Made by a program: the position numbers and the translations under genes. The notes under the pieces are model-generated. The model made no database searches, had not been told where the DNA came from, and was given only the letters and a program-made list of their open reading frames with translations. A stretch of 35,998 nt of DNA from Bacteroidales bacterium (lineage in GTDB: Bacteria; Bacteroidota; Bacteroidia; Bacteroidales; Dysgonomonadaceae): the NCBI GenBank assembly GCA_012837345.1, contig DURL01000018.1, positions 1 through 35,998 on the forward strand, read 5' to 3'. This document shows, piece after piece, positions 1 to 35,998 of this stretch. The stretch's first letter is position 1, and the number at the start of each line of letters is the position of its first letter.

Positions 1-199
1 TATCTCCTGCGGAAGTGAGCTTGTACATCTTTCCTCTGGATGTGGGATAACCGTTTTCTTTCAGGAAGGCAAGTATCTCCACAAGGTTGGCTGCATCCGT
101 ATCGTTCTTTTGCTCTGCCGGTGCCGGCAGTAACCCGTGTACCGCATCCTTTACCAGTGCTTTCAATTCGTCGGGTGTAGTGATAATAATTTTCTCCAT
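1..199 (-). CDS. Excisionase-like / helix-turn-helix DNA-binding protein (partial, N-terminal 66 residues)
   Basis: The reading frame opens with an ATG at 199 (MEKIIITTPDELKALVKDAV) and runs off the left edge, so only about 66 residues are visible. The start has the style of the small excisionase-family (MerR-like HTH) proteins common on Bacteroidota integrative elements: a short acidic lead, a Pro/Glu linker, then a helix (LVEILAFLKENGYPTSRGKMY) that looks like the start of an 'S-x-G-x-x-Y-x-L' HTH. Those proteins usually steer element excision or transfer. The HTH itself is cut off, so the family call rests on the N-terminus and on the setting next to a tRNA gene. It is followed upstream by an AT-rich, gene-free 311-base leader containing duplicated motifs. 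Confidence 0.55.
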   Translation of the reverse strand, partial: MEKIIITTPDELKALVKDAVHGLLPAPAEQKNDTDAANLVEILAFLKENGYPTSRGKMYKLTSAGD

Positions 200-510
200 T
201 ACGTTTTCTTTTAAATTATAAATAAAAATCCATCGCACAAAGTAAAGTCGTATATTATTGAAAATCAAATCACAAAATCGGTTTACAGATGTCTGTATTA
301 TGAAGCCACTCGATGCCACTCACAGACAAACGTAAAGTAATGGCAGAGATTAAACTTTACATTTTAACAATACCATATGTCAATTCGGAGACAGTCGAAG
401 CCACTCGATGCCAAACGTAAAGTGGTAATTATTTTCGGTTAAATAAATATAAATAGAAAGGGGGAGTATGTGTAAATGAGAGGTAGTAATGATTATAAAA
501 CGCTGTATAA
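200..510. other. AT-rich gene-free stretch with duplicated motifs
   Basis: No convincing gene is present. The stretch is AT-rich and holds a duplicated block (302-338 and 397-423) plus further copies of GTAAAGT at 242-248 and, inverted, at 354-360. It separates two minus-strand DNA-binding genes and may be the control region of the truncated gene at the left edge. Confidence 0.6.
302..423 (-). repeat. Direct repeat pair containing TACGTTTG promoter-like boxes
   Basis: Positions 302-318 and 397-413 share GAAGCCACTCGATGCCA. Both copies end in AACGTAAAGT (329-338 and 414-423), but the first carries ten additional bases between the two halves. On the minus strand each copy reads ACTTTACGTTTG, which contains the Bacteroidota -7 consensus (TACGTTTG at 327-334 and 412-419). 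The pair could therefore be a duplicated promoter plus leader for the gene at the left edge, or binding or attachment sites for an element-encoded protein. The repeat is seen directly; its role is inferred. Confidence 0.6.
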
Positions 511-936
511 CTATAATTTATCTACTAACTTTTTCAATCCTTGCAATACGGATCGGGTAGTAAAGATTTTCGGATAATACTGAATGCTACTGAACTTGTC
601 ATTTGTAATTTCAGTGACTTCGGCCTTGATAATCTCCGCATCGATCCACTTGTCAACGGTCGGACGGGAAATGCATAATATATCGCTCATTTCACGCTTG
701 CTCAACTCGACCGGTTCGGTGATACCGTTTTGGGAAATATATCGTTCAAGTGATACAATGGCTCTTTTAAGGTTTTCAGGTTGTGCGATATATGACTGCT
801 TGCGTTGCTTCAGGGTTATAATTCCGTTTTCAATATCAAAACCACCCAGTCCAGGGTTGGATTCAAGTTCCAGCCTTATTTTCTCAAATCCCTCCAGATC
901 GGAAAGGGGAAAGGTATATTTGCGGGGACGTGTCAT
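511..936 (-). CDS. Small DNA-binding protein with C-terminal helix-turn-helix (function unknown)
   Basis: The 141-residue protein is not one I can name. Residues about 75-100 (ELSKREMSDILCISRPTVDK) look like a helix-turn-helix: a helix, a turn at CISR, then a recognition helix beginning PTVDKWI, as in excisionase and MerR-like folds. The N-terminal half is charged, with no membrane segment or signal peptide. Base composition is more AT-rich than the core genes to the right, and its neighbour on the same strand is excisionase-like, so it probably belongs to an integrated element ending near the tRNA gene. A -7-like box (TATGTTTG on the minus strand, 956-963) lies 20 bases before the ATG and supports this start. 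It may regulate transfer or excision genes; that is inference. Confidence 0.65.
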   Translation of the reverse strand: MTRPRKYTFPLSDLEGFEKIRLELESNPGLGGFDIENGIITLKQRKQSYIAQPENLKRAIVSLERYISQNGITEPVELSKREMSDILCISRPTVDKWIDAEIIKAEVTEITNDKFSSIQYYPKIFTTRSVLQGLKKLVDKL

Positions 937-955
937 AACCTATGATTTTGAAAAG

Positions 956-963
956 CAAACATA
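956..963 (-). promoter_or_regulatory. Putative -7 box for the small HTH gene
   Basis: The minus strand reads TATGTTTG, matching TAnnTTTG, 20 bases upstream of the ATG at 936. No clear -33 TTTG is found at the usual spacing. Confidence 0.4.
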
Positions 964-1048
964 CTATTTATTCTTCAATCTTAATTAATATTTTGTGTGT
1001 GCTTTCTATGTTTTTTTGAATACGTGTGTGTGAATTGTGTGTGGAGTA

Positions 1049-1084
1049 TAAAAAAACAGTTATAGATTTTACTCTATAACTGTT
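1049..1084 (-). terminator. Intrinsic terminator downstream of tRNA-Met
   Basis: An 11-bp perfect inverted repeat (1055-1065 with 1074-1084, loop of 8) is followed on the minus strand by a run of seven T. It lies 15 bases past the tRNA 3' end and is oriented to stop tRNA transcription before the accessory genes. Confidence 0.85.
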
Positions 1085-1098
1085 TGATATTCAATCCG

Positions 1099-1172
1099 TA
1101 GCGAGAGGGGGGCATGATCCCCCGACCTCATGATTATGAATCATGCGCTCTAACCAACTGAGCTATCTCGCC
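1099..1172 (-). tRNA. tRNA-Met (CAT)
   Basis: The 74-nt cloverleaf folds completely: acceptor GGCGAGA/UCUCGCU (one G-U at the end) with discriminator A, D-arm GCUC/GAGC, anticodon stem CAUGA/UCAUG with loop UUCAUAA, and T-stem GGGGG/CCCCC. The anticodon CAT is at 1136-1138. CCA is not encoded. The first pair G-U and the overall body favour elongator Met, although a CAT anticodon could also belong to a lysidine-modified tRNA-Ile. The T-loop reads AUCAUGC instead of the usual UUCRANY, which is odd. The gene is the boundary between AT-rich accessory DNA and the core genes, making its 3' end a candidate integration site. Confidence 0.9.
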
Positions 1173-1211
1173 AACATGTGAAAGAGGGAATTGCATCCCG
1201 AATTCGAGGTG

Positions 1212-1243
1212 CAAAAGTAGCAACTCTTTTTCAATTCTGCAAC
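1212..1243 (-). promoter_or_regulatory. Promoter of tRNA-Met
   Basis: The minus strand has TACTTTTG (1212-1219), a perfect TAnnTTTG -7 box, with GTTG 20 bases further upstream (1240-1243) as a 3-of-4 match to the -33 element. The -7 box lies 40 bases from the tRNA 5' end and back-to-back with the mutS2 promoter. Confidence 0.6.
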
Positions 1244-1273
1244 AGCAAATCGGGAAAAGTCGGGCAAAAATTG

Positions 1274-1281
1274 TATTTTTG
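1274..1281 (+). promoter_or_regulatory. Putative -7 box for mutS2
   Basis: TATTTTTG fits the Bacteroidota TAnnTTTG consensus and sits 43 bases before the GTG start of mutS2. A convincing -33 box is not seen. Confidence 0.45.
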
Positions 1282-1323
1282 CATTCTAACGATTGTGTGA
1301 CACACGATTTTCAATAATACAAC

Positions 1324-3780
1324 GTGATCTATCCCGATAACTTCGAACAGAAAATTGAGTTTTCCAGGGTGCGGCAGTTGATCGCCGACCGCTGCCTCAG
1401 CCCCCTGGGCAGGGAGAAGGCGGAGGAGATGTCCTTCTCTGCCTCTTTCGCCGAGATCGATGCCCTGCTGGCACAGACCGAGGAGTATGTGCGCATCCTC
1501 ATGGAGGAGGATGCCTTCCCGGCCGGTTATTTTCACGACATGCGACCTGTGCTGCACCGCATTCGGCTGGAAGGCTCCTGGATAGACCAGAGTGCGCTGT
1601 TTGAACTGCGCCGCTCACTGCAGACCATCAACGGCATCATCGCCTTTCTGCGGCGCGACGTGGAGCACCCCCAATACCCGCGGTTGATGGAGCTGACAGG
1701 TGATATCGCCACCTATCCCGAGATCACCCGTAAGATCGACACCATCCTCGACGGCTTCGGCCAGGTGAAGGATCATGCTTCGGCGCGACTGTCGGAGATA
1801 CGACGTGAGCTCTCATCAGCAGCCAGCGGCATCTCACGCAGTCTCAACTCCATCCTGCGCAAGGCGCAGGCGGAAGGGTATGTGGACAAGGATGTGGCGC
1901 CCAGCATGCGCGACGGACGACTGGTGATCCCGGTCAACCCCTCCTACAAGCGGAAGATAAAGGGGATCGTGCACGACGAGTCGGCTTCGGGTAAGACCGT
2001 TTTCATTGAACCCTCGGAGGTGGTGGAGGCCAACAACCGCATCCGTGAGCTGGAGGGGGAGGAGCGACGCGAGATCATCCGCATCCTGGCGGAGTTCACC
2101 GACTGGCTGCGTCCCTTCCTGCCGGAGCTGCTGGAGTCGTATGAGTTCCTGGCTAAGATCGACCTGATACAGGCCAAAGCCTCCTTTGCACAACAGATAG
2201 GTGCCATCCGCCCCGCGCTTACCGACGAGCGGCTGATCGACTGGGTGGAGGCGGTGCACCCGCTACTTTACCTATCGCTCAAAAAGCAGAACAGAAAAAT
2301 TGTGCCGCTCGACATCACACTGGAGGGGGAGAACCGCATACTGGTGATCTCAGGACCCAACGCCGGCGGCAAGTCGGTCTGCCTCAAGACGGTGGGGCTG
2401 CTGCAGTACATGCTGCAGTGCGGGCTGCTGATACCGCTGAAGGAGAACTCCAGGGTAGGTTTGTTCAGCGATATCTTTATCGATATCGGCGACGAGCAGT
2501 CGATCGAGAACGACCTCTCCACCTATAGCTCCCACCTGATGAACATGAAATATTTCGAGCGGCATGCCGGTGACGGTACGCTGTTGCTGATCGACGAGTT
2601 CGGCAGCGGTACCGAGCCCCAGATAGGGGCAGCCATCGCCGAAGCGCTGCTCGACCGTTTCAACAGCAGCCGCTCCTATGGCGTGATCACCACCCACTAC
2701 CAGAACCTGAAACACTACGCCAACGAGCATGAGGGTGTGGTGAACGGTGCCATGCTCTACGACCGTCACGAGATGCAGCCCCTCTTTCGCCTCTCCATAG
2801 GCAACCCCGGCAGCTCCTTCGCCGTGGAGATCGCCCGCAAGATAGGACTACCGGAGGAGGTGATCGCACATGCCTCTGAGATCGTGGGCAGCGAATACAT
2901 CAATATGGACAAGTACCTGCTCGACATCGCCCGCGACAAGCGTTACTGGGAAAGGAAGCGCGACGAGATACGGCGCGAGCGGAAACGGCTGGAGGAGGCT
3001 GCCACGAAGTATGAGGCTGACCTGGAGGCGATTGGGAAACAGAAGAAGGAGATACTGGCAACAGCCAGACAGCAGGCGGAGCAGATGCTGGCAGAGAGCA
3101 ATGCCCGCATCGAGCAGACCATCCGTGAGATCAAGGAGGCGAAGGCGGAGCGGGAGGCGACGCTGAAAGTGCGCAATGAGCTGAAAGGCTTTCGCGAGCG
3201 GCTGGGTGACGGCGAGATTGAGGAGGCAAAGGAAGCATCTGAGAGAGCAGGCCGAATGCAATCACCACGAAAGAAGGTGAAGAAGAAAGCGACAGTTCCG
3301 TCAGTGAAACAGCCACCCAAAGAGGTGCAGCCCGGGGTGGGGGATGCTGTACGCATAAAGGGACAGACCAGCGTGGGAGAGATTATGGAGGTCACCGGCA
3401 AGAAAGCCACGATCGCCTTCGGCATGATCAAGTCGACACTGCCTCTCGAGAAGCTGGAGCGGGTGAGCAACAACCAGCTGAAGCGGGAGCAGAAGTCATC
3501 CAACACCCGTGACCTGCTGCACGAGCGCAAGCTCTCCTTCAAGCAGGATATCGATGTGCGGGGCATGCGGGGCGATGAGGCGCTGCAGGCGGTGATCTAC
3601 TTCATCGATGATGCCATACAGCTGGGTGTGGCCCGTGTACGCATCCTACATGGTACCGGAACCGGTGCCCTGCGGCAGATCATCCGCGAGTATCTGGGTA
3701 CAGTAAACGGTGTGAGTCGCTTCGCGGATGAGCATGTACAGTTCGGAGGTGCCGGTATTACCGTGGTCGACCTGGAATAA
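1324..3780 (+). CDS. mutS2: MutS2-family endonuclease/ATPase
   Basis: The 818-residue protein has full MutS2 architecture. A MutS-like core region is followed by the ABC-type ATPase with Walker A GPNAGGKS (344-351) and Walker B LLLIDEFGSGTEP (420-432), then a charged coiled-coil segment (about 530-640), a basic linker, and a C-terminal Smr domain (about 742-818) with DVRGMRGDEA and the HGTGTG loop at 776-781. MutS2 lacks the MutS mismatch-recognition domain; in other bacteria it acts in suppressing recombination or in rescuing collided ribosomes. The start is GTG: an in-frame stop lies three codons upstream, and the N-terminus MIYPDNFEQKI matches family style. It stands alone, divergent from tRNA-Met, with its own -7 box. 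Confidence 0.95.
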   Translation: MIYPDNFEQKIEFSRVRQLIADRCLSPLGREKAEEMSFSASFAEIDALLAQTEEYVRILMEEDAFPAGYFHDMRPVLHRIRLEGSWIDQSALFELRRSLQTINGIIAFLRRDVEHPQYPRLMELTGDIATYPEITRKIDTILDGFGQVKDHASARLSEIRRELSSAASGISRSLNSILRKAQAEGYVDKDVAPSMRDGRLVIPVNPSYKRKIKGIVHDESASGKTVFIEPSEVVEANNRIRELEGEERREIIRILAEFTDWLRPFLPELLESYEFLAKIDLIQAKASFAQQIGAIRPALTDERLIDWVEAVHPLLYLSLKKQNRKIVPLDITLEGENRILVISGPNAGGKSVCLKTVGLLQYMLQCGLLIPLKENSRVGLFSDIFIDIGDEQSIENDLSTYSSHLMNMKYFERHAGDGTLLLIDEFGSGTEPQIGAAIAEALLDRFNSSRSYGVITTHYQNLKHYANEHEGVVNGAMLYDRHEMQPLFRLSIGNPGSSFAVEIARKIGLPEEVIAHASEIVGSEYINMDKYLLDIARDKRYWERKRDEIRRERKRLEEAATKYEADLEAIGKQKKEILATARQQAEQMLAESNARIEQTIREIKEAKAEREATLKVRNELKGFRERLGDGEIEEAKEASERAGRMQSPRKKVKKKATVPSVKQPPKEVQPGVGDAVRIKGQTSVGEIMEVTGKKATIAFGMIKSTLPLEKLERVSNNQLKREQKSSNTRDLLHERKLSFKQDIDVRGMRGDEALQAVIYFIDDAIQLGVARVRILHGTGTGALRQIIREYLGTVNGVSRFADEHVQFGGAGITVVDLE

Positions 3781-3837
3781 GGTGCAATGGTTGTGAAGTA
3801 ATCAAGGAATCAGAACTTATATATTAAAATAATTGCA

Positions 3838-3845
3838 TATCTTTG
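3838..3845 (+). promoter_or_regulatory. Putative -7 box for the POT-like transporter
   Basis: TATCTTTG matches TAnnTTTG 48 bases upstream of the ATG at 3893. No clear -33 box is present at the usual distance. Confidence 0.45.
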
Positions 3846-3892
3846 CTTGCAAATTTAAATTCATACTCTAATTAACGACAAGATCCCTGCCG

Positions 3893-5275
3893 ATGGTTAA
3901 ATTTACAAAACCTTTCTGGGTGGCCAATTTCGTTGAGCTGCTCGAGCGACTGGCTTACTATGCCGTATTCATCGTCATCACCCTTTACCTCTCCAATGTG
4001 TGGGGTTTTACCGATATCGAAGCAGGTGTCATTGCCGGCATCTTCTCGGCCTCGCTTTACCTGCTGCCGCTCTTCGCAGGTGCCTATGCCGATAAGATAG
4101 GCTTCCGATCAGCCATCATACTGGCCTTCACCCTGCTAACGCTGGGATACGCCGGTCTGGGCATCCTGCCCACCCTGCTGGAGAGCGCCGGACTGGTCGA
4201 CTATGAGATGATCACCACCTACACCGGCCTGCAGGAGAGTTATCTCCGCTGGTCGATCATCGCACCACTGGTACTGGTGGTGATCGGTGGCGCCTTCATC
4301 AAGTCGGTCATCTCCGGAACCGTGGCACGCGAGACCACACCCGAGAACAGGGCTCGTGGCTACTCCATCTTTTACATGATGGTCAACATCGGGGCTTTCA
4401 CCGGCAAGACGGTGGTGGATCCGCTGCGCAGGAGCATGGGCGACCAGGGACTGGTCTACCTCAACTACTTCTCCGCCGCCATGACCCTTCTGGCACTGGT
4501 CGCTGTCTATTTCTTCTATAAATCAACCAAAACAGAAGGCAAGGGCAAGAGCTTCCTGCAGATAGGACGTGCCATGGGTAAGGTGCTGCTCAACGGCCGG
4601 CTGATGCTGTTGATCATCATCGTCAGCGGCTTCTGGATGATACAGGGTCAGATGTATGCCACCATGCCCAAGTATGTGATCCGCATGATTGGTGAGAGTG
4701 CCTCACCGGGGTGGTACGCCAACGTGAACCCCCTGGTGGTCTTCCTGGCGGTCAACTTCGTCACTTCGCTGATGAAGAAGCGGAGTGCCATCGCCTCCAT
4801 GATGACCGGCATGATCATCATCCCCTTCTCGGCACTACTGATGTCGCTAGGATCGCAGGTGGGGGAGGCCTATATCCTGGGACTGCATCCCGTGGCTTTC
4901 ATGATGATCGTAGGTATTGCCTTTCAGGCACTGGCCGAGTGTTTCATCTCACCCCGCTACCTGGAGTACTTCTCACTGCAGGCACCCGCAGGGGAGGAGG
5001 GACTCTACCTCGGCTTCAGCCACCTCCACTCCTTCTTCTCCTACCTTTTTGCCTTCGGTCTCTCCGGCTTCCTGCTCGACAAGTACTGCCCCGACCCGAG
5101 GCTCTTCATGGATGAAGCTGGTATTGTGGATCATATCGCCTATGGTGCCGCCACCCAACATGCACACTATATCTGGTATGTCTTCGTGGGCATCGGTGCC
5201 ATCTCGGCCATCGCCCTCTTCTTCTATGCCCGGATCACGCGGAACATGGACCTGAAAAAGGAGGTTAATGCCTGA
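3893..5275 (+). CDS. MFS transporter of the POT/PTR (proton-coupled oligopeptide) type
   Basis: This 460-residue polytopic membrane protein has about 12 hydrophobic segments. The first helix carries E15-LL-E18-R19-LAYY, a match to the ExxERFxYY signature that couples proton movement to peptide uptake in the POT family. A conserved loop GAYADKIGFR (about residues 63-72) fits the MFS motif between TM2 and TM3. The substrate is probably di- or tripeptides, which would suit an amino-acid fermenter, but is not provable here. It has its own -7 box and does not overlap its neighbours. It could equally be a divergent general MFS exporter; the ExxER motif tips the call to POT. Confidence 0.8.
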   Translation: MVKFTKPFWVANFVELLERLAYYAVFIVITLYLSNVWGFTDIEAGVIAGIFSASLYLLPLFAGAYADKIGFRSAIILAFTLLTLGYAGLGILPTLLESAGLVDYEMITTYTGLQESYLRWSIIAPLVLVVIGGAFIKSVISGTVARETTPENRARGYSIFYMMVNIGAFTGKTVVDPLRRSMGDQGLVYLNYFSAAMTLLALVAVYFFYKSTKTEGKGKSFLQIGRAMGKVLLNGRLMLLIIIVSGFWMIQGQMYATMPKYVIRMIGESASPGWYANVNPLVVFLAVNFVTSLMKKRSAIASMMTGMIIIPFSALLMSLGSQVGEAYILGLHPVAFMMIVGIAFQALAECFISPRYLEYFSLQAPAGEEGLYLGFSHLHSFFSYLFAFGLSGFLLDKYCPDPRLFMDEAGIVDHIAYGAATQHAHYIWYVFVGIGAISAIALFFYARITRNMDLKKEVNA

Positions 5276-5372
5276 TTCATCATAAATGAGAAAAATGATG
5301 CCACAGGGGAAACAAGTCCCGCTGCAGGATGTTATAGATACAGAAAAAATATCATCATAATGTATTGACAAT

Positions 5373-7358
5373 ATGAGAATGGATCTGAGTTCACACATCA
5401 CGCTTGATCGCGTGCCAAAGAAGTACTACAAACCGGAAAACGATTTTGAGGAATACAACCTGGCTCGCTACGAAAAACTGCCTATCGCCATCTATGAAGA
5501 GGCAAAAAATGCGGCTGTGGAGATTGCCGCTGAAATAGTTGAGGAGATGCTGCTTAAACAACAGCAGGGGAAAACATTCGTGCTGGGCATCAGTGGCGGT
5601 GCTTCGCCTCTGCCTGTCTATGAGGAGTTGGTTAAGCTGCATATGGAGAATAATGTCAGCTTCCGCAACCTGGTGGTGTTCAACACCTATGAGTTTTATC
5701 CCGTGCTCGACTTCGCTTTCAGCAACCTACAGATGTTGAAAGAGGTTTTTCTGGATAAAATTGACATTGACCCGACAAACATCTTCTCCCCCGATGCCAC
5801 CGCAGAAAAGGATCTGATCAGTGACAAATGTGAGGAGTATGAGGAGAGCCTCCAAAAGAAGGGGGGACTGGATTATCTGCTGCTGGGCCTTGGCAGCAAA
5901 GGGAATGTGGGATTCAACATGCCCGGCAGCAGCCTACACTCACAGACACGGATGGTGATGCTCGACGGTGACTCCCGTAAGGATATCGCACGCAACTTCG
6001 GATCGCTCGACAGGGTGCCGTTGAGTGCGATCACCATGGGACTCTCTGACATGATGCAGGCTCGCAAGATCTCGCTGATAGCCTGGAACGAGCAGAAGGC
6101 ACAGAGCATCCGCGATATCGTGGAGGGAGCCGTGACCGACATGGTGCCGGGATCGATCCTGCAGACACACGGTGAGACGAAACTGTTTGTCGACCTGGCG
6201 GCTGCATCTGAGCTGACCCGCATCAGTCGCCCCTGGCTGGTGACCAACTGTGACTGGACCAGCAAGCTGATACGCCGTGCCATCGTCTGGCTTTGTGGTG
6301 TGGTAGACAAGCCGATCCTGAAGCTGACCAACAAGGATTACAACGACAATGGCCTGAGTGAGCTGATCACCCTCTACGGATCGGCATACAATGTCAACAT
6401 CAAGATATTCAATGACCTGCAGCATACCATCACCGGCTGGCCCGGTGGCAAGCCCGACGCCGATGATACCTACCGCCCCGAGCGGGCCAAGCCTTATCCC
6501 AAACGGGTGATCATCTTCAGTCCCCACCCCGATGATGATGTCATCTCCATGGGAGGTACCTTCCAGCGGCTGGTGAGCCAGGGACACGAGGTACATGTGG
6601 CTTATCAGACCTCGGGCAACATCGCCGTGGGCGATGAGGAGGTGATCCGTTACATATCGGTGTTAAACAGCATGCGCAAGAAGTTCACACCCGGGAACAG
6701 GGACCTGCTCGAGAAGTATGAGAGCATCCGTAACTACCTGTTGCATGAGAAGACCAACGAAGATATTGACACCCCCGACATCCTATTCATCAAGGGGCGT
6801 ATCCGCCGTGAAGAGGCACGGTCGGCCGACCGCTACGTGGGTCTCCCCGAGGAGAACGTACACTTCCTCGACCTGCCCTTCTACGAAACGGGTAAGGTGA
6901 AGAAGAACCCCATCAGCGAGAAGGATGTGATGATCGTGAAGGATTTCATAGAGACCATCAAGCCTCACCAGATCTACGTGGCTGGAGACCTGGCGGATCC
7001 GCACGGTACCCACAAGGTATGCCTTGACGCCATCCTCGCCTCCGTAGATATGATCAAAGAGGAGGAGTGGTTCAAGGACTGCCGCATATGGATGTACCGC
7101 GGTGCATGGATGGAGTGGGAGATCGACCACATCGAGATGGCCGTACCCCTCTCACCCGAGGAGCTGCGTCAGAAACGTAATGCCATCCTCCGTCACCAGT
7201 CACAGATGGAGAGTGCTCCTTTCCTGGGTGATGATGAACGACTCTTCTGGCAACGCTCCGAAGAGCGTAACCGCACCACTGCCGACACCTACTGGCAGCT
7301 GGGACTCGCTTCCTATGAGGCGATCGAAGCCTTCGTGGAATATATACCGGTACAGTGA
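5373..7358 (+). CDS. NagB-like domain fused to LmbE/PIG-L deacetylase domain
   Basis: The 661-residue two-domain protein is widespread in Bacteroidota and usually labelled glucosamine-6-phosphate deaminase. The N-terminal half (about 30-280) has the NagB fold pattern, with a phosphate-loop-like ISGGASPLP (73-81) and an FNMPGSS segment. However, residues aligning with the four E. coli NagB catalytic positions (D72, D141, H143, E148) are Y106, K176, N178 and M183, so this half is unlikely to deaminate. The C-terminal half (about 375-600) is LmbE/PIG-L-like, with the zinc motif SPHPDDD (383-389) and a distal DPHGTH (542-547), consistent with N-deacetylation of an amino sugar or conjugate. It is followed by a strong terminator and appears monocistronic. 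The ATG at 5379 is an alternative start. Confidence 0.85.
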   Translation: MRMDLSSHITLDRVPKKYYKPENDFEEYNLARYEKLPIAIYEEAKNAAVEIAAEIVEEMLLKQQQGKTFVLGISGGASPLPVYEELVKLHMENNVSFRNLVVFNTYEFYPVLDFAFSNLQMLKEVFLDKIDIDPTNIFSPDATAEKDLISDKCEEYEESLQKKGGLDYLLLGLGSKGNVGFNMPGSSLHSQTRMVMLDGDSRKDIARNFGSLDRVPLSAITMGLSDMMQARKISLIAWNEQKAQSIRDIVEGAVTDMVPGSILQTHGETKLFVDLAAASELTRISRPWLVTNCDWTSKLIRRAIVWLCGVVDKPILKLTNKDYNDNGLSELITLYGSAYNVNIKIFNDLQHTITGWPGGKPDADDTYRPERAKPYPKRVIIFSPHPDDDVISMGGTFQRLVSQGHEVHVAYQTSGNIAVGDEEVIRYISVLNSMRKKFTPGNRDLLEKYESIRNYLLHEKTNEDIDTPDILFIKGRIRREEARSADRYVGLPEENVHFLDLPFYETGKVKKNPISEKDVMIVKDFIETIKPHQIYVAGDLADPHGTHKVCLDAILASVDMIKEEEWFKDCRIWMYRGAWMEWEIDHIEMAVPLSPEELRQKRNAILRHQSQMESAPFLGDDERLFWQRSEERNRTTADTYWQLGLASYEAIEAFVEYIPVQ

Positions 7359-7379
7359 TCCGGTGAATGATCACTCTTC

Positions 7380-7413
7380 AAAAGCTGCTTCCCACAACGG
7401 GAGCAGCTTTTTT
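7380..7413 (+). terminator. Intrinsic terminator after the NagB-like/LmbE gene
   Basis: AAAAGCTGCT pairs with AGCAGCTTTT, extended by an inner CCC/GGG pairing around a small loop, and the 3' arm runs into six T. It lies 21 bases after the stop codon. Confidence 0.85.
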
Positions 7414-7538
7414 CACAATATTTTTTATGCTAACCGACTCACTCTGACACCACTTCTGTCGCTCCCTTTTTTGTCTCTTCATTTCTGGGAAGATCCGGAA
7501 AATTGTTGTATATTGTGACCCATATTTTAACTAGTAAG

Positions 7539-7928
7539 ATGTCGAAGGATAAGTTTCATATCGAGTTTCTGATGGGAAACGCAACTCAAACCAGCTTATG
7601 GCGCATGATTAGTCAGATTGACGGGCTCTCGGAATGGTTTGCCGATGAGGTGTTGATGGATGAAACAGAAACACGATATACCTTCCTGTGGGGTAAGTCA
7701 TCAAACGTTGCTCAGATTGTCTGCAGCAAACCCCAGACGCTTATCCGCTACCACTGGCTGGATGAGGAGGATGAGGAGATCTATTTCGAGTTTATCCTGC
7801 GTAAACTCGACCTCTCGGGTGAGATGACCCTGGAAGTCACCGACTTCACCGAACCTGATGAGAAAGGCGATGCCATCGCTCTCTGGGAGACACAGGTGGA
7901 GCTACTCAAAAGACGCCTTGGCGTTTGA
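7539..7928 (+). CDS. START-like domain protein (SRPBCC fold)
   Basis: This 129-residue cytosolic protein starts MSKDKFHIEF. I chose the ATG at 7539 over an in-frame one at 7503 because the family begins at this point and the upstream part looks like untranslated leader. Alternating hydrophobic strands with the run 'LWRMISQIDGLSEWFADEV' and a C-terminal amphipathic helix (WETQVELLKRRLGV) fit the helix-grip START/AHSA1-like fold seen in small Bacteroidota proteins. These folds bind hydrophobic ligands or partner proteins; the ligand is unknown. It is flanked by a terminator upstream and a separate promoter downstream, so it is probably transcribed alone. Confidence 0.75.
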   Translation: MSKDKFHIEFLMGNATQTSLWRMISQIDGLSEWFADEVLMDETETRYTFLWGKSSNVAQIVCSKPQTLIRYHWLDEEDEEIYFEFILRKLDLSGEMTLEVTDFTEPDEKGDAIALWETQVELLKRRLGV

Positions 7929-8017
7929 CATCTCATCAGCTTGCAACTGTTCACCAGGCTGCTCTCTCTTTAATCATCTTTACACTTTCTGAACCACGAT
8001 TCTCCGTTTGATTTTAC

Positions 8018-8025
8018 TATCTTTG
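8018..8025 (+). promoter_or_regulatory. Putative -7 box for the LptF/LptG-ribBA pair
   Basis: TATCTTTG matches TAnnTTTG 38 bases before the ATG at 8063. A TTTG at 8007-8010 is too close to serve as the -33 element. Confidence 0.45.
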
Positions 8026-8062
8026 TCATCAAAATAAACAGATCATCATTTCTGCTGTCCTG

Positions 8063-10030
8063 ATGAATAATATTTTTCACATAAAGCGGTTATACCGGTA
8101 TATCCTCACTACCTTCCTGCCGCTTTTTCTGATGACCTTCGCCATCTGTCTCTTCCTGGTGCTGATGCAGTTCCTCTGGAAGTATGTGGAGGACATGGTG
8201 GGCAAGGGACTGGGACTGGAGGTGCTAGGGGAGATGTTCTTCTACGCTGCCCTCAACCTGATCCCCATGGCGCTGCCATTGGCCATACTGCTGGCTTCTC
8301 TCATGGTCTTCGGTAATCTGGGCGAGAACCTTGAACTGCTCTCCATCAAATCGGCCGGCATACCCCTGCTGAAGACCATGAAGCCGCTGATCATCCTCAT
8401 TGCCTTCATCAGCGTGGGTGCTTTCTTCTTCCAGAACAATGCCCTTCCAAGGATTCAGACCAAATTTTATTCCCTGCTGATCTCTATCCGTCAGGCATCA
8501 CCCGAGTTGGATGTGCCGGAGGGTGTCTTCTACAAGGAGATAGATGGTTACAACCTCTATGTGGGCAAGAAAAACCGGGAGACAGGCATGCTCTATGATG
8601 TGATGATCTACGAGGTGGCGAGCGGATTTAACAATATGGCGGTGATCGTCTGTGATTCGGCACGGATGAGCATGACCGAGGATAAGACCATGATCCTCTT
8701 CACCATGTACAGCGGACAGCAGTTCCAGAACTTCACGGAGGGCTCATCATCGGCTTACCGTGGCGATTTTGTACCCTATGCACGGGAGAACTTCGACACC
8801 AAGACCATGATGATCTCTTACGATGCCAATTTCAACCGTATGGGTGAGGAGGTGATTGAAGGCAGTTCAACCAGCAACTACGTCTCCAAGAATCTCACGG
8901 AGCTGGGATTATCGATCGACTCCATGACGGTGATCCTCGACAGTGTCAACGTGGTGGACAGGAAGCTGATGAAGAGCTACTCCCATCTCTCTTTCAGGAA
9001 CAGTTATCCCGCGCAACAGAAAGATTCACTGATCCTGGCGGGTCACAACGCTGAGGTGGAGGTGCCCCGTCCCGATACGCTACTGCTGTCAATGGAGCTG
9101 AACAAGCAATCCACAATCATGCAGAATGCTTTTCAGAAAGCAGAAAACAACAGCAACGAGTTCCTGTTTCGCTCTCTCAATAAGACCACCACGCGAAAGA
9201 CCATCAACCGTCACTGGGTGGAGTGGCACCGTAAGTTCACCATCCCTTTCACCTGCCTCCTCTTCTTCTTCATCGGTGCCCCCCTGGGATCCATCGTGAG
9301 GAAAGGTGGGCTGGGCACCCCTATTGTCATCTCGGTGATCCTGTTCATCATCTACTACATCGTGGACAACGTGGGGTATAAGATGACCCGCGATGGTGTA
9401 TGGGTGCACTGGTTCGGCATGTGGTTCAGTGCGCTCATCCTCCTGCCCATTGGCGTGTTCCTCACTTACAAGGCGATGAACGACTCGGTGATCATGAATG
9501 CCGACACTTATATTCAGTTCATACGACGACTATTCTTCATCCGCGAAAAAAGAACATACCCGGTCAAGAGCGTGGTGATCGACAAGCCGGACTACAACGT
9601 TATCGTAGATAATCTGAACGAAATAGAAGAGATCACGAACCATATATTGGAGAAGTACAACGGCTTCTCATACAGGGGATATTGGAACGACGAGGGCTAC
9701 GAACAGGAGCTGCGCATGCTCAAAAGCAAGATGGAGATCACACTCAACCAGGTCTCTAATGCACATGACCTCGATATACTGGCCAAGGCGGAGGAGTTCC
9801 CCGTGCTGATCAGCAACGTGCGTCTCTTCAAACCCGGCTCTCTGCCGGCACGCATCGCGATGTACCTCTTCCCTGTGGGCATCCTGTTGAGGCTGGTTGC
9901 CTATCCGTTTGAAATGCGAATCAAAAACGATCTGGGAAACATCGCGCAACGCAGTGGGGAGCTGGCAGGTATCATCCTGAAAGATCACCCCGCGATGAAC
10001 GAAAAAACCGCACAAAATCAATTCAATTAA
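8063..10030 (+). CDS. LptF/LptG family permease (LPS export ABC transporter, inner-membrane subunit)
   Basis: The 655-residue protein has three membrane segments at the N-terminus (about 12-34, 55-78, 100-122), a periplasmic beta-rich region (about 130-395) and three more segments (about 400-475), the layout of YjgP/YjgQ permeases. Such subunits work with LptB to lift lipopolysaccharide out of the inner membrane toward the LptC/A/D bridge. It is much longer than enterobacterial LptF or LptG (about 360 residues), because of a longer periplasmic region and a soluble-looking C-terminal extension of about 175 residues ending in a hydrophobic stretch (about 600-625). Only one permease gene is here; the partner must be elsewhere. 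Its stop codon directly abuts the ribBA ATG. Whether it is LptF or LptG cannot be decided. Confidence 0.88.
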   Translation: MNNIFHIKRLYRYILTTFLPLFLMTFAICLFLVLMQFLWKYVEDMVGKGLGLEVLGEMFFYAALNLIPMALPLAILLASLMVFGNLGENLELLSIKSAGIPLLKTMKPLIILIAFISVGAFFFQNNALPRIQTKFYSLLISIRQASPELDVPEGVFYKEIDGYNLYVGKKNRETGMLYDVMIYEVASGFNNMAVIVCDSARMSMTEDKTMILFTMYSGQQFQNFTEGSSSAYRGDFVPYARENFDTKTMMISYDANFNRMGEEVIEGSSTSNYVSKNLTELGLSIDSMTVILDSVNVVDRKLMKSYSHLSFRNSYPAQQKDSLILAGHNAEVEVPRPDTLLLSMELNKQSTIMQNAFQKAENNSNEFLFRSLNKTTTRKTINRHWVEWHRKFTIPFTCLLFFFIGAPLGSIVRKGGLGTPIVISVILFIIYYIVDNVGYKMTRDGVWVHWFGMWFSALILLPIGVFLTYKAMNDSVIMNADTYIQFIRRLFFIREKRTYPVKSVVIDKPDYNVIVDNLNEIEEITNHILEKYNGFSYRGYWNDEGYEQELRMLKSKMEITLNQVSNAHDLDILAKAEEFPVLISNVRLFKPGSLPARIAMYLFPVGILLRLVAYPFEMRIKNDLGNIAQRSGELAGIILKDHPAMNEKTAQNQFN

Positions 10031-11251
10031 ATGGAACAAATAATTACATTAAACACAGTTGAAGAAGCCATTGAAGAGATCCGGAAAGGCAACTTCATCA
10101 TTGTGGTGGACGACGAGGACAGGGAGAATGAGGGGGATCTGGTGATCGCCGCAGAGTGCATCACCCCCGAAAAGATCAACTTCATGGAGACCCATGCACG
10201 CGGTCTGATATGCGCACCGATCACACGCGAACGGGCGGAGGAGCTGGAGCTCCCCATGATGGTGTCGCACAACACCTCGGTGCACTCCACACCCTTCACC
10301 GTCTCCATCGACCTGCTCACACAAGGCTGCACCACCGGCATCTCGGCATACGACAGGGCCCAAACCATCCTGGCGCTCACCCGCAAGGAGACCGCTCCCG
10401 AGGATTTTGGCCGCCCCGGTCACATCTTCCCGCTGCGTGCCCAGACAAAGGGTGTATTACGCAGGGCGGGTCACACCGAGGCTACCATCGACTTTGCACG
10501 GCTGGCCGGTCTCTACCCTGCCGGGGCGCTCGCCGAGATCAAGAAGGAGGACGGCTCCATGGCACGTCTCCCCGAGCTGATGGAGATGGCCCGCAATTAC
10601 AACCTGAAGATCGTATCGGTGGCCGACCTGATCAAGTACCGCCTCAAGAGCGAATCGCTTATCGAACGCGGCGTGTCGGTACACCTGCCCACCGCCTATG
10701 GTGATTTCCGGATGGTCGCTTTTCAGCAGATATCAACCGGTCAGGAACATGTGGCCCTTATCAAGGGTGAATGGAAAGATGACGAACCTCTGTTGGTACG
10801 GGTACACTCCTCCTGCATGACCGGCGACATCTTCGGATCGATGCGTTGCGAGTGCGGCGATCAACTGCACAAGGCACTACAGCTCATCGAGAAGGAGGGC
10901 AAAGGGGTGCTGGTCTACCTCAACCAGGAGGGACGTGGCATCGGGCTGATGGCCAAGGTGGCGGCATACAAGCTGCAGGAAGAGGGCCTCGACACTGTCG
11001 ACGCCAACCTGCACCTGGGTTACCAGGCCGACGAGCGTGACTATGGCGTGGGAGCCCAGATCCTGCGCAGCCTGGGTGTCAGCAAGATGCGACTGATGAG
11101 CAACAACCCCACCAAACGGATTGGACTGGAGGCCTATGGTCTGGAGGTGGTGGAGAACGTGCCGCTGGAGATCGAGCCCAACGCCTACAACCATTTTTAC
11201 ATGGAGACCAAGAAGAAGCGGATGGGACACCAGCTGAAGAGCATCAAATAA
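10031..11251 (+). CDS. ribBA: Bifunctional 3,4-dihydroxy-2-butanone-4-phosphate synthase / GTP cyclohydrolase II
   Basis: The 406-residue fusion catalyses the two committed entry steps of riboflavin synthesis. The RibB half (about 1-205) shows the acidic motif [10 protein letters not shown] (27-36) that binds ribulose-5-phosphate and magnesium. The RibA half (about 210-400) has the zinc cysteines C262, C273 and C275 in [20 protein letters not shown], followed by [10 protein letters not shown] and the SNNPTKR end motif. The ATG directly follows the stop of the upstream permease (TAAATG), so translational coupling is likely. No FMN riboswitch can precede it in this arrangement. Both halves look intact. 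Confidence 0.96.
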
Positions 11252-11316
11252 AGGGAGAGTGGGCTACAGAAGGCTCCTTCTCTGCTGTTGAGAAGTGAAT
11301 ATGAGAAAAACAGGCT

Positions 11317-12567
11317 ATGGCGTTACTTTATCTTCTGATCGGTTTTGTGGCGGGCGGCGTGATCGCCTGGATCATGGCTGTACTCCACATGCGATCGAAG
11401 ATGATCCCGAAGAGTGAGCATGCGGCACTCATGGAGAAGAACCAGTCGCTGCACCGTTCACTGGCAACCGTCACGGCCGAAAACAGGGCAATGATCGAAA
11501 AGCTGGAGAGCCAGAAGAGTGAGATCACCACCCTGCACAAACAGTTTAACCTGGAGTTCGAGCAGATCGCCAACCGGATACTGGAGGAGAAAAGCGATCG
11601 CTTCGCACGCCAGAACAAGGAGAACATCAACATCATCCTGAAGCCACTGGAAGAGAATATCGACCGCTTTCGCCGCAAGGTGGAGGAGGTGTACGTCACC
11701 GAGGCCAAGGAGCGCTTCTCGCTGGGTGAGGAGGTGAAGAAACTGAGAGAGCTGAACGACCGTCTCAGTACCGAAGCGGTCAACCTGACCAACGCGTTGA
11801 AAGGTAACAGCAAGATACAGGGCGACTGGGGACAGATGATCCTGGAGAACATCCTGGAGCGCTCCGGGCTGGTGAAGGAGCGTGAGTATTTCGTGCAGGC
11901 GTTCCTACGCGATGGCGATGGTAATACCCTCACCAACGAGCAGGGCAGTCGCATGCAACCCGATGTGATTATCGCCTACCCCGACGAGCGACGGGTGATC
12001 ATCGACGCCAAGGTGTCGCTCACCGCCTATGCTAACTACGTGGGCTGTGACGATCCGGAAGAGCAAGAACGGTTGATAGGTGAGCACCTGCGCTCCGTGC
12101 GGCGTCATATCGATGAGCTGAGCCGCAAGAGCTACCAGGAGTATGCCGTGTCGCTCGACTTCGTGATGATGTTCATCCCCAACGAGCCGGCTTACCTCCT
12201 GGCGCTGCAGCATGAGGAGTCGTTGTGGCAGTACGCCTATGACAGGAAGATCCTGCTGATCAGTCCCACCAACCTGATCGCCGCCCTCAAGCTGATCGCT
12301 GATCTGTGGAAACGGGAGTACCAGAACCGCAACGCCCTCGAGATCGCCGAAAGAGGGGCTGCCCTCTACGACAAGCTGGTCAACTTCGTCGGTTCCCTCA
12401 CCGAGATCGATACCCATCTCGAACGGGCACGACGCAGCTATGACAATGCATATGGACAGCTCAAGTCGGGTAGGGGTAACCTGATCGGACAGGCGGAGAA
12501 GCTACGCGAGCTGGGCGTGAAAGCGAAGAAATCACTTCCCTCCTCCCTCACGGATGAGGCAGAATAA
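11317..12567 (+). CDS. rmuC: RmuC family DNA recombination protein
   Basis: This 416-residue protein begins with one membrane helix (about 2-24), continues with a long charged coiled coil (about 30-110), then the RmuC domain (about 120-395) with the family blocks [33 protein letters not shown] and [13 protein letters not shown]. The DAKVSLTAY segment matches the PD-(D/E)xK-like core proposed for the family. RmuC limits inversions at short inverted repeats in E. coli; the exact activity is not established. It sits 65 bases after ribBA on the same strand and may be read through from it. The region just downstream holds a period-7 repeat. Confidence 0.92.
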
Positions 12568-12572
12568 ATAGT

Positions 12573-12663
12573 GGTCAGTTGTGAGCGGTTAGCGGTTAGC
12601 TGTCAGCTTTGAACCAGGAACATCGGACCAGGAATATCGAACCAGAAACTTTGAACCAAAAAC
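12573..12663 (+). repeat. Degenerate heptanucleotide tandem repeat between rmuC and kbl
   Basis: Thirteen consecutive 7-base words lie in strict register, for example GGTCAGT, TGTGAGC, GGTTAGC, GGTTAGC, TGTCAGC, then TTTGAAC, CAGGAAC, ATCGGAC. Most end in AGC, AAC or GAC. The last eight also form four copies of a 14-base unit (12608-12663). The array fills nearly the whole intergenic gap and stops 16 bases before the kbl ATG. Confidence 0.8.
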
Positions 12664-12679
12664 AAAATATTGAAAAACC

Positions 12680-13867
12680 ATGTACGGTAAAATGCAACAA
12701 CACCTGCAGGCCGAATTGAAGGCGATTGAAGAGGCAGGTCTTTACAAACGGGAACGAATCATTGTCACACCGCAGCGGGCGGAGATCAGGGTGGAATCGG
12801 GACAGGAGGTGATCAATTTCTGTGCAAATAACTACCTGGGACTATCTGATCATCCGCGACTGATCAGTGCGGCAGCTAAAGCTCTTGAGGAGCGTGGCTA
12901 CGGCATGTCGTCGGTGCGATTCATCTGTGGCACACAGGACTACCATAAGCAACTGGAGGAGACCATCAGTCGTTTCTTCGGCACCGACGATACCATCCTC
13001 TACGCCGCCTGTTTCGACGCCAACGGCGGTCTCTTTGAGCCCCTCTTCACCGAGGAGGATGCCATCATCTCCGATGCACTCAACCATGCCTCCATCATTG
13101 ATGGTGTGCGCCTCTGCAAGGCGAAACGCTACCGCTACGCCAATGCAGATATGGCTGACCTCGAGGTGAAGCTGAAGGAGGCTCAGGCACAACGCTTCCG
13201 CATCATCGTCACCGACGGTGTCTTCTCCATGGATGGCAACGTGGCGCCACTCGACCGCATCATGGAGCTGGCCAGACAGTACAACGCACTGGTGATGGTG
13301 GACGAGAGCCACTCCGCCGGCGTGGTAGGCCGTACCGGTAAAGGGGTGACCGAGCTCTACAATGTGGAGGGTGAGGTGGACATCATCACCGGCACCCTGG
13401 GCAAGGCTTTTGGAGGTGCCATTGGCGGCTTCACCACCGGTCGGCAGGAGATCATCGACATGCTGCGCCAGCGCTCGCGTCCCTATCTCTTCTCCAACTC
13501 CATCCCACCCCTGGTGGCAGCTGCAGGCACCGAGGCGTTCCGCCTTCTGCAGGAGTCGAACGAGTTACAGGACAAGCTGCATGAAAACGTCGATTATTTC
13601 GTGAGTCGCATGAAGGATGCCGGTTTCGACATCAAACCCACCCAGTCGGCCATCTGTGCCGTGATGCTCTACGACGCCCGACTGTCGCAACAGTTCGCTG
13701 CCGACCTGCTGGAGGAGGGCATCTACGTCACCGGTTTCTATTACCCCGTGGTGCCGAAAGAGCAGGCCCGTATCCGTGTGCAGCTCTCCGCCGGACACAG
13801 ACGCGATCACCTCGACAGAGCCATCACCGCCTTTATCAGGGTAGGGAAAAAACGGGAGATCATTTAA
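12680..13867 (+). CDS. kbl: Glycine C-acetyltransferase (2-amino-3-ketobutyrate CoA ligase)
   Basis: This 395-residue alpha-oxoamine synthase uses pyridoxal phosphate to split 2-amino-3-ketobutyrate with CoA into glycine and acetyl-CoA. The PLP lysine is K242 in [15 protein letters not shown], and the cofactor-binding [15 protein letters not shown] block precedes it. Length equals that of E. coli Kbl (about 398). The N-terminal [13 protein letters not shown] and [12 protein letters not shown] blocks are typical of Kbl rather than of serine palmitoyltransferase or BioF. Tdh, the preceding enzyme of the pathway, is the next gene on the same strand, so the pair degrades threonine. The gaps on both sides are filled by period-7 repeats. 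Confidence 0.95.
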
Positions 13868-13906
13868 CAACCCAACTGCTGTCTGATGTGTCTTTCAGCA
13901 CTTATC

Positions 13907-14013
13907 GCTGAAAGCTCACCGCTGACTGCTGAAAGCTTAAAATCAAACCGCTGTCTGCTGACTCTTTCAGCACCAAAAGCTGAAAGCTGAAAGCTGACCG
14001 CTAAAAGCTAAAC
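13907..14013 (+). repeat. Degenerate heptanucleotide tandem repeat between kbl and tdh
   Basis: Five words in register at 13907-13941 (GCTGAAA, GCTCACC, GCTGACT, GCTGAAA, GCTTAAA) and five at 13979-14013 (GCTGAAA, GCTGAAA, GCTGACC, GCTAAAA, GCTAAAC) are separated by partly matching sequence that includes GCTGTCT and GCTGACT. The array reaches to within four bases of the tdh start codon. Confidence 0.8.
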
Positions 14014-14017
14014 AGAT

Positions 14018-15043
14018 ATGAAAGCACTGGTAAAACTGCGTCCGGAGAAAGGCATCTGGATGGAAGAGGTTCCCGTTCCCTCCATCGGTGTGAACGAGGT
14101 ACTGATCAAGATAAAGAAGACATCAATCTGTGGCACCGACCTGCACATCTATAAGTGGGACGACTGGTCGCAGAAGACCATCAAGACACCCATGACCATC
14201 GGTCATGAGTATGTGGGTGAGATCGTGGATATGGGCAGCGGCGTGACAAACCTGAAGGTGGGTGACCGGGTGACCGGTGAGGGACACATCGCCTGTGGCC
14301 ACTGCCGCAATTGTCGCCGCGGCAAGCTTCATGTCTGTGAGAACAGCATCGGCGTGGGGGTCCACCGCGATGGTGCCTTTGCCGAATATCTCTCACTGCC
14401 GGCTGCCAATGTGGTGAAGCTCGACCCTCGTATCCCCGATGAGATCGCGTCCATCATGGATCCCTTCGGAAATGCCACCCATACCGCTCTCTCCTTTCCG
14501 TTGATCGCAGAGGATGTGCTCATCACCGGAGCGGGTCTGATCGGTAGCATGGCTACCGCCATCTGTCGCTTTGCCGGCGCTCGTTACATCGTGGTGAGCG
14601 ACCTGAGCGAATACCGACTCGATATCGCGCGTAAGATGGGGGCTACCCTCACGGTAAACCCCTCGAAGGGGGAGACCATTGCACAGGCCGTACAGAAGCT
14701 CGGCATGCGCGGCTTCGACGTGGGGCTTGAGATGTCAGGCTCTCCCGCGGGCTTCCGTGAGATGATCGACAATATGTACAACGGTTCCAAGATCTCACTG
14801 CTGGGCATCCTGCCCAATAACACCCAGGTCGACTGGAACGAGATCATCTTCAAGGCGCTTACACTGAAGGGTATCTACGGACGGGAGATGTGGGAGACAT
14901 GGTACCAGATGGAGCAGATGATCATCTCCGGCATCGACCTGACACCCATCATCACCCACCGTTTTCACATCGATGAGTTCCAGAAAGGGTTCGATGTGAT
15001 GGAGAGTGGTCAGTGCGGTAAGGTGCTACTCAGCTGGGAGTAA
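14018..15043 (+). CDS. tdh: L-threonine 3-dehydrogenase (zinc, NAD+)
   Basis: This 341-residue medium-chain dehydrogenase oxidises L-threonine to 2-amino-3-ketobutyrate, which Kbl next door cleaves. Catalytic zinc ligands are visible as C38 (CGTD), H63 and E64 (GHE). The structural zinc site has the four cysteines C93, C96, C99 and C107. The Rossmann motif GAGLIG is followed by an acidic residue in VSDLSEYR, as expected for NAD+. Length matches E. coli Tdh (341). It is the zinc MDR type rather than the SDR-type Tdh. The kbl-tdh pairing makes the substrate assignment strong among MDR enzymes. Confidence 0.94.
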
Positions 15044-15069
15044 CCCCGCTGTAGCATGTTAAAGAGAGG

Positions 15070-15105
15070 AACGGTGGCACCTCATTACAGGGAGTGCCGC
15101 CGTTT
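15070..15105 (+). terminator. Hairpin after tdh (probable terminator)
   Basis: AACGGTGGCAC pairs with GTGCCGCCGTT (one G-U) around a 13-base loop and ends in three T. The short T run makes it a modest terminator; it lies between convergent genes. Confidence 0.5.
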
Positions 15106-15122
15106 ATCTGTATGATATCGGG

Positions 15123-15956
15123 TCAGGGTTTGAGCAGATCGGTCGCCATGCTGATCAGTCTGCCCATTTTCAGCCTGGACGAATGTTGTTGATCGAGTGA
15201 CAGCCCGGCTGCAGTAGGTTCATCGGGATCCTGTTTCTCCTTTTCCGGTTCAGGATACTTATAATCATCAATCAGCGACAGATTCTCAATCTGCCAGTGA
15301 TTGGCAGAGATCACCTCACTGAGCAGCAGTTTCATCTGGTCGGCGGCGATCTTGGTCAGACTGCTTTTTAGCGCCGCCTTCTTAACCTGCTCTTTGGCCA
15401 GCTCCTGTATCTTCTGCAGGTCATTTCGCCCGATGAAGTTGAACAGGTCATCTTCGAAATAGTAATAATTGAAATCGGTCTCCACCGAGAAGATCTCCGG
15501 TTTCGGGAACTCCAGCAGCCGTACCCTCTTCTGTTCCTCGTCGATCTGCCAGCGGCACTTCTCCACATCGTAACCCATCATGACCTGCGCGCGGACTATC
15601 ACCAATGCCTTTTTTGTGGAGGGGATGAAATTGAGAAGCTTCTTCGTGTTCTCGTAGTTGTAGATCTCATTGAGCTGCCCCTCGGCCAGGACGATCTTGA
15701 AGACACGCTTCACACCCTCGACCACCGTGTGCGATTCACTGCGCACCCGGCTTTGCATGCGCCGGGCATGACGCAGTTGTACCCAGAGATAGGTGATCAG
15801 TCCCCCTGCAATGAGGCCGGTGATCAACAGACCGGTCATGTTTGGCGCTGTTGTACGGTAGTTTACGGAAAATGAACGGTAGAGATAGGCCGCAGTCAAC
15901 AGCAGGAGCAATGCCGCGACAATGATGCCTGCTGTTTTTGCGATTTTTTTAGTCAT
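15123..15956 (-). CDS. DUF4230-type membrane-anchored protein
   Basis: I place the start at the ATG at 15956 (MTKKIAKTAGI), giving 277 residues. The longer in-frame start at 16154 would run into the divergent phosphatase gene and its promoter. Two N-terminal hydrophobic segments (about 8-27 and 42-61) are followed by a soluble domain with 'EGVKRVFKIVLAEGQLNEIYNY' and 'LVIVRAQVMMGYDVEKC', the pattern of DUF4230, a family with no established function. A stretch of alternating charges (about 185-225) resembles an SPFH-like helical tail, although this is only a resemblance. The C-terminal 50 residues are polar. It is convergent with tdh and divergent from the sixA-like gene. Confidence 0.75.
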   Translation of the reverse strand: MTKKIAKTAGIIVAALLLLLTAAYLYRSFSVNYRTTAPNMTGLLITGLIAGGLITYLWVQLRHARRMQSRVRSESHTVVEGVKRVFKIVLAEGQLNEIYNYENTKKLLNFIPSTKKALVIVRAQVMMGYDVEKCRWQIDEEQKRVRLLEFPKPEIFSVETDFNYYYFEDDLFNFIGRNDLQKIQELAKEQVKKAALKSSLTKIAADQMKLLLSEVISANHWQIENLSLIDDYKYPEPEKEKQDPDEPTAAGLSLDQQHSSRLKMGRLISMATDLLKP

Positions 15957-16066
15957 AGCGTAGTGGTTTGTTATAAAACACAAAAAGAGGAGGAAAGGTT
16001 TTATTTTTCGCTCTATTTTTCTACAGGTGCAGGGTGGTTGCTGAAGCATTTGTGAAAAATTATCCG

Positions 16067-16074
16067 TAATTTTG
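16067..16074 (+). promoter_or_regulatory. Putative -7 box for the SixA-type gene
   Basis: TAATTTTG matches TAnnTTTG 26 bases before the ATG at 16100. A TTTG at 16049-16052 is spaced only 14 bases away, shorter than usual. Confidence 0.45.
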
Positions 16075-16099
16075 CAGCCAAAGAAACCACAGAAAAAAG

Positions 16100-16588
16100 A
16101 TGAAGCAATTGATAATTCTGCGACATGGCAAAGCCGAACATGACACCATGGCAAAGGATGACTATGACCGGATACTCACCGACAGGGGACAAAAGAACGC
16201 ACGTGATATGGGTTTGTACATTGGTAAGCGTGCCGCCACTCCTGACCTGATACTCACCTCTTCGGCAAAAAGAGCTCACGAGACCGCCATCCTTGCAGCT
16301 GGGGGTGTGGGTTATCCTGAAGAGATGATCCATACCGACCAGAACCTCTATTTCGCACCTGCCGCCTGGATCCTCAACACCATCTCCAAGCTGCCCGACA
16401 GTGTGGAGAGCTGTCTTTACGTGGGACACAACCCTGGAGTGACCGAGCTGGTCAATCACCTGGGGGTGCGTCTCGATAACCTCCCCACCGCCTCTGCCGT
16501 CTGCTTCGAGTTTCAACTGGATAGCTGGGTGGAGATCACAGCCGAGAAAGCCAACTTCCGGTGGATCAAGCTGGCACGCGAACTCTGA
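16100..16588 (+). CDS. sixA: SixA-type histidine phosphatase (phosphoglycerate mutase-like fold)
   Basis: The 162-residue protein opens with the catalytic RHG (8-10, LRHGKAEH) and has the second histidine H110 in VGHNPGVTEL. Both lie where SixA-type phosphatases have them, and the size matches (about 160). E. coli SixA removes phosphate from histidine of phosphotransfer proteins, notably in the nitrogen PTS; the substrate here is unknown. The family is cytosolic and single-domain, as seen. It is convergent with the YeiH-family gene, with only 23 bases between the stops. Confidence 0.85.
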   Translation: MKQLIILRHGKAEHDTMAKDDYDRILTDRGQKNARDMGLYIGKRAATPDLILTSSAKRAHETAILAAGGVGYPEEMIHTDQNLYFAPAAWILNTISKLPDSVESCLYVGHNPGVTELVNHLGVRLDNLPTASAVCFEFQLDSWVEITAEKANFRWIKLAREL

Positions 16589-16611
16589 CAGGCAGCTACC
16601 GCGATAGTTGC

Positions 16612-17796
16612 TTACAGGGAGCTAAACAGCAGCCAGGCAATCAGCAGGGTGAGCAGGATGTTGAAGGTCTGTGCCGTCAGGAACGACCAGATGTATTTGG
16701 CATTTCCTTTCTTGAAGATATAACGGAAATCAGTCTCCAGGCCGATGCTGACGAAGGCCAGCGAGAAGAGAAGCTCACGCGCTCCCTTGTTGGCCACCTT
16801 CGACAAAGCCTTACCTGTCTCCAGGTCGAACGCGAAACTGAACACCAGTGAGGCAGCCATGAAACCCAGCACGAACTTGGGGAAACGCTCCCAGAGGACA
16901 CTCCCCGAAGGACGTATGTCACTGTTGGTTCCCTTGTAGGACCAGTAGATGGAGATGGCAAAGGCTGCCACTCCCAGCAGCACGTTCTGTGCCGACTTGA
17001 TAATCACACTGTATTTCTCAGCTGTTTCACCGATAAACTTACCGGAGGCTACTACCGCTGCGGTGGTGTCGATGGTGCCACCCAGCCATGCACCCGCCAC
17101 CTCCTGACTCAGACCAATCATTTGAGCCAGCCAGGGGAGGAGGTACATCATTGGGATGGCGATGATCAGCACCAGTGAGATCACGAACGAGAGCTTCTTC
17201 GGGTCTCCCTTCATGGCACCGCTGGTGGCCACTGCCGCCGAGACACCACAGATAGAGACCGCGCTGGAGAGCAGGATCGACATCTCCTTGTCGATGCGAA
17301 AGAGACGGGTTGCTACCCAGAAGCTGAAGTACCATACCGAGAGCACCACAATAACCGCCTGCAACATGCCGAGAGACCCTGCCACCATGATCTGTTGAAA
17401 GAAGATGGAGCTACCCAGGATCACCAGTCCCGCCTTGATGTAGTACTCACTGCGGGCCGCCGGTGCCAGCCATTTGGGCAGGCCGATGGTGTTTCGGATC
17501 AGCAGGCCGATGATCACGGCAAAGAAGACCGATTCAAAGCCGGTGCTCTTGATGAAGGGGATGCCGGTGAGGCTTCGTGAGAGCCATGCCAGAAGGAAGA
17601 TGACAGCGAAAGAGAGCAGGAACTGCCCGCTGTCGCGGTTACCCATGAAACGGTACCCCAGCCAGGCCAGCAGTGCAACAATCACCGAAACGGCAGCATA
17701 GTGCTGCATCATCGATGGGAAAAGAATCACAAATAACAGTATCACTCCACCGATGATGGTGGCTACCCAATCTTCATTTTTTAATGATTTCAACAT
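16612..17796 (-). CDS. YeiH/UPF0324 family putative sulfate/anion exporter
   Basis: This 394-residue membrane protein has about ten hydrophobic helices and the family hallmarks ICGVSAAVATSGA (about 183-195) and GGTIDTTAAVVASG (about 240-253). YeiH-family members are annotated as putative sulfate exporters and some are linked to sulfonate breakdown, but transport has been shown for few. No sulfur-metabolism genes are nearby. Its leader has a perfect 7-bp inverted repeat and a separate -7 box, so it is probably expressed and regulated alone. The exact substrate remains open. Confidence 0.85.
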   Translation of the reverse strand: MLKSLKNEDWVATIIGGVILLFVILFPSMMQHYAAVSVIVALLAWLGYRFMGNRDSGQFLLSFAVIFLLAWLSRSLTGIPFIKSTGFESVFFAVIIGLLIRNTIGLPKWLAPAARSEYYIKAGLVILGSSIFFQQIMVAGSLGMLQAVIVVLSVWYFSFWVATRLFRIDKEMSILLSSAVSICGVSAAVATSGAMKGDPKKLSFVISLVLIIAIPMMYLLPWLAQMIGLSQEVAGAWLGGTIDTTAAVVASGKFIGETAEKYSVIIKSAQNVLLGVAAFAISIYWSYKGTNSDIRPSGSVLWERFPKFVLGFMAASLVFSFAFDLETGKALSKVANKGARELLFSLAFVSIGLETDFRYIFKKGNAKYIWSFLTAQTFNILLTLLIAWLLFSSL

Positions 17797-17811
17797 AAAA
17801 GGTCGGTTTAC

Positions 17812-17828
17812 TTACCCGGGGCGGGTAA
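17812..17828. promoter_or_regulatory. Perfect palindrome in the YeiH leader
   Basis: TTACCCG-GGG-CGGGTAA is a 7-bp inverted repeat with a 3-base centre, 16 bases upstream of the start codon and about 33 bases downstream of the -7 box. It could be an operator or an RNA hairpin near the ribosome-binding region. The structure is seen; the role is inferred. Confidence 0.55.
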
Positions 17829-17860
17829 TGAATTTCTTATATGATCTTTTGAATGATGGA

Positions 17861-17868
17861 CAAAAGTA
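17861..17868 (-). promoter_or_regulatory. Putative -7 box for the YeiH-family gene
   Basis: The minus strand reads TACTTTTG, a full match to TAnnTTTG, preceded by a T-rich run. It lies 65 bases upstream of the start codon. Confidence 0.5.
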
Positions 17869-17979
17869 AAAAAAAATTAATAGAATCGGGCAGATTGATT
17901 TTTTTATTCCCTACGCCTGCATCATTGCTCCACGTATGAGGGCGATTGGTCGATAAAACCGCTTTGTTCATCTATTTCA

Positions 17980-18011
17980 TTTGCCACACACCCTTGCACG
18001 AACTATTTTTG
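17980..18011 (+). promoter_or_regulatory. Consensus promoter of the barrel-LytS-LytTR cluster
   Basis: TTTG (17980-17983), a 20-base spacer and TATTTTTG (18004-18011) together give a complete Bacteroidota -33/-7 promoter, 56 bases before the ATG at 18067. No other good promoter is seen before the two regulator genes, suggesting one transcript. Confidence 0.75.
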
Positions 18012-18066
18012 TGCAGTGTTTCTAAATTCATTTCAATTACGAATCAAGTAATCTGTTGAAGACAAC

Positions 18067-20895
18067 ATGAAAAAAATAACGCTCTTCCTTCTTCTCACTC
18101 TTGGCGCCACATTCACCCTAACGGCCCAGGCACCATCCGGCAACACCATCTCGGGCAGGCTGATTGACAGCGTGACCGAAGAACCTGTACCACTAGCCAA
18201 TATTCGCATCTTACGGCAGGCTGACAGCACCTTCGTCACCGGTAAGGCCAGTGACGAGAATGGTCGTTTTTCCATCCCGGTGAACCGGGGCGGTTACATC
18301 CTGCAGGTATCCTACATCGGTTATTTGAATGAATACCGTAATGTAGAGGTGACTGCTGAGCAAGCCAATGTCAGGCTGGGTAGCATTGCACTAAAAAATG
18401 ACAACATCCTGCTCTCCGAGACAGTGGTGACCGCCAAGGCTGCCGAGATCGCCGTGAGGGGGGATACTCTGGAATACAATGCCGACTCATACAAGGTTAC
18501 AGAGAGTGCCGTGGTGGAGGATCTGCTCAAGAAGATGCCCGGCGTGGAGATCGACAATGAGGGCAAGATCACCGTTAACGGCAAAGAGATCACCAAGATC
18601 CTGGTCGACGGGGAGGAGTTCTTCAGTGATGACCCTAAGGTGGCATCGAAGAACCTGCCGGCCAGGATGGTGGACAAGCTGCAGGTCCTCGAGCGTAGAA
18701 CGGAGCAGGCACAGATGACCGGTTTCGACGATGGTGAAGAGGAGAACGTGATCAACCTCACCGTACGACCCGGTATGAAAGAGGGGCTCTTCGGCAATGC
18801 TTTTGCCGGCTATGGCAGCCAGGATAGATATGAAGGCAATGCGATGGTCAACTATATGAAAGATAAAGATCAGCTTACACTCCTGGGAGGCATCAACAAC
18901 ACCAACAATGCCGGCTTCTCCGATCTTGCATCGGCCATGTTCGGGAACATGGGCGGCGGTGGCCGCAGAGGCGGATGGGGAGGCAGAAGCGGTATTTCCA
19001 CCTCCGGTAACATCGGCGGCAACTTCAGCAAACAGTTCACACCCGAGTTGAAGCTGGGTGGCAACGTACGTTACGGCTTCACCGATACCAATGTCAACTC
19101 GGATGTCTTCACCCAGAACATCCTCAGTGCGGGAAATACCCTTGAGACTGAAAAAAACAGATCAAACAGCATCAGCCAGAACTTTGGGGCAGACCTGCGC
19201 CTTGAGTGGGAGCCCGACTCCGCCACACGCATTATCTTTCGTCCCGCTTTCTCCTATTACACCAACGAGCGCAATGAGACAGGTGATTTTATTACTGAGA
19301 GTGAGCTCACCGGTGACGCCATCAACGATGGGTACTCTGATTATTTTTCTGAGGGTACCGGAAAGAACTATTCACTCAACCTCGATGCCAGCCGTGAGCT
19401 GGGCAAAGAGGGGAGAATCCTGAGTGTTCAGGTGAGAGCACGTGGTGGTGACTCTGAAAATAAAGGAACGAATCTCTCAGGGACCTTTTACAATGGTAAC
19501 CGTGACGATGACCTGATTGATCAGCGTTTCACCAATATCAGTGAGAACCGTTCATGGAGAGGTTATCTCTCCTATGTGGAGCCGCTGGGTGACAACCACT
19601 TCCTGCAGTTGGCCTACCAGTACAATACAAACAACTCCGATTCGGACAGAGACACCCGAAAAAAAGATGACAACGGTAACTATACCGTGCTCGACACTGA
19701 TTACAGCAAACGATTGGAGAACAACTTTGTGAGTCAGGAGATAGAGGCCAACTTCAAGGGGGTGAGGGAGAAATATGACTATATGTTCGGCTTCTCAGTG
19801 CAACCCTCCTCTTCACGCAGCAAGACCTTTGTGGGTGACAGTATGATCTACCAGGGTGAGCAGAAGGTGGTCAACTACTCGCCCATGGCACAGCTCAACT
19901 ATCGCTGGAGCCGTACCCAGAACCTGCGTCTGCGTTACTATGGTGACACCGACCAACCCTCGATATCGCAGCTCTCGCCCGTGGTGGATGTGACCAGTCC
20001 ACTCAACATCACAATGGGTAATCCTGATTTGAAGCCCTCGTTCGAGCATCGCCTCAACATTCGCTACCAATGGTCCAATCCGGAGAAGGCCAGCTCGTTT
20101 AACACGTTTGTCAACGGTGGTTACATGACCAACGACATCGTATCGGCTACATACACCAATGTGAACTCCGGTCGCAGGGTGAATACCTACCGCAACGTGG
20201 AGGGTAACTGGAACGTGAACGGACGGATGATGTTCAACGTGCCGCTGGGCAACATCAAGTTCTCACTCTTCTCCATGTCGTTTGCCAGCTACAGCAACAC
20301 CAGCGGTTATACCAAATCATCCGTAGAAGAATTAGATATTGAAAAAATTGAGTTTACCGGCGAAGACAAGAACACCAACAAGCGGATGTCACTGATGGAG
20401 GTGTTGGGGCTCAATTTCCGTTCGGACCAGTTCGACTTTGCAGTACGTGGGAACGTCAACTACAACAACGTGACCAACAGCCTGGAGGGGCAGCAGGATC
20501 AGAACTACCTCAACTACGGAGGCAACGCATCCACCTCCATCTACCTGCCGTGGGATCTCACTCTGGAGAGTGACATCAACTACTCCACCAACTCGGGCTA
20601 CACCGACGGGTTCGAGCAGAATGAATGGCTCTGGAATGCATCATTACAGAAGACTGTTTTTAAACAAAAGAATGGTACCATCCGTTTTAAGATATACGAT
20701 ATCCTGCAGCAGCGCAGCAATATCAGCCGCAGTGTTACCTCTAACTACATCCGTGACACCACGACCAACACGCTGACCAGCTACTTCATGGTGCACTTCG
20801 TCTATCGCTTCAACATCTTCAAAGGGGGTGCCACCGCACAGGATATGATGCCGCAGAGAGGATTTGGTCACGGTGGCGGACGTGGCAGGATGTAA
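18067..20895 (+). CDS. Outer-membrane beta-barrel protein with carboxypeptidase-like N-domain and TonB-receptor-like plug
   Basis: The 942-residue protein has a signal peptide (about 1-22, ending LTAQA). A carboxypeptidase-regulatory-like domain follows (about 28-115: GRLIDSVTEEPVPLANI, then GRFSIPV and YIGY). A plug-like domain (about 131-240) contains VVEDLLKKMPGVEID and KILVDGEEFFSDDP, and a long barrel of alternating strands follows, rich in Asn, Tyr and Ser. This is the layout of the OMP_b-brl_3-type relatives of TonB-dependent receptors. No clear TonB box is seen. Odd points are a Gly/Arg-rich loop at 294-309 and a Gly/His/Arg-rich tail (919-942) after the last strand, whose aromatic end YRFNIF (913-918) would normally be the C-terminus. 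Substrate unknown; the next two genes are a kinase and a regulator. Confidence 0.85.
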   Translation: MKKITLFLLLTLGATFTLTAQAPSGNTISGRLIDSVTEEPVPLANIRILRQADSTFVTGKASDENGRFSIPVNRGGYILQVSYIGYLNEYRNVEVTAEQANVRLGSIALKNDNILLSETVVTAKAAEIAVRGDTLEYNADSYKVTESAVVEDLLKKMPGVEIDNEGKITVNGKEITKILVDGEEFFSDDPKVASKNLPARMVDKLQVLERRTEQAQMTGFDDGEEENVINLTVRPGMKEGLFGNAFAGYGSQDRYEGNAMVNYMKDKDQLTLLGGINNTNNAGFSDLASAMFGNMGGGGRRGGWGGRSGISTSGNIGGNFSKQFTPELKLGGNVRYGFTDTNVNSDVFTQNILSAGNTLETEKNRSNSISQNFGADLRLEWEPDSATRIIFRPAFSYYTNERNETGDFITESELTGDAINDGYSDYFSEGTGKNYSLNLDASRELGKEGRILSVQVRARGGDSENKGTNLSGTFYNGNRDDDLIDQRFTNISENRSWRGYLSYVEPLGDNHFLQLAYQYNTNNSDSDRDTRKKDDNGNYTVLDTDYSKRLENNFVSQEIEANFKGVREKYDYMFGFSVQPSSSRSKTFVGDSMIYQGEQKVVNYSPMAQLNYRWSRTQNLRLRYYGDTDQPSISQLSPVVDVTSPLNITMGNPDLKPSFEHRLNIRYQWSNPEKASSFNTFVNGGYMTNDIVSATYTNVNSGRRVNTYRNVEGNWNVNGRMMFNVPLGNIKFSLFSMSFASYSNTSGYTKSSVEELDIEKIEFTGEDKNTNKRMSLMEVLGLNFRSDQFDFAVRGNVNYNNVTNSLEGQQDQNYLNYGGNASTSIYLPWDLTLESDINYSTNSGYTDGFEQNEWLWNASLQKTVFKQKNGTIRFKIYDILQQRSNISRSVTSNYIRDTTTNTLTSYFMVHFVYRFNIFKGGATAQDMMPQRGFGHGGGRGRM

Positions 20896-20913
20896 TATTC
20901 CAGTCAGATAAAC

Positions 20914-20921
20914 AAAGGAGG
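20914..20921 (+). promoter_or_regulatory. Strong Shine-Dalgarno before the LytS-type kinase
   Basis: AAAGGAGG is an almost ideal anti-16S match with a short 4-base gap to the ATG. This is unusual here because most genes in the window have AT-rich leaders without a recognisable Shine-Dalgarno. Confidence 0.55.
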
Positions 20922-20925
20922 AGAA

Positions 20926-22029
20926 ATGGGACAGGCATTGAAACAAGAACCAAAGAGCAGTTGGAACAACCTGTTCGTACATCTGCTGCTATGGGGGGTG
21001 ATCTTCATCCTCCCATACTTTTTTATTGATTCGGAACGCATCTTCACCTGGCGCCCTTTCCTGCGTTCCATACCGGAGATGCTGGGCTTCCTGCTGGTTT
21101 TCTATCTCAACTTCTTTCTGCTGATCGACCAGCTGCTCTTCAAGGGTAAAACAAGGGCTTATATCCTCTGGAACATCGTCCTGATCATCGCTGTCTCGTT
21201 CATCATGCATTTCACGCGAGAGCTGCTGGAATTGTTGATGCCTCATCTGAGGCCCCGTTGGCGTGGCCGCCCCAATAACTATTTCCTGCTGTTGTTTTTA
21301 CTGCGTAACTCCACATCGCTCTTTATGATGATGGGGCTGAGTGTTGCTTTGAAGATGACTGTGCGCTGGCTGCAGGTGGAGAATGAACGCAAGGAGCTTG
21401 CCAAAGCCAAGTCGGAGGCGGAGCTGCAGAACCTGAAGAACCAGATCAACCCGCACTTCCTGCTCAACACGTTGAATAACATCTACGCACTGATTGAGTT
21501 TAACCCTCCCAAGGCACAACAGGCGGTGATGGACCTGAGCAAGCTGCTACGGCATCTTCTCTACGACAACAACCAGAACTTCGTACCGCTGCGGCAGGAG
21601 GCTGAATTCATGCGTAACTACATTGAACTGATGCGCATCCGCCTGGCCGATCATGTGCAGCTGACCACCCGGTTCGATTATTCCGATACCGCCAACACCC
21701 TTATTTCTCCCTTAATTTTTATATCTTTGGTGGAGAATGCATTCAAGCACGGCATCAGCGGAGAGCATGACTCTTTCATCGAGATATCGCTCAGGGAGTA
21801 TGATGATGGCAAGGTGGAATTTGCAACCCGAAACAGTTACTTCCCCAAGAGTGACTCTGACAAGAGCGGCAGCGGGATAGGCCTGGATCTGGTGAAACGA
21901 AAGCTGGAGCTGCTCTACCCTGAGAGTTACCTGTGGCATACCACCGTGGAGAATGATGTCTATTCAACTGTGCTGGTGATCGACACAAAAAAACAACAGG
22001 ATGATACTGAACTGCTGGATCGTGGATGA
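20926..22029 (+). CDS. LytS/YehU-type sensor histidine kinase
   Basis: The 367-residue kinase has four predicted membrane helices in the first 150 residues and very short external loops. A coiled linker (NERKELAKAKSEAELQNLK) leads into the His_kinase domain with H177 in NQINPHFLLNTLNN, the hallmark of the LytS class. The ATPase part has the N-box (SLVENAFKHG) and the G-box GSGIGLDLVKRKLELLYP. No PAS or GAF input domain is visible, so sensing probably happens in or at the membrane. Its 3' end overlaps the LytTR regulator gene by 29 bases, which makes the two a cognate pair. It lies 30 bases after the barrel gene. Confidence 0.92.
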   Translation: MGQALKQEPKSSWNNLFVHLLLWGVIFILPYFFIDSERIFTWRPFLRSIPEMLGFLLVFYLNFFLLIDQLLFKGKTRAYILWNIVLIIAVSFIMHFTRELLELLMPHLRPRWRGRPNNYFLLLFLLRNSTSLFMMMGLSVALKMTVRWLQVENERKELAKAKSEAELQNLKNQINPHFLLNTLNNIYALIEFNPPKAQQAVMDLSKLLRHLLYDNNQNFVPLRQEAEFMRNYIELMRIRLADHVQLTTRFDYSDTANTLISPLIFISLVENAFKHGISGEHDSFIEISLREYDDGKVEFATRNSYFPKSDSDKSGSGIGLDLVKRKLELLYPESYLWHTTVENDVYSTVLVIDTKKQQDDTELLDRG

Positions 22030-22714
22030 TGAGCCTCTGGCGTTGTCTCTTTTAGAATCGTACATTGAGAGGACCTCGTTCCTGCGTCTCACGGGGAAAT
22101 ACAGCAATGCGCTCACGGCGATGAAGAAGATTGCCGGTGAGACGGTGGATCTTCTTTTCCTCGATATTCAGATGCCTGAGGTGAGTGGTATGGAGTTCGC
22201 CCGCATCATCGGCGACCATACCCGCATCATCTTCACCACCGCCTTCGGCGAATATGCACTGGAGGGATACAAGGTGAGTGCACTCGATTATCTACTCAAA
22301 CCCTTTTCCTTTACCGATTTTCACACTGCGGCCAAAAAAGCACTTACCTGGTTTGAGATGACCGAGAACAGGTCATCCAGCCATCATAAACAGGAGAAAG
22401 TGGGTCTGTTCGTGAAGTCGGAGTACAAGTTGATTCATCTGCTCTATGAAGATATCCTCTACATTGAGGGTTTGAAGGATTATGTGAAGATCTACACCGA
22501 GCAGGATCCCAAACCGATCCTCTCGCTGATGAGCCTCAAGTCGCTCGAAGAGGAGCTGCCTGGCGATCGTTTCATGCGGGTGCATCGCTCCTATATCATC
22601 CAACAGAACAAGATCAGCAGCATCAACAAGAACCGGATCATCATCGCCAAAAAACAGATACCGATAGGGGAGACCTATCGCAAGCAATTCCATACCATCA
22701 TCGGTAACCGGTGA
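22001..22714 (+). CDS. LytTR-family response regulator
   Basis: The 237-residue regulator has a receiver domain (about 1-120) with the acidic pair in VDDEP, phospho-acceptor D55 in LFLDIQMPEVSG and the conserved lysine in LLKPFSF. A LytTR DNA-binding domain follows (about 130-235: YIEGLKDYVKIYT, FMRVHRSYIIQ, IPIGETYRK). The start ATG lies inside the kinase gene, so the two are translationally linked. LytTR regulators bind tandem direct repeats near their targets. The upstream barrel gene is a natural candidate, but I did not find a clear repeat pair in its promoter. Confidence 0.94.
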   Translation: MILNCWIVDDEPLALSLLESYIERTSFLRLTGKYSNALTAMKKIAGETVDLLFLDIQMPEVSGMEFARIIGDHTRIIFTTAFGEYALEGYKVSALDYLLKPFSFTDFHTAAKKALTWFEMTENRSSSHHKQEKVGLFVKSEYKLIHLLYEDILYIEGLKDYVKIYTEQDPKPILSLMSLKSLEEELPGDRFMRVHRSYIIQQNKISSINKNRIIIAKKQIPIGETYRKQFHTIIGNR

Positions 22715-22762
22715 AACGGCATTACTCTCCCAACAAGATAATCCAGGCGTGCCCATCAACGA

Positions 22763-22798
22763 GAAAGCCGTTCCTGCCTCAGAGGCGGAACGGCTTTC
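22763..22798. terminator. Bidirectional hairpin between lytTR and dps
   Basis: GAAAGCCGTTCC pairs perfectly with GGAACGGCTTTC, with an inner GCCT/AGGC pairing. It lies between convergent genes and lacks a long T run on either side, so it probably serves both strands with modest strength. Confidence 0.65.
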
Positions 22799-22823
22799 AA
22801 TATAGGTGATTATGCGTCTACTC

Positions 22824-23300
22824 TTACGAAAGAGTAGCGGTAAGCATCCATACGGTTTTCTCCTGGGCGGAGATGAAGTCACCCATCAGGGCTACTGTAC
22901 CTTCGTCATCCCCTTCGGAAGCGGTCTCCAGCACCTTGCGTTCCTGGGCGATCAGCACCTTCAGGTTGTCGAGAATCAGCTTGATGATCTCTTTGTGGTT
23001 GCTCACCACTTCTGTTTCCTTGATGGCCGATGTCTTCAGATAGTCGCTGAAGTTATGGGCAGGCACACCACCCAGCATCAAAATACGTTCTGCTACTTCG
23101 TCAACCTTTTCGGCTGCGTCGTCGTAATATTCTTCAAAACGGGCATGCGCACCGAAGAACATCTCACCTTTCACGTTCCAGTGGAAACCACGCAGGTTGG
23201 TGTAATAAAGCTGGAAGCTGGCCAGCAGTTCCTGCAAACCGTCAACTGTTTTTTTCACATTCTTGGAATCTAATCCCAGATAATCTAATGTTTTCATCAT
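22824..23300 (-). CDS. dps: Dps-family ferritin-like DNA-protection protein
   Basis: The 158-residue four-helix protein has the Dps ferroxidase pattern: H40 and H52 (RGFHWNVKGEMFFGAH) with D67 and E71 (DEVAERI), spaced as in Listeria and E. coli Dps. Such proteins form 12-subunit shells that oxidise ferrous iron with hydrogen peroxide and shield DNA. There is no basic N-terminal tail, so direct DNA binding is less certain. The start could be Met1 or Met2 (adjacent ATGs). A full consensus promoter lies 45 bases upstream, and the gene is monocistronic. Confidence 0.93.
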   Translation of the reverse strand: MMKTLDYLGLDSKNVKKTVDGLQELLASFQLYYTNLRGFHWNVKGEMFFGAHARFEEYYDDAAEKVDEVAERILMLGGVPAHNFSDYLKTSAIKETEVVSNHKEIIKLILDNLKVLIAQERKVLETASEGDDEGTVALMGDFISAQEKTVWMLTATLS

Positions 23301-23344
23301 TTTCTATTTTTAAAAGTTGCTTTTTTGTAAAGAATTTTCTACTA

Positions 23345-23375
23345 CAAATATAATGATAATTTACATAAGTTCAAA
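23345..23375 (-). promoter_or_regulatory. Consensus promoter of dps
   Basis: On the minus strand TTTG (23372-23375), a 19-base spacer and TATATTTG (23345-23352) make a complete -33/-7 promoter. No clear OxyR site could be recognised by eye. Confidence 0.75.
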
Positions 23376-23442
23376 ATCACAGACCCTCAATCATTCATAG
23401 ATTTTGGCTATGGAACGCACTACTGATGCCGGATAAGATGTT

Positions 23443-25662
23443 TCAAAAATGATACCCGAAGCTCACATAGGGATGGAACCTGCGGGAGAGACCGGAGTAA
23501 CCCAGCTCCAGCCGCAATGGACCGGCAATGGAGAGGAAGGAATAACCCAGATTGCTTCCCCAGTAGGCATCACCCTCGAACAGGTTGTGGAGGTGATCGT
23601 GATGGCAGGTGTAGTTGAGATGAAAGTAAAGGTAGTTGTTGGGGCTGAACTCATGATGTAGCATTGCATCGACAGAAGCGACCATGTTGCCCAGCACCTC
23701 CATGCCGGCGGATCCCTGCAGTGCGATCTGCTGTGGGAGGTAGTGACCGTCTTTTCTTCCTCCCACGAAATTGCGGTAGATGTGGGGTACGCTGTCGTTC
23801 ATCACATAACGGGCAGAGATACGTGGTGTGAGGTAGGTCTTATGACCCAATTGCAGTGGCTTGTAGAAGTTCATCTTCAACACACTGAGGGGCAGTTCCT
23901 CCTGTAACTGAATGAAGTTATCGGTATGGAGGGTGTATCGAAACGAGAAATATTGACCCGATGAGGGAAAATAGGTGTTGTTCAGGTTATCATACACTCC
24001 ATTGATCATATAGTTGATATAGAGCTGATCTTCTACTCCTCTCAGGGCGGGATTGGTAGACCGTCCCAGCAGGTTGAAGAAGTCAAAATAGTCGAAACCG
24101 GCACCCAGGTTCAGCTGCACGTTTCCGAAATAGAACTCGGAGAAATTAAGGTTCAGCGCATTGCGCATCACCCCAAGGTGATAGGAGAGGCGTCCTCTGT
24201 GGTAGATGCTCAGGTCGTTGTTGCTGATACGGTAGCTCACCCCTCCCTTGTAAAAGAGGCCATTGTTGATGGAGTAGTCCACCTGCAGGTAGGGATCGCG
24301 ACTGAGTCGCGTGGTGATGTCGATCATTGAGTTATAGGATTCTCCCAGTCGGACAGTGGTGTTGGCAAGGATAGCTGCCATATCGCGGGTGTCGAAATGG
24401 ATGCCCAGGTTGAGCGTGTTGTACTCCTTCGGTTCCACCAGGAAGACCAGATCGAAGGGTTGGTCACCATCGAGGCGATAGGTGACGCGTGAGAAGAGAT
24501 CGGCGCCATACATACGGGCAGTGATGGCATCCAGATCGTTGCGGGTGACCTTTTCAATTTTTTCAGGAATCATGCGCAGTATCCACTTCACATCACGAGG
24601 CGGCACCCCTTCCACGCTTACATGATCAATGAGCAGCGTATCGAGATGAAGATAGGGGTTCTGGCGCTCTCTCACGGGAAGATCACTGCCGGTGATACCC
24701 AGCGAAGCCTTCAGTGCCATGAGAGCCTCCCATTGTGTCATTGCAGCCTGTTCGCCGCGACATATCAGGGAGTCGATTGCCGGCTTCTGGAAATCCATCG
24801 ATCCATAGGGATGAATCCTGGGAGTGATCAGCAGATCGGTATTTTCAATGTTCTGCAATCTCTTCTCCTTTCCCACGAAGTTGGTGAGCTGCTCGGCTAT
24901 CTCTCCAATGTTTCCACTTTTCTGCTTACCCACATTCTCATCCGACGGCATGATGACACCGATCACGATATCGGCTCCCATGCTTCGAGCCACATCCACA
25001 GGGTAGTTGTTGATCAGGCCCCCGTCGACCAGTAGCATGCTGTCTTTCTCCACCGGGGTGAAGACACCCGGTATGGCCATGCTGGCTCTTATGGCCTGTG
25101 GAAGGATACCCTTGCGGAAGACCACCTCCTCGCCGGTACGCACATCAGCCGCCACGCATCCGAAGGGAATGGGGAGGTAGTTGAAATCCATCTCCTGCTG
25201 AAACCCGATGGTCAGGTTCAGAAACAGGCTGTACAGGTTCTGGCCGGTGAAGACGCCACGTGGCAGGCTTACCTTTCCGCTTCTCTCCTTTAGGTTTAAT
25301 CGGTAGGGGAGTGAGACAATGAATTCATTCCGTCTGTCACGTTGGGATGCCGGCAGGTTCTCGCGGTTTACATTGTCGCTCATCAGGTAGTTCCAGTCCT
25401 GCAGTTGTATCAATGAGTCAATGGCTTGCGCGTCATAACCCACCGCATAGAGTCCCCCGACCACGGCACCCATGCTGGTGCCGGCAATGTAATCGATGGG
25501 GATGCCGGCACGCTCCAGCACTTTTAACACGCCAACGTGTGCGAACCCTTTTGCCGATCCTCCGCTAAGCACTACAGCCACCTTTTTTCGTCCCTCTTCC
25601 CCGGCCAGGGAAAATGTGACGACACAGGCAAGCAGCAACCAAATGATAACAGCTTTTTTCAT
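23443..25662 (-). CDS. Patatin-like phospholipase with POTRA and outer-membrane barrel (PlpD-like, type Vd)
   Basis: The 739-residue protein starts with a signal peptide (about 1-20). A patatin domain (about 27-225) follows with the oxyanion loop GGSAKG (34-39), nucleophile S63 in GTSMG and catalytic D213 in DGG, so the serine-aspartate dyad is intact. A POTRA-like segment (about 340-415: VEGVPPRDVKWILRMI) and a 16-strand-type surface-antigen barrel (about 416-739) end in the aromatic GYHF, a good Bam recognition end. This is the PlpD-style single-chain autotransporter in which the barrel carries the lipase to or through the outer membrane. Whether the lipase is released is not visible. The gene has a -7 box and stands alone. 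Confidence 0.9.
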   Translation of the reverse strand: MKKAVIIWLLLACVVTFSLAGEEGRKKVAVVLSGGSAKGFAHVGVLKVLERAGIPIDYIAGTSMGAVVGGLYAVGYDAQAIDSLIQLQDWNYLMSDNVNRENLPASQRDRRNEFIVSLPYRLNLKERSGKVSLPRGVFTGQNLYSLFLNLTIGFQQEMDFNYLPIPFGCVAADVRTGEEVVFRKGILPQAIRASMAIPGVFTPVEKDSMLLVDGGLINNYPVDVARSMGADIVIGVIMPSDENVGKQKSGNIGEIAEQLTNFVGKEKRLQNIENTDLLITPRIHPYGSMDFQKPAIDSLICRGEQAAMTQWEALMALKASLGITGSDLPVRERQNPYLHLDTLLIDHVSVEGVPPRDVKWILRMIPEKIEKVTRNDLDAITARMYGADLFSRVTYRLDGDQPFDLVFLVEPKEYNTLNLGIHFDTRDMAAILANTTVRLGESYNSMIDITTRLSRDPYLQVDYSINNGLFYKGGVSYRISNNDLSIYHRGRLSYHLGVMRNALNLNFSEFYFGNVQLNLGAGFDYFDFFNLLGRSTNPALRGVEDQLYINYMINGVYDNLNNTYFPSSGQYFSFRYTLHTDNFIQLQEELPLSVLKMNFYKPLQLGHKTYLTPRISARYVMNDSVPHIYRNFVGGRKDGHYLPQQIALQGSAGMEVLGNMVASVDAMLHHEFSPNNYLYFHLNYTCHHDHLHNLFEGDAYWGSNLGYSFLSIAGPLRLELGYSGLSRRFHPYVSFGYHF

Positions 25663-25690
25663 TGATCATTGAATTGATATACGCAAAATG

Positions 25691-25698
25691 CAAATATA
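25691..25698 (-). promoter_or_regulatory. Putative -7 box for the patatin-like gene
   Basis: The minus strand reads TATATTTG, a full TAnnTTTG match 29 bases upstream of the ATG. No TTTG is seen at the -33 spacing. Confidence 0.5.
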
Positions 25699-25717
25699 GC
25701 AGAAATAGTTGGAAAAG

Positions 25718-25738
25718 TTGTCAGGTATCAGTTGTCAG
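25718..25738. repeat. Short heptanucleotide repeat between LLM and patatin genes
   Basis: Three words in register (TTGTCAG, GTATCAG, TTGTCAG) lie immediately after the stop codon of the luciferase-like gene. They resemble the words in the longer period-7 arrays elsewhere in the window. Confidence 0.6.
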
Positions 25739-26758
25739 TCAACCGATCATGTCAAACTGATGTGCCAGCAGGGTGTAGGCTCTTCTGCGGGCCTCCATCT
25801 CCGGGTAGCCATCTACCATGATGATCTCATCAGCATCTGTTTTCGCAGCCCACAGACGGAGTTGATCAGCCACCTGTTCCGGAGTGCCGATCACGAACTT
25901 ACTCATCTGCTGATCGCGTACAGACTTCTCATGTGGGGTGTAGGGGTAGCTGTTCGCCTCTACCGGGGTGGGAAAAGAAGTGATCCGCTTGCCGGTGGCA
26001 AGCATAGTCCACATAAGCAGGGTAGGGGCAGCCTGGTAATATGCCTCCTCCTCCGTATCAGCAGTGAAGACACTGATGGAGAGGATCGCTTTGGGCCGAT
26101 CGTAATACTTTGAGGGACGAAACTGCTGCCGGTAGAGCTGCATCACCGGTATCGCCATGTCGGCGTTGATCTGCGCCGCAAATACGAATGCCAGTCCCTT
26201 TTGTATGGCAAACTGCACTCCTCCCGTGCTGGATCCCAGCATATATAACTGTGGCACCAGCGACGGATCGGGATTCGCAATCACCCTTGTAAACTCATGC
26301 TCTTCCGGCAGGTCATGACTGAAGAAGCCGAGCAGGTCGTCCAGCTGACGCGGGAAAGTATCCTCGCGCATCACATCCCATGAGCGTCGCAACGCATAGG
26401 CGGTACGACCGTCGGTGCCGGGAGCACGACCCAGGCCCAGGTCGATTCTTCCAGGGTGCAGCGCCTCGAGCATGGAGAAGCGCTCCGCCACGCTCAGCGT
26501 ACTGTGGTTGGGTAGCATCACGCCACCACTGCCCACACGGATTCGGCTTGTCTTCGAGGCAACGTGTGTCATGATGATTTCCGGAAACATGCTCATCAGC
26601 GATGCGCTGTTATGGTGTTCGGCAAACCAGTATCGGTGATACCCCAGCTGTTCTGCCAGTATGGCGATCTCGGTGGAGTTGTGCAACACCTCACCGGCAG
26701 AGTGGTTGTTCGGGGAGTAGTATGCCAGATCGAGTATCGAAAGTTTCAGGTCATTCAT
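25739..26758 (-). CDS. Luciferase-like (LLM class) flavin-dependent oxidoreductase
   Basis: The 339-residue enzyme has the bacterial-luciferase-like TIM-barrel pattern: LSILDLAYYSPN at the start, FAEHHN (45-50), RIRVGSGGVMLPNHS and the ERFSMLEALHPGRIDLGLGRAPGTDG block that contacts the flavin. The C-terminal VIGTPEQVADQL is also typical. These are usually FMN-dependent monooxygenases or F420 enzymes. An alkanal-monooxygenase-like (FMN) type is the closest match, but the substrate is unknown. No flavin reductase partner is adjacent. The annotation is sound at family level only. Confidence 0.88.
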   Translation of the reverse strand: MNDLKLSILDLAYYSPNNHSAGEVLHNSTEIAILAEQLGYHRYWFAEHHNSASLMSMFPEIIMTHVASKTSRIRVGSGGVMLPNHSTLSVAERFSMLEALHPGRIDLGLGRAPGTDGRTAYALRRSWDVMREDTFPRQLDDLLGFFSHDLPEEHEFTRVIANPDPSLVPQLYMLGSSTGGVQFAIQKGLAFVFAAQINADMAIPVMQLYRQQFRPSKYYDRPKAILSISVFTADTEEEAYYQAAPTLLMWTMLATGKRITSFPTPVEANSYPYTPHEKSVRDQQMSKFVIGTPEQVADQLRLWAAKTDADEIIMVDGYPEMEARRRAYTLLAHQFDMIG

Positions 26759-27393
26759 AGAGCTTGCTTGTTTAAGAGAGTAACCAACTCTCCCGAGCCT
26801 TTGTTCAAACGATCATCCGGAATGTATGATGAGGAGATATTTAATTTCTGTATTTTTCTAAGATTACACAAATAACTGCTATTTTTGTCTATAATGTGAA
26901 CGCGGCATGGAAGAGAAACGTATGTTTCCACCACTGCAAAGGGATTAAATGAATCTTCGTAAAAAAACCTGTATGAGAGTATATACGAATGTTATATTTC
27001 AGATTCAATACACCCGTAGAGTATTTATCGCGTAAATAACATGTTAAGCAAATATATATGAACCGATTATCGATAGAAGAGGAGGCAAAATGACCTTTGT
27101 AACTGCTTCTGTGATTGATCCCTTTGGCAACATCCTTGGAGTTATGACAAATAAACACTATTTGGAAATCTTGGGCAAAAAGAACAACATGGAATAATGA
27201 AAATGAATGACGTTAAACCTGCTGTACCCCTGGACAAAATGCATGTTAATAATTTCCAACTCAGGTCGCAATAAAGAACAAACAGATGGTTTCATCGGTT
27301 TTATATCTATAGCTTGTCGGAAGTGTGTTTACTTCTTATCTACAAGTTACGTATGCGTATTTAATTCTATGTTGAACTCTAAAAAATGAAATC
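26759..27393. other. AT-rich stretch with only a small gene remnant
   Basis: This 635-base interval is clearly more AT-rich than its left-hand neighbours. Open frames on both strands (26889-27158 minus, 27207-27389 plus) show no recognisable protein pattern. The only meaningful coding signal is the VOC-like fragment at 27090-27197. No tRNA, terminator or repeat array was found in the rest. Confidence 0.6.
27090..27197 (+). pseudogene. C-terminal remnant of a VOC/glyoxalase-family protein
   Basis: The 35-codon frame contains ASVIDPFGNILGVMTNKHY, which has the look of the last strand and tail of VOC (glyoxalase/bleomycin-resistance fold) proteins, where D-P-x-G-N-x-x-G/E is the common ending. 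The remaining roughly 90 residues of such a protein are missing upstream in all frames. A purine-rich GAGGAGG lies just before the ATG, so translation as a small peptide is not excluded. I favour a decayed gene. Confidence 0.5.
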
Positions 27394-27846
27394 ATGGACT
27401 ATCTAAAAGAGCAAGCTGAAACATTAAATGACCTGGTATTAATCAACAACGATCGAGTAGAGGGCTATAAAAAAGCTATTGATGAACTCAAACCGGAAGA
27501 TCACGATTTGAAAAACCTGTTCCAGGCGAGAATTGACCAAAGTCGCAAATTCCATACCGAACTGGTGGAAGAATTAGCAAGAGCCGGAAAAAGCATTGAG
27601 CTGGGTACAAAGACATCAGGTAAAATTTACCGCGCGTGGATGGATATGAAAGCATTTTTCTCAGGAGGCGATCGGAAAACCATCCTCGACAATTGTGAAG
27701 GTGGTGAAGATGCAGCATTGAGAGCTTATGAAGACGCGCTTAAGTGCGAAAATATCACCCCGGAACAAAGGACGATTATCATACGCCAGCAAGTGGCTAT
27801 AAAAGCTTCACATGATGAAATAAAATTAATGAGAGATCGGCTGTAG
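27394..27846 (+). CDS. DUF2383 / PA2169-type four-helix-bundle protein
   Basis: The 150-residue, all-helical, charged protein contains LNDLVLINNDRVEGYKKAID near the start and FHTELVEELARAGKSIE in the middle, the pattern of the DUF2383 (PA2169) family, which has a ferritin-like helical bundle and no proven function. Stress-related expression has been suggested for relatives. It has no signal peptide. Codon use looks more AT-rich than in the flanking core genes, and it sits in an AT-rich pocket, which could reflect recent acquisition. A terminator follows. Confidence 0.8.
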   Translation: MDYLKEQAETLNDLVLINNDRVEGYKKAIDELKPEDHDLKNLFQARIDQSRKFHTELVEELARAGKSIELGTKTSGKIYRAWMDMKAFFSGGDRKTILDNCEGGEDAALRAYEDALKCENITPEQRTIIIRQQVAIKASHDEIKLMRDRL

Positions 27847-27901
27847 ACTTGAGGGTATGAAATATATTAAAGTGAATAAGTTTTAATTCAACCTCACTCT
27901 C

Positions 27902-27948
27902 AAAACGCAGAGTGACAACAGATTGTTTTTCATTCTACGTTTTTTTTA
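27902..27948 (+). terminator. Intrinsic terminator after the DUF2383 gene
   Basis: AAAACGCAGAGTG pairs with CATTCTACGTTTT (one mismatch, one G-U) around a 16-base loop and runs into a T tract. Confidence 0.7.
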
Positions 27949-27971
27949 TTAAAAAAAGAATAGAAGAATGG

Positions 27972-28010
27972 TAAAAAAAAACACTTACCGAAATGAATCG
28001 ATAAGTGTTT
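27972..28010 (-). terminator. Intrinsic terminator of tRNA-Val
   Basis: On the minus strand AAACACTTATCG pairs with CGGTAAGTGTTT (one G-U) and is followed by a run of T. It begins 11 bases past the tRNA end. Confidence 0.85.
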
Positions 28011-28020
28011 GATTATCAGG

Positions 28021-28095
28021 TGGGCGTTGACGGATTCGAACCGCCGACCCTCTGCTTGTAAGGCAGATGCTCTGAACCAGCTGAGCTAAACGCCC
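28021..28095 (-). tRNA. tRNA-Val (TAC)
   Basis: The 75-nt cloverleaf is complete: acceptor GGGCGUU/AACGCCC with discriminator A, D-stem GCUC/GAGC, anticodon stem UCUGC/GCAGA with loop CUUACAA, and T-arm GGCGG-UUCGAAU-CCGUC. The anticodon TAC is at 28058-28060. CCA is not encoded. In contrast to tRNA-Met in this window, its T-loop is fully canonical. Confidence 0.95.
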
Positions 28096-28156
28096 GAAAA
28101 TGCTCTTTTCCTGTTCTGATCCCCGCTCCCGGAGGTTGCTTTCTGAAAAAGTGATG

Positions 28157-28187
28157 CAAAGATAGACTCTTTTTGTTTTCCCTCAAA
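28157..28187 (-). promoter_or_regulatory. Consensus promoter of tRNA-Val
   Basis: On the minus strand TTTG (28184-28187), a 19-base spacer and TATCTTTG (28157-28164) form a complete promoter. The -7 box lies 62 bases from the mature tRNA 5' end, implying a processed leader. Confidence 0.75.
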
Positions 28188-28214
28188 ATATTTTGCAAAT
28201 AATTTTATAAATAT

Positions 28215-28245
28215 TTTTTCAGCTCTGCAATTATCGCTACTTTTG
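28215..28245 (+). promoter_or_regulatory. Promoter of purB
   Basis: TACTTTTG (28238-28245) is a full -7 match, with TTTT 19 bases upstream (28215-28218) as a 3-of-4 -33. It shows that the longer in-frame start at 28243 cannot be used and leaves a leader of about 120 bases before the ATG at 28375. Confidence 0.6.
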
Positions 28246-28374
28246 TACCGTAATCATAGGGAGTTATATTTTTCCGAACAAAAACAATTCGATGTGACTG
28301 ATATGAACCTGGCGGGAAGTGATTTTCCGTGGTTCAGAGATCTGAGTTCAAACCCGCATTGCGCAACAACTACA

Positions 28375-29718
28375 ATGGAGATAAACCAACTGACTGCAAT
28401 TTCCCCCGTCGATGGACGCTACAGAGATAAAACCGGTGAGCTGGGTGCCTATTTCTCGGAATATGCACTGATCAGGTACCGGGTGAAGGTAGAGATCGAA
28501 TATTTCATCGCCATGTGTGAAGCCGGCATCAAGCCGCTCGACAGGGTTGACAGCAGCCTTTTTGCAGGCCTGCGGGAGCTCTGCCTCAACTTCTCTGAAG
28601 GGGATGCACAGCGGATAAAGGAGATTGAGCAGGTGACCAATCACGATGTGAAGGCCGTGGAGTATTTCCTGAAAGAGCAGTTCGACCGCATGGGTCTCAC
28701 GGCTTACAAGGAGTTCATTCACTTCGGGCTTACCTCGCAGGATATCAACAACACCGCCACACCGATGATGTGGCAGGAGGCATTGCAGGAGGTCTACATC
28801 CCCGAGCTGGAGAAGCTGATCGCACGCCTTGCATCATTGGCCGCTGAATGGGCCGATATACCGATGCTGGCGCGTACACACGGTCAACCAGCCTCACCCA
28901 CAAGACTTGGTAAGGAGGTGATGGTGTTTGCTTACAGGCTGACCAATCAACTGGAGGTACTCAAACATATCCCGGCAAAAGCCAAGTTTGGGGGTGCCAC
29001 GGGAAACTTCAACGCCCATCATGTGGCTTATCCGTCCGCTGACTGGAAGAGGTTCGCGGATGATTTCCTACTCGAGAAGCTCCATCTCCGCAGGGAGGAA
29101 TATACCACCCAGATATCGAACTACGACGCTTTTGCCGCTTCGTTTGATGCACTGAAACGAATACACACCATTCTGATCGACTTCAACCGCGACATGTGGC
29201 AATATATCTCGATGGAGTACTTCAAGCAGAAGATAAAGGAGGGTGAGGTGGGTTCATCGGCCATGCCACACAAGGTGAACCCGATCGATTTCGAAAATGC
29301 CGAGGGAAACCTGGGGATCGCCAACGCTCTGCTTGAACACCTGGCATCCAAACTGCCTATCTCCCGCCTGCAGAGGGACCTGACCGACTCCACCGTGATC
29401 CGTAACATCGGCATGCCCCTGGCACATGGATTAATTGCACTCAAAAGCACAACAAAAGGAATAGATAAACTGTTATTACACAGAGAGGCGATTGAACAGG
29501 ATCTGGAGAAGAGCTGGGCAGTGGTTGCCGAAGCGATCCAGACCATCCTGCGAAGAGAGGGATATCCGAAACCCTATGAGGCATTGAAAGCGCTTACACG
29601 AACCAACAAAGAGATCACGAAAGAGAGTATTTCGGAGTTCATCGGAACATTGGACGTAAACGAAAAAATCAAAGAAGAATTAAGAGCCATTACACCCCAA
29701 AATTACACTGGTATCTGA
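28375..29718 (+). CDS. purB: Adenylosuccinate lyase
   Basis: The 447-residue enzyme (start MEINQLTAISPVDGRYRDKT) cleaves SAICAR to AICAR and adenylosuccinate to AMP, both releasing fumarate, in purine synthesis. The superfamily signature GSSAMPHKVNP (293-303) carries the catalytic serine S295, and H169 lies in ARTHGQPASPTRLG. Length and N-terminus match PurB of the E. coli size class. I used the ATG at 28375, because the in-frame start 132 bases upstream overlaps the promoter and adds an unrelated sequence. No other purine gene is adjacent. Confidence 0.95.
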   Translation: MEINQLTAISPVDGRYRDKTGELGAYFSEYALIRYRVKVEIEYFIAMCEAGIKPLDRVDSSLFAGLRELCLNFSEGDAQRIKEIEQVTNHDVKAVEYFLKEQFDRMGLTAYKEFIHFGLTSQDINNTATPMMWQEALQEVYIPELEKLIARLASLAAEWADIPMLARTHGQPASPTRLGKEVMVFAYRLTNQLEVLKHIPAKAKFGGATGNFNAHHVAYPSADWKRFADDFLLEKLHLRREEYTTQISNYDAFAASFDALKRIHTILIDFNRDMWQYISMEYFKQKIKEGEVGSSAMPHKVNPIDFENAEGNLGIANALLEHLASKLPISRLQRDLTDSTVIRNIGMPLAHGLIALKSTTKGIDKLLLHREAIEQDLEKSWAVVAEAIQTILRREGYPKPYEALKALTRTNKEITKESISEFIGTLDVNEKIKEELRAITPQNYTGI

Positions 29719-29897
29719 CATGATGATCACCCTACGGAGATCACATTATTGAAGACCGTAAAACAAGCGTACTGAACGCATCGAGTTTGGAAATTCCATG
29801 CCCCCTGTGCCCGCACAGTTACGGATGGATGTTTTAGGAAAATGAATAAAACCGTGAGGTTTCAACTGTAATCACAAACAAAGCAACGACAACAACA

Positions 29898-31145
29898 ATG
29901 ACAACAAACAACGAAGAATCGCGCCCCAAACGTCAATTTTTTAGCGCGAACAATGAGAGACACGCTGCCCCGAACCGCAATTACGGAAACGAGAGGAGAC
30001 CGCGTCAGGAGGGTTATCGTCCTTCCAACAGACCCTACAACCAGAACTCTCAGGAGAGACCCTATAACCAGGAGTCTTCCGACAGGTCCTATAACCGTCA
30101 GCCCTCTGACAGAAATTATGACCGCCAGCCCTCCGACAGAAACTATGATCGTCAGCCCTCTGAGCGATCCTATAACCGCAACTGGGAAGATTCATCACAA
30201 GGCAACAGCTACGGCAATCAGGAAGGTGCGCCCAGGAAACGTCGCCCCAGGGTGGGAGAACGTAGCGCCCCACAGCGAAGAGGCCCGGGAGGGAGCCAGG
30301 GCAATCGTAGCTGGGGTGGCCCGTCACAACAGCGTGACACGCAGAGCAGCATGGGCCCCGGCGGTAAGAGGCTGAAAAAGAAAAAACCGTTCAAGCAGAT
30401 CAAGTACAAGGAAAATGCCGATCCCAACGCACCCATCCGCCTGAACAAGTATCTGGCCAACGCCGGGATCTGCTCACGCCGTGAGGCCGATGAGTTCATC
30501 ACAGCCGGCGTGGTGAAGGTGAATGGTGAGGTGGTTACCGAGCTGGGTACCAAGATCACCCGTGCCGATGAGGTGATGTTCCATAACCAGCCGGTACGTC
30601 TGGAGAGCAAGGTATACGTGCTGCTGAACAAACCGAAGGGGTTTGTCACTACCACCGATGACCCGGAGAACCGTAAGACAGTGATGGAGCTGGTGAAGAG
30701 CGCCTGCTCGGAGCGTATCTACCCGGTGGGACGACTCGACAGGGCCACAACAGGGGTGCTCCTGCTCACCAACGACGGTGACCTGGCATCAAAATTAACA
30801 CATCCCAAATACGAGAAACGGAAAATCTACCAGGTGTGGCTCGATAAACCGGTGGTCATGGAGCATATGCAGGCCATTGCCGACGGCATTGAGCTGGAAG
30901 ATGGTGAGATCCATGCCGATGCCATCAGCTACGTGACAGAGGAGGATCTGACCCAGGTGGGTATCGAGATCCACTCAGGCAAGAATCGCGTAGTGCGTCG
31001 CATGTTTGAGAAGCTGGGCTACCGTGTGCTGAAGCTCGACAGAGTTTATTTTGCCGGGCTCACCAAGAAAAAGCTCTCCCGCGGCAAGTGGCGTTACCTC
31101 TCAGAACAGGAGGTAAATATGCTACGCATGGGTGCCTTCGATTAA
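29898..31145 (+). CDS. rluB: RluB/RsuA-type 23S rRNA pseudouridine synthase with repetitive N-terminal tail
   Basis: The 415-residue protein has a C-terminal enzyme (about 178-415). This contains an S4 RNA-binding domain (about 180-225: RLNKYLANAGICSRREADEF) and the RsuA-type catalytic domain with D281 in GRLDRATTGVLLLTNDGDL. RluB modifies 23S rRNA near the peptidyl-transferase region; RsuA or RluE type cannot be excluded. The first about 178 residues are disordered and rich in Asn, Arg, Gln, Ser, Tyr and Gly. They include a 9-residue tandem repeat (residues 60-95, 30075-30182) with units like PSDRNYDRQ and a later basic KKKKPFKQIKYK patch. Such tails are common on Bacteroidota RNA enzymes and may bind RNA. 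The leader just before the ATG is CAA-rich. Confidence 0.9.
   Translation: MTTNNEESRPKRQFFSANNERHAAPNRNYGNERRPRQEGYRPSNRPYNQNSQERPYNQESSDRSYNRQPSDRNYDRQPSDRNYDRQPSERSYNRNWEDSSQGNSYGNQEGAPRKRRPRVGERSAPQRRGPGGSQGNRSWGGPSQQRDTQSSMGPGGKRLKKKKPFKQIKYKENADPNAPIRLNKYLANAGICSRREADEFITAGVVKVNGEVVTELGTKITRADEVMFHNQPVRLESKVYVLLNKPKGFVTTTDDPENRKTVMELVKSACSERIYPVGRLDRATTGVLLLTNDGDLASKLTHPKYEKRKIYQVWLDKPVVMEHMQAIADGIELEDGEIHADAISYVTEEDLTQVGIEIHSGKNRVVRRMFEKLGYRVLKLDRVYFAGLTKKKLSRGKWRYLSEQEVNMLRMGAFD
30075..30182 (+). repeat. In-frame 27-base tandem repeat inside the pseudouridine synthase gene
   Basis: Four 27-base units (30075-30101, 30102-30128, 30129-30155, 30156-30182) encode SSDRSYNRQ, PSDRNYDRQ, PSDRNYDRQ and PSERSYNRN. 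The middle two are nearly identical at DNA level, so unit number could vary by slippage without a frameshift. Confidence 0.85.
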
Positions 31146-31159
31146 CAATGATTCAACTA

Positions 31160-31193
31160 TTTTCCTCCGTCACCGTACGGAGGGAACTTTTTT
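31160..31193 (+). terminator. Intrinsic terminator after the pseudouridine synthase gene
   Basis: CCTCCGT pairs with ACGGAGG around a 5-base loop, followed by GGAAC and a run of six T. Confidence 0.75.
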
Positions 31194-31243
31194 AAAAAAT
31201 AGATAAACCATAACATCTCTTATTTTGAGAGATCTAGTCAGGT

Positions 31244-32641
31244 ATGAAACAAATCAAACGAACAAAAATTTCGGAAGCGTTACAGCTTAAAAGCTTCGGA
31301 GAGGAACTGAACGTAAAAGGGTGGGTGCGTACCCGCAGAGGTAACAAGAATGTGGGATTTGTCGCACTGAACGACGGATCGACCATCAACAACATACAGA
31401 TTGTGATCGATATATCGCAGTTTGGTGAAGAGTTACTTAAACCGATCACCACCGGTGCCTGTATCAATGTGAACGGCCGACTGGTGGAATCGCAGGGACA
31501 GGGTCAGACCGTAGAGATACAGGCCACTGAGGTGGAGATCTACGGTGGTGCTGATCCTGCATCTTACCCCCTGCAGAAGAAAGGGCACTCCCTGGAGTTC
31601 CTGCGTGAGATCGCACACCTGCGTCCGCGAACCAACACCTTCGGTGCCATCTACCGTATGCGGCATCATATGTCGTATGCCATTCATAAGTTCTTCAACG
31701 ATCGCGGGTTCTACTATTTCCATACCCCCATCATCACCGCTTCGGATGCAGAAGGAGCTGGTTCCATGTTCAGCGTGACCACCCTCGATGCGGCCAACCC
31801 GCCCCGAAATGAGGAGGGGAAGATAGACTACACGCAGGATTTCTTCGGCATGCAGACCAACCTTACCGTATCGGGTCAGCTGGAGGGTGAACTGGGTGCG
31901 ATGGCACTGGGTGCCATCTACACCTTCGGTCCCACCTTCAGAGCGGAGAACTCCAACACCCCGCGACATCTGGCCGAGTTCTGGATGATTGAACCGGAGG
32001 TTGCCTTTTACGACAACAACGACAACATGGACCTGGCGGAGGATTTCCTGAAATACCTGATCGGTTATGCACTGGAGCACTGCAGTGAGGATATCGCCTT
32101 CCTGACCAAGATGTATGACAATGAACTGACAGACCGGCTGAAGTTCGTGGTGGAGAACGATTTCGTACGACTCACCTATACCGAAGGGGTGAAGATCCTG
32201 GAGGAGTCGGGTGTGAAGTTCGAGTTCCCCGTATACTGGGGTGCCGACCTGCAATCGGAACATGAACGCTACCTGGTAGAGAAGCATTTCAAGCGTCCGG
32301 TGATCCTTACCGACTACCCGCGCGAGATCAAATCGTTCTACATGAAGCAGAACGAGGATGGCAAGACAGTCCGCGCCATGGATGTGCTCTTCCCCAAGAT
32401 CGGCGAGATCATTGGCGGATCGGAACGGGAAGCGGACTACGACAAGCTGATGAAGCGCATCGAAGAGACAGACATGCATACCGATCCCATCTGGTGGTAC
32501 CTCGAGACCCGCAAGTTCGGTACCGCACCCCATGCCGGCTTTGGCCTCGGTTTCGAGCGACTCATGCTCTTCATCACCGGGATGACAAACATCCGCGACG
32601 TGATTCCATTTCCACGCACACCAAACAACGCGGAATTTTAA
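31244..32641 (+). CDS. asnS: Asparaginyl-tRNA synthetase
   Basis: The 465-residue class II synthetase has an N-terminal OB-fold anticodon domain (about 1-105: [21 protein letters not shown]). The catalytic core has motif 2 around [22 protein letters not shown] (about 231-252) and motif 3 GFGLGFER (432-439). The Asn-specific [11 protein letters not shown] block separates it from AspRS and LysRS. Length matches bacterial AsnS (about 466). It is 16 bases ahead of lepA on the same strand, suggesting an operon of two translation genes. The box TATTTTG at 31221 is one base short of a -7 consensus. Confidence 0.96.
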
Positions 32642-32657
32642 GATTGAGAGATTATAG

Positions 32658-34445
<1,788 letters not shown>

Positions 34446-34451
34446 AAAAGC

Positions 34452-34570
34452 GATCAGTGGTCAGCTATCAGCTATCAGCTTCGGAGATTGAACCTTTATA
34501 GGTGCAGCGGTTTCGGTTTTCAACTTACTGCTTACGGCTTACTGCCAATAGCTTACGGCTTTCAGTATAT
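34452..34570 (+). repeat. Long degenerate heptanucleotide repeat after lepA
   Basis: About 17 seven-base words keep one register over 119 bases, while the word type changes: GATCAGT, GGTCAGC, TATCAGC, TATCAGC, then ATTGAAC, and later words built on CTTAC such as TGCTTAC and GGCTTAC. The array fills most of the gap and ends 23 bases before the next ATG. Confidence 0.75.
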
Positions 34571-34593
34571 AACCAACTAAAAATAGTGAAACT

Positions 34594-35004
34594 ATGAAGA
34601 CAAGATTTTTTCTGATGTGGCTGTTCGTCGCGGGAAGCATCTCGATGGCCCATGCACAGTATGTGAATGAAACACCGATCGGATCACTCGATGCCGACTA
34701 CATCCGCATCTGGTCGGACTCGGGACCGCTGCTCAGCTCGAAGGTGACGGTACGTGTCGACTGGGGACAGGGGGGACGCACTCCCCAGATCACCGACGAC
34801 CGTCGCAGGGTGGTCTCCTTCAACGGGATGATCGCCGTGTTGAACATGCTCAGCAAGGAGGGATTCGAACTGTTGGAGATCGTTCGGGATGGCAAGGATG
34901 AGAATGAGATCTTCTACCTGCGTAGAAAAGAGGGATTTATCCCTTACAATAGCGGAAATGAAAAGGGAGCAGTGGAGTATGATCCCGAGACACACAGCCG
35001 TTAG
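34594..35004 (+). CDS. Secreted protein of unknown function
   Basis: The 136-residue protein starts with a typical signal peptide (MKTRFFLMWLFVAGSISMAHA, cleavage near residue 21). The mature part of about 115 residues has two strand-like stretches around 48-55 (SKVTVRVDWG), an acidic-basic turn, then a helix (IAVLNMLSKEGFELLEIV) followed by NEIFYLRRKEG. The pattern 'MLSKEGFELLEIV...FYLRRK' resembles small periplasmic Bacteroidota proteins with a beta-alpha-beta core, but I cannot name a family. It has no lipobox cysteine, so a soluble periplasmic or secreted form is likely. It is followed by a terminator and has no clear operon partner. Confidence 0.7.
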   Translation: MKTRFFLMWLFVAGSISMAHAQYVNETPIGSLDADYIRIWSDSGPLLSSKVTVRVDWGQGGRTPQITDDRRRVVSFNGMIAVLNMLSKEGFELLEIVRDGKDENEIFYLRRKEGFIPYNSGNEKGAVEYDPETHSR

Positions 35005-35080
35005 AGCCGTACTGTGACAAAAAGCAAAAGGCACGCCAATCACTTGGAATGCCTTTCTATTCAAAATAATTAAGTAGAGA

Positions 35081-35121
35081 GAAGGCTGCTGACAGGTATC
35101 TATCTGCCATGCAGCTTTTTT
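35081..35121 (+). terminator. Intrinsic terminator after the secreted protein gene
   Basis: A hairpin with AAGGCTGC pairing to GCAGCTTT (one bulge), extended by partial inner pairing, ends in six T. It sits between convergent genes, next to the stop codon of the minus-strand propeller gene. Confidence 0.6.
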
Positions 35122-35122
35122 G

Positions 35123-35998
35123 TTATTGAAACACCACCACCGAGGGGTTGATACCCACGGCAGTTAGCCTGTATTTCATCTTTCCGTTCTTATCAAAACA
35201 GTATAGATCGCCCGGATGAACATAGTCGGTGGATGCCACAAAGAGATCACCACTCACGGGATCGACTGTCACGTTGTTCATGATCGGTATCTCGGTGCCA
35301 TCGCTGATAAAGCTGTCGCTGATGATCTTCTCCTCCAGGCAGTCGTAGACCACCAGGCTGTTGGAGACCCCGTAGGCGCCACTGATGATATAGGCTTTGT
35401 TGTCATTGATCACAAACTTCTGAGGGGATGCGATGCCGGCGATGGTCTCCACTGTGCTGCTGCCGGAGTGAATCACCTTGAAGGCTCCCGGCTCATCACC
35501 ATAGTTGCCGGTCACCGTGAGGTAAATGTCGCCCTGGCTGTCGGTTTGTACGGTTCCCGGGTTGGTGCCCACCTCAATCTTTTTCTCCTCGGTGAGGCTG
35601 GTGAGGTTGATCACCGAGAGGGTGTTGTCGTACCCGTTGGCCCAGTTGAGTCCCCCTGAGTTAGCCACGTAGATCCTGTTGTTTTTGATGGCGATCCCCT
35701 CCGGGTCCATCCCCACATTCACCGAACCATCTATGGCAAGTGAGACGGTGTCGATGCGGGTAACGGTGTCGTCGAAGGAGGTGACATATACCTTTCCGCC
35801 ATGGGCTGCCAGGCGGCGTGGCTCCTTGCTTTGTCCCCCGGTGGACTCCATCCTGATCTGACGAAGGGACTTGCCGGTGGTTGCCTCCACCACCTCAAGG
35901 GTGCCCGACTTGTTGACCGCGATGTAGATCTTCGAACCGTATAATAGCATATCGTTGGCCACATCACCCAGACCCCTCTTGTTCACATCCAGGAAATA
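35123..35998 (-). CDS. YncE/DUF5074-like beta-propeller surface protein (partial, C-terminal 291 residues)
   Basis: The frame is open to the right edge; the GTG at 35986 is internal (YFLDVNKRG continues past it), so the start lies outside the window. The visible part has repeated propeller-blade motifs: GSKIYIAVNKSGTLEVVEATTGK, GKVYVTSFDDTVTRID, NNRIYVANSGG and DIYLTVTGNYGDEPG. Each has a 'x-x-Y-V/I-x-x-x' strand followed by 'V-I-D/N'. This fits the YncE-like seven-bladed propeller and the DUF5074 proteins found near TonB-dependent receptor loci in Bacteroidota. These are thought to be lipoprotein partners of cofactor or metal uptake systems, which is an inference here since the neighbours are out of view. 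Confidence 0.8.
   Translation of the reverse strand, partial: YFLDVNKRGLGDVANDMLLYGSKIYIAVNKSGTLEVVEATTGKSLRQIRMESTGGQSKEPRRLAAHGGKVYVTSFDDTVTRIDTVSLAIDGSVNVGMDPEGIAIKNNRIYVANSGGLNWANGYDNTLSVINLTSLTEEKKIEVGTNPGTVQTDSQGDIYLTVTGNYGDEPGAFKVIHSGSSTVETIAGIASPQKFVINDNKAYIISGAYGVSNSLVVYDCLEEKIISDSFISDGTEIPIMNNVTVDPVSGDLFVASTDYVHPGDLYCFDKNGKMKYRLTAVGINPSVVVFQ

Follow-up and report, generated by a model that had tools for sequence, protein, structure and literature searches.

Seven-base CTGA repeats in the intergenic DNA of a Bacteroidales bacterium as possible tails of a short dispersed element

What are the degenerate seven-base repeats that occupy several intergenic gaps of this Bacteroidales contig, and by what process do they come and go? 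An initial annotation of the stretch analysed here (35,998 nt in full, hereafter the window; contig 114 of a 2.49-Mb draft genome) had described the gaps before kbl and tdh as consisting almost wholly of 7-base words in strict register, and had suggested a copying or slippage process working in 7-nt steps, or else a protein or RNA for which 7 nt is the unit of reading. The genes and repeat features of the window on which the argument depends are given below, one per line, where a head is a module of the form CCGCTG(N23)AAGCTGA, 35-37 nt long, that stands at the start of many heptad arrays, and a tail is the array that follows it.

11317-12567: RmuC (Pfam).
12568-12679, no strand assigned: rmuC-kbl gap (sequence; lag-7 z 6.6; Tandem Repeats Finder rows of period 7 and period 14).
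About 12570 to 12610: AGYNNTN-type heptads in TCAG orientation, rmuC-kbl gap (sequence).
12570-12621: lag-7 segment in the rmuC-kbl gap.
12611 to about 12663: GAACNNN-type heptads, rmuC-kbl gap (sequence).
12680-13867: aminotransferase-class protein, fits kbl (Pfam).
13876-13911, plus strand: diverged head of copy 1 in the kbl-tdh gap, CTGCTG(N23)TCGCTGA (sequence; Tandem Repeats Finder 72-base unit).
13912-13939, plus strand: heptad tail of copy 1, four words (sequence; gap z 6.8).
13948-13983, plus strand: head of copy 2, exact CCGCTG(N23)AAGCTGA (pattern match).
13984-14011, plus strand: heptad tail of copy 2, four words (lag-7 segment 13976-14012; similar tails in the orthologous gaps of relatives).
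14018-15043: zinc-type dehydrogenase, fits tdh (Pfam).
25716-25739, no strand assigned: short weak lag-7 stretch near the luciferase-like gene (Tandem Repeats Finder score 34; gap z 2.3).
25739-26758, minus strand: luciferase-like monooxygenase (Pfam).
32658-34445: LepA (Pfam).
34449-34474, minus strand: heptad tail in TCAG orientation, directly past the lepA stop (lag-7 segment 34449-34480; gap z 6.2).
34475-34510, minus strand: head of the lepA-side element, exact pattern (pattern match).
34524-34561, plus strand: second, different heptad set of CTTACNG-like words (Tandem Repeats Finder rows 34524-34545 and 34524-34561).

The period itself is real. Identity at lag 7 reaches 0.53 in the kbl gap (12568-12679; 0.26 expected, z 6.6, with z 8.0 at lag 14), 0.52 in the tdh gap (13868-14017; 0.25 expected, z 6.8) and 0.48 in the gap past lepA (34446-34593; 0.25 expected, z 6.2, with z 6.0 and 4.9 at lags 14 and 21), and for each of these three gaps none of 1000 dinucleotide shuffles scored as high at lag 7. 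Tandem Repeats Finder flagged the same places as the lag-7 test, and six other inter-ORF stretches of the window gave no lag-7 signal (z -1.6 to 1.2). As for the related arrays that had been reported further along the window, the one past lepA holds up and the one at the luciferase-like gene does not: there lag 7 is weak (z 2.3, p 0.02), the best lag is 9 (z 3.1), and the stretch is probably not the same kind of thing as the heptad arrays. Likewise, the strict register claimed for the two gaps fails in the tdh gap, where 36-base heads and a one-base register slip stand among the words. In particular, Tandem Repeats Finder reads this gap as a 72-base unit present twice (13874-14009, 79% matches), each unit consisting of four heptads preceded by a head of 36 bases; the tail of copy 2 has CTAA as its last bases, immediately 5' of the tdh start codon. 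The kbl gap holds two word families in order, AGYNNTN and then GAACNNN, the first of them in register with a TAG at 12569-12571, directly past the TAA stop; no head was found in this gap. Elsewhere in the window, we observed a 27-base tandem repeat within the ORF at 29898-31145 (30089-30178, 3.3 copies, 77% matches), a patatin-like phospholipase and an OMP85-type barrel joined in one protein that adjoins the luciferase-like gene (23443-25662, minus strand, by Pfam), and two tRNA genes by Rfam at 1099-1172 and 28021-28095 (minus strand).

The words that make up the arrays share a form, namely a CTGA anchor followed by three variable bases (CTGANNS, or SNNTCAG on the other strand). Throughout the draft genome the pattern AGC(N4AGC)x3 has 155 matches and its reversed pattern has none. 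What is more, in 1.19 Mb from four genomes (the organism's own and those of the relatives G034, G030 and G025) pairs of the form CTGA..CTGA or TCAG..TCAG number 670 at period 7 and 504 at period 14, as compared with 27-99 at periods 6 and 8-13, 34 and 41 at periods 4 and 5, and 23 for the reversed motif at period 7. The period-7 pairs are intergenic in 589 of the 670 cases, with intergenic DNA making up 10% of the total by the crude ORF calls on which this share and all gene edges discussed below rest. Units are not near-identical, and the anchor alone is fixed: 113 arrays with 537 spacers use 35 different spacer words, the top ten of which account for 455 of the 537. Of these spacers, 523 have G or C as their third base, which directly precedes the following CTGA; at their first two places G is rare when read on the CTGA strand (19 and 8 cases). 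We note in passing that this scarcity of G, seen for example in L098, amounts to a strand asymmetry, and that places 6-7 and 13-19 of the head are mostly poor in G as well. Words in the window and in the listed arrays of its genome are CTGANNG-like and are not tandem TAACTGA; in G006, G024 and G035 the tdh gap holds words of AACTGA type where the window has words of GCTGA type. The possibility that the words are translated was set aside, 7 being no multiple of 3. As a separate observation, the same genome has arrays of period 8 (GTTAGTAG / AACTTACT words) that adjoin period-7 arrays of GTTCNNN or GCGGTGA words or interleave with them (L117 2498-3026 and L110 10792-10985), and the sample from this genome shows raised counts at lags 8, 16 and 24.

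A substantial part of the arrays begins with the head. A regular expression for it, run over 61 sources, gave 43 matches (28 of length 36, six of 37, three of 35 and six of other lengths), a few of which are plain heptads or coding, as against a single match for the reversed pattern. The distance from anchor to anchor across the head is 29 bases, that is 4x7+1, and therefore the heptad register shifts by one there. Besides the required ends, 59 distinct heads have conserved inner places at 13-15 (C/A, A, A), 18 (T) and 22-23 (AC). With at most one mismatch allowed per end, a head accompanies 111 of 198 intergenic heptad runs in the stretches of the four genomes, divided as 6 of 23 in the organism's own genome, 35 of 58 in G034, 56 of 82 in G030 and 14 of 35 in G025, fractions which, like the densities of arrays, describe non-random samples, given that the own-genome stretches and the G030 contigs were chosen partly for their arrays. 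Exact heads in the set of these 198 runs number 79, and reversed sequence yields 17 one-mismatch heads in 3.1 Mb; the window contains two exact heads and one diverged head. The initial annotation had overlooked that, in array-rich relatives, about half of the arrays form the tail of a dispersed element, one whose head is conserved and whose orientation to gene edges is fixed.

By pattern, the head is confined to part of one genus. It is present in 14 of 39 genus genomes, where the reversed control gives 0. In the Bacteroidota sample the pattern matched only the organism's own genome, with eight matches of which two are plain heptads, and G239, whose four matches are plain heptads; with pure heptads discounted, none of the 295 other Bacteroidota sampled had a head. 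Among the matches listed for genome contigs, the exact pattern occurs several times per record in Proteiniphilum, in GWC2_46_850 and in the cyanobacterium Tildeniella, and single matches in unrelated genera look like chance. The record from Tildeniella nuda (L235) has three head-pattern matches within 140 bases, which are probably pure CTGA heptads. The two ends of the element differ, a head end against a tail end, and there are no terminal inverted repeats; at some sites two elements in inverted orientation mimic such ends. The head-side end is loosely fixed, with T at -11 in 70% and A at -10 in 53% of 73 heads. At the other end, the tail finishes in CTA in 97 of 179 runs by one count and in 104 of 198 by another, more rarely in the organism's own genome (6 of 23) and in G025 (7 of 35). 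One further arrangement was seen in L097 (17889-18357), where a 79-base element stands in three tandem copies with near-identical heads and tails of equal length but differing words.

How are the arrays placed with respect to genes? Where the nearest edge is a start codon, CTGA runs toward the gene in 72 cases and away from it in 13 (p 5e-11), and where a stop codon is nearest, the gene is followed by TCAG in 67 cases and by CTGA in 22 (p 2e-6), both counts being for the four genomes; the organism's own genome taken alone gives 11 to 0 on the start side and an even 6 to 6 on the stop side. Since the same lean is found in all four gene arrangements when counts are made at both edges of the gap, the bias seems to belong to gap edges and less to the direction in which genes are transcribed. 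TAG makes up 28 of the 40 stops that have an array within 25 nt, versus 134 of 927 stops overall (p 3e-16), and 22 of these 28 lie in register, i.e. at the place of the array's CAG. The organism's own genome contributes four of the 40 stop-adjacent arrays, with TAG in one of the four. The period pattern, the head, the orientation and the stop-codon register hold for the four genomes jointly, the last two mainly by way of the relatives.

A more direct view of the history of these arrays comes from the orthologous gaps of G034, G030 and G025, which we compared over a region that is 83-88% alike. Some of these gaps are free of any array, and at sites that are filled in one genome and empty in another, head and tail are either both there or both missing. 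G034 and G030 offer six such pairs. Two of them show a clean insertion with TA duplicated on its flanks, and a third agrees with TA, with small differences in A-runs. In all three the stop is TAA when the site is empty and TAG when it is filled. A fourth pair can be reconciled with TA only by a subsequent change of the stop, TAG to TGA, and the remaining two are unreadable, as the other genome has different repeats there. Between G000 and G024, neither of two filled/empty pairs supports TA. As for the tails, the number of units differs in 14 of 17 clean-ended orthologous comparisons (15 of 18 in all), which were matched by heads with 1-10 differences in 36-37 places and come from 8 gaps in three genome pairs that share loci, where matching by heads can mispair neighbours, as happened once in the tdh gap. 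Tails that differ by whole words can also be seen by eye in example gaps. The tdh-side element is recognisable in the orthologous gaps of several species, with a word number that is about constant in most relatives (4 and 4 in two comparisons). In a different vein, over L068-L071 the genomes G028 and G021, each the representative of a species, are 100% identical in the aligned parts of the window region, while G021 and G018 are 87% alike; a shared strain or mixed bins are possible.

The whole-unit differences expected by the initial annotation are, thus, found when species are compared, and its proposal of 7-nt steps stands as far as the gain and loss of units are concerned. A protein or RNA that reads the units, its other proposal, is conceivable. 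The order of words does not demonstrate slippage by single units. Adjacent words within arrays are identical in 104 of 424 cases, compared with 34.6 in a global shuffle, but a shuffle within arrays already gives 95.9 (p 0.12), and lag 4 alone stands out (p 0.002). To our reading, exchange and expansion of words inside arrays account for this better than slippage in simple single steps. Slippage of adjacent units as the sole cause is unsupported, word order barely departing from the within-array shuffle.

What kind of process would leave such a pattern? Our preferred reading, to which we give a probability of about 0.5, is that of short elements, dispersed and perhaps inserted at TA, with CTGA-heptad tails that turn over in whole 7-nt units. 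A complete copy would run from an A followed by the CCGCTG(N23)AAGCTGA head, through (NNSCTGA)n and a final NNSC, to TA, and copies would be scattered over the chromosome, mostly in intergenic DNA and with the tail end facing a gene. Insertion would often take place at TA; where this TA is part of a TAA stop, the stop would become TAG and the new stop would be in register with the heptads. Following insertion, the head would change slowly, while the tail would gain, lose and swap whole 7-nt units. The anchor would be kept because only units that share it could re-pair, whether by slippage or when recombining with other arrays, and the bases between anchors would drift inside a small shared vocabulary. 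Insertion targeted to TA is suggested by the few sites described above, and slippage or exchange may be what drives the turnover of tails. Most of the arrays checked in the organism's own genome have no recognisable head, and we therefore propose unit turnover alone for them. It speaks against the preferred reading that the head can be recognised, even with mismatches allowed, in just the 111 of 198 runs mentioned, and in so few of those from the organism's own genome.

As candidate mobilisers, three Pfam families were searched for over the 39 genus genomes. The IS630-type domain DDE_3 is present in four of them (G026, G024, G033, G018), the Y1 transposase in six (G012, G010, G356, G006, G033, G018; the copies of G006 and G018 contain stops) and a reverse transcriptase domain in 18, and no candidate mobiliser among these families tracks the element over the 39 genomes. 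Among head-bearing genomes, G018 has all three domains and G006 a Y1 copy with a stop. Neither DDE_3 nor Y1 was found in the incomplete drafts G000, G034, G030 and G025; in drafts that are 86-100% complete, the organism's own genome, G030 and G025 gave none of the three domains and G034 one reverse transcriptase only.

The arrays could also be ordinary heptameric simple sequence repeats, a doubtful reading that we nevertheless take seriously. Polymerase slippage in 7-nt steps would then build and homogenise them in place, and the head would be a co-duplicated fossil repeat that was never mobile. Arrays of other heptad words are indeed widespread, in that a looser pattern, AGYNNTN x4, matches 27 of the 39 genus genomes and 153 of 296 Bacteroidota genomes sampled (the organism's own included in both counts), and its reversed control matches many genomes too, being frequent outside the genus and exceeding the pattern itself in six genus genomes (G002, G007, G015, G022, G026, G033). 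Because the reversed control matches so widely, heptad arrays with many kinds of words are common in Bacteroidota. In most genomes rich in repeats, heptads also outnumber the other kinds of long simple repeat (Mrazek 2007, as reported in the parts of PMC4679880 compared here), and 17 of the 23 runs checked in the organism's own genome have no head. However, slippage in place sits poorly with a head of fixed length whose sequence is common to many loci, with the joint presence or absence of head and tail at filled/empty sites, and with a gene-edge bias that leans the same way in every gene arrangement.

A regulatory role for the arrays is a good deal less probable. As proposed for TAACTGA repeats in Beggiatoaceae, a translational or RNA-binding regulator would read CUGA repeats ahead of start codons; within 30 nt of a start codon CTGA does point toward the gene in 35 cases and away in 2, the published repeats have the same anchor and orientation, with 147 of 170 sets directed toward a start codon (PMC4679880, in the parts compared), and the persistence of the tdh-side element across several species points the same way. 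Regulation at starts does not, however, account for mirrored anchors past stop codons (42 versus 9 within 30 nt) and between convergent genes, nor for orthologous gaps that do without an array or for tails that vary in number and words. Still less do we favour RNA or cruciform hairpins, in which TCAG and CTGA arrays would pair into intergenic stems acting as terminators or as stabilisers of mRNA. Arrays at opposite edges of a gap are complementary, inverted pairs of heptads are described for Xanthomonas as well (PMC4692102, in the sections compared), and the tdh-side copy taken alone folds well (-20.8 kcal/mol, an 8-bp stem with a 7-nt loop). Against this, the 59 aligned heads have next to no consensus fold (-0.9 kcal/mol forward, with three predicted pairs, and 0.0 in reverse), the forward value being borderline in that 5 of 100 column permutations are as good; stem mismatches in orthologues are, by eye, without compensation; and at gathering score Rfam finds two tRNAs only in the window, none of them in the arrays, and in L097, L098 and L117 it finds nothing up to E 0.5. 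A conserved RNA structure was rejected on these grounds. Finally, we give hardly any credence to a dedicated enzyme of reverse transcriptase or telomerase type that would write 7-nt units at a primer end, the anchor serving to align the template and the spacer being slack, since a fixed anchor, a small vocabulary poor in G at the first two spacer places and a tail variable at a single end would suit it, but the reverse transcriptase domain was not found in the incomplete drafts of the organism's own genome, G030 and G025, and exchange between arrays explains the shared vocabulary equally.

How do the arrays relate to repeats already described? Cyanobacterial STRR and other heptameric long simple repeats have the same 7-nt period, with slippage as the proposed mechanism, and we know of no dispersed head attached to any of them. 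MITEs of the IS630/Tc1-mariner type that insert at TA (e.g. Correia, RUP, ERIC) are likewise small and intergenic; they have a TA at the junction, as the present element may. In contrast to these, the element of this genus is without terminal inverted repeats, and the four genomes G000, G034, G030 and G025 yielded no DDE_3; in contrast to REP/RAYT elements, no Y1 partner was found in the same four.

The initial annotation knew of no named equivalent for Bacteroidales, but one is in print: TAACTGA direct repeats have been published for Beggiatoaceae, Cyanobacteria and five Bacteroidetes, Paludibacter among them (MacGregor 2015, PMC4679880). Going by the parts of that paper compared here, the likeness is considerable. 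Those repeats are intergenic heptads with a CTGA core (TAACTGA is CTGATAA in another phase), they are mixed with other heptamers, they mostly face a start codon, as do the arrays of this genus in the 72 versus 13 cases above, and between two close Cyanothece strains their indels are mostly in 7-nt increments. They differ in being a single fixed word, whereas the arrays of the genus vary at three of seven places, have G or C before the next CTGA, carry a 36-nt head in many instances, and occur also in mirrored form past stops, in register with TAG. The heptads of Xanthomonas, (GGGANTN)n with positions 1-4 and 6 conserved, and those of Nostoc, GGGGAYT, are a second case (PMC4692102, from the sections compared). 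The former are similarly degenerate, dispersed and mostly intergenic, often form inverted pairs, and differ in length between related species; on average they lie 28 nt from their 5' neighbouring gene, nearer than to the next gene. Both kinds differ from the present arrays in being G-rich, in being discussed as G-quadruplexes and in having another anchor, and no head is reported in the sections of PMC4692102 compared. Closer in host is BrickBuilt, a minisatellite within a MITE in Porphyromonas gingivalis (PMC4596501, again as far as compared): it too belongs to the Bacteroidales, is dispersed in intergenic DNA, has a tandem-repeat part in which whole units come and go between strains, has a limited host range and is frequently found as partial copies. 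However, its unit is 23 nt long, it has terminal inverted repeats and it shows promoter activity, whereas in the element of the genus the unit is 7 nt, the ends are not inverted and only one of them bears a tail. For Proteiniphilum, which is probably the genus in question, no published account of intergenic repeats was found in the literature searched, which mostly excludes subscription journals.

Heptad arrays in bacteria are, then, a known and little-explained class, and those of the window match its members in part. We file the novelty here within the known heptameric repeats, as heptad tails attached to a dispersed head that is limited to the genus, in many cases in register with TAG stops. 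For the recurrence of seven as unit length among the long simple repeats of bacteria an explanation has been proposed, namely the stretch of DNA gripped by the polymerase (Mrazek 2007, as given in the parts of PMC4679880 and PMC4692102 compared), a test of which was not found in the literature searched. A bolder version of the preferred reading, and one that we hold to be improbable, is that a mobile element ending in a degenerate heptad tail of open length inserts into stop codons at their TA, turning TAA into TAG, and that renewal of the tail keeps the four-base anchor while exchanging seven-base words drawn from a vocabulary shared genome-wide. If this were true, it would constitute a process of mutation at the level of words, and the unrelated degenerate heptads found in Xanthomonas, in Beggiatoaceae and in Cyanobacteria would have the same explanation. 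In the present genus, the same anchor, register and orientation can be followed at individual sites over 39 genomes, filled and empty sites alike, along with the in-phase stop codon, and for this reason slippage, recombination and transposition make different predictions that can be checked. For the organisms that carry them, heptad arrays can alter stop codons and the spacing of genes.
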